Under the pieces are notes generated by a model that was given only the letters and a program-made list of their open reading frames with translations, did not search any database and was not told where the DNA came from. This document shows positions 1 to 60,841 of a DNA stretch of 60,841 nt, one piece after another; within the stretch, counting starts at the first letter, position 1; every line of letters begins with the position of its first letter. The stretch covers positions 1,701,501-1,762,341 of the forward strand of contig LS998015.1 in assembly GCA_900498245.1 (NCBI GenBank), given 5' to 3'. Made by a program: the position numbers and the translations under genes. Origin of the DNA: Candidatus Zixiibacteriota bacterium (GTDB lineage Bacteria; Zixibacteria; MSB-5A5; GN15; PGXB01).

Positions 1-1
1 A

Positions 2-748
2 GCCGCCATTTTAAATTATTTGTCGGGTAAATCGGGAATCTATCCCTGGAAATTAATAGGCTTAGACGAGCCGGTTAAGATTACCACCTCATATACAATT
101 AGCATTGATTCTCCTGAAAAGATGATATCGGAATTGAATCAGTGCCGATATCCTGTTATTAAAATAAAAATGGGTTCGGAAAGAGATGAGGAATTAGTCC
201 GATTGCTGAAAAAATCGCCGGGACGGATTTATCGTATCGACGCCAATGGCGGCTGGACTCCGGAAAAGGCCGAAAAAATGATAAAATTGCTAGAAGGCCT
301 GGATATTGAGGTCCTTGAGCAGCCGACTTCAAAGAAATATATCGGCGATTGGAAATATCTTCGGAAGGGGATGAAGATACCTCTCTTCATCGACGAGGGG
401 CTGGAGACGCTTTCCGACTACCACCAGTATGCCGATCATATTGACGGCCTCAACATTAAAATGGCCAAATCCGGGGGGATAATAGAAGCATCGAAAATCG
501 CCAAAATTGCCCGGCGTGAAAAGAAAAAAATTATGTTTGGCTGTATGGTAGAGTCGTCAATCGGAATAGCCCCGGCCGTCTATGCCTCGTCATTGGGAGA
601 TTATTTTGACCTTGACGGCCCGCTGCTTTTACAGGGGGATACGGCAGAGGGGATCAATTTTAATCTTGAAAAGATTGAAATATCTGAAGATATTGTCGGC
701 GGACCGAAATTGAAGAAAGAGTTTCTGAATGAAATTCAGGATTTTTGA
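2..748 (+). CDS. L-Ala-D/L-Glu (dipeptide) epimerase, enolase superfamily, 5' truncated by window
   Basis: The frame is open from base 2, so this is the C-terminal 248 residues of a protein that starts upstream; relatives are about 320-350 residues. Visible superfamily landmarks in order: the first catalytic lysine motif (VIKIKMG), metal ligands in RIDANGGW, in LEQP and in FIDEG, the second catalytic lysine in NIKMAKSGG, and GCMVESSIG, typical of dipeptide epimerases. The family epimerises L-Ala-D-Glu from murein peptides in the cytoplasm. The downstream gene, overlapping by 20 bases, is a murein amidase, which supports a role in peptidoglycan peptide recycling. Other dipeptide specificities in this subgroup are possible. 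Confidence 0.85.
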   Translation, partial: AAILNYLSGKSGIYPWKLIGLDEPVKITTSYTISIDSPEKMISELNQCRYPVIKIKMGSERDEELVRLLKKSPGRIYRIDANGGWTPEKAEKMIKLLEGLDIEVLEQPTSKKYIGDWKYLRKGMKIPLFIDEGLETLSDYHQYADHIDGLNIKMAKSGGIIEASKIAKIARREKKKIMFGCMVESSIGIAPAVYASSLGDYFDLDGPLLLQGDTAEGINFNLEKIEISEDIVGGPKLKKEFLNEIQDF

Positions 749-2609
749 AGTAATTATCCTTCCACTTCTGGTGATTCTCCCAATAACTTCGCCGGCCGAA
801 AAGCCGCGAATTAGTGTGGTTTATCCAAAAATGAATGGTCGCGTTGCCGCCGTAGATTCCACTTTTATTCTTGGATCGGTTACGCCCGGGGCAAATTTAA
901 ATATTAACGGGCAGAAGATAAAGGTATATAAAGACGGAGGTTTTATTGCATTTCTTCCAATTGCTCCAGGGACTTTTGAATTTAATCTCCGGGCCGGGAA
1001 AGACGGCGATACCAACACTCTGGTATGGCCGGTTCAGGTTCCCGTACCTAAGAGAAGCTTTAGCTTTGATTCCCTCTCAATATCGGAAATGTCGGACTCA
1101 ATGCCGAATCTTGGTTTGTCCTGCGGCGATAGGTTGATAGTGAATTTTCAAGCGACGCCCGGATGTGTGGCCTATTTTTCGATCCCGGGCATAGTCGATT
1201 CGGTTCCGATGTCGGAGCGCCCGCCTCAGTTACAATCTTTCTGGGGCGAAGATCTTTTCGGGGCAGGCGCGGTCCCGGAGACAATGAAAATTGCCGGTAT
1301 ATATCAGGGCTTCTTTGATGTGGGAAAAGAGGAATTGCACGATTCTACCCGCCTCTGCTACCATCTGAAAGGCCCGGATTACGGTCAAATTTTGGAACGA
1401 ATCGCGACCGATCCGGGGGCAATCTCCCATCTCAATTTTTTGGCCCCACGCCGACTTTTTGATAAACAAATATTGGATAGTTCCAGCTATTATATTTCCA
1501 TCAATTCCCCGGATTGGCCGCGGCTGGTCGAATTCGCCGACTCCATTCAGGTTATGCGGGTCGGGCCGGCAATGGGGTATTTTTCAATTCTTCAACCAAA
1601 GGGTACACAGGCCCAGGCGGTCGGCTTTCAGGGTGATTGGCTGAAATTAAAACTCTCGGCTACTCAATACGGGTGGGTCAAAAGGAGCGGTGCTAAACTA
1701 CTGGATGCCGGATTGACACCGACAATATCGTATCCCAAAACAATTCGAACTTTTTCGTGTGCGGACAGCCTTCTGATTGAAATTCCGCTCAGCGCCGTCC
1801 ATCCATTTCGCGTGGAAGAAGAGGATGAGAGAACAATATTGATTGATTTGTATGGAGTGGTTTCCAATACCGATTGGATACGGTACGATTTTAAAGATGA
1901 CTATCTCGATATTGCTTCATGGGTGCAGATGGAACCGGATCGATATCGGATCAAATTGGTTCTGACGCATCCTCTTTGGGGATATGACGCCTATTATTCC
2001 GGGACGGTATTCAAGTTCAAATTGATCAAGCCGCCGACAAACGTGGCTTCGCTGAAAAGCAAGATCGTGGTGATTGATCCGGGCCATTCTCCCGATCCCG
2101 GAGCCATCGGCCCGACCGGTCTGAAGGAATCGGAGGCCAACCTGGCGATAGCCAAAGCCGTAAAAAGGGAACTGGAACAACGAGGCGCCAGGGTCATCCT
2201 AACCCGGAATGATATGTCCGACCTGGCGCTGAATGAAAGACCGGTTGTTGCGGTAAATAATCACGCCGATCTGTTTGTTTCTATTCATAACAATGCGCTT
2301 CCCGACGGGGTCGATCCTTTCGTCAATAATGGTGTTTCCACTTATTATTATCATCCGCATTCTATATCACTGGCCCGAGACATACAAGAGTATCTTTTGA
2401 CAGAAACCGGTCTTAAGGATTATGGGCTGTATTTCGGCAATCTCGCAGTTGATCGTCCAACGCAATACCCGGCCGTTCTGATTGAGTGTGCCTTTATTAT
2501 ATTGCCGGAGCAGGAAGCATTGTTAAGAACGGCGACATTTCAAGATCATATTGCAGTGGCTGTTCGCAAGGGAATTGAAAAATATTTGAGGGAATATGGC
2601 AAACGGTAG
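729..2609 (+). CDS. N-acetylmuramoyl-L-alanine amidase (Amidase_3), exported
   Basis: 626 residues. An N-terminal signal peptide (about residues 1-23) is followed by roughly 400 residues of beta-rich, non-catalytic sequence, probably wall-targeting or AMIN-like, which I cannot assign firmly. The C-terminal zinc amidase begins near 445: zinc ligands H453 (DPGHS), E467 (LKESEAN) and H520 (SIHNNA), and catalytic E586 (IECAFI). It should cleave the bond between muramic acid and the stem peptide in the periplasm. The start lies inside the epimerase gene (20-base overlap), suggesting translational coupling. Longer than minimal amidases because of the N-terminal module. Confidence 0.9.
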   Translation: MKFRIFEVIILPLLVILPITSPAEKPRISVVYPKMNGRVAAVDSTFILGSVTPGANLNINGQKIKVYKDGGFIAFLPIAPGTFEFNLRAGKDGDTNTLVWPVQVPVPKRSFSFDSLSISEMSDSMPNLGLSCGDRLIVNFQATPGCVAYFSIPGIVDSVPMSERPPQLQSFWGEDLFGAGAVPETMKIAGIYQGFFDVGKEELHDSTRLCYHLKGPDYGQILERIATDPGAISHLNFLAPRRLFDKQILDSSSYYISINSPDWPRLVEFADSIQVMRVGPAMGYFSILQPKGTQAQAVGFQGDWLKLKLSATQYGWVKRSGAKLLDAGLTPTISYPKTIRTFSCADSLLIEIPLSAVHPFRVEEEDERTILIDLYGVVSNTDWIRYDFKDDYLDIASWVQMEPDRYRIKLVLTHPLWGYDAYYSGTVFKFKLIKPPTNVASLKSKIVVIDPGHSPDPGAIGPTGLKESEANLAIAKAVKRELEQRGARVILTRNDMSDLALNERPVVAVNNHADLFVSIHNNALPDGVDPFVNNGVSTYYYHPHSISLARDIQEYLLTETGLKDYGLYFGNLAVDRPTQYPAVLIECAFIILPEQEALLRTATFQDHIAVAVRKGIEKYLREYGKR

Positions 2610-2838
2610 CGCATCTTCAAAGGGGCTTTTTTGGGTCCTATATCTGGCCTTGATAATCGCCGGCATTTTGCTGCTAGCCGACGCTTTGCAGATAAATTTT
2701 CTGACACGACTGAGTGTGCGGCTCGGCGCCGGCTTTATCTTTTCGGCCATTGCTTTAATCGCCGGGAAAGACAAACCGCTCCCGATAATCTCTATCGCGC
2801 TGGTCTGGCTGGCAATTATCATCACCATTCTGAATTAA
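2596..2838 (+). CDS. small membrane protein, unknown function
   Basis: 80 residues; the ATG overlaps the last 14 bases of the amidase gene. Three hydrophobic stretches are visible (about residues 11-29, 41-56 and 61-79), separated by short charged turns such as AGKDKP. It resembles the LiaF/DUF5668-type small membrane domain, but the match is too weak to name. Its place between a wall amidase and a LarA-like gene suggests one transcript. Confidence 0.7.
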   Translation: MANGSASSKGLFWVLYLALIIAGILLLADALQINFLTRLSVRLGAGFIFSAIALIAGKDKPLPIISIALVWLAIIITILN

Positions 2839-2847
2839 TTTTGGATA

Positions 2848-4128
2848 ATGATACGATATAATCCGGCGAGCGTTCAGATTGATTATGGGCAAGGAAGCAT
2901 AGAACTGAAGCTCAATCCCGGCTTAGCAAACTGGGCCATAATTGAACCGATTGAAGATTCCCCTTTGGCTGATTTTGACGATGCCTTCAAAGAGGCTATT
3001 TTTCGACCTGCCGGGACGTTGCCTCTTCCAGAGACAGTCTTGCCGGACGATAAAATAGTCATTGTTACTTCAGATAACACTCGTCCGGTGCCCAACAAAA
3101 TTATCATTCCCGCCATCATTCGACATTGTTCGCTGAATCCTTCCAATGTGACAATTCTGGTTGGTTCGGGCTCCCATCGGCCGCATAGTGCGGATGAATT
3201 GATCGATTTACTGGGAGTCGAATTAATGCGGGAGTGCCGAGTCATTTGTCATGACGCCGCCTCCGAAAAGGACCTTCGCAAATTGGGAAATTCAATTCCT
3301 TCAAATATCCCGATATCCATCAATCGGCATTATTTGGAGGCCGACAAAAAAATTGTTATCGGATTTATCGAACCGCATTTTTTTGCCGGTTACTCGGGTG
3401 GTGCGAAAGGAATCTGCCCGGCCATTTGCGGTATAGAGACCATATTGAATTTTCACTCTTATGATATTATAGCCGACCCTTTTTCCGATTATGGATATCT
3501 GGACAATAATCCCCAGCAACTTCTGGCCCGGGAAGTGGTGTCTCTGGCCCCTCCTGATTTTCTCATAAATGTGACATTGAATTCCCGAAAAGAAATCACA
3601 GGGATTTATGCCGGAGATTACATAGAGGCGCACAGAGCCGGCTCACAGGCGGCCAAAAAAAGCAGTATGGTGGAAGTATCCGGGGAATTTCCTGTGGTTA
3701 TCACATCCAATTCCGGATTTCCGCTTGATCAGAACCTGTATCAAACTGTAAAGGGTATCTGCACGGCTTCCAGGATGGTTGAAAAAGGGGGGAGTATCAT
3801 TGCGGTTTCGGAATGCCGCAATGGACTTCCTTCCGGCGGGAATTTCGAGAGAATTTTAAATTCGGTTTCTGATATAAGGGCTTTACGGCGGGAATCTCTT
3901 GGGCAATTTTCGCAAATGGCGGATCGCTGGCAGGTGCAGAAATTGGTGACTACTCTTGAAAAGGCATCAATTTATCTATATTCAAAATTGGATGAAAGAG
4001 ATGCTGAACTATGCGGAATGACCAAAATTGTGGATTTGGAGTCTTCACTGTCAATTGTATGTGCGGCAATTGGCGGCAAACCTAATGTCGGGATTCTTCC
4101 CCGAGGGCCGCTCTCCGTTCCGCATTAA
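2848..4128 (+). CDS. LarA-like protein (nickel-dependent lactate racemase family, DUF2088)
   Basis: 426 residues, near the usual LarA length. The N-terminal domain contains SDNTRPVP and VGSGSHRP, which correspond to substrate- and cofactor-site motifs. The middle has EPHFFAGYSGGAKG, including the histidine and the lysine that in LarA binds the nickel-pincer nucleotide. LarA enzymes interconvert 2-hydroxyacid stereoisomers, but many homologues act on other substrates, so lactate is not implied. Starts 9 bases after the small membrane gene and ends the operon. No cofactor genes (larB, larC, larE) are in the window. Confidence 0.8.
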   Translation: MIRYNPASVQIDYGQGSIELKLNPGLANWAIIEPIEDSPLADFDDAFKEAIFRPAGTLPLPETVLPDDKIVIVTSDNTRPVPNKIIIPAIIRHCSLNPSNVTILVGSGSHRPHSADELIDLLGVELMRECRVICHDAASEKDLRKLGNSIPSNIPISINRHYLEADKKIVIGFIEPHFFAGYSGGAKGICPAICGIETILNFHSYDIIADPFSDYGYLDNNPQQLLAREVVSLAPPDFLINVTLNSRKEITGIYAGDYIEAHRAGSQAAKKSSMVEVSGEFPVVITSNSGFPLDQNLYQTVKGICTASRMVEKGGSIIAVSECRNGLPSGGNFERILNSVSDIRALRRESLGQFSQMADRWQVQKLVTTLEKASIYLYSKLDERDAELCGMTKIVDLESSLSIVCAAIGGKPNVGILPRGPLSVPH

Positions 4129-4471
4129 TTTGATTTAGGTAAGGCAAAATTGGCCCAGATTTGTAAATTCGGGCGATTGCTAAATGCAGAAGATGTGAAA
4201 AATATCACATACCATTTCAAATCAAGATGCCAATAATTGCTGTTTCCCGGCAAAATGTGCCAATCCATAATAACCATCGTTATTATGAATGTGAAAATTG
4301 TCATATATAATGTAATACTTAATAATATTATTATAATATACTGTAATATAACATAATATCGATTCCCATATATATATACCAATTGGCGCTCGGCAAAAAT
4401 GAAGAGCCTTTCGGACGATTTTATCTCCAAAAAAGGCGTGATTTATTATTAAAAATAACAATCTAAATAAC
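4129..4471. other. AT-rich intergenic region, no gene seen
   Basis: This stretch between the LarA-like gene and the gdh promoter is strongly AT-rich, especially 4300-4370, with alternating TA runs. The short frames on both strands have low-complexity translations and no ribosome-binding site. It probably serves as upstream regulatory or curved DNA for the glutamate dehydrogenase gene. No terminator hairpin with a T run was found after 4128. Confidence 0.5.
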
Positions 4472-4500
4472 TTGACATTTTTTAGGGAATATGGTATATC
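4472..4500 (+). promoter_or_regulatory. sigma-70-like promoter for glutamate dehydrogenase
   Basis: TTGACA at 4472-4477, 17-base spacer, TATATC at 4495-4500. The -35 is perfect; the -10 matches four of six. Predicted start near 4507 gives a leader of about 90 bases before the ATG at 4596. Confidence 0.6.
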
Positions 4501-4595
4501 TTTCGCTCGTTAAGGGAACGATGATGGAACTAATAATAAATAATTTGTACTTAGAGTTCGGTCACGCCCTTTGAGATTAGGAGGTATGAAATTAA

Positions 4596-5879
4596 ATGAA
4601 TAAACCATTTAACCCTTTTGCGATGGCTCAGGCCCAATTTGATAAGGCGGCTGACTTTCTTGAGTTGGACGAGCCTAGCCGCGAATTATTGCGGAATCCG
4701 ATGCGGGAGTACCAATTCAGTATTCCAGTTCGGATGGATGACGGCAAGGTAAAAGTCTTTCGTGGATTCCGGGTCCAGCATAATGACGCCAGGGGTCCGG
4801 GAAAAGGCGGTATCCGCTTTCATCCGCACGAGACAATAGATACGGTTCGAGCCCTCTCCATGTGGATGACCTGGAAATGCTCGGTAGTCGATATCCCTCT
4901 GGGGGGAAGTAAGGGTGGGGTAGTGTGCGATCCCCATAATCTAAGTATGCGCGAGCAGGAAGGGATTTGTCGTGGCTGGGTGCGTCAATTATCGCGTGAC
5001 ATTGGTCCTCTTATCGATGTTCCGGCACCGGATGTTATGACGGCCGGACATCATATGCTCTGGATGCTCGACGAATTTGAAACCATTCACCGGGGGCATT
5101 ACCCGGGCCTGATAACCGGAAAGCCGGTTGGGATGGGAGGTTCTCTCGGTCGGACCGAAGCTACGGGATACGGGGTTATTTATACGGTCCGGGAAGCCCT
5201 TAAGGCCATGAATATTGAACCGAGAGCGACGACCGCCAGTGTTCAGGGATTCGGCAATGTCGCGCAATATGCTATCAGACTTTATCAAGAACTCGGTGGA
5301 AAGGTAATCTGCGTTTCCTGCTGGGATCAGAATGACCAGGTTTCGTATTCATTTCGCAAGACATCCGGAATTGATATAGACTCCCTGCTTCAAATCACCG
5401 ACCGTTTTGGCGGTATTGACAAAGGCAAGGCTCAAGGGCTCGGATATGAAGTCCTTCCCGGTGAAGCCTGGATCGAACAGGAAGTAGATATTTTAATACC
5501 GGCCGCCCTTGAAAACCAGGTTACCGGTGACAACGCCAATAAGATTCATGGTAAGGTGAAATTGATTGCCGAGGGCGCCAACGGGCCGACCACTCCGGAT
5601 GCGGACAAGACAATTGCAGAACGGAACATCTTCCTGATTCCGGACTTTCTGGCCAATGCGGGCGGTGTCACCTGCAGTTATTTTGAGCAGGTCCAATGCA
5701 ATATGAACTATTATTGGGAAAAAGGCGAGGTCCTTCAGAATCTTGACAGCAAAATGACTTCGGCCTTCCACGCCGTCCATGATTTGGCCAAGAAGCGCAA
5801 AGTATATATGCGCGATGCGGCTTATTTCATTTCGGTCAGCCGTGTGGCGCAGGCCTGCCGTGACCGCGGCTGGGTTTAA
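4596..5879 (+). CDS. Glu/Leu/Phe/Val dehydrogenase family, probable glutamate dehydrogenase
   Basis: 427 residues, the usual length of hexameric glutamate dehydrogenases. The N-terminal catalytic domain carries GPGKGGIRFHP, the lysine-containing KCSVVDIPLGGSKGG and PAPDVMT. The C-terminal Rossmann domain has GFGNVAQ. The reaction is reversible oxidative deamination of glutamate to 2-oxoglutarate with NAD(P). An AGGAGG ribosome site at 4579-4584 fixes the start. It stands alone between its own promoter and a strong terminator, so it is monocistronic. Coenzyme preference cannot be read from sequence with confidence. Confidence 0.93.
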   Translation: MNKPFNPFAMAQAQFDKAADFLELDEPSRELLRNPMREYQFSIPVRMDDGKVKVFRGFRVQHNDARGPGKGGIRFHPHETIDTVRALSMWMTWKCSVVDIPLGGSKGGVVCDPHNLSMREQEGICRGWVRQLSRDIGPLIDVPAPDVMTAGHHMLWMLDEFETIHRGHYPGLITGKPVGMGGSLGRTEATGYGVIYTVREALKAMNIEPRATTASVQGFGNVAQYAIRLYQELGGKVICVSCWDQNDQVSYSFRKTSGIDIDSLLQITDRFGGIDKGKAQGLGYEVLPGEAWIEQEVDILIPAALENQVTGDNANKIHGKVKLIAEGANGPTTPDADKTIAERNIFLIPDFLANAGGVTCSYFEQVQCNMNYYWEKGEVLQNLDSKMTSAFHAVHDLAKKRKVYMRDAAYFISVSRVAQACRDRGWV

Positions 5880-5920
5880 TTTGAAAAAGCAAATCAGACG
5901 CTGATTTAATCTTAAAAGAT

Positions 5921-5957
5921 CGCCCCGAATCGGAACAAATGAGCCCGGTTCGGGGCG
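5921..5957 (+). terminator. intrinsic terminator after gdh
   Basis: A 13-base-pair stem with one G-U pair (5921-5933 with 5945-5957) and an 11-base loop, followed by a moderately T-rich tail. It lies 42 bases after the gdh stop. Confidence 0.75.
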
Positions 5958-6142
5958 ACTGTATTTCCATTTTCGTCTTGCCTTGTCTCTTTCTTTATAT
6001 TTCATTTCCTGTGGGAATATGAAGATGTCCAGGTTCCTGATTATATGGGAAATGCCAAAATTGCCGAAATATATATATGCCCGGATATTAATCAGGCTTT
6101 GCGACCTGATAACCAGTGTTTTAGTAAGGGGATATTCACTTA

Positions 6143-9100
6143 ATGGTAGATGACGAGAAATCTTCGGGACGATTGATAGACTCGCTTCGTGAGCGTGCCA
6201 AGGAACTCAATTGTCTTTATGCAATAGAAGAAGTTCTGAATAAATCGACCGCTTCTCTTGATGATATATTCGGGGAGATTATCCAGGTTATCCCCCTGGG
6301 ATGGCAATATCCTGAATACTGCCAGGCCAAAATTGTTTTTGAACAATATACTTACCAGTCCCCGAATTTCAGCGAGACGCCTTGGGTGATGAGTACCGAT
6401 ATCATTCTTCAAGATCGGGCCGTGGGAAAAATATCGGTTTATTACGTCAGGGAACTCTCTATGGCCGATCAGGGGCCTTTCCTGAAGGAAGAGTTCAGAC
6501 TCCTGAACATCATCTCAGAACGACTGTCTCAGGCCGTCATTTATCGTCGCATGAAGCATTTGTTCCAGGGTCCGGCCGGGATGGTTCCCGCCTCGGCCGA
6601 AGGGAATAAAAGCGAATGGCGGGTGGCTCTGGACCTGCTTCGCCAGACCGACCGTAATCTTTTTCTCAGCATTTCGCATAAAATGCTCAATTACCTCTGC
6701 TGGAACGGGGTTCAGGAAGCAATCAAGCTCTTGCGATATTACAGCCCGCAGGAACAACTGATTGAAAGTGAGCCATTGGGCGAGCAAAACAAGCCGTATC
6801 AGAAGATAGCTCTCACGAATTCCAGTGATTTCTTAAGCGATGAAACTTTCAAAATCGCCGCGGATCACTTGAATGACGATGAAATTTTGTCGGTCATACA
6901 GAAATGGGTACAGGAGGATAAAATCAGCCTCCTTGTCCGAACGTTGAACCGCAACTCGTCTTTGGGCGAAATTGTTCAGGCGTTTCGACGCTATTATCGT
7001 ACATCTGCGACCGGAGTAGAAGCCGCAACGGCGTCACATCGTGGGGTCAGAGTATCCCTAATAAGACGGTTTTTTTCCGATCAACTCGAGTATATTAATA
7101 TTGCCAAAAATTTTATCGATATTGCCGATTTCCGGGAATTGCTCCAGAACGTGATTTATACCTCCGAAAGTCACGGCAAATTGGGCGGAAAGACGGCCGG
7201 GTTATTCCTGGCCAGCAAAGTAATTAAAATGGCGGGCGGCGTTAATGATTTGCTTACCAGTATTAAAACGCCGAAAACCTGGTATGTGGCCTCGGATGTG
7301 GTTTTGTACTTTATGCAGTACAACAACTTGGAAGGTGTGGTCGAACAAAAATACAAGGAAATTAACCAGGTTCGACTTGAATATCCGCATATCATCCAGA
7401 CTTTTAAGAATGCACACTTTCCGCCGGATATCGTTCAGGGATTATCCGCGGCTCTGGATGATTTCAAGGATGTCCCCTTAATAGTGCGGAGTTCATCCCT
7501 TCTGGAAGATAGGATGGGGGCGGCATTCTCAGGCAAATATAAGAGCCTGTTTTTGGCCAATCAGGGGCCGAAAAAAGAGCGGCTGGAAGCACTGATGGAT
7601 GCTATCGCCGAAGTTTATGCTTCGGTCTTCGGCCCTGACCCTATTGAATATCGTACCGAGAGGGGACTGATTGATTTTAATGAAGAAATGGGTATCATGA
7701 TTCAGGAAGTTGTTGGAACCCGCATCGGGAATTATTACCTGCCGCTGTATGCCGGCGTCGCTTTCAGCAAAAATGAATTTCGCTGGTCACCGAGAATAAA
7801 AAGGGAAGACGGCTTGATTCGTTTTGTCCCCGGTCTCGGAACGCGCGCGGTGGATCGCTTGAGCGACGATTACCCCATCCTGGTGGCGCCGGGGCAGCCG
7901 AATTTGCGGGTGAATGTGACTGCCGAAGAGATGATTCGATATTCTCCCAAGAAAATTGACGTAATCAATCTCAATACCAATTCTTTTGAGACGGTCGAGC
8001 TGAACCAATTTTTACGCGACAACGGTCATGAGTTGCCCAATCCCGGACAAATGCTTTCGGTTTTATCGGACAACACCGTGCATCAACCGATCGGGTCCGA
8101 TCTGGAATTCGGCAAGAACAATTTGATGGTGACCTTTGAAGGACTTATCTCGCGCACACCATTCGTGAGTCGTTTACAGGCCATTTTGAGAACCCTTGAA
8201 GAGAAACTGGGTACGGCAGTGGACATTGAATTCGCCTCTGATGGGAAAGATTTCTATCTTCTACAATGCCGCCCTCAGAGTTATTCCGACGACAGCATTG
8301 CCTCTCCCATCCCCAAAGATATTCCGGAGGATCGGATAATTTTTTCGGCCAATCGATTTATTTCTAACGGTCGGGTTCCGGAAATCACCCATATCGTCTA
8401 TGTCGATCCTGAAAAATATGGGTCGCTGCCGCAGCATGCGGATCTGTTGACGGTCGGTCGTATAGTGAGTCGCCTTAACAAGATTTTGCCCAAGAGGCAA
8501 TTTATCCTCATGGGGCCCGGCCGGTGGGGAAGCCGGGGCGATGTAAAACTGGGCGTGAGCGTTACATATTCCGATATCAACAATACGGCGGTTCTCATTG
8601 AAATCGCCCGGCAGAGGGGCAATTACCTGCCCGATTTATCCTTTGGAACGCATTTTTTTCAGGACTTGGTGGAGGCCAATATTAGATATTTGCCACTTTA
8701 TCCTGATACCCCCGGAATTTTATTCAACGAGAAATTCCTGAGCGCTTCCCTGAATATTCTTTCGGAAGTATTGCCGGAACACGCCGGCCTCAGCGACACG
8801 GTCCACCTGATTGATGTGCCTCGCGCGACAGGCGGAATGATACTGAAAATTTTGATGAATGCTGATATCGATGAAGCTATGGCTCTGCTGTGTCGGCCCC
8901 AGTCCTGCGGAGAGCCGACAGTGACCAGGCCCGGCTATGGCGAGCAGCCGGCCGGTGAGGCGTGGCGCTGGCGGCTCCAGGTGGCGTCCTATATTGCTTC
9001 CCAAATCGATCCTGAAAGATTCGGCGTAAAGGGCTTCTACGTTTTCGGAAGCACCAAGAACGGCACGGCCGGTCCGGGTAGTGATATCGATCTTTTAATT

Positions 9101-9358
9101 CATTTCTCGGGCACCAATGCCCAGAGGGACCTGTTGGAATTCTGGCTGGAAGGGTGGAGTCTATCGCTGGGCGAAATAAATTATCTGCGGACCGGATATA
9201 AGACGGAAAGACTTCTTGATATTTATATAGTCACGGATGAAGATGTCGCCCGCAAAACATCCTATGCCGCCAAAATTGGCGCCGTTACTGATGCCGCCCG
9301 CCCGCTGCCGATGATGAGACAAAATGGCCAGAATGATACGGCCGCTATAATCCCCTAA
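6143..9358 (+). CDS. PEP-synthase-like (PPDK N-terminal ATP-grasp) protein with C-terminal nucleotidyltransferase domain
   Basis: 1071 residues. Residues about 10-140 look like a GAF-type sensory region. From about 342 (HGKLGGKTAGL) through 446 (PLIVRSSSLLEDR) to 708 (LLQCRPQS) the protein matches the pyruvate-phosphate dikinase ATP/pyruvate-binding fold. I do not see the phosphohistidine swivel domain or the PEP barrel, so ordinary PEP synthase activity is unlikely. A conserved block near 785 contains ILMGPGRWGSRGD. Residues about 967-985 give GSTKNGTAGPGSDIDL, the signature of the minimal nucleotidyltransferase fold. The combination suggests a signalling or modifying enzyme; substrate unknown. 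Monocistronic by position. Confidence 0.8.
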   Translation: MVDDEKSSGRLIDSLRERAKELNCLYAIEEVLNKSTASLDDIFGEIIQVIPLGWQYPEYCQAKIVFEQYTYQSPNFSETPWVMSTDIILQDRAVGKISVYYVRELSMADQGPFLKEEFRLLNIISERLSQAVIYRRMKHLFQGPAGMVPASAEGNKSEWRVALDLLRQTDRNLFLSISHKMLNYLCWNGVQEAIKLLRYYSPQEQLIESEPLGEQNKPYQKIALTNSSDFLSDETFKIAADHLNDDEILSVIQKWVQEDKISLLVRTLNRNSSLGEIVQAFRRYYRTSATGVEAATASHRGVRVSLIRRFFSDQLEYINIAKNFIDIADFRELLQNVIYTSESHGKLGGKTAGLFLASKVIKMAGGVNDLLTSIKTPKTWYVASDVVLYFMQYNNLEGVVEQKYKEINQVRLEYPHIIQTFKNAHFPPDIVQGLSAALDDFKDVPLIVRSSSLLEDRMGAAFSGKYKSLFLANQGPKKERLEALMDAIAEVYASVFGPDPIEYRTERGLIDFNEEMGIMIQEVVGTRIGNYYLPLYAGVAFSKNEFRWSPRIKREDGLIRFVPGLGTRAVDRLSDDYPILVAPGQPNLRVNVTAEEMIRYSPKKIDVINLNTNSFETVELNQFLRDNGHELPNPGQMLSVLSDNTVHQPIGSDLEFGKNNLMVTFEGLISRTPFVSRLQAILRTLEEKLGTAVDIEFASDGKDFYLLQCRPQSYSDDSIASPIPKDIPEDRIIFSANRFISNGRVPEITHIVYVDPEKYGSLPQHADLLTVGRIVSRLNKILPKRQFILMGPGRWGSRGDVKLGVSVTYSDINNTAVLIEIARQRGNYLPDLSFGTHFFQDLVEANIRYLPLYPDTPGILFNEKFLSASLNILSEVLPEHAGLSDTVHLIDVPRATGGMILKILMNADIDEAMALLCRPQSCGEPTVTRPGYGEQPAGEAWRWRLQVASYIASQIDPERFGVKGFYVFGSTKNGTAGPGSDIDLLIHFSGTNAQRDLLEFWLEGWSLSLGEINYLRTGYKTERLLDIYIVTDEDVARKTSYAAKIGAVTDAARPLPMMRQNGQNDTAAIIP

Positions 9359-9445
9359 TAAGCAATAACTGAAAATTGCGATTTGCCAATTCCGGCTCAG
9401 TCACTATTAACTCAACTATTGATGGAATTCATTGTTGTTTATCTC

Positions 9446-9474
9446 TTGACGGGGGCTCCCCTAAGCATTTTATT
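9446..9474 (+). promoter_or_regulatory. probable tRNA-Leu promoter
   Basis: TTGACG at 9446-9451, 17-base spacer, TTTATT at 9469-9474, ending 12 bases before the tRNA. The -10 is weak (four of six), but position and -35 fit. Confidence 0.4.
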
Positions 9475-9486
9475 GTCAACACATTT

Positions 9487-9572
9487 GCCGGAGTGGCGGA
9501 ATTGGTAGACGCCAGGGACTTAAAATCCCTTGCATCGTGAGGTGCGTGCCGGTTCGAGTCCGGCCTCCGGCA
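9487..9572 (+). tRNA. tRNA-Leu (anticodon UAA)
   Basis: An 86-base cloverleaf with a perfect 7-bp acceptor stem (GCCGGAG with CTCCGGC, discriminator A). The anticodon stem AGGGA/TCCCT encloses CTTAAAA, giving anticodon UAA at 9521-9523. A long class II variable arm and the T arm GTTCGAGTC are present. CCA is not encoded. Confidence 0.97.
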
Positions 9573-9653
9573 TTCTATTTATAAATCAAACAACCATTCG
9601 ATACTTCCGTTTTATGTAACAAAATTAGGGTACAAATAATAGAGGAAAAATAA

Positions 9654-10511
9654 GTGAATAATTCCGGGATCATTTTAGTCACGGGCGCGACCGGTCAACA
9701 GGGGGGAGCCGTTGCCAGGGAACTTCTGGCAAATGGATTTAAAGTCAGGGCGATGACCCGCCATCCGGAAGGAGAAAAGGCCAGAATGCTGGCCACTTGG
9801 GGCGCGACCATAATCAAGGGAGATCTGGACGACGCAGAATCACTGGAAAAAGCTCTTAACGACGTTTGGGGTGTCTTTGCAGTTCAGAACACCTGGGAGG
9901 CCGGGGTTGAGAAAGAAGAAGAACAGGGAAAGAGAATTGTTCAATTAGCGAGGAAAGGGGGGGTGCATCATTTTGTATATACGTCAGTGTCATCAGCTGA
10001 TCGCCGGACAGGTATTCCTCATTTCGAAAATAAATTCAGAATTGAAGAGGAGGTACGGCGTCAGAAATTCCCTTCTTACACGATCCTGAGACCGGTCTTT
10101 TTCATGGAAAATTGGATCACGCCCTGGTTTAAGCCGCCGATTGATCAGGGAAATATTGCGGTCGCGCTGAGGCCGCAGACCAGACTCCAGATGGTCGCTG
10201 TAAAAGATATCGGTAAATACGGTCTTTGGGCCTTTCAGAACCACGAGCCATTGAATGGCCGGGCCATTGATTTTGCGGGAGACGAACTTTCCATGACGGA
10301 TATTGCCAGAGAGATTTCTAATGCCAAAGGCAAGCCGGTGGGATTTATTACTGTTCCCATAGAAGAGGTGCGTAAATTCAGCCAGGATTTTGCCCTGATG
10401 TTCGAATGGTTCGAAAATATCGGATACAATGCTGATATTTCAGCCGTGGCGAAAAAATCAGGTATAAGGCCGACGCGGTTCAGCGAGTGGGCCGCAAGCG
10501 TTAAATGGTAA
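9654..10511 (+). CDS. NmrA-like NAD(P)-binding protein
   Basis: 285 residues from a GTG start preceded by AGAGGAAAA. The N-terminal Rossmann motif VTGATGQQGG is that of the NmrA/atypical short-chain dehydrogenase group. Residues near 105-115 (FVYTSVSSADR) lie at the catalytic region, but there is no YxxxK dyad, so it may be a redox sensor or a reductase of the isoflavone-reductase type. NmrA proteins discriminate NAD(P)+ from NAD(P)H. It stands alone and converges with the GNAT gene on the other strand. Confidence 0.85.
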   Translation: MNNSGIILVTGATGQQGGAVARELLANGFKVRAMTRHPEGEKARMLATWGATIIKGDLDDAESLEKALNDVWGVFAVQNTWEAGVEKEEEQGKRIVQLARKGGVHHFVYTSVSSADRRTGIPHFENKFRIEEEVRRQKFPSYTILRPVFFMENWITPWFKPPIDQGNIAVALRPQTRLQMVAVKDIGKYGLWAFQNHEPLNGRAIDFAGDELSMTDIAREISNAKGKPVGFITVPIEEVRKFSQDFALMFEWFENIGYNADISAVAKKSGIRPTRFSEWAASVKW

Positions 10512-10613
10512 TATATATATTATAAAATCATGCGGTATTTTGCGGCAAGCGCCCGATTCCTGGGGCTTTACATTTGGAGCTGGCGACTGAAAATTCTTTT
10601 TATACTCAAGCGT

Positions 10614-11087
10614 CTATTTGTCAGACAGTTCCAACTCGAGATATATCGCACCTCGTATTGAGTCATTTTTGGGCGGTTTCATTACTCTAAAACCGACAGA
10701 CCTGTAAAGGGCCAGTGCCTCTTTGAGCGACGGCATCGTATCCAAGACCAATTTTTTATAATTCAGCGTTTTGGCGATCGCAATGATTTCGTGCACGGCC
10801 CAGCGCCCCACTCCCTTTCCGCGCGATGACGGACGAAGATAGAGTCTTTTAAGTTCGCAAATTTCCCTGTCTATTTTTCTAAGGGCCGCACAGCCAATCG
10901 GGGTATCATCATCATAAATCAAAAACAATTGGCCCGAAGGCGGAGCGTACTCTCCGGGAAGCCCGGCCAGCTCCTCGTCGAAATTCTGAAAACAATTCTC
11001 AAAATTAAACGATTGGGCGTACTCCATAAATAAAATTTTGACAAGATCAATTTCCGTGAAATTATGTGCCGACCTGAGGTAAAGCAT
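10614..11087 (-). CDS. GNAT-family N-acetyltransferase
   Basis: 157 residues. The acetyl-CoA pyrophosphate-binding loop RPSSRGKGVGRW is clear, preceded by the strand CELKRLYL and followed by the C-terminal ALYRSVGFR that closes GNAT folds. The acceptor cannot be predicted. It lies 22 bases after the anti-sigma gene on the same strand and could be the third cistron of the sigma operon. Confidence 0.88.
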   Translation of the reverse strand: MLYLRSAHNFTEIDLVKILFMEYAQSFNFENCFQNFDEELAGLPGEYAPPSGQLFLIYDDDTPIGCAALRKIDREICELKRLYLRPSSRGKGVGRWAVHEIIAIAKTLNYKKLVLDTMPSLKEALALYRSVGFRVMKPPKNDSIRGAIYLELELSDK

Positions 11088-11109
11088 CTATCAGCTATGG
11101 GAAAAGAAT

Positions 11110-11781
11110 TCAGGGTAGGACAGAAATATAATATTCCTGTCGATTCAGATATGAGGTGTCTCCAGGATCTTCGATTATTAGATGATATATGCCGGGTTTT
11201 AGCGATTCATTAGAAATGAGGAGTTGCCCAACGCCGTATTTGTCAAACCTGTCGAATTCGTCTTCCTGATAAAATTCCTTCCCCGCCTTGTCTGTAATTA
11301 ATAAATGATACTTATTTCCCGGAACGGCATTTTCAAAGACAAATTTCAACAGGAGGTCCTCGCCCGATGATAGTCTGTAATCATGCGGTGCCCCCGACCT
11401 CATCGGCAGGAGGGATAAAGTCTGAAAGGGCCGAACCTGCTTTTCCACGGCGCGATAGTGAAGATACCAGATGGGAATGGCCAAAAGAAGCACGATCAAT
11501 ATCTGCAGTGCTGGGCGAAAAATGACCGGTTTGTCGGGCCAGAGTGATTGCCATAATCTTCGCCAAGAATTTTCGCGGAATTCTCTCCCGACAACCCGTT
11601 TCACTTTTTTGTCGGAATGCAGCACGGCCGATTCATTGGCGAAGGAGATTACTTCTTCGAAACAGTGACGACACTTTAGCAAATGAATTTCAAATCGGGC
11701 AACATCATCGTCGTTCAGCACACCTAATTCGTAGGCATGCAGCAGAATCCCTATTTTCGGGTCAATACAGCGTTCATCCAT
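11110..11781 (-). CDS. putative zinc-finger anti-sigma factor, single-pass membrane protein
   Basis: 223 residues from the ATG at 11781, whose start overlaps the end of the sigma gene by 8 bases; a TTG at 11802 is an alternative start. Residues about 30-36 hold HLLKCRHC, the HxxxCxxC of zinc-binding anti-sigma domains. A single membrane segment (LQILIVLLLAIPIWYL) lies near residue 95, followed by a roughly 110-residue extracytoplasmic beta-rich region. This order (cytoplasmic sigma-binding domain, membrane helix, outer sensor) is that of classical regulators that hold an ECF sigma factor until an envelope signal arrives. Confidence 0.8.
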   Translation of the reverse strand: MDERCIDPKIGILLHAYELGVLNDDDVARFEIHLLKCRHCFEEVISFANESAVLHSDKKVKRVVGREFRENSWRRLWQSLWPDKPVIFRPALQILIVLLLAIPIWYLHYRAVEKQVRPFQTLSLLPMRSGAPHDYRLSSGEDLLLKFVFENAVPGNKYHLLITDKAGKEFYQEDEFDRFDKYGVGQLLISNESLKPGIYHLIIEDPGDTSYLNRQEYYISVLP

Positions 11782-12313
11782 TTGACAATCTCCCGGATTC
11801 AATACATTCTTTCAGCATATTGCGGCAGCGGTTCAGCATTACATATAGGTGATTCGGCGTTATTGACATCCTTCTGCAAATTTCCTCCGTGCCATATCCT
11901 TGATGCGATAAGTTTATCGCCCGCATATACCTGGGATAGGCGCGATGCAATTTCCTGAGACAACGAATGATAACCTGACGCAAAAACGGATCGGCTTGCC
12001 CGATCGGCGGCGCGAGCGGATATTTGCTGTGTTTTTCGCCTGCCGAGTGCGAGGATCTCAAGAGGCGTCCCTGTAAATAATTCCCGATTTTATTTCGTAA
12101 TATGCTGTAGGCCCAAGCCTCCAGATACTCGTCACTGGGCATGGTCTTATACTTTTGAAGCACAGTCAGACAAGCGTCTTGCGCCAGGTCCTCCGCGTCC
12201 TTTTCTCCTATTCTTCTTTTGGCGATAGAGAGAAATCTTACATAAAGAAATTGAAAAAGCTCTTCTTCCGCCGCGCGATCTCCGCTGCGGGCTAAGCCTA
12301 TAAGACGCATCAT
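11774..12313 (-). CDS. ECF-type RNA polymerase sigma factor
   Basis: 179 residues. Region 2 is visible as DAEDLAQDACLTVLQKY and the promoter-melting helix (YLEAWAYSILRNKIGNYL). Region 4 is the helix-turn-helix GTEEICRRMSITPNHLYV. There is no region 1 or 3, as usual for ECF factors. Translationally coupled to the downstream anti-sigma gene. The extracytoplasmic signal and the regulon are unknown. Confidence 0.9.
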   Translation of the reverse strand: MMRLIGLARSGDRAAEEELFQFLYVRFLSIAKRRIGEKDAEDLAQDACLTVLQKYKTMPSDEYLEAWAYSILRNKIGNYLQGRLLRSSHSAGEKHSKYPLAPPIGQADPFLRQVIIRCLRKLHRAYPRYMRAINLSHQGYGTEEICRRMSITPNHLYVMLNRCRNMLKECIESGRLSNG

Positions 12314-12423
12314 ATTATGACGGCTCCAACCTCAGGGTAATAATTAAATATAATATATTCCGCATTTCTGTCAATCGGTTATCTGCTTTCACTTCCCTGA
12401 AGGGAAAGAATTAAAATATCCGG

Positions 12424-12680
12424 TAAGATTTCAGGACTTCACCAAATAATATCTATGGTGGATGTAAAGTCGTACCCGTAAAACTGGGATTTTAAATCCA
12501 TTTCCGAAATAGAAAAATCGGGACTGCGAGAAGGCGCATGCGCTTCTTTTCCATCTTCTGCGAGGGAAATTGCACCAGGGAACAAATGGTGCGATGACAT
12601 AGATGAGGTGCGTGGGATTTTATCCTCATTTGTGACACTGACCCGGCGGTCGCCGATACCGTCGGGTTTTTTAATTATTG
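12424..12680 (+). ncRNA. candidate structured RNA ending in an intrinsic terminator
   Basis: The gap between two - strand genes has a + strand signal set. There is a weak promoter (TTCACT 12388-12393, 18 bases, TAAAAT 12412-12417) with the palindrome TTCCCTGAAGGGAA in its spacer. Several small hairpins follow (GGATT/AATCC near 12487; GCGCATGCGC near 12534; GCACCA/TGGTGC near 12572; ATGAGG/CCTCAT near 12602), then the terminator at 12641. No convincing + strand reading frame is present. It matches no RNA family I recognise; it might instead be leftover sequence. Confidence 0.35.
12641..12672 (+). terminator. intrinsic terminator pointing rightward
   Basis: A 9-bp stem (12641-12649 with 12659-12667, one G-U pair) directly followed by six T on the + strand. 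The T run contains the stop codon of the - strand lipoprotein gene. On the - strand no T run follows the hairpin, so it terminates only + strand transcripts, though no + strand gene precedes it. Confidence 0.65.
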
Positions 12681-13726
12681 TTGTCAGAGCCGTCCGTGGT
12701 GAACGGACAGAAAAGATGCCAATTCCCCTTCATCTGCATTTTCAGAGAACCAAGCGAGTCCTCGACTATATCCCCGTCAAATGCCCCGACCCCTTCCTGA
12801 TTCATATATTTAAATAGGCCCTTGAATTTTCCCATTCCGGTCCCGCAAAGGGGGCACATACGGGGATCGTCATAGTACCATGTCCCAAAAATCCGGCCCG
12901 TTATGACGGTCAAAATTGGGCCCGATATCCAGCCATCGAGAACCTTCTTCCCCCCATCAATGCTTCGGAATACGCCGGAATATATCCCGGCCAGATTGCC
13001 CTGGTCATCGAGCCATTGGCCGCTGAAAAGCCCACTGTCTCCCGACATATCTGATTTAATCCAGTTGCCGATTATGAAACCCTCAGGGCAACGATGCGGC
13101 CATATCTTTCGGGCGTAGACTGCCATTCCGTTGTTTTCGTCAACCCTGTAGTAGGCGGCCAATTTCTGCAATTGGCTGAAATCATACTGGATTGAAAATG
13201 GGGTCGTAGTAAGAGCCAAATACACAGGAGCAAAATAGGCTATGTCTCTTTTCACGAACACCAGAGCCGATATGCCGTCATAGTCAGTTGAAGTAGATGA
13301 TATCCAGTTGATCAAAATCGGATCGGTCTGGCTTATCAGGGAATCCCGGCCTTTTTCAAAATCCAATGCGGCCACCGGGGTGATGTTCCCGATCGCATTT
13401 ATGCTGAGCGAGCCCGACCAATTCGTAACCGGAATATCCGCGGAGTTATTCACACTAATAATTCGACCCCAGAGAAAAGTCGCGGAATAGACATCATAAC
13501 TGGTATCAAAGATGCTCGGCGGAACAATAGCTGAAAGCGGGTATTCTCGATCGAACAAAGCACTGTCGGAAAGGGAATATTGCTGAAGCAGGCTTCGAGC
13601 TTGCTCCGGTAGATTTGATTGTGGCGGGGTCTTTGTCCCCGATGATTGAGGCGAAGTACTCTCTCGTCCGCATCCGGCTGCAATAAGGGCCAAAAAAATT
13701 AATGGGACTATAAGAAATTTATTCAT
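12671..13726 (-). CDS. predicted lipoprotein, unknown function
   Basis: 351 residues from the ATG at 13726, chosen because GGGAGG sits just upstream and a signal peptide follows directly. The lipobox is LIAAGC with Cys19 as the lipidated residue. The mature protein starts with a Ser/Thr/Pro/Gln-rich linker, then mainly beta-rich sequence. A CPLCG motif near residue 312 and two further cysteines (HRCPEG, LFCPF) could bind metal or form disulfides. Repeated Gly-Trp phrases such as GWISGPI and GTWYYDD suggest a beta-barrel-like domain. I recognise no family. Confidence 0.75.
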   Translation of the reverse strand: MNKFLIVPLIFLALIAAGCGRESTSPQSSGTKTPPQSNLPEQARSLLQQYSLSDSALFDREYPLSAIVPPSIFDTSYDVYSATFLWGRIISVNNSADIPVTNWSGSLSINAIGNITPVAALDFEKGRDSLISQTDPILINWISSTSTDYDGISALVFVKRDIAYFAPVYLALTTTPFSIQYDFSQLQKLAAYYRVDENNGMAVYARKIWPHRCPEGFIIGNWIKSDMSGDSGLFSGQWLDDQGNLAGIYSGVFRSIDGGKKVLDGWISGPILTVITGRIFGTWYYDDPRMCPLCGTGMGKFKGLFKYMNQEGVGAFDGDIVEDSLGSLKMQMKGNWHLFCPFTTDGSDNNN

Positions 13727-13870
13727 ATTTTCCTCCCGACATAATGGCTGACTCAAATTACTCTAACAGGCGCCTACGCTGAGATCGTTGAATTAATATG
13801 CCTATTTGAAATATATTCCCGGCCGCAAATTATGCAACCTCGAATTTTGCAGAAGGGAATCAACCATTAG

Positions 13871-13943
13871 AGCCGCGGAGCGGGATTGAACCGCTGACCT
13901 GCTGATTACGAATCAGCTGCTCTACCAGCTGAGCTACCGCGGC
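13871..13943 (-). tRNA. tRNA-Thr (anticodon CGU)
   Basis: 73-base cloverleaf with a perfect acceptor stem (GCCGCGG/CCGCGGC). The anticodon arm CTGAT-TCGTAAT-CAG gives CGU, reading ACG. The discriminator base is T (U73), and CCA is not encoded. It follows tRNA-Phe on the same strand, 83 bases apart, possibly on one precursor. Confidence 0.95.
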
Positions 13944-14026
13944 TTACAGAACAAATATCGTCATTTCTACGGTCACATTGACCGGTCTCTAATTTATATT
14001 ATTCCGCCGAAATGACAATAAAAAAG

Positions 14027-14099
<73 letters not shown>

Positions 14100-14154
14100 A
14101 ATGCCAGGCCGGTCGCCCGGTGAGGGGCGTGCCTGATTAAGCTATCAACCTTTC

Positions 14155-14178
14155 AAAAAAGCGTCCGCCCAAGGCGGA
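14155..14178 (-). terminator. intrinsic terminator after the 16.9-14.2 kb - strand genes
   Basis: On the - strand TCCGCC, a 3-base loop and GGCGGA (14178-14164), then CGC and six T (14160-14155). It lies 62 bases past the stop of the small membrane gene and upstream of tRNA-Phe. A TTGACA at 14232-14227 (-) just before it could start the tRNA transcript, in which case the hairpin would sit in that leader. Confidence 0.65.
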
Positions 14179-14239
14179 AAATCTTCAAATTCGCAAGACC
14201 TGCCAATTTATTCTATTTTCGTCAGATGTCAACCACTTT

Positions 14240-14611
14240 TTAGGACGCGAAATAATGCTTGCGGATAGCCGGCAGAAACAGGCCGGCCAGCACCACCAGC
14301 GAAAGCGCTCCGACAACTGTTCCATAGGCATCCTTATGATTCAATATCGACATAATAATGACGCCGGCCAATAAAATGGAATATCCGGTCCATCCCCATT
14401 TCTTCAGGTCCTTGAAGGCAGTGCTGAAAATCAGGATCGGCACTCCATAAAGACCGACGATGAAATTCTGGCCCATATCCTTATAGGTCCGATCAAGAAT
14501 CGATAACACAATATTCACAATTCCGACTATAACGTACATCAGGCCGAAAATTATTCCGTACCAACCCAGAATTTTGATCCCCAGAGGCGTATTGTCCTTT
14601 TCCTGGCTCAT
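14240..14611 (-). CDS. four-helix membrane protein, unknown function
   Basis: 123 residues with four hydrophobic segments (about 12-36, 48-64, 73-90 and 98-114) and short polar N- and C-termini. No catalytic residues or known domain are evident. It lies 9 bases after the ROK kinase gene, so it is probably in that operon and before the terminator at 14178. Confidence 0.7.
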   Translation of the reverse strand: MSQEKDNTPLGIKILGWYGIIFGLMYVIVGIVNIVLSILDRTYKDMGQNFIVGLYGVPILIFSTAFKDLKKWGWTGYSILLAGVIIMSILNHKDAYGTVVGALSLVVLAGLFLPAIRKHYFAS

Positions 14612-14620
14612 GATCGACCC

Positions 14621-15598
14621 CTATCTCTTTGATTTGTATTCTCCGAGGAGTCCGGCGCCCATGAATCCAGCGTCGTTGCCGAGTTCAGCCTTCAGAATGC
14701 GAAGGTTTTCGGTGGCCGTTGGGAAGGCGCGCCGCCGAATTTCGGCTCCGGCCGCTTCGATAAAACCGGCTCCGCCATCTATTATACCACCACCAAAGAT
14801 TAACGCTTCAGGATTCAGCAAATTCACCACTCCGGATAGACCGGCTCCCAGAATCGTGGCCGTCTCTTCGATAACTTCAAGGGCCGCGCTATCTCCTTTT
14901 TTGGCCGCCGCGAACAATTTTTTTATATTGAGATTTTGAATGTCATTGTTAAGAACGTCTGAAAAGATCTCTCCCAGGCCGTCTTTCAATTTTTCCCGGG
15001 TTCGATCAAGCATCGCCTGAGAAGAGCAATAGGCTTCTAAACAGCCCTGATTGCCGCATCGGCAGGGTCGGCCGTCAAAGCGGATCACGATATGGCCGAT
15101 TTCGCCCGCCGAAAAACTGCTCCCGCGCCAGAGACTTTTGTCAAAAATAATACCGCCCCCAATGCCGGTCCCAACTGTTACGCAGACAGCGGAATTGAAT
15201 CTCTGGGCCGCCCCGAAGCGGAGTTCCGCCAGCGCCATGGCATTGGCGTCGTTATCAACGTAAACCGGCAAGTTCAGATGTTCCTTGAGGTGGGCCCCGA
15301 TTTCGGTCCCGACCCAATCCGGTATATTAGGGCATTTACCGCGAACGGTACCAGTCCGATTGTCTATGGTTCCGGGGGAACCGACTCCCAGCCAATTGAC
15401 ATTCAATTCTTCTTCGGCCGCCCGGAAGAGAAGGCTTTCGGCGATATTGGTTATCAAATGCAGCAGGGGGACGGCACCTTTTTCAACAAGCGCGGGACGT
15501 TGATCGCGATAGATTATTTTCCCGGTCGAATCGAATAGCCCGAATTTGATATTGGATCCGCCGATATCGATACCGGCATAGTGCTCGACATTTTTCAT
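14621..15598 (-). CDS. ROK-family sugar kinase, probable glucokinase
   Basis: 325 residues, typical ROK length. The N-terminal phosphate-binding loop is AGIDIGGSNIKFGLFD; catalytic Asp is in YVDNDANAMA; TVGTGIGGGI follows; the zinc site CRCGNQGCLE comes after GEIGHIVI. ROK glucokinases phosphorylate glucose with ATP; the EIGH and ExY patterns favour glucose, but other hexoses or N-acetyl sugars are possible. A 42-base gap separates it from the aminotransferase upstream. Confidence 0.9.
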   Translation of the reverse strand: MKNVEHYAGIDIGGSNIKFGLFDSTGKIIYRDQRPALVEKGAVPLLHLITNIAESLLFRAAEEELNVNWLGVGSPGTIDNRTGTVRGKCPNIPDWVGTEIGAHLKEHLNLPVYVDNDANAMALAELRFGAAQRFNSAVCVTVGTGIGGGIIFDKSLWRGSSFSAGEIGHIVIRFDGRPCRCGNQGCLEAYCSSQAMLDRTREKLKDGLGEIFSDVLNNDIQNLNIKKLFAAAKKGDSAALEVIEETATILGAGLSGVVNLLNPEALIFGGGIIDGGAGFIEAAGAEIRRRAFPTATENLRILKAELGNDAGFMGAGLLGEYKSKR

Positions 15599-15640
15599 CT
15601 TTGCTTAAATCTAATATTACACGGTTGCATTAAGAGAACA

Positions 15641-16867
15641 TTATTTCCCGGAGTTATACGCCTCCACGCCTCTCCGCAAAAGGTCCATGGCATCTTTGAG
15701 GTCGTCGGTCTTCAAGACGTAGGCAATACGGCATTCACTTTGTCCTTTCCCCGGGGAAGCATAGAATCCCGGACCCGGGGCCACCATAACCGTCCGGCCC
15801 TCATAGTTGAAATCAGTCAGCAGAAAGGACGCGAATTTCTCGGCATCATCGACAGGCAGTTTGGCCATAATATAAAAAGCACCGCCGGGATTAAGGCAGA
15901 CGGTGCCGGGAATTTTCATCAGCCCCTCGTAAACGGTGTCACGCCTCTGTCGGTATTCTTCAATAACCTGACGGAAATAATCCTCGCCAAGATCGTACGC
16001 CGCTGATGCCCCGACCTGTTCGAGAGTGGGCGAACAGAGCCGCGCCTGGCCCAGATGAAGCGCCGCCCGATAAATCTCGGGATTTCTGGTAACGAGGTTG
16101 CCGACGCGGGCGCCGCAGGCCGAAAACCGCTTGCTAATGGAATCGAGCATAATGGCGCGATCATCAATTCCCTGCAGTGACATAATGCTTATATGTTTTC
16201 CCTCATAAATGAACTCCCTGTAGACTTCGTCAGCCATCAAGAACAGGTTATGCTTGATTGCCAGATTCTTTAGGCGCTCTAATTCGGAGGAGGTATAAAC
16301 GGTGCCGGTCGGATTATTGGGATTACAATAAAGAATTCCTTTTGTGCGCGAGGAAATTGACTTCTGAATTATTTCATCGGGGGGAATATGAAAACCATCT
16401 TCGGCATGAGTAGTAATAGGTACCAGTTTGATTCCGGCCTGGATGGCAAAGCCGTTATAGTTGGTGTAAAACGGTTCAAAGACGATAATTTCCTCACCCG
16501 GCTCGCAGGTAATTGTCATGGCGAATATGATCGCTTCAGACCCTCCGGTCGTCACGATTATTTCGTTAGGCTTGATTTCCAAATCCCGACGCCGATAATA
16601 GGCCGAGAGTTTATCCAAATATTCTGTCATCCCCTGTGAGTTACCGTAGGCCAGAACCTTGTTGGCGTAATTCTTAACCGCTCTCCAGAAAATGGGGGGA
16701 GTTTCAATATCAGGTTGACCGATATTCAGGTGATATATTTTTACCCCTTTTCTCTTTGCTTGATCCGCCAGTGGAATCAATTTTCTTATCGGAGAAGGGG
16801 GGAGCGCGGAACCGCGACGAGAAATTGAGATATTTTTTCCGGCTTCCGTATCTGCCGAGAGTTTCAT
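15641..16867 (-). CDS. PLP-dependent class I/II aminotransferase
   Basis: 408 residues from the ATG at 16867, preferred over 16903 because GAGGT lies 5 bases upstream. Fold-type I landmarks: NIGQPDIETP near the substrate site, TTGGSEAI, YCNPNNPTG with the PLP-contacting Asn, MADEVYREF with the PLP Asp, and Lys246 in DSISKRFSACGARVG as Schiff-base lysine. The family is aspartate-aminotransferase-like; the precise amino acid cannot be told. Followed by the sugar kinase on the same strand. Confidence 0.9.
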   Translation of the reverse strand: MKLSADTEAGKNISISRRGSALPPSPIRKLIPLADQAKRKGVKIYHLNIGQPDIETPPIFWRAVKNYANKVLAYGNSQGMTEYLDKLSAYYRRRDLEIKPNEIIVTTGGSEAIIFAMTITCEPGEEIIVFEPFYTNYNGFAIQAGIKLVPITTHAEDGFHIPPDEIIQKSISSRTKGILYCNPNNPTGTVYTSSELERLKNLAIKHNLFLMADEVYREFIYEGKHISIMSLQGIDDRAIMLDSISKRFSACGARVGNLVTRNPEIYRAALHLGQARLCSPTLEQVGASAAYDLGEDYFRQVIEEYRQRRDTVYEGLMKIPGTVCLNPGGAFYIMAKLPVDDAEKFASFLLTDFNYEGRTVMVAPGPGFYASPGKGQSECRIAYVLKTDDLKDAMDLLRRGVEAYNSGK

Positions 16868-17050
16868 TATAACCTCACTTCGCCCCCGGCGGATATTTTC
16901 CAATCCGGGAGCCGAATAATGAAATTCAATAATACGCGCCCTGTAAGTTATTTAATTACAGGCAAATCCAAAAATAATTTGTGAAGAAAATAACCATTAT
17001 GGAGAGTATTGTCAATGCCAATTTCAATGATTGAATATCAGTCAGGCCAG

Positions 17051-17737
17051 TCAAAGATGGGCGGTGATAGCGGAGACTGTCAATTCAACCAGAGCCAGGC
17101 CCTTCAATTCAAATGCTCCCTGACAAGCCCGATTGATTCTATCTTCCGATACCGGTTCCGCACTTTCGGGCGACGGGACGGTAATGCAAATCGCGGCAAA
17201 CGGGGTCTCATTCAGGTGACAGGTATGGGCGAGCGCGGCACCCACCGAATCGATAGCGATCGCACCGAATTCCTGTTGCATCATTCTAAGGCGAGGATGA
17301 TCGAAATCGGCTACCCGCCAATCGATCAATGTGCCGAAAATATGCGGCGGGCGGTCGGCGCGGGGAATATCACAGACCGTCCGAAGAGTCTGAAGCAGGG
17401 TTGGATCCCCCTCGAGCATTTGCCGTTCGGCCTCGTCATATTTTGCGGGACGAATATGATAATTACCAATTATAAGATCTCCGCCGGCGATATATGGTGC
17501 CAAGGGAAACGCCTGACTGGTGAATATAACCTGCTTGACGTGAAATGTATCTATCATCATCTGAGCGGCAAGCGCGGCATCAAGCGGATCATTATGGGCG
17601 AGCACGAAAACAATATCCTGCTCATTGAGGTGTCCTATATAGAATCTTTGCCCTCCCGCCCGTTTAATATCCTCGACCAATGAATAATCTTTTAGGGCAT
17701 CGAGTTCCTGACTAAATGTAGTGATAATCCCGGTCAT
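17051..17737 (-). CDS. MTA/SAH-nucleosidase-like protein with lost active-site residues
   Basis: 228 residues that follow the nucleoside phosphorylase/nucleosidase fold: GIITTFSQELDAL matches the family start, with E11 at the position of the catalytic acid Glu12 of MTAN, and a GGDLIIGNYHI block matches the middle strand. But the ribose-binding VEME block reads AIDSV (177-181 region) and the essential Asp in the SD motif is replaced by PSP. The protein therefore probably lacks hydrolase activity or acts on something else; a divergent futalosine hydrolase is another thought. It stands alone. Confidence 0.6.
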   Translation of the reverse strand: MTGIITTFSQELDALKDYSLVEDIKRAGGQRFYIGHLNEQDIVFVLAHNDPLDAALAAQMMIDTFHVKQVIFTSQAFPLAPYIAGGDLIIGNYHIRPAKYDEAERQMLEGDPTLLQTLRTVCDIPRADRPPHIFGTLIDWRVADFDHPRLRMMQQEFGAIAIDSVGAALAHTCHLNETPFAAICITVPSPESAEPVSEDRINRACQGAFELKGLALVELTVSAITAHL

Positions 17738-18251
17738 ATTCGTCTTATCGGTAGATTGCTTTTTTTTAACATATTGATTGGCATAAAGTTGGTCCCATCC
17801 TGAAAAACGAAACCAATTAAAATTGGGATAACTTATGGCGGGACAACGGAATGAGTCGCGGTGGGTTCGTTTTGGTAAAATTCTAATGGCCCCCCCCGGA
17901 TGGCAGGAACATAGTATTTGATTGCCTATCAGCGGATTGCGAGTAGGCTGGAATTAAGACAATTGGCTTTGAATTGAAACTTGAGGTAATTTCAGTCATT
18001 TCATTCTATCCGTCCTCAAAAATATAATTACTGATATCGCTCTGTGCTGGGCGGCCAGCAATTTGGATTTTTTCAATAATGCCTACCTCTATATAGCGGC
18101 AGCGTCCAATTACCATAAAAATGATAGTGATTTTGTATTTGACCTCAGGCTTAAGATCCCGGGTCGGCAGGACGAATCAGGGATTAGCGCCTGTCTTTCC
18201 CCTGATTATTCGATATGCAGAAATTCATTCAATCCAAAGTTGAATGTGCGC
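17738..18251. other. 514-base intergenic region, no gene recognised
   Basis: Between the starts and ends of two - strand genes. The only structure I see is a spaced inverted repeat (AAAACGAA near 17804 and TTCGTTTT near 17867) and an eight-C run near 17890. The + strand frame from 18063 is a shadow that runs into hisS. No tRNA or terminator is evident after hisS. Confidence 0.5.
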
Positions 18252-19685
18252 TCACTTAAGCAAATTTCTGAGAAAGGAGATCATATCGGGGCGCTTGATG
18301 GTAGTCTGGATATTTTCGGCCCTCAGCCATTCCTCTCGATCCGAAAGACCACGCGCAATTTCGGCACCAGCCCGTAGATCCTTTATGGTTACCATACCGG
18401 ATTCGAATTCATCTGAGCCAGCGATGACTGCCAATGGAATGCCGACGCGATCGGCATACTTCAGCTGTTTATTAAGGTTTTTGGTTTCACCGAGAAACAA
18501 TTCGGCGTTGATCCCGGCGGCCCGGATTTCATTGACGATGGCGATATAGTCATTCAGGCGGCTTTTATCCATAGTGGTAACAAGGACATCGGAGGTGGCC
18601 CTCCGAAGCGTTATCGCCCTGAGTTCGATGAGGGCGGCCAGCATCCGGTCCACCCCGAAAGATGAGCCGGTGGCGGGAACCGATTTATTCGAAAATCTTT
18701 CGATAAGATTATCATAGCGACCCCCGGAAAAGACGGAACCATAATCCGGCAGGTCAAGGAGGGTCGTTTCATAGACCGGACCGGTATAATATCCGAGTCC
18801 GCGGACAATGGTTAAATCGACCTTAGTCTTGTCATCAGGCACTTGCATTTCATTTAAATAATTTTGCACTTCGCGCAGTTCATCGATGCCGGAACGCGCG
18901 ATTTCAATCTTATCCAAGACTTTTTCTGCTTCGTCCAGGGAGTCATTTCGATGGGATGCGGCAATGTTTAGGAAATCAAGAACGGTTTCAATCTGCCCAT
19001 TTTCCAGGTTAAGTCCGGGAATCCTGTCGCCCGATTTGTCAATCCGTCCCGGCCCCAGTTCCAGCCGAACCGCTTCCTCGCCCTGTTTTTCCAGTTTATC
19101 AATGACTCGAAAGACATCTGTCACTTTATCCGCGGGAATGGCGGCATGCTGGGCCAGTCCATTGAGAATTTTTCGATTGGAATATTTTACTATGAAGTTT
19201 TTGATGCCCAATTCGGACATAACTTCAACCATTACGGCAATGATTTCGGCGTCGGCCAGCATCGACGACGTTCCGACCATGTCGAAATCGCACTGCATGA
19301 ATTCGCGATAGCGGCCGGGACCCGGTTTGTCGACCCGCCAGACGGTACCGTATTGATAGCGCCGAAAGGGAAGGGCCAATTCCGGATTGCCGGCGACATA
19401 ACGGGCGAGAGAAACGGTGAATTCGTACCGGAGGGCCATATCGACTTCATCGGGGCCGTGAAAGCCAAACAGTTCCTTGAGATTATCGGAGGTATAATCT
19501 CCGCCGAGAAGAGTTTCGGCATATTCGAGAGCCGGAGTCTGGAGCGGCAGAAAACCGTGCCGTTCGTAGATCCGACGGGCGGTTTCGATCAATTTCTGGC
19601 GGGCGATTTCCTCTTCAGGCGGGTAATCGCGAAATCCTTTGAGAACCTTCGGTTCGACTTTTTTCAGTAATCTCTTTTCAGCCAT
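18252..19685 (-). CDS. hisS: histidyl-tRNA synthetase, divergent motif 2 type
   Basis: 477 residues, class II synthetase. Motif 1 region: KGFRDYPPEEEIARQK. Motif 2 loop at residues 116-131 reads WRVDKPGPGRYREFMQ followed by CDFDMVG. The histidine-specific RGLGYYTGPVYE and the motif 3 region GSSFGVDRM are present, then an anticodon-binding domain with a canonical-looking fold. The motif 2 loop lacks the glutamine and basic residues of the E. coli type (RHERPQKGRYRQF) that read G-1/C73; it resembles the loop of divergent alphaproteobacterial and eukaryotic HisRS. The gene lies 87 bases downstream of a tRNA-His that lacks those identity bases. Confidence 0.95.
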   Translation of the reverse strand: MAEKRLLKKVEPKVLKGFRDYPPEEEIARQKLIETARRIYERHGFLPLQTPALEYAETLLGGDYTSDNLKELFGFHGPDEVDMALRYEFTVSLARYVAGNPELALPFRRYQYGTVWRVDKPGPGRYREFMQCDFDMVGTSSMLADAEIIAVMVEVMSELGIKNFIVKYSNRKILNGLAQHAAIPADKVTDVFRVIDKLEKQGEEAVRLELGPGRIDKSGDRIPGLNLENGQIETVLDFLNIAASHRNDSLDEAEKVLDKIEIARSGIDELREVQNYLNEMQVPDDKTKVDLTIVRGLGYYTGPVYETTLLDLPDYGSVFSGGRYDNLIERFSNKSVPATGSSFGVDRMLAALIELRAITLRRATSDVLVTTMDKSRLNDYIAIVNEIRAAGINAELFLGETKNLNKQLKYADRVGIPLAVIAGSDEFESGMVTIKDLRAGAEIARGLSDREEWLRAENIQTTIKRPDMISFLRNLLK

Positions 19686-19772
19686 AGCATTTTGCCATAA
19701 TTCAAACGGTCAATTTAAGGAATTTTAAAAAAGATGAAAGTATTATTTGGATGGAGGAATGCAAAAATAAAG

Positions 19773-19847
19773 TACTGGGGGGGAGAGTCGAACTCCCGAC
19801 CTCCTGATCCACAGTCAGGCGCTCTATACCAACTGAGCTACCCCAGC
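19773..19847 (-). tRNA. tRNA-His (anticodon GUG) without encoded G-1, with G1-U72 and A73
   Basis: The 75-base cloverleaf runs from G1 (complement of 19847) to A73 (complement of 19773). Acceptor GCTGGGG pairs with CCCCAGT, so the terminal pair is G1-U72. The anticodon arm CCTGA-CTGTGGA-TCAGG gives GUG. The base before G1 is T, so G-1 is not encoded, and the discriminator is A instead of the near-universal C73. CCA is not encoded. It is upstream of hisS on the same strand with no terminator between. Confidence 0.95.
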
Positions 19848-19863
19848 ATCGAATTGCGGCCTA

Positions 19864-19892
19864 ATTTTAATCTTTATCGGTGGCAAAGTCAA
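19864..19892 (-). promoter_or_regulatory. promoter for tRNA-His and probably hisS
   Basis: On the - strand TTGACT (19892-19887), 17 bases, TAAAAT (19869-19864), each five of six. Predicted start near 19857, about 10 bases before G1. Confidence 0.7.
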
Positions 19893-19967
19893 GTTAATTG
19901 AACCGGAGGCTAAAGAGCGCTATTTCGGGCCGTTTCGTGAATAGCAACTTACCAAGTTACAGTCGTT

Positions 19968-19996
19968 TTGACATTTGGCAATCGATTGCATATAAT
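19968..19996 (+). promoter_or_regulatory. perfect-consensus sigma-70 promoter for the HD-MFS-PHP genes
   Basis: TTGACA at 19968-19973, exactly 17 bases, TATAAT at 19991-19996. Predicted start near 20003; AGGAG at 20013-20017 and ATG at 20027 follow. Confidence 0.85.
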
Positions 19997-20026
19997 GGAT
20001 TTCAATCTTAATAGGAGTCTGAGAAA

Positions 20027-20575
20027 ATGATCGATAGAGCAGCCGCGCTGGCCCTGATGGAAGGGAAGATCGAAAACAAAAATCTTCGCAAGCACATTCT
20101 GGCGGTCGAGGCCGGGATGATTCGCCTGGCGGAGCATTTCGGCGAGGATAAAAATATCTGGGGTTTGACCGGGCTGCTCCATGATTTGGACTATAATGTT
20201 ACTGCCGACAAACCGGAGAAGCATACTTTTATCACGGAAGATTGGCTTCGAGAATATGATCTGCCGGCGGAGATGATTTATGCCATTCGCTGTCATCCGG
20301 GCCACGCCGAATGCAAATCGCGGCTCGATTGGGGACTTTACACGACCGATCCGACCACCGGATTCCTGGTGGCCTGTGCGCTGATGCATCCGTCGAAAAG
20401 ATTGGAAAATATAGATACCGAATTTATGCTGCGCCGCTTCAAGGAAAAACGGTTCGCGGCCGGGGCGACCAGGGAAAATATGGCGGCCTGTGTCAATCTG
20501 GGCCTGGAATTGCCGGAGTTCCTGGGACTTATCAGGGATGGAATGTTAACCATTTCGGACATATTGGAAATTTGA
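20027..20575 (+). CDS. HD-domain hydrolase
   Basis: 182 residues. The metal-binding HD dyad is in GLLHDLDYN (about residue 51), with an upstream His (LRKHILAVEAGM) and downstream His residues in EKHTF and RCHPGHAE, the usual HD-domain order. Such proteins are metal-dependent phosphohydrolases on nucleotides or similar compounds. First gene of a run led by a perfect-consensus promoter; its stop overlaps the TTG start of the transporter. Confidence 0.85.
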   Translation: MIDRAAALALMEGKIENKNLRKHILAVEAGMIRLAEHFGEDKNIWGLTGLLHDLDYNVTADKPEKHTFITEDWLREYDLPAEMIYAIRCHPGHAECKSRLDWGLYTTDPTTGFLVACALMHPSKRLENIDTEFMLRRFKEKRFAAGATRENMAACVNLGLELPEFLGLIRDGMLTISDILEI

Positions 20576-21906
20576 GTTCGTATAGGGCAATATTCAAGAA
20601 AGATGTGCTGGCCTGGTCGTTTTACGATTTCGCCAACACTATCTATTCGATGAATATCCTGTCGCTATATTTCAAGCGCTGGGTGGTCGAAGATCTGGGG
20701 CGGGACGGGTTATATTACGATATTTCATACGCCCTCTCCATGTTATTGACTGGATTAATAATGCCGGCGCTGGGGGCGCTTTCGGATCATTCCCGTAAGA
20801 AGAAGATTTTTCTGTTTCTATTCACATTTCTCTGCGGCGTCGCAGTCGGCATAATCCCGTTAATTCCGATCAGTCTCTTTATGCTTATAATTGTAGTATT
20901 TGCACTCTCCAACTTTCTTTATGAGGGGGGAATGGTCTTTTATAATTCCCTTCTGTACTCGGTAGCCGACGGCCGCGCGGCCAGGCTGGTTTCCGGTTTC
21001 GGTGTTGCATTAGGATATATGGGGTCAATTGTCGGGATGATTCTGGTGCTTCCCTGGGTGACAGGAAAAATTTTCGGACTGACTTTGCCCGGCTTTTCGG
21101 CCGGGGGGAAAGAGGCCGCTTTCCTTCCAACCGCTATTCTTTTCATGCTTTTTGCCGTACCCTGCTTTATCTGGGTGAGGGAGAAGGACTTTAAATCGCA
21201 CAGACAAAAAATCGATCTGAAAAAAGCGTATCGGGAAGTATGGGAAGGGGTCAAAGATACCAGAAAATATCCGGGGGTGCTGAGATTTCTGATTGCGGAT
21301 TATTTTTTTGAGGATGCCGTAGCGACCGTAATTTTGAATATGGGGATTTTCTCATCGATGGTAATCGGCTTTGCCGATACCGATCTTACATTATTTCTGA
21401 TAATTTCAACGGTGTCGGCTATGGCGGGCTCATATACAATCGGGCACTTTGCCCAGAATTTTGATTTAAAAAGAGGGATGGCAATTATCGTGGCGGGCTG
21501 GATAATTACTTTGTTACTGTTTATTTTTATTGATAATCGCCCGGCAGTTTATCTTCTCGGTATGGCGATGGGAGTTTTTCTGGGCGGATTATGGACGCTG
21601 TCGCGGCCGCTTCTGGCAGAGATGGTGCCCCGTGAGGAATTGGGGCGGTTTTTCGGGTTATACTCGCTGTCAGGCCGGGCGGCGGCGGTGGTCGGGCCGG
21701 TGATTTGGGGAGTGGTCGTCTATTTATTTAATCCGTCGCGACCGTACGGAAAGTTCCTGAGCGGCATGATGGGGCTGAGCGATATGTCGGCAATCAAACT
21801 GCCCTATCGCCTGGCCGTATTGTCATTGGTTCTGATGATGGCGATGGGGCTGTACATTTTCAGAAGAGTGCCGTCACCAAAACTTTTGCAGGAATCCCAT
21901 GATTAA
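20572..21906 (+). CDS. MFS transporter, UMF1/Atg22-like
   Basis: 444 residues from TTG at 20572, which overlaps the upstream TGA (TTGA). This start places AWSFYDFANTIYSMNIL, the hallmark first helix of the UMF1 family, about 11 residues in; upstream in-frame sequence lies within the HD gene. About 11-12 hydrophobic segments follow, with a cytoplasmic loop (REKDFKSHRQKIDLKK) in the middle as in MFS carriers. Substrate unknown; family members export amino acids or other small solutes. Its stop overlaps the PHP gene. Confidence 0.85.
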   Translation: MSSYRAIFKKDVLAWSFYDFANTIYSMNILSLYFKRWVVEDLGRDGLYYDISYALSMLLTGLIMPALGALSDHSRKKKIFLFLFTFLCGVAVGIIPLIPISLFMLIIVVFALSNFLYEGGMVFYNSLLYSVADGRAARLVSGFGVALGYMGSIVGMILVLPWVTGKIFGLTLPGFSAGGKEAAFLPTAILFMLFAVPCFIWVREKDFKSHRQKIDLKKAYREVWEGVKDTRKYPGVLRFLIADYFFEDAVATVILNMGIFSSMVIGFADTDLTLFLIISTVSAMAGSYTIGHFAQNFDLKRGMAIIVAGWIITLLLFIFIDNRPAVYLLGMAMGVFLGGLWTLSRPLLAEMVPREELGRFFGLYSLSGRAAAVVGPVIWGVVVYLFNPSRPYGKFLSGMMGLSDMSAIKLPYRLAVLSLVLMMAMGLYIFRRVPSPKLLQESHD

Positions 21907-22945
21907 GAACGGAAAATATTTCGAATATAAGGGATGTATTCATATACATACCACCGAATCGGACGGGACCAAGACGCTGGAGGAAGTGACCGATATTGCT
22001 TCCGATGCCGGACTTGATTTTATTCTTGTCTCTGACCATATGACCCTTAAGTGCCGCAATGAGGGCAAAGAGGGATTTTACAGGGGGACGCTGGTCCTTA
22101 TCGGTTACGAGCATAATGATGTCGAAGACTGCAATCATTATCTTTTATTCGGCACAAAAGAGGTATTGGGGGATAATTTGACGCCCCAGGAATATGTGGC
22201 CGAAGGAAAACGTCAGGGGGCTCTCGGCATTATTGCCCATCCGGATGAAATACGGCCACGGTTGGGGAAATACCCATCGTATCCCTGGCTGGCCTGGGAT
22301 GCTGTCGGATTCGACGGCGTGGAAATCTGGAACCAGATGTCGGAATGGATGGAAAATTTAAAACCGTATAATAAGGTAAAGATGGTGTTCTCACCGCGGC
22401 GCTTTATGCGTTCTCCGACCGATCGGATTCTTCAAAAGTGGGACGATCTGAATCTGATGCGAAAGGTGGCCGGCCTGGGGGCCGTAGATGTTCATGGCTT
22501 TCCATACCGGATCGGGCCGATTAGAATCACCATTTTCCCCTATAAAGTGCAGTTTCGGTCGTTGCGGACCCATGTGCTGCTGACCGAGAAATTATCTCAA
22601 AATTTAGAAAGAGCCCGAGACCAAATTTATGAAGCAATTCGTGACTGCCGCATCTTTGTATCCAATTTTCGATGGGGCGAAGCTTCCGGATTCGATTTCC
22701 GGGCAATTAAAGATGATGATTATGTGATAGGGGGCGGGTCTATGCCGGGACCGGAAGAGGTGACTCTATCCGTAAAAGTGCCCGAAAGAGGCTCAATTCG
22801 GTTAATTTGCAACAGCCATGAAGTGGCCCGAGCTGAGGGGGACAGTTTGAATTTCCGGGCTCTCAAAAGAGGAATCTACAGAGCAGAAGTGTACAAGAAA
22901 GATAAAGGCTGGATATTCTCCAATCATATAAGAATAGGGCTTTGA
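21899..22945 (+). CDS. PHP-domain metal-dependent phosphoesterase
   Basis: 348 residues. PHP motif I GCIHIHTTESDG, motif II ILVSDH, motif III IIAHPDE and a late GAVDVHG supply the His/Asp ligands for a multinuclear metal site. The last 80 residues form a beta-rich C-terminal domain (EVTLSVKVPERGSIRLI). The family hydrolyses phosphoesters, sometimes as histidinol phosphatase or nucleotidase; substrate is not evident. Overlaps the transporter stop by 8 bases. Confidence 0.85.
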   Translation: MIKNGKYFEYKGCIHIHTTESDGTKTLEEVTDIASDAGLDFILVSDHMTLKCRNEGKEGFYRGTLVLIGYEHNDVEDCNHYLLFGTKEVLGDNLTPQEYVAEGKRQGALGIIAHPDEIRPRLGKYPSYPWLAWDAVGFDGVEIWNQMSEWMENLKPYNKVKMVFSPRRFMRSPTDRILQKWDDLNLMRKVAGLGAVDVHGFPYRIGPIRITIFPYKVQFRSLRTHVLLTEKLSQNLERARDQIYEAIRDCRIFVSNFRWGEASGFDFRAIKDDDYVIGGGSMPGPEEVTLSVKVPERGSIRLICNSHEVARAEGDSLNFRALKRGIYRAEVYKKDKGWIFSNHIRIGL

Positions 22946-23071
22946 GATTTCATTATGGAAATTGATTGCTTCCGCCGGAATCGATGTTTTCCATTCGGTT
23001 ACACCCTATGGGACCTGATGCAAGAATATTGGATTAAATTTGTGATTGTTAAGATTTTCACAAATATTTAG

Positions 23072-23100
23072 TTGACTACTTTGGCTCGTATTTTTATAAT
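23072..23100 (+). promoter_or_regulatory. sigma-70-like promoter of the nuo operon
   Basis: TTGACT at 23072-23077, 17 bases, perfect TATAAT at 23095-23100. Predicted start near 23107, only a few bases before the ATG at 23111. Confidence 0.75.
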
Positions 23101-23110
23101 TGGCGTTTAA

Positions 23111-23479
23111 ATGCGACTAAATATGTTTGAAATATTTTTCCCCATACTTATTCTGGTGGCGCTGGCGACAATTATCGCGCTGGCCCTGATACTATTATCC
23201 ATCCTGTTCGGACGCCGCACCAAGGAGGGAGCCAAGACGGAACCGTATGAAAGCGGTATAGTTCCGGTGGGTGACACCCGCAGTCAGTTCCCCGTGAAGT
23301 TTTATTTGGTGGCGATTTTATTCATTTTATTCGATATAGAAGTGGTCTTTCTTTATCCCTGGGCATTAATCTATCGGCAATTAGGGGTTTTCGGCTTTAT
23401 CGAAATGCTGACATTTATCGTAATCCTATTAGTCGGTTATTTCTATATTTTAGGCAAAGGAGCCCTCAAGTGGGATTAG
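23111..23479 (+). CDS. nuoA: NADH-quinone oxidoreductase subunit A
   Basis: 122 residues with three membrane helices (about 5-27, 66-86, 91-114). The loop [20 protein letters not shown] is the conserved quinone-site loop of NuoA. First gene of a complete complex I operon (proton-pumping NADH:quinone oxidoreductase of the inner membrane). No Shine-Dalgarno is visible before 23111 or before the alternative ATG at 23123; with the promoter so close, translation may be leaderless. Confidence 0.93.
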
Positions 23480-23973
23480 AGGAGAAAATTCCTGATTCGA
23501 TAATTTTGACCAGTTTGGACAAGATGGTCAATTGGGCGCATAAGCGTTCTATGTGGCCACTGGGCTTCGGTTTGGCTTGTTGCGCAATTGAGATGATGTC
23601 GACCTTTGCCTCTCATTTTGATCTGGCTCGATTCGGGATGGAGGTGATGCGGCCATCGCCGCGTCAGGCGGACCTGATGATTGTGGCCGGCCGAGTATCG
23701 GTGAAAATGGCTCCGGTCGTGAAACGCCTCTACGACCAGATGCCGAACCCGAAATGGGTTCTTTCCATGGGGGCCTGTGCCTCTTGTGGCGGGGTTTTCA
23801 ACAATTATGCCATTGTCCAAGGAGTGGACAGAATTATCCCTGTTGATATTTACGTTCCGGGCTGCCCGCCGCGTCCCGAGCAATTAATGGACGGCATCTT
23901 GAAATTATTCGATAAGATTCAGAAGGAATCGGTGGCCAAGAGAAACGCCGGTTCGATGAAGGCCACGGGGTGA
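23470..23973 (+). CDS. nuoB: NADH-quinone oxidoreductase subunit B
   Basis: 167 residues from GTG, overlapping nuoA by 10 bases. The ligands of the terminal cluster N2 are visible: the CC pair at 37-38 ([11 protein letters not shown]), the Cys in GACASCGG and in [11 protein letters not shown]. This subunit passes electrons to quinone at the interface with NuoD. The last 15 residues are variable. Confidence 0.95.
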
Positions 23974-24016
23974 TTTTTTTTGATATTAATTTGTGAATTT
24001 AGGCACAAAGTGAAGC

Positions 24017-24532
24017 ATGGAAGATAAAGTCAGGGAATTTATCAAATCGCATTCCGCGGAAGGTGTCATCGCCGAGGACAATTTCCGAGGGCAGCAATCT
24101 TTCTATATAAAGAAGGAATTCCTTTTCGATCTTTGCGCCGCGTTAAAAAGTGACGGCGAAATGGGATTTGAACTTCTTGCCGATATTTGTTCTCTTGACT
24201 GGAAAGGAGATATCGAGGAGGCGAAGGGGCGGTTTGAGGTTATTTACAATTTATACTCCCTTCGTAACAAGTATCGCCTTCTTATCAAAGTCCGCCTTCC
24301 CGAGGATGACGTAAAAATCGATACGCTCTGTCCGCTGTGGCAGACGGCCAACTGGCTGGAGCGGGAAGTTTTCGACATGATGGGTATCATCTTTGTCGGG
24401 CATCCCGATCTGACCAAGATAGTGACGCCCGATGAATTGGACGGCCACCCGCTATGCAAGGATTTCCCCCTGACTTATGAAATCCCCCGATTTTCCTATA
24501 ATAAAAATGAACCGCCGGAGGTGATAAAGTGA
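24017..24532 (+). CDS. nuoC: NADH-quinone oxidoreductase subunit C
   Basis: 171 residues of the 30-kDa subunit: LADICSLDWKGD, then LWQTANWLEREVFDMMGI and GHPDLTKIVTPDELDGHPL, the conserved core of the family. A peripheral-arm subunit that packs on NuoD. Separate from nuoD here (fused in some bacteria), and its TGA overlaps the nuoD GTG. Confidence 0.93.
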   Translation: MEDKVREFIKSHSAEGVIAEDNFRGQQSFYIKKEFLFDLCAALKSDGEMGFELLADICSLDWKGDIEEAKGRFEVIYNLYSLRNKYRLLIKVRLPEDDVKIDTLCPLWQTANWLEREVFDMMGIIFVGHPDLTKIVTPDELDGHPLCKDFPLTYEIPRFSYNKNEPPEVIK

Positions 24533-25713
24533 ACGAAACCGCCGCCGGCAAAAGGACCATGATTTTAAACATGGGGCCCCAGCACCCGGCGACTCACGGA
24601 GTGTTGCGGGTGCAGTTGGAACTGGACGGGGAGACGGTGGTCAAGGCGACACCGATCATCGGTTACCTTCATACCGGTATCGAGAAGAACGCCGAAGCCA
24701 AATTGTATTATAAAGTCATTCCGATGACCGACCGGATGGACTATCTGGCGCCGATGTCAAACAATCTTGGTTACTGCCTGGCGGTCGAAAAACTGCTCGG
24801 ACTGGAGATGCCGCCGAAAGTGGTTTATGCCCGGGTGCTACTGACGGAATTGACGAGAATCGCATCCCATCTGGTCTGGGTCGGTACTCATGCCCTGGAT
24901 CTGGGAGCGATGTCGATGCTACTTTACGCTTTCCGCGAACGGGAAATGATTATCGACATTTACGAAGCGGTTTCGGGGCAGAGAATGATGTCGACCTATT
25001 TCCGTATCGGCGGACTGGCTTTTGACCTTCCCGAGGATTTCGACAAGAAAGTAAAAAATATTTTGAAAGTGATCCCGGAGAAACTGAAAGATTACGAGCG
25101 GTTGCTTAATGATAACAAAATATTCCGCGGACGAACTATCGGGGTGGCCAAAATATCGGCCGAAGATGCGGTCAATTGCGGACTGACCGGTCCGACCCTG
25201 CGCGGATCCGGTGTCAATTATGATGTGCGCAAAGCCAATCCTTATTGCGGCTATGATAAATTTGACTTTATGGTGCCTCTCGGCAAGAATGGTGATGTAT
25301 ATGACCGGTATTTGATCCGAATGGAGGAGATGAAGCAATCGCTTCGCATTGTCCAGCAGGCCCTTGACGGCATGCCGGAAGGTCCGTACCGGGTGCATGC
25401 GCCGGGAATAGTACTACCGCCGAAAGAAGATGTTTTAAGCAAAATGGAGTCTCTGATATTCCATTTCAAATTGATAACCGAAGGTTTCAAGCCGCCCCGC
25501 GGAGCGGTATATCAGGCCATAGAATCCCCCAAGGGTGAACTGGGGTATTATATATCATCGGACGGCTCCAACAAACCACATCGAATGCGGGTGCGGCCCC
25601 CCTGTTTTGTCAATCTTTCGGCACTGCCTAAATTGATCGAGGGCGGGTTGGTGGCGGATGTAATCGCGGCCATCGGCTCGATTGATATCGTGCTGGGAGA
25701 GGTAGATCGATGA
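24529..25713 (+). CDS. nuoD: NADH-quinone oxidoreductase subunit D
   Basis: 394 residues from GTG overlapping nuoC by 4 bases. The 49-kDa subunit: NMGPQHPATHGVLR near the start (quinone-site His), GYLHTGIEKNAE, and the C-terminal DIVLGEVDR. It forms the quinone cavity with NuoB and is descended from the hydrogenase large subunit, but lacks the Ni-binding cysteines. Confidence 0.95.
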   Translation: MNETAAGKRTMILNMGPQHPATHGVLRVQLELDGETVVKATPIIGYLHTGIEKNAEAKLYYKVIPMTDRMDYLAPMSNNLGYCLAVEKLLGLEMPPKVVYARVLLTELTRIASHLVWVGTHALDLGAMSMLLYAFREREMIIDIYEAVSGQRMMSTYFRIGGLAFDLPEDFDKKVKNILKVIPEKLKDYERLLNDNKIFRGRTIGVAKISAEDAVNCGLTGPTLRGSGVNYDVRKANPYCGYDKFDFMVPLGKNGDVYDRYLIRMEEMKQSLRIVQQALDGMPEGPYRVHAPGIVLPPKEDVLSKMESLIFHFKLITEGFKPPRGAVYQAIESPKGELGYYISSDGSNKPHRMRVRPPCFVNLSALPKLIEGGLVADVIAAIGSIDIVLGEVDR

Positions 25714-26210
25714 TTTTAAAAGAGAAAGCGGTCGCCGAAATTAAGCGCCGCATGGTGCGATACCCGCACCGCAAATCGGCCATTTTGCCGGCTTTGACCG
25801 TCGCTTTCCGCCAGGAGGGTCATCTAAATCCCGAACTATATCGAGAAATCGCGCAGATAATAGAGGTCCCGTATATCGAGGTGGCGGAAGCGGCAAGTTT
25901 TTATACCATGTTTCCGAAAGAACCGGTCGGCAAATATCTGATTCAGGTTTGCCATAATATCAGTTGTGCCCTCTTGGGCGCCGACAGTTTGATTCATTAT
26001 TTGGAGGAGAGGCTGGGAATCAAGAAAGGCGAAACGACGTCGGATGAAATTTTTACATTGATTTCGGTCGAATGTTTGGGGAGCTGCGCCACGGCTCCCA
26101 TGATGCAGATTAATGATAAATATTATGAAAATCTGACCCGGGAAAAAGTGGACAGGATTCTGGACGAATTGCGCAAACAGGCACGTGATGGAAAAGAAGA
26201 TACTGTTTAA
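25710..26210 (+). CDS. nuoE: NADH-quinone oxidoreductase subunit E
   Basis: 166 residues; 4-base ATGA overlap with nuoD. Thioredoxin-like [2Fe-2S] subunit: ligands in QVCHNISC and in VECLGSCATAP, the normal CxxxxC...CxxxC pattern, holding cluster N1a. Its presence with NuoF and NuoG shows that this complex takes electrons from NADH. Confidence 0.95.
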   Translation: MILKEKAVAEIKRRMVRYPHRKSAILPALTVAFRQEGHLNPELYREIAQIIEVPYIEVAEAASFYTMFPKEPVGKYLIQVCHNISCALLGADSLIHYLEERLGIKKGETTSDEIFTLISVECLGSCATAPMMQINDKYYENLTREKVDRILDELRKQARDGKEDTV

Positions 26211-27471
26211 ATATATCGATGATCCGAAGCAGGTTACGATTGAGACCTATATCTCCCGTGGGGGCTATAAAGCCTGGGAAAAGGTGCTCAAAGGGATGAA
26301 ACCGGCGGAAGTCATCGACGAGGTGAAAAAGTCGGGTTTGCGGGGCCGCGGCGGGGCCGGTTTTCCGGCCGGGATGAAATGGAGTTTCATCCCCAAAGAC
26401 AGTCTCAAACCGCGGTATCTAGTCTGCAATGCCGATGAATCGGAACCGGGGACCTGCAAGGATCGGGTGCTGATGGAACATGATCCGCATGGAGTGGTCG
26501 AAGGGATGGCGATAGCGGCCTACGCCATTGGGAGTCATCTGGCCTTTTGTTATGTGCGGGGCGAGTTTGTTTATCCCGCTGCCATGATGGAAAAAGCGAT
26601 CGAAGAGGCCTATAAAAAGGGAATGCTGGGGAAAAATATTTTTGGTACCGGATATGATCTTGATATGGTGGTTCATACCGGGGGCGGGGCCTATATCTGC
26701 GGGGAGGAAACGGCCCTTTTGAATTCTCTGGAGGGGGAGCGGGGTATGTCGCGGATACGGCCGCCATTTCCGGCAATCGAGGGGTTGTATGGCTGCCCGA
26801 CGGTCGTAAATAATGTCGAGACGCTGGCGGTGGTGCCGCATGTAATAAACAACGGGGCCGATTGGTACGCCTCGATGGGGACGGAAAAATCAAAAGGAAC
26901 GAAGATATTTTCTCTGTCGGGGCATGTGAAGAGGCCCGGCAACTATGAACTGGAAATGGGCACGAAATTGTCGGTGCTGATAAATGATATCGGCGGCGGC
27001 ATGCTTGACGGGCACAAATTGAAAGCGATCATTCCCGGCGGCTCATCGACCCCCTTTCTGCTGCCCAATCAGATAGACACGCCGCTTGATTATGAATCCC
27101 TGGCGGCGGCCGGATCGATGCTCGGTTCGGGAGCGGTGATTGTAATAGATGATCGCACCTGCATGGTCTGGGTGATAGAAAGATTGATACATTTTTATAA
27201 ACATGAATCATGCGGCAAGTGTACGCCCTGCCGGGACGGGACCGGCTGGCTGGAGCAGTTAATCGGCAGAATCGAGGCCGGTGAAGGTGTGCCCGGGGAC
27301 CTGGAAAAGATAGACTCGATTTGCGACAATATTTTGGGGCGCACGATTTGCCCTCTCGGGGACGCCGCCGTCATGCCGATTCAATCAGCGCTGAAGCTTT
27401 TCCGGGAAGAATTTCAATATCATATCGACAACAAGAGATGCATGGTTAAAACGGAGTTTGAGTTTAAATAA
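26188..27471 (+). CDS. nuoF: NADH-quinone oxidoreductase subunit F, NADH-binding
   Basis: 427 residues from ATG 26188 (a GTG directly before it is in frame); overlaps nuoE by 23 bases. GRGGAGFPAGMKW binds NADH, NADESEPGTCKDR and GGGAYICGEETAL bind FMN, and SCGKCTPCRDG plus TICPLGDAA provide the four Cys of cluster N3. This is the entry point for electrons from NADH. Confidence 0.96.
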   Translation: MEKKILFKYIDDPKQVTIETYISRGGYKAWEKVLKGMKPAEVIDEVKKSGLRGRGGAGFPAGMKWSFIPKDSLKPRYLVCNADESEPGTCKDRVLMEHDPHGVVEGMAIAAYAIGSHLAFCYVRGEFVYPAAMMEKAIEEAYKKGMLGKNIFGTGYDLDMVVHTGGGAYICGEETALLNSLEGERGMSRIRPPFPAIEGLYGCPTVVNNVETLAVVPHVINNGADWYASMGTEKSKGTKIFSLSGHVKRPGNYELEMGTKLSVLINDIGGGMLDGHKLKAIIPGGSSTPFLLPNQIDTPLDYESLAAAGSMLGSGAVIVIDDRTCMVWVIERLIHFYKHESCGKCTPCRDGTGWLEQLIGRIEAGEGVPGDLEKIDSICDNILGRTICPLGDAAVMPIQSALKLFREEFQYHIDNKRCMVKTEFEFK

Positions 27472-29987
27472 TGGCTGATACCGTCAACATGGTGACATTG
27501 ACCATAAACGGCCGGGAGACGACGGTCCCTAAGGGAACGACGGTTCTGGAAGCGGCCAAAATGATGGGTATTGAAATTCCCACATTCTGCTGGCACCCGA
27601 AATTGAAGCCGGTCGGGGCCTGCCGCATCTGTTATGTCGAGATTGAAAAGATGCCGAAACTGCAGGTCTCCTGCGCGACGGAAGTCATGCCGGGGATGGT
27701 GGTGAATACGGAATCGGAAAAAGTCAAACAGGGACGAAAGGCGGTATTGGAGTTTCTTCTGATTAATCATCCGCTCGATTGTCCCACCTGCGACAAGGGC
27801 GGGGAGTGCGACCTTCAGGATAATACATTCAATCATGGAATTGATGATTCCCGTTTTGATTTCAGGAAATACAGGTTTATCAGGGACAGGAAATCGACAT
27901 TTGACGATTATCGAATCGGCCCGGAGATAATCAGGAATCAAAATCGGTGCATTCGCTGTTTTAAGTGCGTACGAGCCAACAAGGAAGCTTTTGGCGAATA
28001 TGATTTGGGCGCGTTCCAGCGAGGCGATATTACCGAGATCGACGCCGCTCCGGGAGAGATGGTTGATTCCATTTATTCCGGCAATCTGGTGGAAATCTGC
28101 CCGGTAGGGGCACTTACCAATACCGACTGGCGATATAAAATCAGGGTTTGGAAAACGCAAAAAATAGACTCTATATGCTCTTATTGCGCGGATGGCTGCA
28201 ATCTGACTTTGTGGAAGGACCGCAACCGAATATATCGAGTGACTTCTCGCCGTAATGATGCTATCGATGAGGGCTGGATTTGCGATATCGGGCGATACGG
28301 CTATCAAATCACCAATTCGGACAGCCGGTTAACGACTCCCCTTATTAAGAAAGGGGACAAGCAGGTTGCTTCGTCCTGGGAAGAGGCCATCGAACTGATA
28401 GCGCGGAAATTCAAAGAAATCAAAGAGAAAAAGGGCGGGGTTTGTATCGGCGGTCTGATTACGTCGTCAATAGATTCCAATTCTCTCTACGCCTTCTCCA
28501 AATTTTTCCGGACCGTAATCCATTCGAATAATGTCGATTTTCGGACGGAATATAAAATGCTGCCGGAAAAACATGGTGATTTATATACCAGATTGACCGA
28601 ACAAAAATTCAGTATTGCGGATATCGAAAAGTCGGATTTAATCCTGGTGGTCGGCTCCAATTTGATTAAAGAGCATCCCATCATAAATTTGCGAGTCCAT
28701 AAGACTGTCACGCGCAAAGCGGCGTCGCTATATACGATTAATCCGATAGCGACGAAATCGGGAGAGATTTCACAAGATGAAATGGTCAACGCCCCCGGGA
28801 CCATGGAGGCGCTGCTTAACGGTGTCGTGATGGCCCTAACGGAGAAGACCGGAGGGGCGGATAAATTCAGGTCGCTTCTGGAACCGAATTCTGTCGGCCA
28901 AGCGGCTGAGATTTCGGGCATTTCCGAAGAAAGAATCAGGGCACTGGCGGAAGCCATGGTGAAGGCGACCAATATCACATTAATTGCCGGGGAATTCATA
29001 TCGACTTCCTCATCGCGCGAAGTCCTGGCTTCAGCCATAAATAATCTGGCAATTGCGGCCGGTATCTATGAAAAAGGGCAGGTCGGGATTCTCTCCAAGT
29101 ATGCGAACAGCAAAGGGGCGGAAAGACTCGGCGTGATGCCGCATTTGTCCGACAGCATGATATCCGATTTTAAAAAGATTTGGGGATATTATCCGGAAAA
29201 TCCCGGGCTGGCCTCGGATCGTATGATTCTGGGGGCCAAAAAAGAGGAAATTGATTCCCTCTTGATTATCGGCGCCAATCCGATTGGGAATTATCCCGAC
29301 GGAGAGTTTGTCCGCGAAGGCATTGAGAAACTGGATTTTCTTGCCGTGGCGGATATGTGTGAATCGGAAACATCAGAGATGGCCGATGTGGTTTTGCCCC
29401 TCGCCGGATGGGCCGAATATGACGGCAGTTTTGTGAATGTCGAGGGCAGGGAGCAGTCTTTCAGGGCCGCCATCAAGCCGGTCGGGAATTCTCTGCCGGG
29501 ATATGAAATCGTACGCTTAATTGCCGAGGCGATGAAAGAGCCAATCTATGAGGATTTCAGGACTCTCGCCGAAGAGGCGAACGGTTTATTACAAAGGACG
29601 CCTGCAACCGCCGCTCCTGAGATAACCGAGGTGAAATATATAAAAGAGTCAGCGCCATCGGAATTTCCCTTCCCGCTTTTTGTCGTGGATGATATGCACC
29701 ATATGGGACACCGGACGGAGAAATCAAAATCCCTGGCGGCTTTTTGCGGCGAGCCGTATCTGGAGATTTCGCCGTCGGTGGCAGACAAATTAGGTATAGC
29801 CGATGGGGACATGGTTAAAGTCGAGTCGGAGACGGGCAAAGTGATATTGGGAGCCCGAATTTCAGAACATCTCGACAACAATGTAGCCCTGGTTAGCCGG
29901 ACTTTCGCGGCGCCGCCCGTTAACATTTTGCAGATGAGAAAAAGACGAATCGATTGGGTGCGCCTGACAAGGATGGAAGAAGCATGA
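27471..29987 (+). CDS. nuoG: NADH-quinone oxidoreductase subunit G
   Basis: 838 residues. N-terminal [2Fe-2S] ferredoxin domain (GACRICYVEIE), the His-Cys3 cluster site HPLDCPTCDKGGECDLQ, a [4Fe-4S] pair (NRCIRCFKCVRA, EICPVGALT), another 4Fe site (ICSYCADGCN) and a molybdopterin-oxidoreductase-like domain from about 260 with a dinucleotide-type end. The molybdenum domain is structural in this subunit family. It shares one base with nuoF. Length is normal for NuoG. Confidence 0.95.
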   Translation: MADTVNMVTLTINGRETTVPKGTTVLEAAKMMGIEIPTFCWHPKLKPVGACRICYVEIEKMPKLQVSCATEVMPGMVVNTESEKVKQGRKAVLEFLLINHPLDCPTCDKGGECDLQDNTFNHGIDDSRFDFRKYRFIRDRKSTFDDYRIGPEIIRNQNRCIRCFKCVRANKEAFGEYDLGAFQRGDITEIDAAPGEMVDSIYSGNLVEICPVGALTNTDWRYKIRVWKTQKIDSICSYCADGCNLTLWKDRNRIYRVTSRRNDAIDEGWICDIGRYGYQITNSDSRLTTPLIKKGDKQVASSWEEAIELIARKFKEIKEKKGGVCIGGLITSSIDSNSLYAFSKFFRTVIHSNNVDFRTEYKMLPEKHGDLYTRLTEQKFSIADIEKSDLILVVGSNLIKEHPIINLRVHKTVTRKAASLYTINPIATKSGEISQDEMVNAPGTMEALLNGVVMALTEKTGGADKFRSLLEPNSVGQAAEISGISEERIRALAEAMVKATNITLIAGEFISTSSSREVLASAINNLAIAAGIYEKGQVGILSKYANSKGAERLGVMPHLSDSMISDFKKIWGYYPENPGLASDRMILGAKKEEIDSLLIIGANPIGNYPDGEFVREGIEKLDFLAVADMCESETSEMADVVLPLAGWAEYDGSFVNVEGREQSFRAAIKPVGNSLPGYEIVRLIAEAMKEPIYEDFRTLAEEANGLLQRTPATAAPEITEVKYIKESAPSEFPFPLFVVDDMHHMGHRTEKSKSLAAFCGEPYLEISPSVADKLGIADGDMVKVESETGKVILGARISEHLDNNVALVSRTFAAPPVNILQMRKRRIDWVRLTRMEEA

Positions 29988-30973
29988 CCGGAACAGAATT
30001 TGCCATTATTTCGGCAATAAAAGTGGTCGTAGTCGTCCTGGCGGTTTTGACTGGATGCGCCTATGCCACCTGGCTGGAGAGAAAATTGGTCGGGCATTTT
30101 CAGCACCGTATCGGGCCCAATCTGGCCGGACCGTTCGGTTTGCTGCAGCCGGTCGCCGATGCCATTAAATTGATTTTCAAAGAGGATATTGTCCCCGACA
30201 ATGCCGAACGGATCACTTATGCGCTCGCCCCGGTCGTGATGTTTATTCCCGCGCTGCTGAATTTTGCCGTGGTGCCGTTCGGCGACACGGTGACATTATT
30301 CGGTTACAAGATCGATATGGTGATTTCGGATTTGAATGTCGGCATCCTGTATATATTTGCCGTGACGTCGCTGGGGGTCTATGGTATAGTCCTGGCGGGC
30401 TGGTCATCGGGCTCAAAATATTCGCTTTTGGGCGGGATTCGCTCTTCGGCCCAGATGATATCGTATGAAGTGGCCTACGGACTATCCATTATGGGTGTTC
30501 TTGTTATCGCCCAGACATTTTCGCTCAAGGAGTTGGTGGATCAGCAGGCATCGGTCTGGCACTGGTTTATATTCCGTCAGCCGGTAGGATTCTTCATTTA
30601 TGCCATTTGCGCGGTAGCCGAAACTAATCGCTCCCCGTTCGATTTGCCGGAGGCGGAATCGGAACTGGTGGCGGGGTATCATACCGAATATTCGTCGATG
30701 CGATTCGCTATGTTCTATATCGGGGAATATGCCAATATGATATCGGTTTCATGCGTGGCGACAACTTTATTTCTCGGCGGATGGCAGGGGCCATTCTTGC
30801 CGCCGGTGGTCTGGTTTGTCATTAAAGTTATTTTCTTCATGTCGGTATATATCTGGATACGGGCCACTTTGCCTCGTCTGCGCTACGACCAACTAATGGC
30901 TCTGGGTTGGAAGGTGCTGTTTCCTCTGGCGCTTTTGAATGTGATGGTAACCTCGCTGATAACTTTGTTGTGA
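29984..30973 (+). CDS. nuoH: NADH-quinone oxidoreductase subunit H
   Basis: 329 residues from the ATG at 29984 that overlaps the nuoG stop (ATGA); upstream in-frame codons lie inside nuoG. About eight membrane helices. WLERKLVGHFQHRIGPN, the conserved cytoplasmic loops with GLLQPVADAIKL, and AETNRSPFDLPEAESELVAG identify NuoH, which forms the quinone tunnel and the first proton path. Confidence 0.95.
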   Translation: MTGTEFAIISAIKVVVVVLAVLTGCAYATWLERKLVGHFQHRIGPNLAGPFGLLQPVADAIKLIFKEDIVPDNAERITYALAPVVMFIPALLNFAVVPFGDTVTLFGYKIDMVISDLNVGILYIFAVTSLGVYGIVLAGWSSGSKYSLLGGIRSSAQMISYEVAYGLSIMGVLVIAQTFSLKELVDQQASVWHWFIFRQPVGFFIYAICAVAETNRSPFDLPEAESELVAGYHTEYSSMRFAMFYIGEYANMISVSCVATTLFLGGWQGPFLPPVVWFVIKVIFFMSVYIWIRATLPRLRYDQLMALGWKVLFPLALLNVMVTSLITLL

Positions 30974-30980
30974 TAAAGAT

Positions 30981-31457
30981 ATGATTGATGTAATAAAAAC
31001 GGTTTTCCTGGCACTGCCCAAAGGGTTTTACACGACCCTGAAGCACCTGTTTATGAAGCCGGTAACCATTCAATATCCCAAAGTTAAGAAAGAAATGGCG
31101 CCCCGTTACCGGGGACTTCATTATCTGGAAGTTTATGAAGACGGCAGCGAGCGGTGTGTCTGCTGCGGTCTTTGCGCCGCCTCTTGTCCCGCTGATGCCA
31201 TATATATGGAAGGCGCGGAAAACGAAAAGGGGGAGCGTTACGCCAAGGTATATGAGATAAACCTGCTCCGCTGTATTTATTGCGGATATTGCGAAGAGGC
31301 GTGCCCCGAGGAAGCGATATTTTTGGGACACGAATATGAATTTTCTAATGACAATCGGGATGTTTTTATTTTTACTAAGGAGCAAATGCTGGCCAATCGT
31401 CCCAAAAAAGAAAAGCCGTTCAAAAAGATTATCCGGCGGGTGCGGAGGATATTTTAA
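30981..31457 (+). CDS. nuoI: NADH-quinone oxidoreductase subunit I
   Basis: 158 residues, with two [4Fe-4S] motifs: RCVCCGLCAASCP and RCIYCGYCEEACPEE, holding clusters N6a and N6b. An N-terminal amphipathic segment (KPVTIQYPKVKKE) precedes them, as is usual. Links NuoG to NuoB in the electron chain. Confidence 0.95.
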   Translation: MIDVIKTVFLALPKGFYTTLKHLFMKPVTIQYPKVKKEMAPRYRGLHYLEVYEDGSERCVCCGLCAASCPADAIYMEGAENEKGERYAKVYEINLLRCIYCGYCEEACPEEAIFLGHEYEFSNDNRDVFIFTKEQMLANRPKKEKPFKKIIRRVRRIF

Positions 31458-31463
31458 GCCGTT

Positions 31464-31994
31464 ATGGAACTGGTAGTATTTTATTTTGCGGCGGTGGTGG
31501 CTGTGGGCGGCGGCCTGATGATGATATTGCAGCGGAATCCGGTCGCGTCCGTCCTGTACCTCATTGTCACCCTGATGGCGATCGCGGTGATGTTCGTTCA
31601 ATTAAGCGCGATTTTTGTAGGCGCTCTTTTGATAATAGTCTATGCCGGCGCCATTCTGGTGCTGTTCCTGTTTGTCATTATGTTGTTGAATTTGCGGGGA
31701 GAGAAATTCGCCGAAAAACGGTCCAAGGTGGATCGCCCGACCAGAGTAATATTGACCGTAGTTTTTGTCGCGGAACTTCTGGCAATGATCAAACAGGTGG
31801 CTTTCCCGGGGAGGATGAATACCCTGATGGTTCAGGCGTCGCCCGATTTCGGCGGGGCCCGGCCGGTAGCGGAACTGCTTTATACCAAATATCTATTCCC
31901 ATTTGAACTGACTTCGATTTTGCTTCTGGTGGCGATTGTCGGTGCGGTAATAATGGCGAAGAGGGATGAAAAAGATGACGGGAGGGGAGTCTGA
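31464..31994 (+). CDS. nuoJ: NADH-quinone oxidoreductase subunit J
   Basis: 176 residues, about five membrane helices. The conserved [16 protein letters not shown] near residue 55-70 contains the pi-bulge helix of NuoJ. The C-terminus is charged ([11 protein letters not shown]). Its TGA shares one base with the nuoK ATG. Confidence 0.93.
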
Positions 31995-32296
31995 TGGTTC
32001 CGATGCCGCATTATCTGATAGTCAGTGCCATCCTCTTTGCCATAGGGGTGGCCGGCGTAATTCTATCGCGAAACCTGATCATAATGTTTATGTCGGTTGA
32101 ATTGATGCTTAATGCGGCCAACCTGACGATTATCACTTTTTCGCGATTTCTGAATCTTATGGACGGGCATGTCTTTGTATTTTTGATCATGGCCGTGGCG
32201 GCGGCCGAAGCCGCGGTCGGTCTGGCGATAATCATAATGCTTTTCCGCACCCGGGGCACAATTGACGCGGATAAATTCAATTTGCTGAAATGGTGA
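31994..32296 (+). CDS. nuoK: NADH-quinone oxidoreductase subunit K
   Basis: 100 residues, three helices, the standard size. The conserved [12 protein letters not shown] carries the intramembrane glutamate and a second lies in [10 protein letters not shown]; both belong to the proton pathway. One-base overlap with nuoJ. Confidence 0.95.
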
Positions 32297-32303
32297 ACGA
32301 GAA

Positions 32304-34229
32304 ATGAGTCATTACCTTATTCTGATTCCGCTTTTCCCGCTGGTGGGGTTTCTCATCAATGGATTGCTTTTAGGCAAATTGAATAAGAAAATTGTATCGA
32401 TAGTAGCCTGCGGTGCGGTGGGTCTGTCGTTCCTCTGGGGTCTGAAATTATTTTTCGAGTTGCTTTCTATGTCGCCGGCGAACCGCGTCATTGAGGAAGT
32501 GGTTTTCAACTGGATTCCCTCGGGCGATTTTAATGTCAATATCGGATTTCTTTTTGATCCGCTTTCGGCGGTAATGGTGCTGGTGGTTTCCGGAGTCGGA
32601 TTCCTGATCCATCTTTATTCTATCGGTTATATGCATGATGATGCCGGCTATGGCCGCTATTTCACATATCTCAACCTGTTTATCTTCTCGATGTTGACCC
32701 TGGTGATGGCTAACAACTATCTGTTGATGTTTGTCGGTTGGGAAGGGGTCGGACTCTGCAGTTATCTTTTGATCGGCTTCTGGTTTGAAAAGCAGTCGGC
32801 GTCCGACGCCGGCAAAAAGGCGTTTATAGTCAATCGTATCGGCGACTTCGGATTCCTGCTAGGTCTATTTATTATATTTTGGAGCACCGGGTCGCTGAAT
32901 TTCATATCGGTCTTCGAAAAAGCCCCGCAAGTTTTTATTGCCGGGGGCGGTTTGATTACGGCGGCGACTCTGCTCTTGTTTCTGGGGGCGACCGGCAAAT
33001 CGGCGCAGATTCCGCTTTATGTCTGGCTCCCGGATGCGATGGAGGGGCCCACGCCGGTTTCGGCCTTGATCCATGCCGCAACTATGGTTACGGCGGGTGT
33101 CTATATGATTGCCCGCTCCCATGTATTATTTCTTATGGCGCCGACCACACTAATGGTAGTGGCCATAATCGGGGTGGTGACAGCGCTTTTTGCGGCGACG
33201 ATTGCTCTGGCGCAAAACGATATCAAACGGGTCCTGGCCTATTCGACGATCAGCCAATTGGGATATATGTTCGTGGCCTGCGGGGTGGCGGCGTTCTCGG
33301 CGGGCATTTTTCATTTGATGACCCATGCCTTTTTCAAGGCGCTCCTGTTTTTGGGGGCGGGCTCGGTTATACATTCTCTCTCGGGTCAGCAGGATATGCG
33401 ATTCATGGGAGGTTTGAAGCGCCACATGCCGACCACGTTCTGGACATTTTTGGCGGCGACGCTGGCTATTGCAGGTATTCCCGGATTGTCAGGATTCTTT
33501 TCCAAGGATGAAATACTTTGGAAATCTTTTTCCTCCGATTACGGCTCGATATGGATTTGGGCGATAGGTCTGTTTACGGCCATGCTGACCGCTTTCTATA
33601 TGTTCCGGCTGTTATTCCTGACATTTTACGGTGAAGAACGAATGGAGCATCATGTCAAGGAACATATGCATGAATCACCGAAAATCATGACTGTGCCACT
33701 GACTATTTTGGGCATCCTGGCGATTATCGGCGGTTATGTCGGAATTCCCCACATTCTCGGAGGCGGCAACGGTTTCGAGAAGTTCCTGGAGCCGGTAATG
33801 GGCGGTGGGGAATCGACGGCCTTGGCGGCGACGGCAGAAAGCGGCGGCACTGAATTAATGCTCATGGCGATTTCCGTGGTGCTAATATTGGGTTCAATTT
33901 ACCTGGCATATGTCCTCTATGTCAAAAATATCGGCCTGGCCGGCAGATTGCGCCAATCCCTTTCGGGTTTGCACCGGGTTTTGTATGGTAAATATTTTAT
34001 AGATGAATTATACGGCGCCGTCATTGTCAGACCATTGGTGGGGCTGTCTCTTTTCCTCTGGAAGATAATCGATGTTTTATTTATTGACGGTATCCTTAAC
34101 GGGCTGGCGACAATAATCGGTGACATATCAAAAATCCTCAGGCCGGTGCAGTCAGGCTTGGTCAGGCGATACACGACCGTTTTTCTGCTGGGAGTGGTGT
34201 TGTTGATAGGTTATATAATTTTCAGGTAA
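32304..34229 (+). CDS. nuoL: NADH-quinone oxidoreductase subunit L
   Basis: 641 residues, antiporter-like proton-pumping subunit. Key landmarks: MFVGWEGVGLCSYLLIGFW with the channel glutamate, the lysine in LGATGKSAQIPLYVWLPDAM, and LIHAATMVTAGVYM. The C-terminal roughly 150 residues form the lateral helix and anchor. Seven bases after nuoK. Confidence 0.96.
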   Translation: MSHYLILIPLFPLVGFLINGLLLGKLNKKIVSIVACGAVGLSFLWGLKLFFELLSMSPANRVIEEVVFNWIPSGDFNVNIGFLFDPLSAVMVLVVSGVGFLIHLYSIGYMHDDAGYGRYFTYLNLFIFSMLTLVMANNYLLMFVGWEGVGLCSYLLIGFWFEKQSASDAGKKAFIVNRIGDFGFLLGLFIIFWSTGSLNFISVFEKAPQVFIAGGGLITAATLLLFLGATGKSAQIPLYVWLPDAMEGPTPVSALIHAATMVTAGVYMIARSHVLFLMAPTTLMVVAIIGVVTALFAATIALAQNDIKRVLAYSTISQLGYMFVACGVAAFSAGIFHLMTHAFFKALLFLGAGSVIHSLSGQQDMRFMGGLKRHMPTTFWTFLAATLAIAGIPGLSGFFSKDEILWKSFSSDYGSIWIWAIGLFTAMLTAFYMFRLLFLTFYGEERMEHHVKEHMHESPKIMTVPLTILGILAIIGGYVGIPHILGGGNGFEKFLEPVMGGGESTALAATAESGGTELMLMAISVVLILGSIYLAYVLYVKNIGLAGRLRQSLSGLHRVLYGKYFIDELYGAVIVRPLVGLSLFLWKIIDVLFIDGILNGLATIIGDISKILRPVQSGLVRRYTTVFLLGVVLLIGYIIFR

Positions 34230-34230
34230 T

Positions 34231-35814
34231 ATGGGCATTGATATTTTAACATTGGTAACATTTTTCCCTCTGCTGGGGGTCCTCCTGCTCCTTTTTGTGC
34301 CCAAGGAACGATCCGATTCAATTAAGGCCGTGGCCATTATTATATCATTTGTCACTTTTCTTATATCGGTCTTTCTATATGTCATGTTTGACCCTCTCGG
34401 GAACGGCATGCAATTTGAGGTCAATATCCCCTGGATCGGAGCGTTCGGGATTAATTATCATCTAGGGATCGACGGTATATCACTTCTACTAATTATGCTG
34501 ACGACGTTGCTGTCGTTGATTGCGATTGTGTCGTCGTGGAGCGCGATTACAAAGTCGATAAAAGGCTATTACATCTCCATGCTTCTGCTGGAAACCGGGA
34601 TGCTGGGAGTTTTCGTGGCCCTCGATCTGTTCCTGTTTTATCTTTTCTGGGAAGCGATGCTGATTCCGATGTATTTCCTGATCGGTGTCTGGGGCGGACC
34701 GCGGAAAATTTACGCCGCCATAAAATTCGTGCTTTTTACCATGTTTGGATCACTTCTGATGCTGGTGGCGCTTATCTATCTGGTAATCATGTATCATGGC
34801 TACAGCGGGGAGTACAGTTTTGATATTTTGAAACTGTACCAGATGCCGATACCGCTGGGCGCCCAGACTTATATTTTCCTGGCTTTCGCCCTGGCCTTTG
34901 CGATCAAGGTCCCGATCTGGCCGTTTCATACCTGGCTGCCGGACGCGCATGTTGAGGCCCCGACCGCGGGTTCGGTTATTTTGGCGGGTGTGCTTCTGAA
35001 GATGGGCACCTATGGTTTTATCCGTATTTGCCTGCCGATGTTCCCCGAAGCGACACTGCAGTTTGTTCCGTTGATTTCTGTTTTGGCGATTATCGGAATT
35101 ATATACGGGGCTTTGGTGGCGATGGTGCAAAGGGATGTCAAATCGCTGGTAGCGTTTTCGTCTGTATCTCATTTGGGATTTGTAATGTTGGGAATGATGA
35201 CCCTCAATATCCAGGGATTGGAGGGTTCGGTGATACAGATGATAAATCACGGTATCTCGACGGGCGCGCTTTTCCTGCTGGTGGGAATGATTTATGAGCG
35301 GCGTCATACCCGACTGATATCGGAATTCGGCGGTCTGGCAAAATCGATGCCGGTGTTTTCAACGTTCTTCATGATAGTCGCTCTTTCTTCAATCGGGTTA
35401 CCTTTGACCAACGGTTTTGTGGGTGAATTTTTGATATTGCTGGGTACTTTCAAGGCGAATCAGGTATATGCTATCCTGGGAGCCACGGGGGTTATTCTGG
35501 CGGCCTGCTATATGTTATGGATGCTGCAAAGGGTAATTTTCGGAAAGATTACGCAGGCGGTGAATGAAAATCTGCATGACCTTTATCGGCGGGAAAGGCT
35601 GGTTCTGATTCCTCTGGTTCTGCTGATTTTGTGGATAGGGATTTATCCCAAGCCGTTCTTTAATCGCATGGAGCCGGCGGTACGAAATGTTATTACCCTG
35701 GTGAATCGCGCCCGGAGCACGGAAGCGGCGGGCGAATCGAAACAGAAGGATTTAAATGCACCCGGGCCAAAAGGCGTTGCGGATTTGAAGATAGTCGGAG
35801 ATTTGAATGAGTAA
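34231..35814 (+). CDS. nuoM: NADH-quinone oxidoreductase subunit M
   Basis: 527 residues, second antiporter-like subunit. FYLFWEAMLIPMYFLIG carries the channel glutamate, and FAIKVPIWPFHTWLPDAH the lysine and His of the proton path. The last 30 residues are polar and family-variable. It starts 2 bases after nuoL; its end overlaps the glutaredoxin-like gene by 8 bases (ATGAGTAA). Confidence 0.96.
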   Translation: MGIDILTLVTFFPLLGVLLLLFVPKERSDSIKAVAIIISFVTFLISVFLYVMFDPLGNGMQFEVNIPWIGAFGINYHLGIDGISLLLIMLTTLLSLIAIVSSWSAITKSIKGYYISMLLLETGMLGVFVALDLFLFYLFWEAMLIPMYFLIGVWGGPRKIYAAIKFVLFTMFGSLLMLVALIYLVIMYHGYSGEYSFDILKLYQMPIPLGAQTYIFLAFALAFAIKVPIWPFHTWLPDAHVEAPTAGSVILAGVLLKMGTYGFIRICLPMFPEATLQFVPLISVLAIIGIIYGALVAMVQRDVKSLVAFSSVSHLGFVMLGMMTLNIQGLEGSVIQMINHGISTGALFLLVGMIYERRHTRLISEFGGLAKSMPVFSTFFMIVALSSIGLPLTNGFVGEFLILLGTFKANQVYAILGATGVILAACYMLWMLQRVIFGKITQAVNENLHDLYRRERLVLIPLVLLILWIGIYPKPFFNRMEPAVRNVITLVNRARSTEAAGESKQKDLNAPGPKGVADLKIVGDLNE

Positions 35815-36019
35815 AGTGACCATTTATACCAAACCGGGGTGCCCTTACTGCGCGGCGGCAAAGGAGTTTTATGACAAGCAGGGTATCAAATTCAAAGAGA
35901 TAGATGTTTATGCTGTCAAGGGTGCAAAGGAAGATGCCATTAGACTGGCCGACGGAAAGACCATTGTGCCGGTTATAGTTGAAGATGGCAGTGTGACGGT
36001 GGGGTTCGGTGGTGGTTGA
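35807..36019 (+). CDS. glutaredoxin-like protein (CPYC) inside the nuo operon
   Basis: 70 residues, a minimal thioredoxin fold. The N-terminal VTIYTKPGCPYCAAAKEFY carries the redox pair CPYC, a cis-Pro follows in TIVPVIVEDG, and the C-terminus is VGFGGG. It resembles the short glutaredoxin-like 'Uxx-star' group, where the first Cys is selenocysteine in some members; here it is encoded as Cys. Tightly coupled to nuoM and followed by nuoN, so co-expressed with complex I. It could reduce disulfides or handle Fe-S or glutathionylated subunits; that role is inferred from position only. Confidence 0.85.
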   Translation: MSKVTIYTKPGCPYCAAAKEFYDKQGIKFKEIDVYAVKGAKEDAIRLADGKTIVPVIVEDGSVTVGFGGG

Positions 36020-36030
36020 GGTATTTGAAA

Positions 36031-36047
36031 TGCATCCGGAGGATGCA
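36031..36047 (+). promoter_or_regulatory. hairpin containing the only SD-like sequence before nuoN
   Basis: A perfect 7-bp stem (TGCATCC / GGATGCA) with GGA loop. The SD-like GGAGG at 36038-36042 is in its loop and 3' arm, 19 bases from the nuoN ATG. Confidence 0.45.
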
Positions 36048-36061
36048 GAAAATAATAAACT

Positions 36062-37507
36062 ATGGATTTAAGATTGGCAACAATTGATTTTGGCTTGATC
36101 GCGCCGGAGATAATTGTGACCGCGACGGCCATGATAATACTCCTGGCGGGTAATTTTATCCGCAATCGGGCGATATTAGCCTATTTCGGCTTGCTCGGAC
36201 TGGCGGCCGCGCTCATAATTTCGCTACCCCGCTGGGGCAATCCGGCCTCGGGCTTCTATGGAATGGTGGTGGCGGACAATTTTGCCGTGTTCTTTAAGGC
36301 TATTTTTATAATTGCGGCCGGTTTGACACTTCTGATGGCCCGACGGTACCTGGCGGCACGCGGAATTGAGCGGCCGGAATTTTATGCCTTACTGCTGTTT
36401 TCGGCGGTCGGCATGATGGTCATGGCGGCGACATCCGATTTGATTGTAATTTTTCTCGGATTGGAAATTATGTCGGTGCCGTTGTATGTTATGGCGGCCT
36501 TTGCCCGGCATGAGAAGGAGTCCAATGAGGCGGGGATCAAGTATTTCATTATGGGAGCTTTTGCGAGCGGCATTTTGATCTATGGTATTGCTCTGGTCTA
36601 TGGCGCCACGGGAACCACGGATCTCCGGCGGATATTGGCCGATCTGGGCTTTTTTGAAATGCACTCGCAATTGTTCTTGTATACCGGGGCCATTCTGGTC
36701 TTGATCGGTTTCGGATTCAAAATTGCGGCAGTGCCTTTTCATATGTGGGTTCCCGATGTCTATCAAGGTGCACCGACTCCCGTCACGGCCTTCTTTTCGG
36801 TGGCCCCCAAGGCGGCCGGATTTGCGGCCCTGTTGAGGATTTTTACTTTCGGCTTCGCCGGTTTAAATGATATATCGTCAATTCTGTGGATATTGGCGGT
36901 CTTTACCATGACGACTGGAAATATTTTGGCGATATTTCAGAATAATATAAAGCGGATGCTGGCGTATTCTTCGATTGCACACGCGGGGTATGTTCTGGTG
37001 GCGCTGACCGCCGGAGGCGAGGGAGCGGTGTCATCGGCGGCCTATTATCTTTTGGCATATACATTCTTCAATCTGGGCGCTTTCGCAGTCGTGACAATAA
37101 TTGATAGCCGCAGCGGAAGCACCGCACAAATTGATGAAATGAAGGGGCTATCGGGACGCCATCCATTCCTGGCGGCATCATTGGCGCTCTTCATGTTCGC
37201 CCTTGCCGGTTTTCCTCCGACGGCGGGATTTATGGGGAAATTCTATATATTCTCCGAAGCGATTAAAAACGGGTATATCTGGCTGGCAATAATCGGAGTG
37301 ATGAACAGTTTTGTCTCGGTATATTACTATTTAAGAGTCGTGGTGGTGTCGTTCTTTGCAAAGCCGGAGCAAGAGTTCGAATCATTATCATTTAATCCGG
37401 CTATACTCGCAGTATTGATTATAACAGCTGCCGGCACATTGCTTTTGGGAATTTTGCCGGGCTACTGGCTGAGTCTGGCGCGAGCCGGAATTTTTCAGTT
37501 TCTCTAA
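36062..37507 (+). CDS. nuoN: NADH-quinone oxidoreductase subunit N
   Basis: 481 residues, third antiporter-like subunit. LEIMSVPLYVMAAFAR holds the channel glutamate; GFKIAAVPFHMWVPDVYQG carries the lysine and surface loop; NNIKRMLAYSSIAHAGY is the second conserved lysine helix. Last gene of the operon, before a strong terminator. No good ribosome site lies next to the ATG; the GGAGG is far upstream within a hairpin. Confidence 0.95.
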   Translation: MDLRLATIDFGLIAPEIIVTATAMIILLAGNFIRNRAILAYFGLLGLAAALIISLPRWGNPASGFYGMVVADNFAVFFKAIFIIAAGLTLLMARRYLAARGIERPEFYALLLFSAVGMMVMAATSDLIVIFLGLEIMSVPLYVMAAFARHEKESNEAGIKYFIMGAFASGILIYGIALVYGATGTTDLRRILADLGFFEMHSQLFLYTGAILVLIGFGFKIAAVPFHMWVPDVYQGAPTPVTAFFSVAPKAAGFAALLRIFTFGFAGLNDISSILWILAVFTMTTGNILAIFQNNIKRMLAYSSIAHAGYVLVALTAGGEGAVSSAAYYLLAYTFFNLGAFAVVTIIDSRSGSTAQIDEMKGLSGRHPFLAASLALFMFALAGFPPTAGFMGKFYIFSEAIKNGYIWLAIIGVMNSFVSVYYYLRVVVVSFFAKPEQEFESLSFNPAILAVLIITAAGTLLLGILPGYWLSLARAGIFQFL

Positions 37508-37530
37508 ATGGTGAAAATGCTCCAAAATAT

Positions 37531-37556
37531 AAATGCCCGCCTTACGGCGGGCATTT
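37531..37556. terminator. bidirectional intrinsic terminator, nuo operon / subtilase
   Basis: A perfect 11-bp stem (37531-37541 with 37546-37556) and TTAC loop; GC-rich core flanked by AAA on the left and TTT on the right, so it can stop transcripts from both converging genes. Confidence 0.9.
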
Positions 37557-37578
37557 TGCTTTGCTGTAATTCGGAAAA

Positions 37579-40296
37579 TCAGGGAATATAATAACAGGGG
37601 GCCGGTCCGCTCTTATACAAATAGCTTATCAAGTATGACACGTCGATAATATTCGTGGCGCCATTACAATTAACATCGGCCGATGCTAAAGGAACGGGCG
37701 GCGGACCGCCGCGGTAGAGAAAATTGATGATATACGAGACATCCAAGATATTGATCGAACCATTGTTATTGGCGTCGCCGGCCATAACCAGGGGGACATG
37801 CTGCAGGAATCTTACGGCCTCGCCGGAAGCGACAATATTTGCCGGCGGATTGCCGTGCCCCACATAAGGCTCGGCGGCACATTCGGAATTATCCAGTCCT
37901 ATAACAGCTGTACTATTGAGGCCGGTGGTACCGACATTATAGTACTGCATTAGGATATTCCCGTCTTTGGTCAGTATCAGCTCGAAAGTTGTAAGAGTAT
38001 CTGTCATGGAATTGAAATTGCCCACCCGATACCATTCTATAATGACCGTATCATTAGTCGGGCTGTTATATCGATAGATATTTCCATGCCCCCGGTTCAA
38101 GGAGTCAATTGTCAAATCATTCCAGAAGGCGGCGACGAGAGTGGAGAAGGGCGCCCCCGGAATATCAAAGCCGCTGTAATATCCGGAGACATTGACTTCG
38201 GAATTAGTAAACGAAATGGCGCCGTTGATGCCGACATAATAGGAAGTGTAGGAAGTGTCATAGAAGCGGAAGGAAAACGGCAAAGCGAAGGGTCCGGCGC
38301 TACCGTCGTCAAGAGCCGCCCCGGGTTGCGCCGTATTGTAGAAACTTGGCTTGGGTATAATATTAGCGGGATTTATGATATCGTGCCAGAAATAAACCGG
38401 GCCGCCGGGATCATTGCTGGATAACGCCTCAAAAGTCGTGTCGGCAGTGCAAGGGACTTTTAAGAAGACAGGAATATAAGCGATGGAATCGAGGGACTGG
38501 CCCGATTGATTCCAGGCGATCTGCAAAATTCCCTTAAGGCCACTCAAACTGGGAGGCAAGGACGATGCATCAACCGTAATGGTTATATCGATTGAATCGG
38601 CAGGAGAGATTGTGCCCGATGCAGGCGAAGTTCTGAGCCAGTCAGGGCGCACCGCTTTGGCCAGGGAATCATTACCGGTTATCTGAAAATCAAGCGCATA
38701 GGTATTGGAGCGGTTGTAGAATTTTGCCGGAATATCAATACTGGTTCCGGAAATCACGCTGGTATCGATATAAATCGGGGCCGTATAAAGGGAAGGAGGA
38801 GTGGTTAAGGAAGGGATGGCGGCCGCCAGATTGGGGCGCGGGCCGATGTGCTGACTGGTAATACCCTGTTGCGGAGATCCCGTAGCATTTAGAATAGTTC
38901 TGACTATATCCGAAGTCAGAGGAACCCCGAAGTTGGCCTTATAATATCCCTGGAGACAGGCGATAGAACCGGTGACAATCGGTGATGCCGAAGAGGTTCC
39001 GCTGAAAGATGAGGTATAGTACTGATTAATAATGCCGGATCCATAGAGATCACCATAACCAGTAGTGTAAACGCCGGCTCCATATCCTTGGAGATTCACC
39101 CTCTGTCCGAAATTGGAGAAGGAAAGACGCGAGCGATCGGTTCCATAGGCGCCACTGGGAGGGGCGCCGGCTCCGGCCAGGATGGCATGTGAATTACGAT
39201 AGGTTGTGTCGAATAAATGTCCGTAGATGGTTTGATCGTCAAAATATTCCGCGCCATTTCCAGCCGCTTCGACCACAATAATTCCCCTGGCCCAGGCGTA
39301 CTGAACAATATCAAATACATCCTGCCAATATTCCATGCAGACATATCCCTTTTGATCCGAGCGAACCTGAAAATTATAATGGGGACCAGGAGCGTGCAAT
39401 TCTATGAGAATCAGGTCTCCGGGATTGAGATTGTCAATGGCGGTCATGATTGCCGAGGCCAAATCGAGAGTTGCGACCGAAACCATTCCTACGTCAGCGC
39501 CATAGGCGATACCGGTTACCCCAAACCCGTTATTGGTGGCAATCATTTCTCCCAAAACGGCAGTACCATGGTCATCCGGGCCGCCCCCGCCAACTATTAT
39601 TTTCCCCAGGGCTTGTCCCAGATCTTCATGGGTATCGTTCCAGCCAAATTCAATATCTATTATTTTGACACCGGCGCCGTCGCCGCCGGGCAGGGTATCG
39701 GCATATTTGGCATCAACGCCACCGGGGGCGGAAAATAGATAATCCTGATTGGGTTCGAAATCGGGCGTGAGCAAATTGATCGAGGCCGGCTCCGGGACCG
39801 GCTCCGGATAAGCCAGTTCGACTACATCAAGTTTATTCAAGGCATCGGCCAGTCGCGCGGCATTGGACGGATCAGTGACTTCAATTTTGTAATACAAATT
39901 TAAATCGGCCAACCGGCGGCGCGATGAAATTTCAAGGGCATCCTTTTGCCGATCCAGTCGGTCTTCAGATTGCGTCATCAGCCGCTTAACCTGACCGTTC
40001 ATGAATGGCCCGAGAACGCTCTCGACGCCCTGAAGGGAGAGACCGGTACCGGAGATGAACTGGTTTTCTCTGAGACGAATATCAGAACCCTCTTTGAATT
40101 TTACGATTACCCCCGAGATTCTGGCATCCGGGGATACTTGAACAGACGAAACCTTAGCAGGGATCGGCCGCGGTTTCAAATTTATTCCGATATATGGGCC
40201 GGACTGACGATTGGCGAAAACAGCGGGATTAGAAATGATAATCAGAATTAAAAAGAATATAAATACTTGGGGCAAATAACGACGGGGCTGAATCAT
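37579..40296 (-). CDS. secreted subtilisin-like (S8) serine protease with C-terminal dockerin-like pair
   Basis: 905 residues with a signal peptide (about 1-28). The S8 triad is D214 (IIDIEFGW), H243 (DDHGTAVLGE) and S435 (SGTSSASP), with the oxyanion Asn in EAAGNGAEYF. After the protease come a beta-sandwich region with a TSPASGTISPADS phrase and a further beta domain. Residues about 843-905 hold two calcium-binding dockerin-like repeats (GDANNNGSINILDVSYIINF and DVNCNGATNIIDVSYLISYL). The N-terminal 80-180 may be an inhibitor-like propeptide. Secreted or cell-surface protease; substrate unknown. Strong ribosome site (CCGGAGG) before the ATG. Confidence 0.93.
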   Translation of the reverse strand: MIQPRRYLPQVFIFFLILIIISNPAVFANRQSGPYIGINLKPRPIPAKVSSVQVSPDARISGVIVKFKEGSDIRLRENQFISGTGLSLQGVESVLGPFMNGQVKRLMTQSEDRLDRQKDALEISSRRRLADLNLYYKIEVTDPSNAARLADALNKLDVVELAYPEPVPEPASINLLTPDFEPNQDYLFSAPGGVDAKYADTLPGGDGAGVKIIDIEFGWNDTHEDLGQALGKIIVGGGGPDDHGTAVLGEMIATNNGFGVTGIAYGADVGMVSVATLDLASAIMTAIDNLNPGDLILIELHAPGPHYNFQVRSDQKGYVCMEYWQDVFDIVQYAWARGIIVVEAAGNGAEYFDDQTIYGHLFDTTYRNSHAILAGAGAPPSGAYGTDRSRLSFSNFGQRVNLQGYGAGVYTTGYGDLYGSGIINQYYTSSFSGTSSASPIVTGSIACLQGYYKANFGVPLTSDIVRTILNATGSPQQGITSQHIGPRPNLAAAIPSLTTPPSLYTAPIYIDTSVISGTSIDIPAKFYNRSNTYALDFQITGNDSLAKAVRPDWLRTSPASGTISPADSIDITITVDASSLPPSLSGLKGILQIAWNQSGQSLDSIAYIPVFLKVPCTADTTFEALSSNDPGGPVYFWHDIINPANIIPKPSFYNTAQPGAALDDGSAGPFALPFSFRFYDTSYTSYYVGINGAISFTNSEVNVSGYYSGFDIPGAPFSTLVAAFWNDLTIDSLNRGHGNIYRYNSPTNDTVIIEWYRVGNFNSMTDTLTTFELILTKDGNILMQYYNVGTTGLNSTAVIGLDNSECAAEPYVGHGNPPANIVASGEAVRFLQHVPLVMAGDANNNGSINILDVSYIINFLYRGGPPPVPLASADVNCNGATNIIDVSYLISYLYKSGPAPCYYIP

Positions 40297-40379
40297 TATA
40301 CCTCCGGTTTTTTCAATATATACGCCGGCAAATCCGGGCGGTTAGCCATTATGGCAGGTAACACGATATAATACAAATA

Positions 40380-40407
40380 AATATACCGGGAACGCTCTTT
40401 TTGTCAA
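40380..40407 (-). promoter_or_regulatory. promoter of the S8 protease gene
   Basis: On the - strand TTGACA (40407-40402), 16 bases, TATATT (40385-40380). Predicted leader of about 75 bases to the ATG at 40296. Confidence 0.65.
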
Positions 40408-40577
40408 CATATTATCATTATCGGCGGGATATGATGCCTTTTTATATTTGTTTTGTCTGCGACCAAAGCGGATCGGCTTGGATTAACTCCCATTTAAAGA
40501 TCACAATAAAGGAACTTTACAGGCTGAGGGGCTCTTGCCTGTTTAAAGGATAAAAATGGTTAAAATTTAATTGAATT

Positions 40578-41981
40578 TCAGACTTTTTCAAGGCGCAATT
40601 TGTCGCCGATATGGTCGATTTTCACCGGATATTTTCCTGAAAAACAGCTGACACAGAAGTTTTCGTGAGGCAATGAAGGCATCGAGAGCATGCCATCGAT
40701 TGACAGATAACCTAAAGAATCAACTTCAAGGTATTCTTCTATCTCTTTGACAGTCTTGGAGGAAGCAATCAATTCCTGTCGGGTCGGCATGTCGATTCCA
40801 AAAAAGCAGGGAGATATAATTGGCGGCGACGAAACCCGGAAGTGAATCTCCTTGGCGCCTGCCGAGCGTATCAGTTTTACCAGTTTTTTGGATGTAGTAC
40901 CTCTGACGATGGAATCATCGACCACGACAACACGTTTATCTTTCAGGACGCCTTTTACGGGGTTAAACTTGATTTTCACATCCAGATCACGGATCTGTTG
41001 TTCCGGATCGATAAATGTCCGGCCCACGTAATGATTACGGATTAGGCCGATTTCGAACTTAATTCCGGATTTCTCTGAAAATCCAAGGGCGGCAGTATTA
41101 GCGGAGTCCGGAATGGCGATGACAATGTCGGCATCGGCGGGATGTTCAATTGCCAATTGTCGTCCCAGCCGGCGGCGGACTTTGTCGACATTTTCGCCAT
41201 ACACCATCGAATCGGGACGGGCAAAATAGATATATTCAAAAATGCAGAATGAATGGCGGGCCCTTTTTTTCATATGAATGGATTTGAGACCATCGGAGTT
41301 GATTTCCAGAACCTCCCCTGGCTCGATTTCCCGAATATATCTGGCCCCGATAATATCAAAGGCACAGGTCTCCGAGGCAACGACATAACTGCCGTTGTGC
41401 TTGCCCAGGGATAATGGACGAAAACCGTAAGGATCACGCGCCGCGATAAGGGAATGATCGGTCAAAAAGACAAGAGAATATGATCCTTCTACCTCGCACA
41501 GTGCGTCGCAAATCCGATTCACCCAGGAGCGGCTTCGGGACAGGGCCACCAAATGAAGTATTATTTCGGTATCAGAAGTCGTTTGAAAGATGGAGCCCTC
41601 CTTTTCGAGATCGCGGCGGAGCCGGAATGAATTGGTGAGGTTTCCATTATGGGCGATGGCCAATTTTTGACTTCGGTTGGTTATCAAAAAGGGCTGAATA
41701 TTGGTCAAGGACGACGCGCCGGTCGTGGAATAGCGGGTATGGCCGATGGCGATATTACCTTTAAGGCGGTCGATATATTTCTTATTGGCGAAGACATCGT
41801 TGACTTCCCCCATCCCCTTGTAGATATGCACCTGGCCATTGCCGGCGCTAACAATCCCGGCTGATTCCTGGCCGCGATGCTGAAGAGAGTATAGTCCAAA
41901 ATAAGTAAGCTCTGATGCCCGGTTTGATCCGTAGAGGCCAAACACGCCGCAGTTATCATGAAGAAAATCCGATTCTATCAT
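40578..41981 (-). CDS. purF: amidophosphoribosyltransferase (Fe-S type)
   Basis: 467 residues. After a 10-residue propeptide, the catalytic nucleophile Cys11 (DNCGVFGLYG) would be exposed by autoprocessing. The glutaminase half has GHTRYSTTG and AHNGNLTN; the transferase half has the PRPP loop VVVVDDSIVRGTTSK. Cysteines in SFCIFEYIYF, SPCFFGID and FCVSCFSGKYP match the [4Fe-4S] cluster ligands of the Bacillus-type enzyme. First committed step of purine synthesis (PRPP to phosphoribosylamine). Alone in its region; purL and purM are not adjacent. Confidence 0.95.
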   Translation of the reverse strand: MIESDFLHDNCGVFGLYGSNRASELTYFGLYSLQHRGQESAGIVSAGNGQVHIYKGMGEVNDVFANKKYIDRLKGNIAIGHTRYSTTGASSLTNIQPFLITNRSQKLAIAHNGNLTNSFRLRRDLEKEGSIFQTTSDTEIILHLVALSRSRSWVNRICDALCEVEGSYSLVFLTDHSLIAARDPYGFRPLSLGKHNGSYVVASETCAFDIIGARYIREIEPGEVLEINSDGLKSIHMKKRARHSFCIFEYIYFARPDSMVYGENVDKVRRRLGRQLAIEHPADADIVIAIPDSANTAALGFSEKSGIKFEIGLIRNHYVGRTFIDPEQQIRDLDVKIKFNPVKGVLKDKRVVVVDDSIVRGTTSKKLVKLIRSAGAKEIHFRVSSPPIISPCFFGIDMPTRQELIASSKTVKEIEEYLEVDSLGYLSIDGMLSMPSLPHENFCVSCFSGKYPVKIDHIGDKLRLEKV

Positions 41982-42005
41982 ATCTTACGCCATCGAAAAG
42001 CCAAG

Positions 42006-42034
42006 AATCTAATCGGCTTTGGGGGGATTGTCAA
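42006..42034 (-). promoter_or_regulatory. probable purF promoter
   Basis: On the - strand TTGACA (42034-42029), 17 bases, TAGATT (42011-42006). Predicted leader under 20 bases before the ATG at 41981. Confidence 0.5.
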
Positions 42035-42245
42035 GTCTCCTTTTAAGAGCCCTGACGAAATTGTGAAAACTCTTGCAGAGTTCATTTCCTGTCCAATTTA
42101 AAAACCGGGGCTTTATGACCCCGGATTCATAACTTATATATATATGCAATGACGGCTTAGGCCGAAAGTTCCCGAAATCTGCAGACTCTATTTGCTTATT
42201 GGCACAAAGGCATATATTTTGCGTGAGATTCTTTCCGAGGTAACT

Positions 42246-43031
42246 ATGCCTGGCAACCCACCTGAAAAGAAAGCAATGCAGCAATTCGAAATCATGCGGG
42301 AGATAGCGCTCTCGGCCGCTTCGGGAGCGGATTTGAGCACCACGGCCGAAATGGCTCTTCGCGGAAGCGGCCAGTTGGTCGGATTATCAGGGGCCTCTCT
42401 TTTACTCTGGGACGACAATGATGCGCCTTTCTTGAATGTGACCTTTGCCGAAAACGAGCGTCAAAAAGCGCTATTGAAGGAGTTAGAGGAGGAACTATTT
42501 TCGGATCTCCGCAGGAGCCGCAAATTGGTATCGGCTTATTTGTCATTTGGGGGGCCGGAGCCGCTTTCGACCTTTACGCTTCCCATAAAAAAGGGGGATA
42601 TGATTCTCGGGGCCGTCATCGGAGTTCAGCCGGGCAAGGGCACGCTGGTTAAAGAGGATTTTTTTCTGGAAGCATTGACCGCGGCGTTATCGGTGGCCAT
42701 TCTGGCGTCCGGCATCGGGCCATCCGGTGACGAAGTCACAGCGCGTATCAGGAGGGAGCGATTGAACGCCATTGTCGAGACGGCCACGACTGTCAATCAT
42801 GAAATAAATAATCCGCTGACGGCCGTACTGGGAAATATCCAACTGCTTTTGATGCGCGGCGATAAATTGGATGATGAATTAAGGAAAAAATTGAAAGCGG
42901 TGGAGGAATCGGCCCTGCGCATCAAGGAAGTAACCCAGAAGTTGATGAAGATAACTGAAGATAGAACGACCGAATATACCGATGGCATAAAAATGATTGA
43001 TCTCTCCGAGGAGTCGGACAACTCCTCCTGA
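42246..43031 (+). CDS. GAF-like plus HisKA (DHp) protein without a kinase ATPase domain
   Basis: 261 residues from the ATG at 42246, chosen because CGAGGT lies just upstream; a frame extension to 42192 would use TTG and overlap a likely promoter. Residues about 20-165 form a GAF-type sensory domain. About residue 190-245 is a HisKA dimerisation/phosphoacceptor helix pair with the histidine motif TVNHEINNPLTAVLGNI. No HATPase_c (N, G1, G2 boxes) follows: the frame ends 35 residues later in an acidic tail. It could accept phosphate from another kinase or act as a decoy dimeriser. No response regulator is adjacent. Confidence 0.8.
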   Translation: MPGNPPEKKAMQQFEIMREIALSAASGADLSTTAEMALRGSGQLVGLSGASLLLWDDNDAPFLNVTFAENERQKALLKELEEELFSDLRRSRKLVSAYLSFGGPEPLSTFTLPIKKGDMILGAVIGVQPGKGTLVKEDFFLEALTAALSVAILASGIGPSGDEVTARIRRERLNAIVETATTVNHEINNPLTAVLGNIQLLLMRGDKLDDELRKKLKAVEESALRIKEVTQKLMKITEDRTTEYTDGIKMIDLSEESDNSS

Positions 43032-43058
43032 TCCCTTCTTATCCCTACCTCACCCAGC

Positions 43059-43081
43059 AGGCCGGCCGCCATAGCCGGCCT
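43059..43081 (+). terminator. intrinsic terminator after the GAF/HisKA gene
   Basis: AGGCCGGC (43059-43066) pairs with GCCGGCCT (43074-43081) around a 7-base loop, followed by TATTTTA. It serves the + strand gene ending at 43031. Confidence 0.8.
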
Positions 43082-43085
43082 TATT

Positions 43086-44069
43086 TTATGGACAATTGAG
43101 AGCCGGTCCGGATTTATAAAGGTATTTAATTAGACTGGATACATCCAGGATATTCAGATTCCCAGAATTGTTTACATCGGCGTTGTTTATATCGGCGGGC
43201 GCCGGTCCGTTTTTATATAAATAATTTATCAGAAATGAGATATCCAGAATATTAAGCAATCCGTCGGAATTTATATCCCCGCAACCGGCCGATACAGCGT
43301 TCCATCCGGAATTTCGGGCCAGAAGCCACCAGAAGACTTTGCCTTTTTGATAGCAATTGAAGCAGTGGGAGTGGGCGCAATCGCCACAGGAAGGGCAAGT
43401 ATGACTCGCGCACCAGTTGTAGCACCATTCACAAGCGTCAGTTCCGTCAGGATAGTAGCCGCCATCAGGATCGAAGCTTTCTATATCCGCAAAATCAAAC
43501 AGGATTTTATCGTGCTCAAGACAATACTGGCGGATTTGATTATTCCGCAAATGGAGATTTCCATCGATGCCGGAGCCGTCAAGATGACCGGTCATATATA
43601 TAAAAATTACATTTGGAAATTCCTGCTCCAGCTGAGCGAAGGCATCCAAATAGACGCCAATATTTGCTTCGGAAGTCCACGAGACGCCGCCGCACCATGA
43701 CCAGACGACCATGTTTATTTCATTTCCAGGCTGATTTAAAACATCGCGAGTAATTGGAACCCAGGAAGTGTCGCCGTCGGCACCCAGATCGTCGCCGTAT
43801 TCAGAAATGGCAAGAGTCCCATCGCCGTTGTTGAAATCATAAATAGGATTCTCGTCACGTAACATTGACATACCGGTTATAATCTGACTGCCATGCGAGG
43901 TATGTCCGTAAAATATATTAAATTCCGTTTTGACTTGATTCAACACCGAATCGGGAATGAGGTTAAATTCACCAATCACTGAGTGATCAGCAATTATAGT
44001 TGCCTCCGAAAAGTTAAATATTAAAAGCGTTGTGAAGTATAATAGGGTAATTGAAAAAACCTTTGCCAT
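43086..44069 (-). CDS. secreted Cys-rich protein with dockerin-like C-terminal pair, unknown function
   Basis: 327 residues from the ATG at 44069; GGAGG lies upstream and a signal peptide (MAKVFSITLLYFTTLLIF) follows. Longer upstream frame to 44201 has no such features. Conserved-looking phrases are NIFYGHTSHGSQI, VIFIYMTGHLDGSG, LHLRNNQIR and FDFADIESFDPDGGY. A Cys-rich stretch (CEWCYNWCASHTCPSCGDC) follows, then two dockerin-like repeats (GDINSDGLLNILDISFLIN and DVNNSGNLNILDVSSLIKYL). I do not recognise the catalytic domain; the His, Ser and Asp residues would suit a hydrolase. Confidence 0.75.
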   Translation of the reverse strand: MAKVFSITLLYFTTLLIFNFSEATIIADHSVIGEFNLIPDSVLNQVKTEFNIFYGHTSHGSQIITGMSMLRDENPIYDFNNGDGTLAISEYGDDLGADGDTSWVPITRDVLNQPGNEINMVVWSWCGGVSWTSEANIGVYLDAFAQLEQEFPNVIFIYMTGHLDGSGIDGNLHLRNNQIRQYCLEHDKILFDFADIESFDPDGGYYPDGTDACEWCYNWCASHTCPSCGDCAHSHCFNCYQKGKVFWWLLARNSGWNAVSAGCGDINSDGLLNILDISFLINYLYKNGPAPADINNADVNNSGNLNILDVSSLIKYLYKSGPALNCP

Positions 44070-44459
44070 ACCAAACAATCCTCCCCAGGGGGGAATCCCT
44101 GTTAATCTTGGTCCAGAATCAAACACACGCGCCGCCATTCCGGCACATATACCCCAAAATAATCGGAAAATCTCTACCGACAAAGGATTTATTTGGAGCA
44201 ACCTTTATCGATATTGTTGTTATCGGGGCCCCGTTTTTTGGAAATTGCGGGATTCGAGAGTTTGGGCTTTTCACGGTGAGGTAATTTTTTGGAACGTCGG
44301 TATTTTCCGAAGCCGATGATCGCCCCATCAAGTGGAGAGACAGCGAGCCAATTTTTCCTTGACATTTGTGCCAATAAGTGGTTGTTTGACAATACAATAT
44401 GACACATGCTCCCGCTTTTGTCGGGGCCGGCTGTTCAGGGCATTTAAATAAGGGAATTT
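44070..44459. other. 390-base intergenic region between divergent genes
   Basis: Holds the leaders of two divergent genes. TTGACA occurs at 44359 and again at 44386, but neither has a -10 at a good distance. The small frames here have no ribosome site. I see nothing else definite. Confidence 0.4.
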
Positions 44460-46565
44460 ATGAGAGGATTAGAATATATATTCAGGCCGAAATCAGTGGC
44501 CGTCATCGGGGCCTCTACCCATAAGGGGACGATCGGCCATGAAATTCTGCATAATATTATTATTAATGATTTTAACGGCAAGGTCTTTCCGGTCAATCCG
44601 AAGGCCACCGTGATTCATTCGATAAAATGCTATTCCACTATCCTGGATGTCCCCGATGCGGTGGACATGGCGGTAATCGTAGTGCCGCGCGAAATTGTCT
44701 GCAATGTCGCCGAGCAGTGCGGACAGAAAGGGGTTAAAGGACTGGTGGTGATTTCGGCCGGTTTCAAGGAAGTGGGGGGTGTTGGAGTCAAACTTGAAGA
44801 AGATCTGGTCAAAATAGTCCACAAGTACAATATGCGGATGATCGGGCCAAATTGCTTTGGGATAGTCAATACCGAGCCGGAAATAAGTCTCAATTGCACT
44901 TTTGGAAAGACCAAAGCCCTGCCGGGAAAAGTCGGCTTTGTTTCACAGTCCGGTGGACTCGGCGAGGCCATTATGAATCATGCCCGGGAACTGGGACTCG
45001 GTTTTTCGATGGTGGCCTCGATCGGCAATAAGGCTGATGTTTCGACCAATGATATTCTGGAGTTTTGGAAGGATGACCCCCAAACCGATATCATCCTTTT
45101 ATACCTGGAAAATTTCGGCAATCCCCGGCACTTTACGCGCATAGCCCGCGAAATATCGCCTAACAAGCCGATAGTGGCTGTAAAATCGGGCCGGACCCGT
45201 CAGGGCGCCGCGGCGGCATCGTCGCATACCGGGGCTCTGGCGGAACTTGATGTCGGTGTCGATGCCTTGCTCGATCAGTGCGGGGTCCTGCGGGTTTCTT
45301 CGATTGAGGAATTGTTCGATGTGGCTTCGGCCATGTCAAATCAGCCGATTCCGAAAGGGAACCGCGTTGCCATCGTCAGTAACGCCGGTGGGCCGGCGCT
45401 TCTGGCGACCGATGCGCTGGTCGGATTGGGCATGAATCTGGCCCCATATGCGGGAGAAACCAAAGCCAGATTGAAAAAGGCGCTATCGGGAATCGGAGAG
45501 GTCCATAATCCGCTGGATCTGGTGGCCGGCGCCGGCGGGGAGCATTTCAAATCGGCCCTGAGTGTCATAAAGAATGACCGCAATTTCGATTCTATCTTCA
45601 TAATATTCGTGCCGCCCGTGACCATCAACCAGATGGAAGTAGCGCAATCGATATTGGACGGCATCAAGGGGTGCAAAAAGACCGTGCTGGTTTGCTTTAT
45701 GGGGGCGGGGGAAGGATCGGAAGCCATTGCCTATCTTAAGAAGCATCGCCTTCCGGTCTACATATTCCCTGAGGCGGTGGCGAAAACTCTGTCGCAAATT
45801 GATATTTATCGGCGCTGGCTGGAACGACCGCGGGGACGCCCCCGACTCTTCAAGACCGAAAAAAAGAAGGTGCAAGAAATTATAAATCAGGCCGTCAAGA
45901 AAGGGGAGAAGGCCATTATCGGAAAAGAGGCGCTGGAAGTCCTCCGGGCCTATGGCATCCCCGCGGCTCAATATTATATTGCGTTTACCGACGAGGAAGC
46001 TGCAGCGGCGGCCGAAAAAACCGGCTATCCGGTAGTCCTGAAGGTTAATACGCCGCAAATTCTTCATAAGACTGAATTTGGTGCGGTCCTTGTAGATCTG
46101 CGTAATGCCAAAGAAGTTCGGGAAGGATTCAATTCCATGAAGAAAAAACTCCCGCAGCTTAAGAAGAACGAGAAATATTCGGTCGTAATACAGGAAATGG
46201 TAACAGGAGGTGTGGAGACTGTAATCGGTATGACCACCGACCCGTCATTCGGCCCGCTTATTATGTTCGGACTGGGCGGCATTTATGTCGAAATTCTGAA
46301 AGATGTTGCCTTCCGTATCAATCCCTTAAACGATATTGAAGTGGGAGAGATGATATCGGGGTTGAAATCATACCCCTTACTGACAGGATATCGCGGCTCG
46401 GAGCCGATCGATATGACGGTCCTTAAGGAGTCGCTCTTGCGCCTTTCACAATTGGTGAGCGACTTTGATCAATTTTCTGAAATTGACATCAATCCCTTTA
46501 TCGCCTGCCATACCAAAGGGAAATCGAAAGCCGTCGACGCTCGTTTCATTATAAGGCAGACTTGA
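44460..46565 (+). CDS. acetate--CoA ligase (ADP-forming), fused alpha and beta chains
   Basis: 701 residues. The N-terminal CoA-binding Rossmann domain (AVIGASTHKGTIG) and ligase-CoA domains contain the phosphohistidine in ASSHTGALAELD (near 255). From about 470 the ATP-grasp beta part begins (LEVLRAYGIPAAQYY), with VVLKVNTPQILHKTEFGAV and MTTDPSFGPLIMFGLGGI. The enzyme makes ATP from acetyl- or other acyl-CoA plus ADP and phosphate, a fermentation step. Acyl specificity is not evident. Order and length are those of fused ACD enzymes. Confidence 0.93.
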   Translation: MRGLEYIFRPKSVAVIGASTHKGTIGHEILHNIIINDFNGKVFPVNPKATVIHSIKCYSTILDVPDAVDMAVIVVPREIVCNVAEQCGQKGVKGLVVISAGFKEVGGVGVKLEEDLVKIVHKYNMRMIGPNCFGIVNTEPEISLNCTFGKTKALPGKVGFVSQSGGLGEAIMNHARELGLGFSMVASIGNKADVSTNDILEFWKDDPQTDIILLYLENFGNPRHFTRIAREISPNKPIVAVKSGRTRQGAAAASSHTGALAELDVGVDALLDQCGVLRVSSIEELFDVASAMSNQPIPKGNRVAIVSNAGGPALLATDALVGLGMNLAPYAGETKARLKKALSGIGEVHNPLDLVAGAGGEHFKSALSVIKNDRNFDSIFIIFVPPVTINQMEVAQSILDGIKGCKKTVLVCFMGAGEGSEAIAYLKKHRLPVYIFPEAVAKTLSQIDIYRRWLERPRGRPRLFKTEKKKVQEIINQAVKKGEKAIIGKEALEVLRAYGIPAAQYYIAFTDEEAAAAAEKTGYPVVLKVNTPQILHKTEFGAVLVDLRNAKEVREGFNSMKKKLPQLKKNEKYSVVIQEMVTGGVETVIGMTTDPSFGPLIMFGLGGIYVEILKDVAFRINPLNDIEVGEMISGLKSYPLLTGYRGSEPIDMTVLKESLLRLSQLVSDFDQFSEIDINPFIACHTKGKSKAVDARFIIRQT

Positions 46566-46620
46566 TGATTTTAAGGACTTAAGAAATAAAAAGAGCGAAA
46601 TATTAATAAAGAGGTTTCCG

Positions 46621-47106
46621 ATGAAATTCGAACTGAAAGCAATCGGTTATTGGTCGCTGATCAAGACTTCTTTCGTGATAAATCTGATAGTCGGGTTTAT
46701 CATGGGAATTTTCTTTGCTTTGTTTATAGGCGCCATCTTTTCCTTTGCGGCGAACATGGGCGGCCTGGGCGGATCGCCTCTGTTTCAGGAAGGGATGCCA
46801 CCAATCGGTTTATTGCTGATATTATATCCTTTCCTGTTTGGATTTGGTGGGGCAATCTTCTATACCATATTGTTCGTGATTATTGCGTTTGTCTATAATA
46901 TGACGGCGAAACTATTGGGCGGATTGGAATTCGATTTGCAGCAGGTGGCGGTCATGCAACCGGTACAGCCGCCTCCGTCCTATTATCAGGCGCCGCCTGC
47001 CTATCCGACACCACCGTCCCCTCCGCCTCCCCCGCCGGTGCAACCATTGCCGCCGGATATGACACCGCCTCCGGATAATCAGCCGCCGGCGGGACCGACT
47101 ATTTGA
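46621..47106 (+). CDS. DUF3566-like membrane protein with proline-rich tail
   Basis: 161 residues. A short N-terminal strand (KFELKAIGYWSLIK) precedes two long hydrophobic segments (about 16-46 and 62-97), ending in the phrase AKLLGGLEFDL that closes DUF3566 domains. The last 45 residues are almost only proline, glutamine and small residues, probably a flexible cytoplasmic linker. Function unknown. GGTTT spacing before the ATG is poor. Lies 17 bases before gltX. Confidence 0.65.
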   Translation: MKFELKAIGYWSLIKTSFVINLIVGFIMGIFFALFIGAIFSFAANMGGLGGSPLFQEGMPPIGLLLILYPFLFGFGGAIFYTILFVIIAFVYNMTAKLLGGLEFDLQQVAVMQPVQPPPSYYQAPPAYPTPPSPPPPPPVQPLPPDMTPPPDNQPPAGPTI

Positions 47107-47122
47107 TTAAGAAGGGACACAT

Positions 47123-48592
47123 TTGTTGAATATTCCAGGCAACGAAATCAGAGTCCGTATTGCGCCGTCGCCATCAGGATATCTTCATGTCGGCACGGCC
47201 AGAACCGCCATATTTAACTGGCTCTTTGCACGTCATAATGGCGGCAAGTTTATCGTTCGCATAGAGGATACCGACGAGAATCGGTCGGATGCATCCCTGG
47301 TGCAGCCGATTCTTGACGCTCTTAAATGGCTGGGAGTCGATTGGGATGAGGGCCCTTACTTCCAGTCGGAGAGAATGGAGAGGTACCGTCCTTATGTAAC
47401 GAAATTACTCGAAAGCGGCAACGCCTATCGCTGCTTCTGCACCCCTGAGGAGCTGGAAGCGGAACGGAAAATGGCGATGGCGGAAAAAAGACCGCCGCGG
47501 TACAATCGCAAATGTCTCAAATTAGGTCAGGATGAGATTCAACAAAAAGTGAACCAAAATATACCGTTTGCCGTGAGGCTAAAGATTCCTGACGGTTCGA
47601 CAACCTATAATGACCTGGTGCTGGGGCCGATTACGAGAGAGAATGCCGAGATCGAGGATTTGGTCATCGCCCGCGGTGACGGCACCCCGCTGTATAATAT
47701 GGCGGTGGTAGTGGACGATCATGAGATGGGCATTACACATGTGATTCGCGGTAATGATCATGTAAGTAATACCTTCAAGCAGATACATATTTATCGGGGG
47801 CTCGGAATCGAGCTGCCGCTGTTCGGGCACGTGCCTTTGATACTTCGGCCGGATCGCAAAAAGGTTTCCAAGCGACTCGGGGATAAAGATGTGGCCGAGT
47901 ACGGGCAGGAGGGGATATTGCCGGAGGCACTGTTCAACTTCCTCTGCTTGCTCGGATGGTCGCCGAAAGATGACCGGGAGCTTCTGCACCGGGATGAATT
48001 GATAAGAATATTCGCGCTGGAAAATGTTAATCCGGCCAATCCGATTTTCAATGAAGAAAAACTCTTGGCCCTGAACAAGGAATATATCAAGGAAACGCCT
48101 GACTACAAGCTGGCCGAGTTGGTGGCCCCCATGGTTGTGGCGGCCGGATATACAACGAAGTACTGGCTTGAAACCCGTTGGTCGTATCTTCTTAAGATTG
48201 TCGGATTGCTCAAAGAGAGGTGCCGACGAATGGTCGATTTCGTATCCTTGAGCGAGTATTTTTTTCATGGGGAATTCAATTACGAGCCGGAGGCCGCCGC
48301 CAAACAGATGGTTGCAGCCAATCTCCCTTTCCTGGAGGGATTAATGGAGAGATTCGAGGCCGTTTCAGAATTCACCAAAGAGAAGCTCGAAGAGACGCTT
48401 AACGGGCTGGCCGCTGATTTGAATGTCAAGAAAGGTCAGATAATTCATCCCACGCGGCTGGCGATTTCGGGGATTTCAGTAGGCCCCGGACTGTATGATA
48501 TTCTGGAGACGCTGGGCAAGGAAGAAGTGATTAAGAGGTTGGCTCGGGCTATAACATATATAAAGAAAAAGGAAGGACTCGATAATGGATAA
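47123..48592 (+). CDS. gltX: glutamyl-tRNA synthetase
   Basis: 489 residues; the frame has no ATG near the start, so TTG at 47123 (or the next TTG) initiates, after AAGGGA. The HIGH-type motif is APSPSGYLHVGTARTAIFNW and the KMSKS equivalent is KKVSKRLGDKD. The tRNA-binding C-terminal helical region contains FLCLLGWSP. It charges tRNA-Glu, and possibly tRNA-Gln, with glutamate. Its last 8 bases overlap a 53-residue frame. Confidence 0.95.
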   Translation: MLNIPGNEIRVRIAPSPSGYLHVGTARTAIFNWLFARHNGGKFIVRIEDTDENRSDASLVQPILDALKWLGVDWDEGPYFQSERMERYRPYVTKLLESGNAYRCFCTPEELEAERKMAMAEKRPPRYNRKCLKLGQDEIQQKVNQNIPFAVRLKIPDGSTTYNDLVLGPITRENAEIEDLVIARGDGTPLYNMAVVVDDHEMGITHVIRGNDHVSNTFKQIHIYRGLGIELPLFGHVPLILRPDRKKVSKRLGDKDVAEYGQEGILPEALFNFLCLLGWSPKDDRELLHRDELIRIFALENVNPANPIFNEEKLLALNKEYIKETPDYKLAELVAPMVVAAGYTTKYWLETRWSYLLKIVGLLKERCRRMVDFVSLSEYFFHGEFNYEPEAAAKQMVAANLPFLEGLMERFEAVSEFTKEKLEETLNGLAADLNVKKGQIIHPTRLAISGISVGPGLYDILETLGKEEVIKRLARAITYIKKKEGLDNG

Positions 48593-48746
48593 AAAAGCGG
48601 CGTTGGAAAAAGAAATTGTCGAATTGGAAAAGAAACTCTCCCGGAATCATTTCGGAGGGCTGTTTTATCAGGCGCAGCAGAAAAAAGATATGAACCGCCT
48701 GACAAAATTAAGAAAAGAGCTTGAAAAACTCGAGAGCAACAAGTAA
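48585..48746 (+). CDS. 53-residue coiled-coil protein
   Basis: The ATG overlaps the gltX stop by 8 bases (ATGGATAA). The sequence is Lys/Glu-rich with heptad-like leucines (EKEIVELEKKLSRNHFGG, then NRLTKLRKELEKLE), a helical hairpin with a Gly-Gly turn. No known family. The overlap with gltX and the codon pattern argue it is translated. Confidence 0.6.
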   Translation: MDKKAALEKEIVELEKKLSRNHFGGLFYQAQQKKDMNRLTKLRKELEKLESNK

Positions 48747-48790
48747 TCTTCGGCAGATGTTCAAATATATCCGATGAAATGAGGAATAAA

Positions 48791-49294
48791 ATGAGTGATG
48801 AATTATTCAGCGATAAGGCGAATCTTCTGAAACATGCCATAAAAGGGGAAGAAGACGGTTTTAAATATTATGACCTCCTGGCCCAGGCGGCGACAAATCC
48901 GACCGCCAAAAAGAGACTGGAAGGGCTCCGCGATGACGAGAAAAGGCACAAAGCGATCCTGACCAATCTCTACCGTGACCATGTCGGCGGTGAAGTGGGC
49001 CCTCTACCGGAGAAAGGCATCAGTGTTTTGGCGCAGGTGTTTGAGAAAGGGAAGTTACGCCGTCTTAAATCAGAGATGGAATATATCAATCTTGCCATCG
49101 AGGCGGAATTGGCGACGGCGAAATATTACAAGTCGGGCATGGATTCGGTTGCCGGCGCCGAGTTTAAAGAAATCCTGCATCAGCTGGTCGAAGAGGAAGA
49201 CAGCCATTACGAAATTTTGATGGCAGAACGGGAAGCCCTGAGCGGAAACTACTTCTGGTTTGCAACCGAAGATAGTGCCCCGATGGAAGATTAA
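48791..49294 (+). CDS. ferritin-like diiron protein (rubrerythrin-type)
   Basis: 167 residues from the ATG at 48791, which has GAGGA 5 bases upstream; the in-frame ATG at 48779 overlaps that site. Four-helix bundle with diiron ligands: [31 protein letters not shown] and [10 protein letters not shown]. Rubrerythrins reduce hydrogen peroxide, but here the rubredoxin domain is encoded separately just downstream. Together with the following two genes it suggests a peroxide-defence operon. Confidence 0.85.
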
Positions 49295-49311
49295 TAATCG
49301 GCGGGACTGTT

Positions 49312-49419
49312 ATGGAATGGATTTGTGCTGTCTGTGGCTATGTGCATGCCGGCGATGAGGCGCCGGAGAACTGTCCGGTCTGCGGTGCGCCCACGGATAA
49401 ATTTTCCGAATTGAAGTAA
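49312..49419 (+). CDS. 35-residue rubredoxin-like protein
   Basis: The frame encodes two zinc-ribbon/rubredoxin knuckles, CAVCGYVH and CPVCGAP, spaced as in the rubredoxin tail of rubrerythrin, and little else. It begins 17 bases after the ferritin-like gene. Likely iron-binding electron donor to that protein, replacing the fused tail of ordinary rubrerythrin. Too short for most gene finders. Confidence 0.75.
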
Positions 49420-49438
49420 TAATTTCGGGGTCTTTGAA

Positions 49439-49924
49439 GTGTTTGGCTTACTGAGAAAAAAATTAAAAGCAGGGGATAAGGCCCCCGATTTTTCATTGCC
49501 GTCGCATCTGGGCGGACGGGTTCGCCTGTCCGATTTTTTGGGCAAGAAGAGTGTTCTTTTGGCCTTTTATCCTCTCGACTGGACACCGGTCTGAACCAAC
49601 CAGATACCGGCTTACGATCGCGAATTGAAGCGATTCGAAAGCCTCGATACCCAGGTGCTGGGTATTTCGGTTGACTCCATACCGTGTCATCAGGCGTGGC
49701 AGAGATCCCTCGGGGGAATAGAGTTTCCCCTTTTGTCCGATTTTTCTCCTCATGGTGAAGTATGCCGGAGGTATGGAGTTATGACGGAGGCCGGGTACGC
49801 CGAACGGGTACTGTTTATAATTGATCAACGGGGCATAATAAGATATGTTGAAGTTGTCGGATTGGCAAATCTGCCGGACAATGAAAAGGCATTCAGTCAA
49901 TTGAATATTCTCGCGGGAGTTTAG
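49439..49924 (+). CDS. selenocysteine-containing peroxiredoxin (in-frame UGA at the peroxidatic position)
   Basis: 161 residues when UGA at 49592-49594 is read as selenocysteine; GTG start at 49439. Both halves are clean thioredoxin-fold sequence: GDKAPDFSLPSHLGG, then LLAFYPLDWTPV-U-TNQIPAYDRE, then GISVDSIPCHQAWQ and FSPHGEVCRRYGVM. In Cys members the site is TPVCT, so the UGA replaces exactly the peroxidatic Cys (residue 52). Frame, spacing and conserved residues continue unbroken after it. Reduces peroxides; the resolving partner could be the Cys near 85. A SECIS-like hairpin follows at 49609. Alternative: nonsense mutation or read error. Confidence 0.85.
49609..49643 (+). promoter_or_regulatory. 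bacterial SECIS-like stem-loop
   Basis: Lower stem GGCTT (49609-49613) with AAGCC (49639-49643), a small internal loop with C49615-G49637, and an upper 6-bp stem 49616-49621 with 49630-49635 (one G-U). The 8-base apical loop begins with G (GAATTGAA). 27 bases lie between the UGA and the loop, within the 16-37 range reported for bacterial SECIS elements. Confidence 0.7.
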
Positions 49925-50000
49925 GCGGGGAACAATTCCCGTGGCCTGTCGTTTTTAATCCACAGATCGTATATTGATTAGAAGGATGATGATTAAATAA

Positions 50001-51080
50001 ATGTATTTCGCACTTCCTCAGGAGTATCGCGAGACGGCTTTGCCGGAATTAAAGGAACGCGTCAAGGCGGCGAAGGCACGTCTGGGAAATAAGGCCCTGA
50101 TTTTGACCCATCACTATCAGCGTTTGGAAGTAGTGGAACTGGGTGATGCCATCGGCGATTCTTATGCTCTGGCCAAAATTGCGGCTTCCCGCCCGGATGT
50201 TGAATATATATTTTTCTGCGGGGTCCATTTCATGGCCGAGGCGGCCGATATTCTCTCGCAGGAAAATCAGAAAGTTTATCTACCCAATCCCCTGGCGGGT
50301 TGTCCCATGGCCGATATGGCCGAGATGGCCGACGTTTTCGAGGCCTGGGAAGTGCTTGAGGAAATGGGCGGTGACAAGAGAATCATGCCGATTTCCTACA
50401 TGAATTCCGCCGCCGGGCTGAAGGCGTTTTGCGGCAAACATGGCGGCTTGATTTGCACCTCTTCGAATGCCGATGCCGCCTATCGCTATGGCCTGGAAAG
50501 GCGGGAAAAGCTGTTTTTCTTCCCCGACCAGCATCTGGGATTCAACACCGGGATAAAGTACGGTCTCGGGCCGGAAGATATGGTGATATGGGACTTTTCG
50601 GCCGCTGACGGGGGCCTGACCCGGGAACAGATTGAGCGGGCTAAAGTCATATTGTGGAAGGGGCATTGCCATGTGCACACCAATTTCAAACCGGAGCATG
50701 TCGCGGAAATGAGGCGCACTTACCCGGGAATCAAAATAGTGGTTCATCCGGAATGTCCGCACGACGTGGTCAAACTGGCCGACGCCGCCGGCTCGACAAG
50801 TTTTATAGTCAAATTTGTGGAATCCCAGCCGGCCGGTTCCGTCATCGCCATAGGTACCGAAATTAATCTTATTAATCGGCTGGCACATGTACACGCCGAC
50901 AAAAAGATAATCGAATTATCGGGGCAGACCTGTCCCGTCTGCGCCAATATGTACCGGACAACTGTCAATGATTTGGCCTATTGTCTGGAAAATTATCGCG
51001 AAATTAAGCCGATCACGGTCCCGGAGGAGACAAAAAAATACGCCCGGATCGCGCTTGAAAGAATGCTTGAAGTTCACTGA
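50001..51080 (+). CDS. nadA: quinolinate synthase
   Basis: 359 residues. Landmarks: LILTHHYQRLEV, GDAIGDSY, and the three [4Fe-4S] cysteines in NPLAGCPMADM, HPECPHDV or CTSSNAD and GQTCPVCANMYR. It condenses iminoaspartate with dihydroxyacetone phosphate to quinolinate, the first NAD ring precursor. nadE lies 2.5 kb downstream on the other strand; nadB and nadC are not in the window. Confidence 0.95.
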   Translation: MYFALPQEYRETALPELKERVKAAKARLGNKALILTHHYQRLEVVELGDAIGDSYALAKIAASRPDVEYIFFCGVHFMAEAADILSQENQKVYLPNPLAGCPMADMAEMADVFEAWEVLEEMGGDKRIMPISYMNSAAGLKAFCGKHGGLICTSSNADAAYRYGLERREKLFFFPDQHLGFNTGIKYGLGPEDMVIWDFSAADGGLTREQIERAKVILWKGHCHVHTNFKPEHVAEMRRTYPGIKIVVHPECPHDVVKLADAAGSTSFIVKFVESQPAGSVIAIGTEINLINRLAHVHADKKIIELSGQTCPVCANMYRTTVNDLAYCLENYREIKPITVPEETKKYARIALERMLEVH

Positions 51081-51135
51081 TTCCGCGACATCTTTTCTCA
51101 TATAAAGATAATTTAATACATTATAATGATGATGC

Positions 51136-51158
51136 AAGTAATTGTAATGTAATTACTT
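51136..51158. repeat. AT-rich inverted repeat between convergent nadA and lgt
   Basis: AAGTAATT (51136-51143) and AATTACTT (51151-51158) around a 7-base loop. A weak AT-only hairpin without a clear T run; it may act as a weak terminator. Confidence 0.3.
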
Positions 51159-51189
51159 ATAATTATACCGTTTTGGTATTAGACTGCAA

Positions 51190-52011
51190 TTAGGGCGTGG
51201 CAAGTCGCGTTTGAGTCAGGTGATATCTTCTATATTGCCAGATGTAAATGGTCATTCCGAGCAGGAATAATAAAATTGAAATGAGTTGATTATAGGTCGG
51301 TTCCATTCCAAAGAATGAAAAATGCATCTCCGTCTCGTAATAACGCACATATTCTATCAAGTAGCGGAAGACCGCCTCAATCATGAAATACAGGCCGACC
51401 GCCTGGCCGTCGAATATTTTATGTTTAAGACGCCAGTGCAATACTAGAAACAGAAGAAGTCCGTAAAGGGAACTATATAATTGGGCCGGATGAAGGTGCT
51501 CGGTTCCAAAAATATAATATGGAATTGACCCTACGGGAAAGGAGACGCCCCAGGGAAGATTGGTCGGCGTCCCGAAGCAGCACCCATTAAGGAAACAGCC
51601 GACCCGGGTGAAAATCAATCCCAAACCGACCGTGGGCGCAAATAAATCAAGGGTCGCAAAGAGGGGGAGTCTTTTCACTCTAATATAGAGGAAAGAAAGA
51701 ATTACGGCGACAACGACACCGCCGTAGAGGTTCAGTCCGGCGATACCAAATTGACCGGAATGAAAAGGATTTATAGAAGAAAGCCAATCATTCTTGAATT
51801 CGTCCAAATGGAACAAGACATAAAAGAGGCGGGCTCCAAATACGCCGCCGAAAATCATTATATAAGCCAATGTCAAAAGCGGGTCGAACGGAATATTCTT
51901 CTTTTTTGACATCTTATATACATATATGACTCCCAGCAGAAATGATATGGTTAGCATCACCCCATAGGCACGTATCGATATCGGGCCTATCTTAAATAAT
52001 TCAGGATACAT
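51190..52011 (-). CDS. lgt: prolipoprotein diacylglyceryl transferase
   Basis: 273 residues, about seven membrane helices. YGVMLTISFLLG opens the protein, GARLFYVLFH follows, and the Lgt signature region reads FTRVGCFLNGCCFGTPT. HPAQLYSSLYG and YLIEYVRYYE are further conserved blocks. It attaches diacylglycerol to the lipobox Cys of prelipoproteins at the inner membrane; the lipoprotein at 12671 would be a substrate. Overlaps the PAP2 gene by 11 bases; last gene of the nadE-rsmI-PAP2-lgt run. Confidence 0.93.
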   Translation of the reverse strand: MYPELFKIGPISIRAYGVMLTISFLLGVIYVYKMSKKKNIPFDPLLTLAYIMIFGGVFGARLFYVLFHLDEFKNDWLSSINPFHSGQFGIAGLNLYGGVVVAVILSFLYIRVKRLPLFATLDLFAPTVGLGLIFTRVGCFLNGCCFGTPTNLPWGVSFPVGSIPYYIFGTEHLHPAQLYSSLYGLLLFLVLHWRLKHKIFDGQAVGLYFMIEAVFRYLIEYVRYYETEMHFSFFGMEPTYNQLISILLFLLGMTIYIWQYRRYHLTQTRLATP

Positions 52012-52912
52012 ATTTAGCGCTTTCCGTTCTGTCGACTACTGCTTTCTTTTCGGCCCCGGTAAATTTATCATAATACTTAAATGTCAGAAGGGTGGCGGTT
52101 GTTCCAATTATCGCACCCACAACAACATCGGATATATAATGAAATCGTCCGTAAACCGTTCCCATGGCCAGCCCTATATTCACGGGAATCAGGAACCAAC
52201 CCGTTCTTGGATAATTCCTCATTGTAAAAAATAATATGACCAGGGCCACGGCCACATGGGATGACGGCATGCACCCCCCATGAACCGCGCCGCTATTGAT
52301 GGCCAGATCGACCAGGGGACGAAAGATCGGTCCGGTTATTTTATGAATATATTGGCCGGCGAAAAAGTAACGGGGACCCTCGATGGGATAGAGATAAAAA
52401 AGCAAAAAGGAAGCAAAAAATGTAATACAAATGGCGGTCAGGGCCTTTTTTATCTCATCATATTTTTTCAGAAAAAAGAAGGACAATAAAAACATCGGAA
52501 GCATCAGATAATAGGAGAAATACGAAAAACTGAGGATTTCGGTGACCCAGACATTAATGAAATTTTTGTCCAGCCAGAGACTCAGATCGGCGCCGAAAAT
52601 CGATATTTCGAACGCTGTCAATCGGCTGTCCAAAAAGTCGGGAAAGAAAAGGCGCATTAAACCGCCGGTCTGCTCATAAAAAATCGTAAACAAGAGTCCC
52701 GGATATAGAATGCGGAAGAAGAGCACGGGTCGGCGATCGGTTTCCCGCAGAAAGAGGATTATCCCAATTACGGCCGCCGCCACAAGGAGGTTTATAAGAA
52801 GGGGCTTATAGTACAAATTCAAAGGGCGGCCGAATACAAATATCAGAATTGTCAAAATGCCGACATAGGCGAAGATCGCGATATCGAAGGGATAGACCGG
52901 TCTCTTACTCAT
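52001..52912 (-). CDS. PAP2-superfamily membrane phosphatase/phosphotransferase
   Basis: 303 residues, about six or more helices. The phosphatase motifs are GPRYFFAG (motif I position), GGCMPSSHVAVAL with the catalytic His, and YGRFHYISDVVVG with the second His and Asp. It probably acts on a lipid phosphate or pyrophosphate at the inner membrane; an aureobasidin-resistance/inositol-phosphoceramide-synthase-like relation is possible from the long N-terminal part. Overlaps rsmI by 8 bases. Confidence 0.8.
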   Translation of the reverse strand: MSKRPVYPFDIAIFAYVGILTILIFVFGRPLNLYYKPLLINLLVAAAVIGIILFLRETDRRPVLFFRILYPGLLFTIFYEQTGGLMRLFFPDFLDSRLTAFEISIFGADLSLWLDKNFINVWVTEILSFSYFSYYLMLPMFLLSFFFLKKYDEIKKALTAICITFFASFLLFYLYPIEGPRYFFAGQYIHKITGPIFRPLVDLAINSGAVHGGCMPSSHVAVALVILFFTMRNYPRTGWFLIPVNIGLAMGTVYGRFHYISDVVVGAIIGTTATLLTFKYYDKFTGAEKKAVVDRTESAKYVS

Positions 52913-53627
52913 TCTGATGACCTTTCTTCTTTAGGGCTCCGGCAATAAGAAAGACGATTTCCCCCTTGATATGCCTTCCTTTGATCCCTTCCAGGATTTT
53001 TGACAAGCTCCCGCGAATGAATTCTTCGTATATTTTGGAGATCTCGCGAGCGATACAGGCCTCCCGATCACCCAAAATATCAAGAGCATCATTCAGGGTT
53101 TTTTCAATGCGGAAGGGTGATTCATAGAAAATGAGAGTATGCTCCAAATCGCGAAGAGAATTGAGGCGATTTCGTCTCGCGCCGGACTTGTTCGGCAGGA
53201 AGCCTTCAAAAAAGAACCGGTCCAAAGGCAGGCCGGATCCGGTTAAGGCCGGGATCAAGGCATTTGCCCCGGGAAGCGGCGACACTGCGATATTGTTGTC
53301 AATCGCGGCGCGAATAATACGATAGGCCGGATCGGACAAGCCGGGGGAGCCGGCATCGGTGACAACTGCGACATTGCCACCCTCCTGAAGAATTTTGAGG
53401 AGGCGGGGAAGACGGGCCTCTTCATTGAAATCATGATAACTAATCAATTTTTTCTGAATTCCGAAATGAGCCAGGAGTCGTCCCGATAATCGGGTATCCT
53501 CACATGCGATAAGTTCGGCCCCTTTCAAAATTTCCAGAGCTCTCGGGGTTATATCGCCCAGGTTGCCAATCGGGGTCGGAACCAAATACAGGATTCCTTT
53601 GGTCTGAGAATTGTTAGATTCTGACAT
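52905..53627 (-). CDS. rsmI: 16S rRNA (cytidine1402-2'-O)-methyltransferase
   Basis: 240 residues. The N-terminal LYLVPTPIGNLGDITPRA, EDTRLSGRLLAHFGI and VVTDAGSPGLSDP are the tetrapyrrole-methylase-fold motifs of RsmI. SAM-dependent, modifies C1402 in the decoding centre. Its ATG shares one base with the nadE stop. Confidence 0.94.
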   Translation of the reverse strand: MSESNNSQTKGILYLVPTPIGNLGDITPRALEILKGAELIACEDTRLSGRLLAHFGIQKKLISYHDFNEEARLPRLLKILQEGGNVAVVTDAGSPGLSDPAYRIIRAAIDNNIAVSPLPGANALIPALTGSGLPLDRFFFEGFLPNKSGARRNRLNSLRDLEHTLIFYESPFRIEKTLNDALDILGDREACIAREISKIYEEFIRGSLSKILEGIKGRHIKGEIVFLIAGALKKKGHQNE

Positions 53628-54436
53628 CAGGAAATAGTTATTTTGTCAGGGATTGGTTTCAGGCCGGTGTCAGCGATTTCAGGAAGATGGCGCTTGAAAT
53701 AGGCGGTGTTTAACAGATTAACGGCCCGGTTAATGAATTTATCAGAAAACCCGGCGGCATTCAAATCCGCCCTTTTGCGAATACCCATATCAATCATCAA
53801 ATATAGAAGCCGGTCGACTTTTTCATATTCAAGTTCCAGTTCGTCTTCATCGGTTTGTCCCGGCCAGAGATCGGCGGTCGGCGGTTTCTCCTGTATGCTT
53901 GGCGGAATTTTATAGAATCCGGCCATTTGACGGACCTGGGTCTTGTAAAGCATACCGAGGGGATTTACCGAACAGGCGACATCGCCGTACCAGGTTCCAT
54001 ATCCCAGACATATTTCGGTCCGGTTGGAGGTGCCCAAGACGAGACTTTTCAATTCATGGGCCTTGTCAAACAGAATCGACATCCGTTCCCGGGCCATCTT
54101 ATTTCCCGCCCGCACGGGGCTTACACCCTCGATATTCGGATAATAGGCGTCAATCATGGGACTTATATCAATTTTTTCGGTCTTGAGGCTGAATTGTGCC
54201 GCGAGGGAAACGGCATCCTTAATTGAGGCTTCTGAAGAATGCCTGTAGGGAAGCAATAACCCATGGACCTTATCCGCTCCTACGGCGCGGGCAGCAACGG
54301 CCGCCGACAGGGAAGAATCAATGCCCCCGGAGAGTCCGATGATATATCCGGCCAGACCCAATTGATTTAATTTTTCCTTTAGAAACAGCTCTAATCGCTT
54401 CGCCGTTTCCACTTCATTCAGAGACAGATCTACCAT
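53627..54436 (-). CDS. nadE: NAD+ synthase, ammonia-dependent
   Basis: 269 residues, without the N-terminal glutaminase domain. The ATP-pyrophosphatase loop is GLSGGIDSSLSAAVAA, followed by LLPYRHSSEAS, GTSNRTEICLGYGT and EKPPTADLWPGQTDE, all typical of NadE. It converts deamido-NAD+ to NAD+. First gene of a four-gene - strand run; a weak -35/-10 (TTGTCG, 17, TATTTT) is seen upstream. Confidence 0.94.
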   Translation of the reverse strand: MVDLSLNEVETAKRLELFLKEKLNQLGLAGYIIGLSGGIDSSLSAAVAARAVGADKVHGLLLPYRHSSEASIKDAVSLAAQFSLKTEKIDISPMIDAYYPNIEGVSPVRAGNKMARERMSILFDKAHELKSLVLGTSNRTEICLGYGTWYGDVACSVNPLGMLYKTQVRQMAGFYKIPPSIQEKPPTADLWPGQTDEDELELEYEKVDRLLYLMIDMGIRKRADLNAAGFSDKFINRAVNLLNTAYFKRHLPEIADTGLKPIPDKITIS

Positions 54437-54519
54437 ATTTGAGCCTTCTTGAGGAAAAACAAAATAATATCATTTAAGTGCCGCGACAAGCAAAAAAGAT
54501 TACGATTCACTGACATATA

Positions 54520-54548
54520 TTGACAGTCCCCTTGTCGTTATTTATACT
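54520..54548 (+). promoter_or_regulatory. ssb promoter
   Basis: TTGACA at 54520-54525, 17 bases, TATACT at 54543-54548. Leader of about 30 bases; AAGGAG precedes the ATG at 54586. Confidence 0.8.
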
Positions 54549-54585
54549 TGAAAACAATAATCTTGTCAAAGAAAGAAGGAGTATT

Positions 54586-55008
54586 ATGGCCGGAATTAAC
54601 AAAGTCATACTTATTGGAAATTTGGGTAAGGATCCCGACCTTCGCTATACACCCGGCGGTCAGCCGGTGGCCACTTTTTCCCTGGCCACGTCGGAGAAAT
54701 GGAAAGACAAAGACGGCAATATGCAGGACAAGACGGAGTGGCACAATATCGTCGTTTGGGGCCGGATGGCGGAACTGGCCAAGGAATATCTGGCCAAAGG
54801 GAGACAAGTTTATATTGAAGGACGCATTCAGACTCGCTCCTGGGACGACAAGGACGGTAACAAGCGCTATACTACCGAGATTATTGCCAGGCAAATGCAG
54901 TTTCTGGGCGGTCGGGACGCCGGCCCGAAGGATATCCCGGCGGGGGCTCCCAGCGAGGCACCTCCGGTCGGCGATATGACCTCCGAAGACGACGATTTGC
55001 CGTTTTAA
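54586..55008 (+). CDS. ssb: single-stranded DNA-binding protein
   Basis: 140 residues from ATG 54586, chosen over 54520 because the promoter lies between and AAGGAG is adjacent. OB-fold: [52 protein letters not shown] Pro/Ala/Gly linker leads to the acidic tip DDDLPF that docks replication proteins. Monocistronic, with its own promoter and terminator. Confidence 0.95.
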
Positions 55009-55026
55009 AATTCCCGGGAAATTCCT

Positions 55027-55061
55027 AAAAGAGGATTCCTCATCCGGAGAGGAGTCCTTTT
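55027..55061. terminator. bidirectional terminator between ssb and the phosphatase gene
   Basis: AAAAGAGGATTCCTC (55027-55041) pairs with GAGGAGTCCTTTT (55049-55061), with a 2-base bulge and one G-U pair. The A run on one side and T run on the other fit both converging transcripts. Confidence 0.7.
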
Positions 55062-55077
55062 AATTTGGAGATGGTAC

Positions 55078-57606
55078 TTATTGATCGGTGATTTTTGTAG
55101 CCAAAAGTGTAAAATCATCGGTGAGCTGGGATGTACCAGTAAAGCGGAGGACTTCTTGTTCCAGGCGTTCCAACAATTCTGCGGGCTCCAAGCGCCGATT
55201 TTCAATCAAAAATGACTTAATCCGCTCCTCACCAAACATCTCTTTGCCCTGGGCTCCTGCCTCGCTCAAGCCATCCGTAAAGAGGAACAAAAGGTCCCCC
55301 GGAGACAAATTGATAATGCCTGAATCGTAAAGCACATCCGGCATCGCTCCCAGCAAAAGGCCCCCTTCGGTCAATTCTGAAATATTTCCGTCGGAATGTA
55401 CCAGATAGGGCGGATTGTGACCGGCATTGACGTATTCCAGACGGCGGGTGCGATTGTCGAAGAGCGCCACAAAAAAAGTTATAAACTGATCCGGCTGTGA
55501 ATTGCGGCAAATCAAATTATTGATATTTTTTATGATAATTTTGAGGGAAATGCTGGCGCCGACGTCACCGACGGCGGTTCGGAGCGAGGCCTGGACATTT
55601 GACATGAGCAGAGCGGCCCCGGCGCCCTTTCCGGAAACATCGCCAATTGCCAACACGGTCCGGCTGTCATCAATTTCGATCAAATCATAATAATCCCCGG
55701 CCACCTCCGTACAGAAGAGGGATTTGGCGGCCAGTTTCAGACCGGGACGATCGGGAACAATTTGGGGCAGCATCCCTTCCTGCACGGTGCGGGCGATTGT
55801 CATCTCGGTCTCGAGCCGCTTCTTATCGGCGTTTTCTTCCAGGAGGAGAATATTATCGGCGGCGACCGCCATCTGGGAAGAAAGCGATTGCAGAATGTCA
55901 ATATCAGCGGCTTCGAAATCGCTCTCACCCGATTTGGTCCCGATGCCAAGAAATCCGATTAGCCTGGAGCGGGTTGTCATAGGCAGGACCAGGGCGATGT
56001 CATTCATGTCCAGCCAATCTTTCTCCTCTGTGGGGATGCTGACTTTGCGTCCCTTTTCCAGTTCATCGCGCATAATCGGCCGATTTCCCATTCTGGTGAT
56101 TTCCTGAATGAATTCGCCTTCGGGATCAAATGGCACCGCGGCGCCATCAAGGAGTTCAAAATGGCCGTTATCCCGGGCGCGCAGGATGGGTAGTATCCTA
56201 TTAACATCGAGGGCCTGCTGCAGGCGGCTTTCGAGTTCCCTCCAAAAGGTTTTTTTATCATTTGCAGTCAGGGATCGCCCCAAAAAATCACTTAACATGG
56301 AGCGCAGCCGGACTCGTTCCGGGTAGAATTTTTTTTCAAGGGAAGCCGAAAGCCGCCGTTGTATTGGGGCCACGCCGAGAGCCAGGAATAATGCCAGGAA
56401 TAAAATCGGGGTACGGCTTTCGATTTTAAGGGTTTGTACGAGGAATTCGCTGGAAAAGAAAATCAAGGCATAAAAAACCAGCAAAATGAGAATGGTTGAA
56501 ATCGCGGCCCTTGTTCCTTTGCGGATTTTTCCTTCAACTTCCAGCAGGCGATAGCGGCCGAAAGCGTAGGCGAATGAAAGCGGGGAGAGGAGCAATCCCA
56601 GGAAAACAACAAAGATAATGGCCGTAGTTACGATTTGAGGCTGCTGGCGAAGCCATCCCGGGATAGAGATAAGAATTATAAAGAGCAAACCCAGCCCAGT
56701 CATCCCAATGCCGGTACCCCAGAGCACCATCCTTATCTGCCTTTTTTCCAGCCGATCGCTGGTGGTGCCGTTATATTTGGCCAACAGGTAAAATCCAAAC
56801 GATACCTGCAAGATTATATAAATAAGCGCGACAATTCCGAGGGTATTCGATTTAATGACGGCGCCAAAACCAAGCATCAGGAGAATGGGCAAATAAACGG
56901 CCATATAGACTATCAGCGGGCGCCGTATAATTGACTGCCGCGGAACGGGAAAGAGAAGCTGAAGGTTTAGCCAAAAAGCCCCGAAAAACAAAGAGAAAAA
57001 CCCTAAAATCTGTATGATAGTATCCTGAAACGGTATGGAGAATGAGGCATACGGTTCGATTCCAACGCGCACTGCCCCGACCATAAAGGCAACCATGGCG
57101 AAACAGAATAGCGCCAAGGCACGTACGGCGCCCGAATTCGGCCTTTTGTAAAAGGCCCAGACGCCTACTCCCCAGAAAGCCATAGAGATCAGGAATCGCA
57201 AGACAATCATCAGGGTCGTTGTCAGAAAGTCCTTAAGCGATACGGGTGACAAGCGGACGGTTGTTCGCAAAGTGTCGCCTTTCTCTCGGTAAGCGATCGA
57301 GATCTCGGTGCCGGGGGTTTGGGGGGAATTGAAGTGCACGCGCCAGGCGGCGATATTCGCCGCGGAATCGTCAATTGAGACGACGGTATCATTCATGCTT
57401 GGGAAGGGACGTGACACGAAGTCGGACGTGTCGATCCTTGAAAACTGCACGGTGCTGTCGGAGGCAACCCTGGTTTCGGAATTCATTGTCCCGGAACTCT
57501 TCCAACGGGCGAGCATGGTAGATTCACGGGCATAGAAAAGAGTCAGGTAGAGGGCAAGAAAAATGCCGATGAATGCTACGACAATTTTAATTATCTTTGA
57601 CGCCAT
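55078..57606 (-). CDS. membrane SpoIIE/RsbU-type PP2C phosphatase with GAF domain
   Basis: 842 residues. An N-terminal anchor (7-25), then an extracytoplasmic region (about 30-125) resembling a PDZ-like fold, then about eight membrane segments up to 410, a GAF-like domain (about 440-590) and a C-terminal SpoIIE phosphatase (about 600-842). Metal-ligand motifs are visible: AGDYYDLIE, IGDVSGKGAG, FTDGLSEAG and LTDDFTLL. Such proteins dephosphorylate anti-anti-sigma factors in response to envelope or cytosolic signals. It lies 21 bases after lpxD and probably belongs to the bamA-skp-lpxD transcript. No anti-sigma antagonist is nearby. Confidence 0.85.
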   Translation of the reverse strand: MASKIIKIVVAFIGIFLALYLTLFYARESTMLARWKSSGTMNSETRVASDSTVQFSRIDTSDFVSRPFPSMNDTVVSIDDSAANIAAWRVHFNSPQTPGTEISIAYREKGDTLRTTVRLSPVSLKDFLTTTLMIVLRFLISMAFWGVGVWAFYKRPNSGAVRALALFCFAMVAFMVGAVRVGIEPYASFSIPFQDTIIQILGFFSLFFGAFWLNLQLLFPVPRQSIIRRPLIVYMAVYLPILLMLGFGAVIKSNTLGIVALIYIILQVSFGFYLLAKYNGTTSDRLEKRQIRMVLWGTGIGMTGLGLLFIILISIPGWLRQQPQIVTTAIIFVVFLGLLLSPLSFAYAFGRYRLLEVEGKIRKGTRAAISTILILLVFYALIFFSSEFLVQTLKIESRTPILFLALFLALGVAPIQRRLSASLEKKFYPERVRLRSMLSDFLGRSLTANDKKTFWRELESRLQQALDVNRILPILRARDNGHFELLDGAAVPFDPEGEFIQEITRMGNRPIMRDELEKGRKVSIPTEEKDWLDMNDIALVLPMTTRSRLIGFLGIGTKSGESDFEAADIDILQSLSSQMAVAADNILLLEENADKKRLETEMTIARTVQEGMLPQIVPDRPGLKLAAKSLFCTEVAGDYYDLIEIDDSRTVLAIGDVSGKGAGAALLMSNVQASLRTAVGDVGASISLKIIIKNINNLICRNSQPDQFITFFVALFDNRTRRLEYVNAGHNPPYLVHSDGNISELTEGGLLLGAMPDVLYDSGIINLSPGDLLFLFTDGLSEAGAQGKEMFGEERIKSFLIENRRLEPAELLERLEQEVLRFTGTSQLTDDFTLLATKITDQ

Positions 57607-57627
57607 AGCCCGTCGTTTTCGGCTGAA

Positions 57628-58641
57628 TTATTCGGATTCTTTATCCTCGAGGTCCCTGACGCGCTTGAATAATTCCGGAAGGCGCTTCAGACAGGCCTCG
57701 ATTCGTTTGGTTTGCATTATCGGTCGGGCCGGGTAGCCGAAATAAATTTCTCCGGCCGGGATGCTATGACTTACGCCTGATTGCGCCGCCACCTGCACCC
57801 CATTGCCGATTTCAATATGTCCGACCAGACCGACTTGCCCGGCAAGAATCACCCCTTTGCCCAGTTTGGTCGAACCGGAGATGCCGACCTGAGAAATGAT
57901 TATTGAGTAATCACCAATTTCGACATTGTGGGCGATCTGAACCAAATTGTCGATTTTTACAGACTTGCCGATACGTGTCGGTCCCAGCGCACCCCGGTCG
58001 ACGGTACAATTGGCCCCTATTTCCGATTCATCGCCGATTTCCACCCAGCCGATTTGCTTTACTTTCTTAATTCCTTTTTCGTGACGGGCATAGCCAAAGC
58101 CGTCGGCGCCAATTACGGTTCCGCCGTGAATGGTGACATTATTTCCCAGAATGGTACCGTCGAGAATGATTACACCGGGATAAATGCGGCAATTCCTTCC
58201 GATAGAGACTTTATTCCCAATATGAACCTGAGGGCAAATTACCGCATTTTCAGCAATCTTCGATTCATCACCAACATATGCCAGGGCACCTATTCTGGCA
58301 TCTTTACCAATGACGGCAGTTTCGGAAATGACGGCGGATTTGTCGGTCCCCAAGGAGATAGTTTCCTGAGGTGGATATAGTTCATCCAGAATAATAGCAA
58401 AGGCCAAATATGGGTTATTGTGCCTTATGGCGGGCAGGCGATCAAATTTTGAATCTGATGAAATGATCACCGCCGACGCGGCCGTGGTGGCCAGAAATTT
58501 TTCGTAGCGGCTGTTGGCGACAAATGTTATCTGACCGGAGCGGGCGCTTTCTATCGGTGCCGCGGAGTCAATCAGAATTGCGCCATCGCCCGCCAATTCA
58601 CCTTCGGTGATCTCGGCCAGTCTTTTTAGCGGAATCGCCAC
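57628..58641 (-). CDS. lpxD: UDP-3-O-acylglucosamine N-acyltransferase
   Basis: 337 residues from GTG. The N-terminal uridine-binding domain is followed by left-handed beta-helix hexapeptide repeats (IGADGFGYARHE, VSIGRNCRIYPG, IAHNVEIGDY) and the C-terminal helix. LpxD adds the second acyl chain in lipid A synthesis. Following skp by 10 bases and after bamA is the classical order in diderms; it shows this organism makes LPS. Confidence 0.94.
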   Translation of the reverse strand: MAIPLKRLAEITEGELAGDGAILIDSAAPIESARSGQITFVANSRYEKFLATTAASAVIISSDSKFDRLPAIRHNNPYLAFAIILDELYPPQETISLGTDKSAVISETAVIGKDARIGALAYVGDESKIAENAVICPQVHIGNKVSIGRNCRIYPGVIILDGTILGNNVTIHGGTVIGADGFGYARHEKGIKKVKQIGWVEIGDESEIGANCTVDRGALGPTRIGKSVKIDNLVQIAHNVEIGDYSIIISQVGISGSTKLGKGVILAGQVGLVGHIEIGNGVQVAAQSGVSHSIPAGEIYFGYPARPIMQTKRIEACLKRLPELFKRVRDLEDKESE

Positions 58642-58651
58642 GGACTACAAT

Positions 58652-59173
58652 TTATTCTTCGAGAATTTTAAGGACCTTGTCGGTGATGTCATAATCCTTC
58701 TTGGCATAAACCAAACCGTCGGAATTAAATACGAAATCATAGTTCCCTTCAGTGGCGACTCTCTCAATCGCGGCATTGATTTTTTCCATTAAGGGCTTCA
58801 CCAATTCGGCATTTTTCTTGTCGGCAGCACCGCCGGGGCCAAACGTGTCTCTGGTATAAGCGTCCAGGGCCTGCTTCTTGGCATCGATGGCGGCTTCGCG
58901 TTCTTTCTTCTTGTCAGGAGACAGAATCAGTTTCTGCTTGTCATATTCACTCTGCATATCATCGATGTCTTTCTGCATATTTTTGGCTTCATCATCCCAG
59001 GCCTTGTACTGGGTATTGAATTCCTCCTGGGCCTTGGATAATTCCTTAAACTCGGAGAGAATGCGCTGGGAATCGACATAGCCGAACTTACCGACCTGTG
59101 CGAATGACACCGGCGCGAGTATCATCAGCGCGAACAGCCCCAGGATCGCCGCCATTAGTCCTTTAACCTTCAT
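58652..59173 (-). CDS. skp: periplasmic chaperone Skp/OmpH
   Basis: 173 residues with a signal peptide (about 1-25, ending SFAQVG). The mature protein starts KFGYVDSQRILSEF and contains a long charged coiled-coil (EEFNTQYKAWDDEAKNMQKD...), forming the trimer tentacles. It escorts outer-membrane proteins across the periplasm to BamA. AAAGGAG precedes the ATG. 33 bases after bamA. Confidence 0.9.
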   Translation of the reverse strand: MKVKGLMAAILGLFALMILAPVSFAQVGKFGYVDSQRILSEFKELSKAQEEFNTQYKAWDDEAKNMQKDIDDMQSEYDKQKLILSPDKKKEREAAIDAKKQALDAYTRDTFGPGGAADKKNAELVKPLMEKINAAIERVATEGNYDFVFNSDGLVYAKKDYDITDKVLKILEE

Positions 59174-59206
59174 AGTTATGACTCCTTTATTTCGATTAAA
59201 AATGAA

Positions 59207-60841
59207 CTATCTGAATGTTGTTCCCACCTGGAAGTGGGGATGCCAACCTTTCTTCTGATCATCCTTTTTGTCCAAGGGGTATCCGAAATCAAAGCCGATG
59301 GTGCCGATCCCGGGAACAACCAGCCTGAACCCGAATCCGATACCCTTATACAGGCCGGACAGTTTCATGTCGCGGGCGTTAAGCCATGAATTCCCCATGT
59401 CAAAGAAAAGAAGCGTATACAATTGATTCTGTATTACCGGGACCTGTAGTTCAAGGTTGCCGACCAGCATAAATTTGCCCCGCACGGTCGCCCTGCCGTT
59501 CGTCACCTTCGATACTGAAAATGACGAGTCCAAGCGCAGGGAACTGTCGGCCAGGCGGCTGTAGTAGTAATAACGGCTGGTATCGGAGAGAACGGTCATG
59601 GTGTCCGGAGTAAGAGAGCCGTCATCATACCCCCGGACGATGCCGTCATAACCGGTCCCGCCGGGGGAGAAGCGGTCGAATTCAAGAATTTTATCATCGC
59701 CTCCGGAATTCATAATGGCTCCGTAGACCAGTTTTCCGGCCAGCGCAATCTTCCCCAGCACCGGAACGAATTTATCGACTTCTATCATATGCTTCTGGTA
59801 ATTCCAGTGTCCACCCAGAATGTTTCCGGTATTCGAGAAAGTATATGACAAGACGGAACCCGACGTCGCAAATTCCGGAAGATTCCGGCTGTCCCGCTCA
59901 ACTGTAAATCCGAGCGTGGAGGAATTGAACCAACGCTCTTTATAATCGAGAAGCGAACCGGGCAGAATCTTTCCATAAATAACTTCGAGGGAATCCTTAA
60001 CGACATTCTCACCTTCGTCAATTTTTATATAATTATAATGCCGTTCGGAATAAGCCTGGGTGTAGGCGGTGCTGAAATCGTAGAAGCGATCCCCCTCCAA
60101 CCGGTAACTGGCATAGAGTTTAAAATAGTTATCCGGCCAGCGAAGGCGGCGTCCGATGCGAATGGAGCCGCCACGACGGCCCTCGGTGTAGTCATCATAC
60201 CAGCGGCGGTTGGTGAAATAGAGTTCGGTTCCAAGACTGGTCGGGTTCGAGAAAAGCCAGGGTTCGGTAAATGAGATGCTGTAGGAATTGAGACGGCTAC
60301 CGGCATCGATACTGAATGAGAGATTTTGTCCCATGCCGCGGAAATTGGGGATACCCAAGCCGAAAGTGCCGACAAATTTATCCTGGCCGGAATAACCCGC
60401 GCCCGCCGACACCTGTCCTGTCGCCTTCTCCTCGACTTTCACCTGCACGTCGACATCGCCCGACGGCAGATCTGTTATGTCCGGGGTGACATTGGCAAAA
60501 TAATTCAATTGCATGATGTCGCGGATCGACCGAATCATCAGGGAGCGATGAAATACCTGTCCGGGCATCAGGGACATTTCACGGCGGATTACTTTTTCTT
60601 TGGTCTTGGTGTTACCGACGATATTGACCAGATTCACCTTGGAAGGAAGACCCTCGACAATATCAAAAGTAATATCGATGAGCGTGTCACGAGTCTTGCG
60701 GTCATCAATTATCCTCGTGTGAAGATATCCTTTTTCCTGATACAGAAAGTAGATTTCATAGGTTGACTTGTCAAATTTGTCCTGATCAAAGACCTGACCT
60801 TCCCTGTATTTTAGAACATGAGCGATATCGCCGGATTTGAA
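59207..60841 (-). CDS. bamA: outer-membrane protein assembly factor BamA, 5' truncated by window
   Basis: The frame stays open to the last base of the window, so 544 residues of a larger protein are visible. Upstream of the GTG at 60637 the frame continues with POTRA sequence (EKGYLHTRIIDDRKTRDT), so no start is in the window. POTRA 4-5 region: VNLVNIVGNTKTKEKVIRRE and GDVDVQVKVEEK. From about 160 visible residues onward the beta-barrel: GAGYSGQDKFVGTFGLGI, then FDRFSPGGTGYDGIVRGY containing the conserved loop, to the C-terminal strand ending VGTTFR. It folds and inserts outer-membrane proteins. Confidence 0.94.
   Translation of the reverse strand, partial: FKSGDIAHVLKYREGQVFDQDKFDKSTYEIYFLYQEKGYLHTRIIDDRKTRDTLIDITFDIVEGLPSKVNLVNIVGNTKTKEKVIRREMSLMPGQVFHRSLMIRSIRDIMQLNYFANVTPDITDLPSGDVDVQVKVEEKATGQVSAGAGYSGQDKFVGTFGLGIPNFRGMGQNLSFSIDAGSRLNSYSISFTEPWLFSNPTSLGTELYFTNRRWYDDYTEGRRGGSIRIGRRLRWPDNYFKLYASYRLEGDRFYDFSTAYTQAYSERHYNYIKIDEGENVVKDSLEVIYGKILPGSLLDYKERWFNSSTLGFTVERDSRNLPEFATSGSVLSYTFSNTGNILGGHWNYQKHMIEVDKFVPVLGKIALAGKLVYGAIMNSGGDDKILEFDRFSPGGTGYDGIVRGYDDGSLTPDTMTVLSDTSRYYYYSRLADSSLRLDSSFSVSKVTNGRATVRGKFMLVGNLELQVPVIQNQLYTLLFFDMGNSWLNARDMKLSGLYKGIGFGFRLVVPGIGTIGFDFGYPLDKKDDQKKGWHPHFQVGTTFR

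Follow-up and report, generated by a model that had tools for sequence, protein, structure and literature searches.

A tRNA-His gene that encodes neither G-1 nor C73 was identified, together with an adjoining gene for histidyl-tRNA synthetase (HisRS), in the genome of a bacterium of the phylum Zixibacteria (Candidatus Zixiibacteriota), and the two very probably form a co-adapted pair that works without G-1, can be transferred and is not confined to alphaproteobacteria. The kind of system is already known; what is new is its host range, the linkage of its genes and its likely origin. G-1 is among the most nearly universal features of tRNAs. Its loss in bacteria has been taken as a single event in one alphaproteobacterial clade (PMC3937112), with either a eukaryotic HisRS or convergence invoked as the cause (PMC5370408), and a partial literature search, which is weak evidence, found no bacterial report of such a tRNA-His outside alphaproteobacteria. 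The initial annotation had proposed an alphaproteobacteria-like tRNA-His in a diderm of the FCB type; the host is indeed a member of Zixibacteria, and its HisRS carries the same change in motif 2 as the alphaproteobacterial enzymes. That proposal understated the case: hisS lies directly downstream, the pair occurs in many phyla, and the alphaproteobacteria make up just one branch within a larger family.

The window analyzed here is a stretch of 60,841 nucleotides, and the features of the locus are listed in Table 1. ARAGORN calls a tRNA-His(GTG) at 19772–19847 on the minus strand, and the same gene scores 70.8 bits with RF00005; both agree with the sequence itself on the features first annotated, namely the absence of G-1 and C73 and the presence of G1:U72 and A73, and the annotated span of 19773–19847 is exactly the predicted mature molecule (positions 1–73). 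On the minus strand the gene reads ...aattcgaU(-1) GCTGGGG TA ... CTGTGGA ... CCCCAGT A(73) CTT, in which the acceptor stem is GCTGGGG/CCCCAGT, the first pair is G1 (19847):U72 (19774), the discriminator is A73 (19773), and CTT follows A73, CCA being absent from the gene. Thus, where a canonical tRNA-His has an encoded G-1 and C73, this gene has U-1 and A73, and it shares the lack of an encoded G-1, the G1:U72 pair and A73 with the tRNA-His of the RRCH alphaproteobacteria. A single transcript for tRNA-His and hisS is plausible, since a promoter-like site precedes the tRNA gene and no terminator-like site was detected by consensus matching on the minus strand between the two genes. Nearby, a perfect sigma-70 consensus (TTGACA-17-TATAAT) is present at 19968–19996 on the plus strand, about 30 bases before an ORF at 20027–20575.

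Table 1. Features of the tRNA-His–hisS locus, in window coordinates
Feature	Position	Strand	Basis
hisS, histidyl-tRNA synthetase, 477 aa	18252..19685	minus	TIGR00442 (381.6 bits); ORF
HisRS motif-2 loop KPGPGR, residues 120–125	19311..19328	minus	alignments
Spacer between tRNA-His and hisS, 87 bp	19686..19772	minus	sequence
tRNA-His (GTG), anticodon 19810–19812	19773..19847	minus	ARAGORN, RF00005, reading of the ends
Base -1 of the tRNA-His precursor: U, not G	19848	minus	sequence
Promoter-like TTGACT-17-TAAAAT, 16 bases upstream of tRNA-His	19864..19892	minus	consensus match only

The hisS gene, which starts 87 bp downstream of tRNA-His on the same strand, is the sole HisRS match above the cut-off in the window genome. 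The motif-2 loop of its product is VDKPGPGRYREF, as against the canonical RPQ(K/A)GR, and Gly122 occupies the position of the canonical Gln (RPQKGR), so that the enzyme has the Gly for Gln of the RRCH type; the KPGPGR loop is shared with alphaproteobacteria of the Rhizobiales, Rhodobacterales and Caulobacterales. A 2014 paper that regarded the trait as likely of single origin in bacteria reports that this Gln interacts with the G-1:C73 pair and describes its replacement by Gly as unique to RRCH alphaproteobacteria (PMC3937112). The claimed uniqueness of the motif-2 Gly to the alphaproteobacterial clade fails. According to a review, Caulobacter HisRS charges its tRNA in vitro by U72, A73 and the anticodon (PMC9976931), and the Consotaella enzyme acts on G1:U72/A73 in vivo (PMC7590224). 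A charging mechanism like that of Caulobacter and Consotaella is most likely here, because the tRNA end and the motif-2 loop are the same. Cleavage of the precursor by RNase P would be expected at the usual +1 position, given the lack of a G-1:C73 pair and the preference for U at -1; CCA would then be added enzymatically, and the neighboring HisRS, with its KPGPGR loop, is expected to read the G1:U72/A73 end and the GUG anticodon. Orthogonality to the canonical G-1:C73 system is expected of such a tandem pair, which could therefore replace a resident pair only as a whole.

The two genome-wide searches suggested by the initial annotation, for another tRNA-His and for a Thg1-like enzyme, yielded neither. 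The window genome is a single contig of 3.5 Mb (98.9% complete), and its 44 RF00005 matches include one tRNA with a GTG anticodon, the tRNA-His of the window, and no second, canonical tRNA-His; as in RRCH alphaproteobacteria, a sole tRNA-His is thus found with a sole HisRS. The Thg1 family (PF04446), which gives one match in the control Methanosarcina acetivorans, matched nothing in 132 Zixibacteria genomes, the window genome included. This result bears on the suggestion that G-1 is added after transcription, or that RNase P retains the -1 base as N-1 opposite A73 (U-1:A73). Such a process might account for the strong enrichment of U at -1 (89 of 105 non-canonical tRNA-His genes vs. 17 of 42 other tRNAs of the window genome; Fisher p=3e-7, the rows not being independent), and a Bacillus Thg1-like protein adds U-1 in yeast (PMC6471195). 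The enrichment would fit RNase P cleavage at +1 as well, however, and C, A or G occupies -1 in 16 of the 105 genes; furthermore, in alphaproteobacteria with the same tRNA end, G-1 is absent from the gene and is not added later, and N-1 is trimmed off by RNase P (PMC6471195). An added or retained base is therefore considered very unlikely. The G1:U72/A73 end is also present on three Arg tRNAs, one CAT tRNA and Glu(CTC) of the window genome; hence, this end by itself cannot define His identity, and the anticodon must carry weight. At locus L031 (G000:C1:888640-888810), tRNA-Glu(CTC) has G1:U72 and A73, whereas tRNA-Glu(TTC) has G1:C72 and G73; unusual tRNA-Glu features are also known from RRCH alphaproteobacteria (PMC3937112).

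The phylum is identified by the HisRS of genome G027, which is identical to the one encoded by CP070674.1, a Zixiibacteriota chromosome. The distribution of the two tRNA-His types in the phylum was surveyed in the 132 genomes with a pattern that admits both, and the listing was counted by hand. A DNA query with the window's own tRNA misses canonical tRNA-His (the weak matches read were Ala and Arg tRNAs), hence the use of a pattern. It admits a single variable-loop length and demands Y60, and some genes escape it (e.g., those of G134 and G136). U72 was found in 81 genomes, with A73 in 79 and U73 in 2, and C72/C73 in 27 listed genomes; none of those listed has both types. The recurrence of the same end in about 80 related genomes, which answers the proposed survey of relatives, rules out both chance and an assembly error. 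Every canonical tRNA-His read in the phylum has G-1, G1:C72 and C73, and the HisRS type tracks the tRNA type in every genome checked, motif 2 being KP[GDA]PGR in the non-canonical genomes, while each of the 13 canonical HisRS read has Q at the site of the Gly. The non-canonical type occupies families f1–f4, f9, f10, f15 and f18 and one genome of f19. Within one genus, genome G128 is non-canonical and its congeners G126 and G127 are canonical; the tRNA-His of G128 is identical to that of G127 at 69% of positions and to that of a Bacteroidetes MAG at 90%.

Several loci in the phylum depart from this general picture. In two f18 genomes (L096 in G123, L138 in G124), a non-canonical HisRS accompanies a tRNA-His that has G1:U72 and U73 and is preceded by G at -1, possibly an intermediate or a third identity rule. 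Genome G020 carries two matching non-canonical tRNA-His copies, on contigs C2 and C10. In family f10, the tRNA-His–hisS pair at L311 (G094:C231) resembles the G128/G123 pair (HisRS 67–68%; tRNA 97% to G128) and not that of G095/G096, and it lies on a 4-kb contig, for which contamination is possible.

According to gene coordinates, 22 of the 81 non-canonical Zixibacteria genomes have tRNA-His directly upstream of hisS on the same strand, with 13 to about 200 bp between the two. This tandem is found in seven families (f1, f3, f9, f10, f15, f18 and f19) and is absent from the large family f2 of the window's own order; in the canonical genomes checked (G127, G114 and G010), tRNA-His and hisS are distant from each other. 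In other phyla, a same-strand tandem is present at seven loci (L192, L194, L196, L199, L209, L213 and L218), and the genes are divergent at L193; no tRNA-His was found near hisS in the alphaproteobacterial loci examined.

A HisRS-alignment scan covering 84,980 species, each represented by a single genome, in which genomes were picked by HisRS only, detected the same enzyme type, among the matches listed, in MAGs labeled Acidobacteriota, Planctomycetota, Hydrogenedentota, Stahlbacteria, Coatesbacteria, Bacteroidetes and Nitrospiraceae as well as in many RRCH alphaproteobacteria; MAGs, in part on short contigs, account for many of the records, and the phylum labels are those of the submitters. 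Exactly one HisRS above the NCBIfam cut-off was present in each of 30 genomes picked in this way. The picked genomes yielded tRNA-His genes with U72/A73, one exception with C1:G72/A73 (L218) and none of the canonical type; in a few, the pattern matched no tRNA-His. When non-tRNA-like matches were discarded by eye, the pattern placed the non-canonical type in at least about 14 of 396 Acidobacteriota and at least about 15 of 246 Planctomycetota. The exception, in a Planctomycetaceae MAG (L218:2293-2367), is a tandem tRNA-His with C1:G72 and A73 whose HisRS is sister to the alphaproteobacterial ones, and L283 and L285 (Planctomycetota) have tRNA-His genes with G at -1 yet G1:U72 and A73.

In the HisRS tree, all non-canonical enzymes fall into one clade (100/99), outside which lie the human, Nostoc, Bacteroidota and Firmicute HisRS and within which the alphaproteobacterial HisRS is nested; the branch order among the deep lineages is weakly supported. 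The window's order and most of f9 and f10 constitute one branch (100/99), separate from the alphaproteobacterial branch, whereas Zixibacteria of f15 sit in another branch (100/100), which also holds Planctomycetota, Coatesbacteria and alphaproteobacteria, and the HisRS of G123, G128 and G094 group with that of a Bacteroidetes MAG. In AU tests, for which the motif-2 loop was masked in all rows but L218, monophyly of all non-canonical Zixibacteria HisRS was rejected (p=7e-10), and from the tree we therefore infer at least three separate entries of the pair into the phylum. The initial annotation had offered an extended exception or transfer as alternatives; both hold, the HisRS trees pointing to several unrelated acquisitions. 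The pair would have been inherited within the window's order and have entered other Zixibacteria separately, its HisRS belonging to the same family as the alphaproteobacterial enzymes. An ancient G-1-less pair passed on vertically in bacteria, with patchiness due to differential loss and no transfer, would suit the deep branching of the HisRS and its presence in many phyla, but it is improbable in view of the rejected Zixibacteria clade, the sporadic occurrence in Acidobacteriota and Planctomycetota, and the difference between G128 and its congeners.

A eukaryotic origin of the alphaproteobacterial HisRS was also considered: its grouping with the human enzyme, the single eukaryotic sequence used (taken from PDB alignments), was rejected (AU p=0.0004), and a eukaryotic source is not favored by these sequence comparisons. 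Adaptation in situ, in which each lineage's own tRNA-His lost G-1 and C73 after the arrival of a new HisRS, is the scenario that Ardell and Andersson put forward for alphaproteobacteria, the new HisRS there being eukaryote-like (as cited in PMC3937112 and PMC5370408), and tRNAs are short, so that tRNA phylogeny is weak. Nevertheless, without the acceptor stem, the non-canonical tRNA bodies of Zixibacteria have a mean identity of 78% to those of other phyla and 73% to the canonical ones of Zixibacteria, although the canonical tRNAs compared are few; the tandem is found in several phyla, and the grouping with human HisRS fails, which together make local adaptation an unlikely account. Joint transfer is favored over local adaptation, because of the likeness of the tRNA bodies across phyla and the resemblance of the G128 tRNA-His to that of a Bacteroidetes MAG. 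Bacterial loss of G-1 thus appears to reflect a transferable tRNA–enzyme pair and several replacements of the standard pair. We lean toward the view that a self-contained cassette of tRNA-His and hisS, one that is orthogonal to the canonical pair, arose in a bacterial lineage outside alphaproteobacteria, reached at least seven phyla and repeatedly displaced the resident pair, including in the ancestor of Rhizobiales, Rhodobacterales and Caulobacterales.

The wide, patchy and linked pair offers a bacterial source for the G-1-less system and a route for exchanging an essential identity rule through the joint movement of the tRNA and its synthetase. If the cassette reading is true, such a rule has been replaced naturally and repeatedly by joint transfer. 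The difference between G126/G127 and G128 in one genus makes the swap directly testable, and the survey yields numerous new HisRS/tRNA-His pairs as candidates for orthogonal use in E. coli, in which Caulobacter HisRS is insufficiently active (PMC7590224).

Among known systems, the canonical bacterial tRNA-His (G-1:C73) with its RPQKGR HisRS, which is present in other Zixibacteria families, shares the GUG anticodon and a class II HisRS with the window pair and differs in the acceptor end, the motif-2 loop and the HisRS lineage. Eukaryotic tRNA-His, to which Thg1 adds G-1, has A73 in common with that of the window; in contrast, the window genome lacks Thg1, its tRNA has G1:U72, and human HisRS lies outside the clade. 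The tRNA-His of Trypanosoma and Acanthamoeba, likened here by description only, also functions with no G-1 (PMC6471195) and is eukaryotic. The closest counterpart is the RRCH alphaproteobacterial pair (Caulobacter, Sinorhizobium, Rhodobacterales and most SAR11), which has no G-1, G1:U72, A73, the motif-2 Gly for Gln, a single pair per genome and a HisRS of the same clade; tRNA-His is not near hisS in the RRCH loci examined, whereas the pair of the window resides in Zixibacteria and its genes adjoin.
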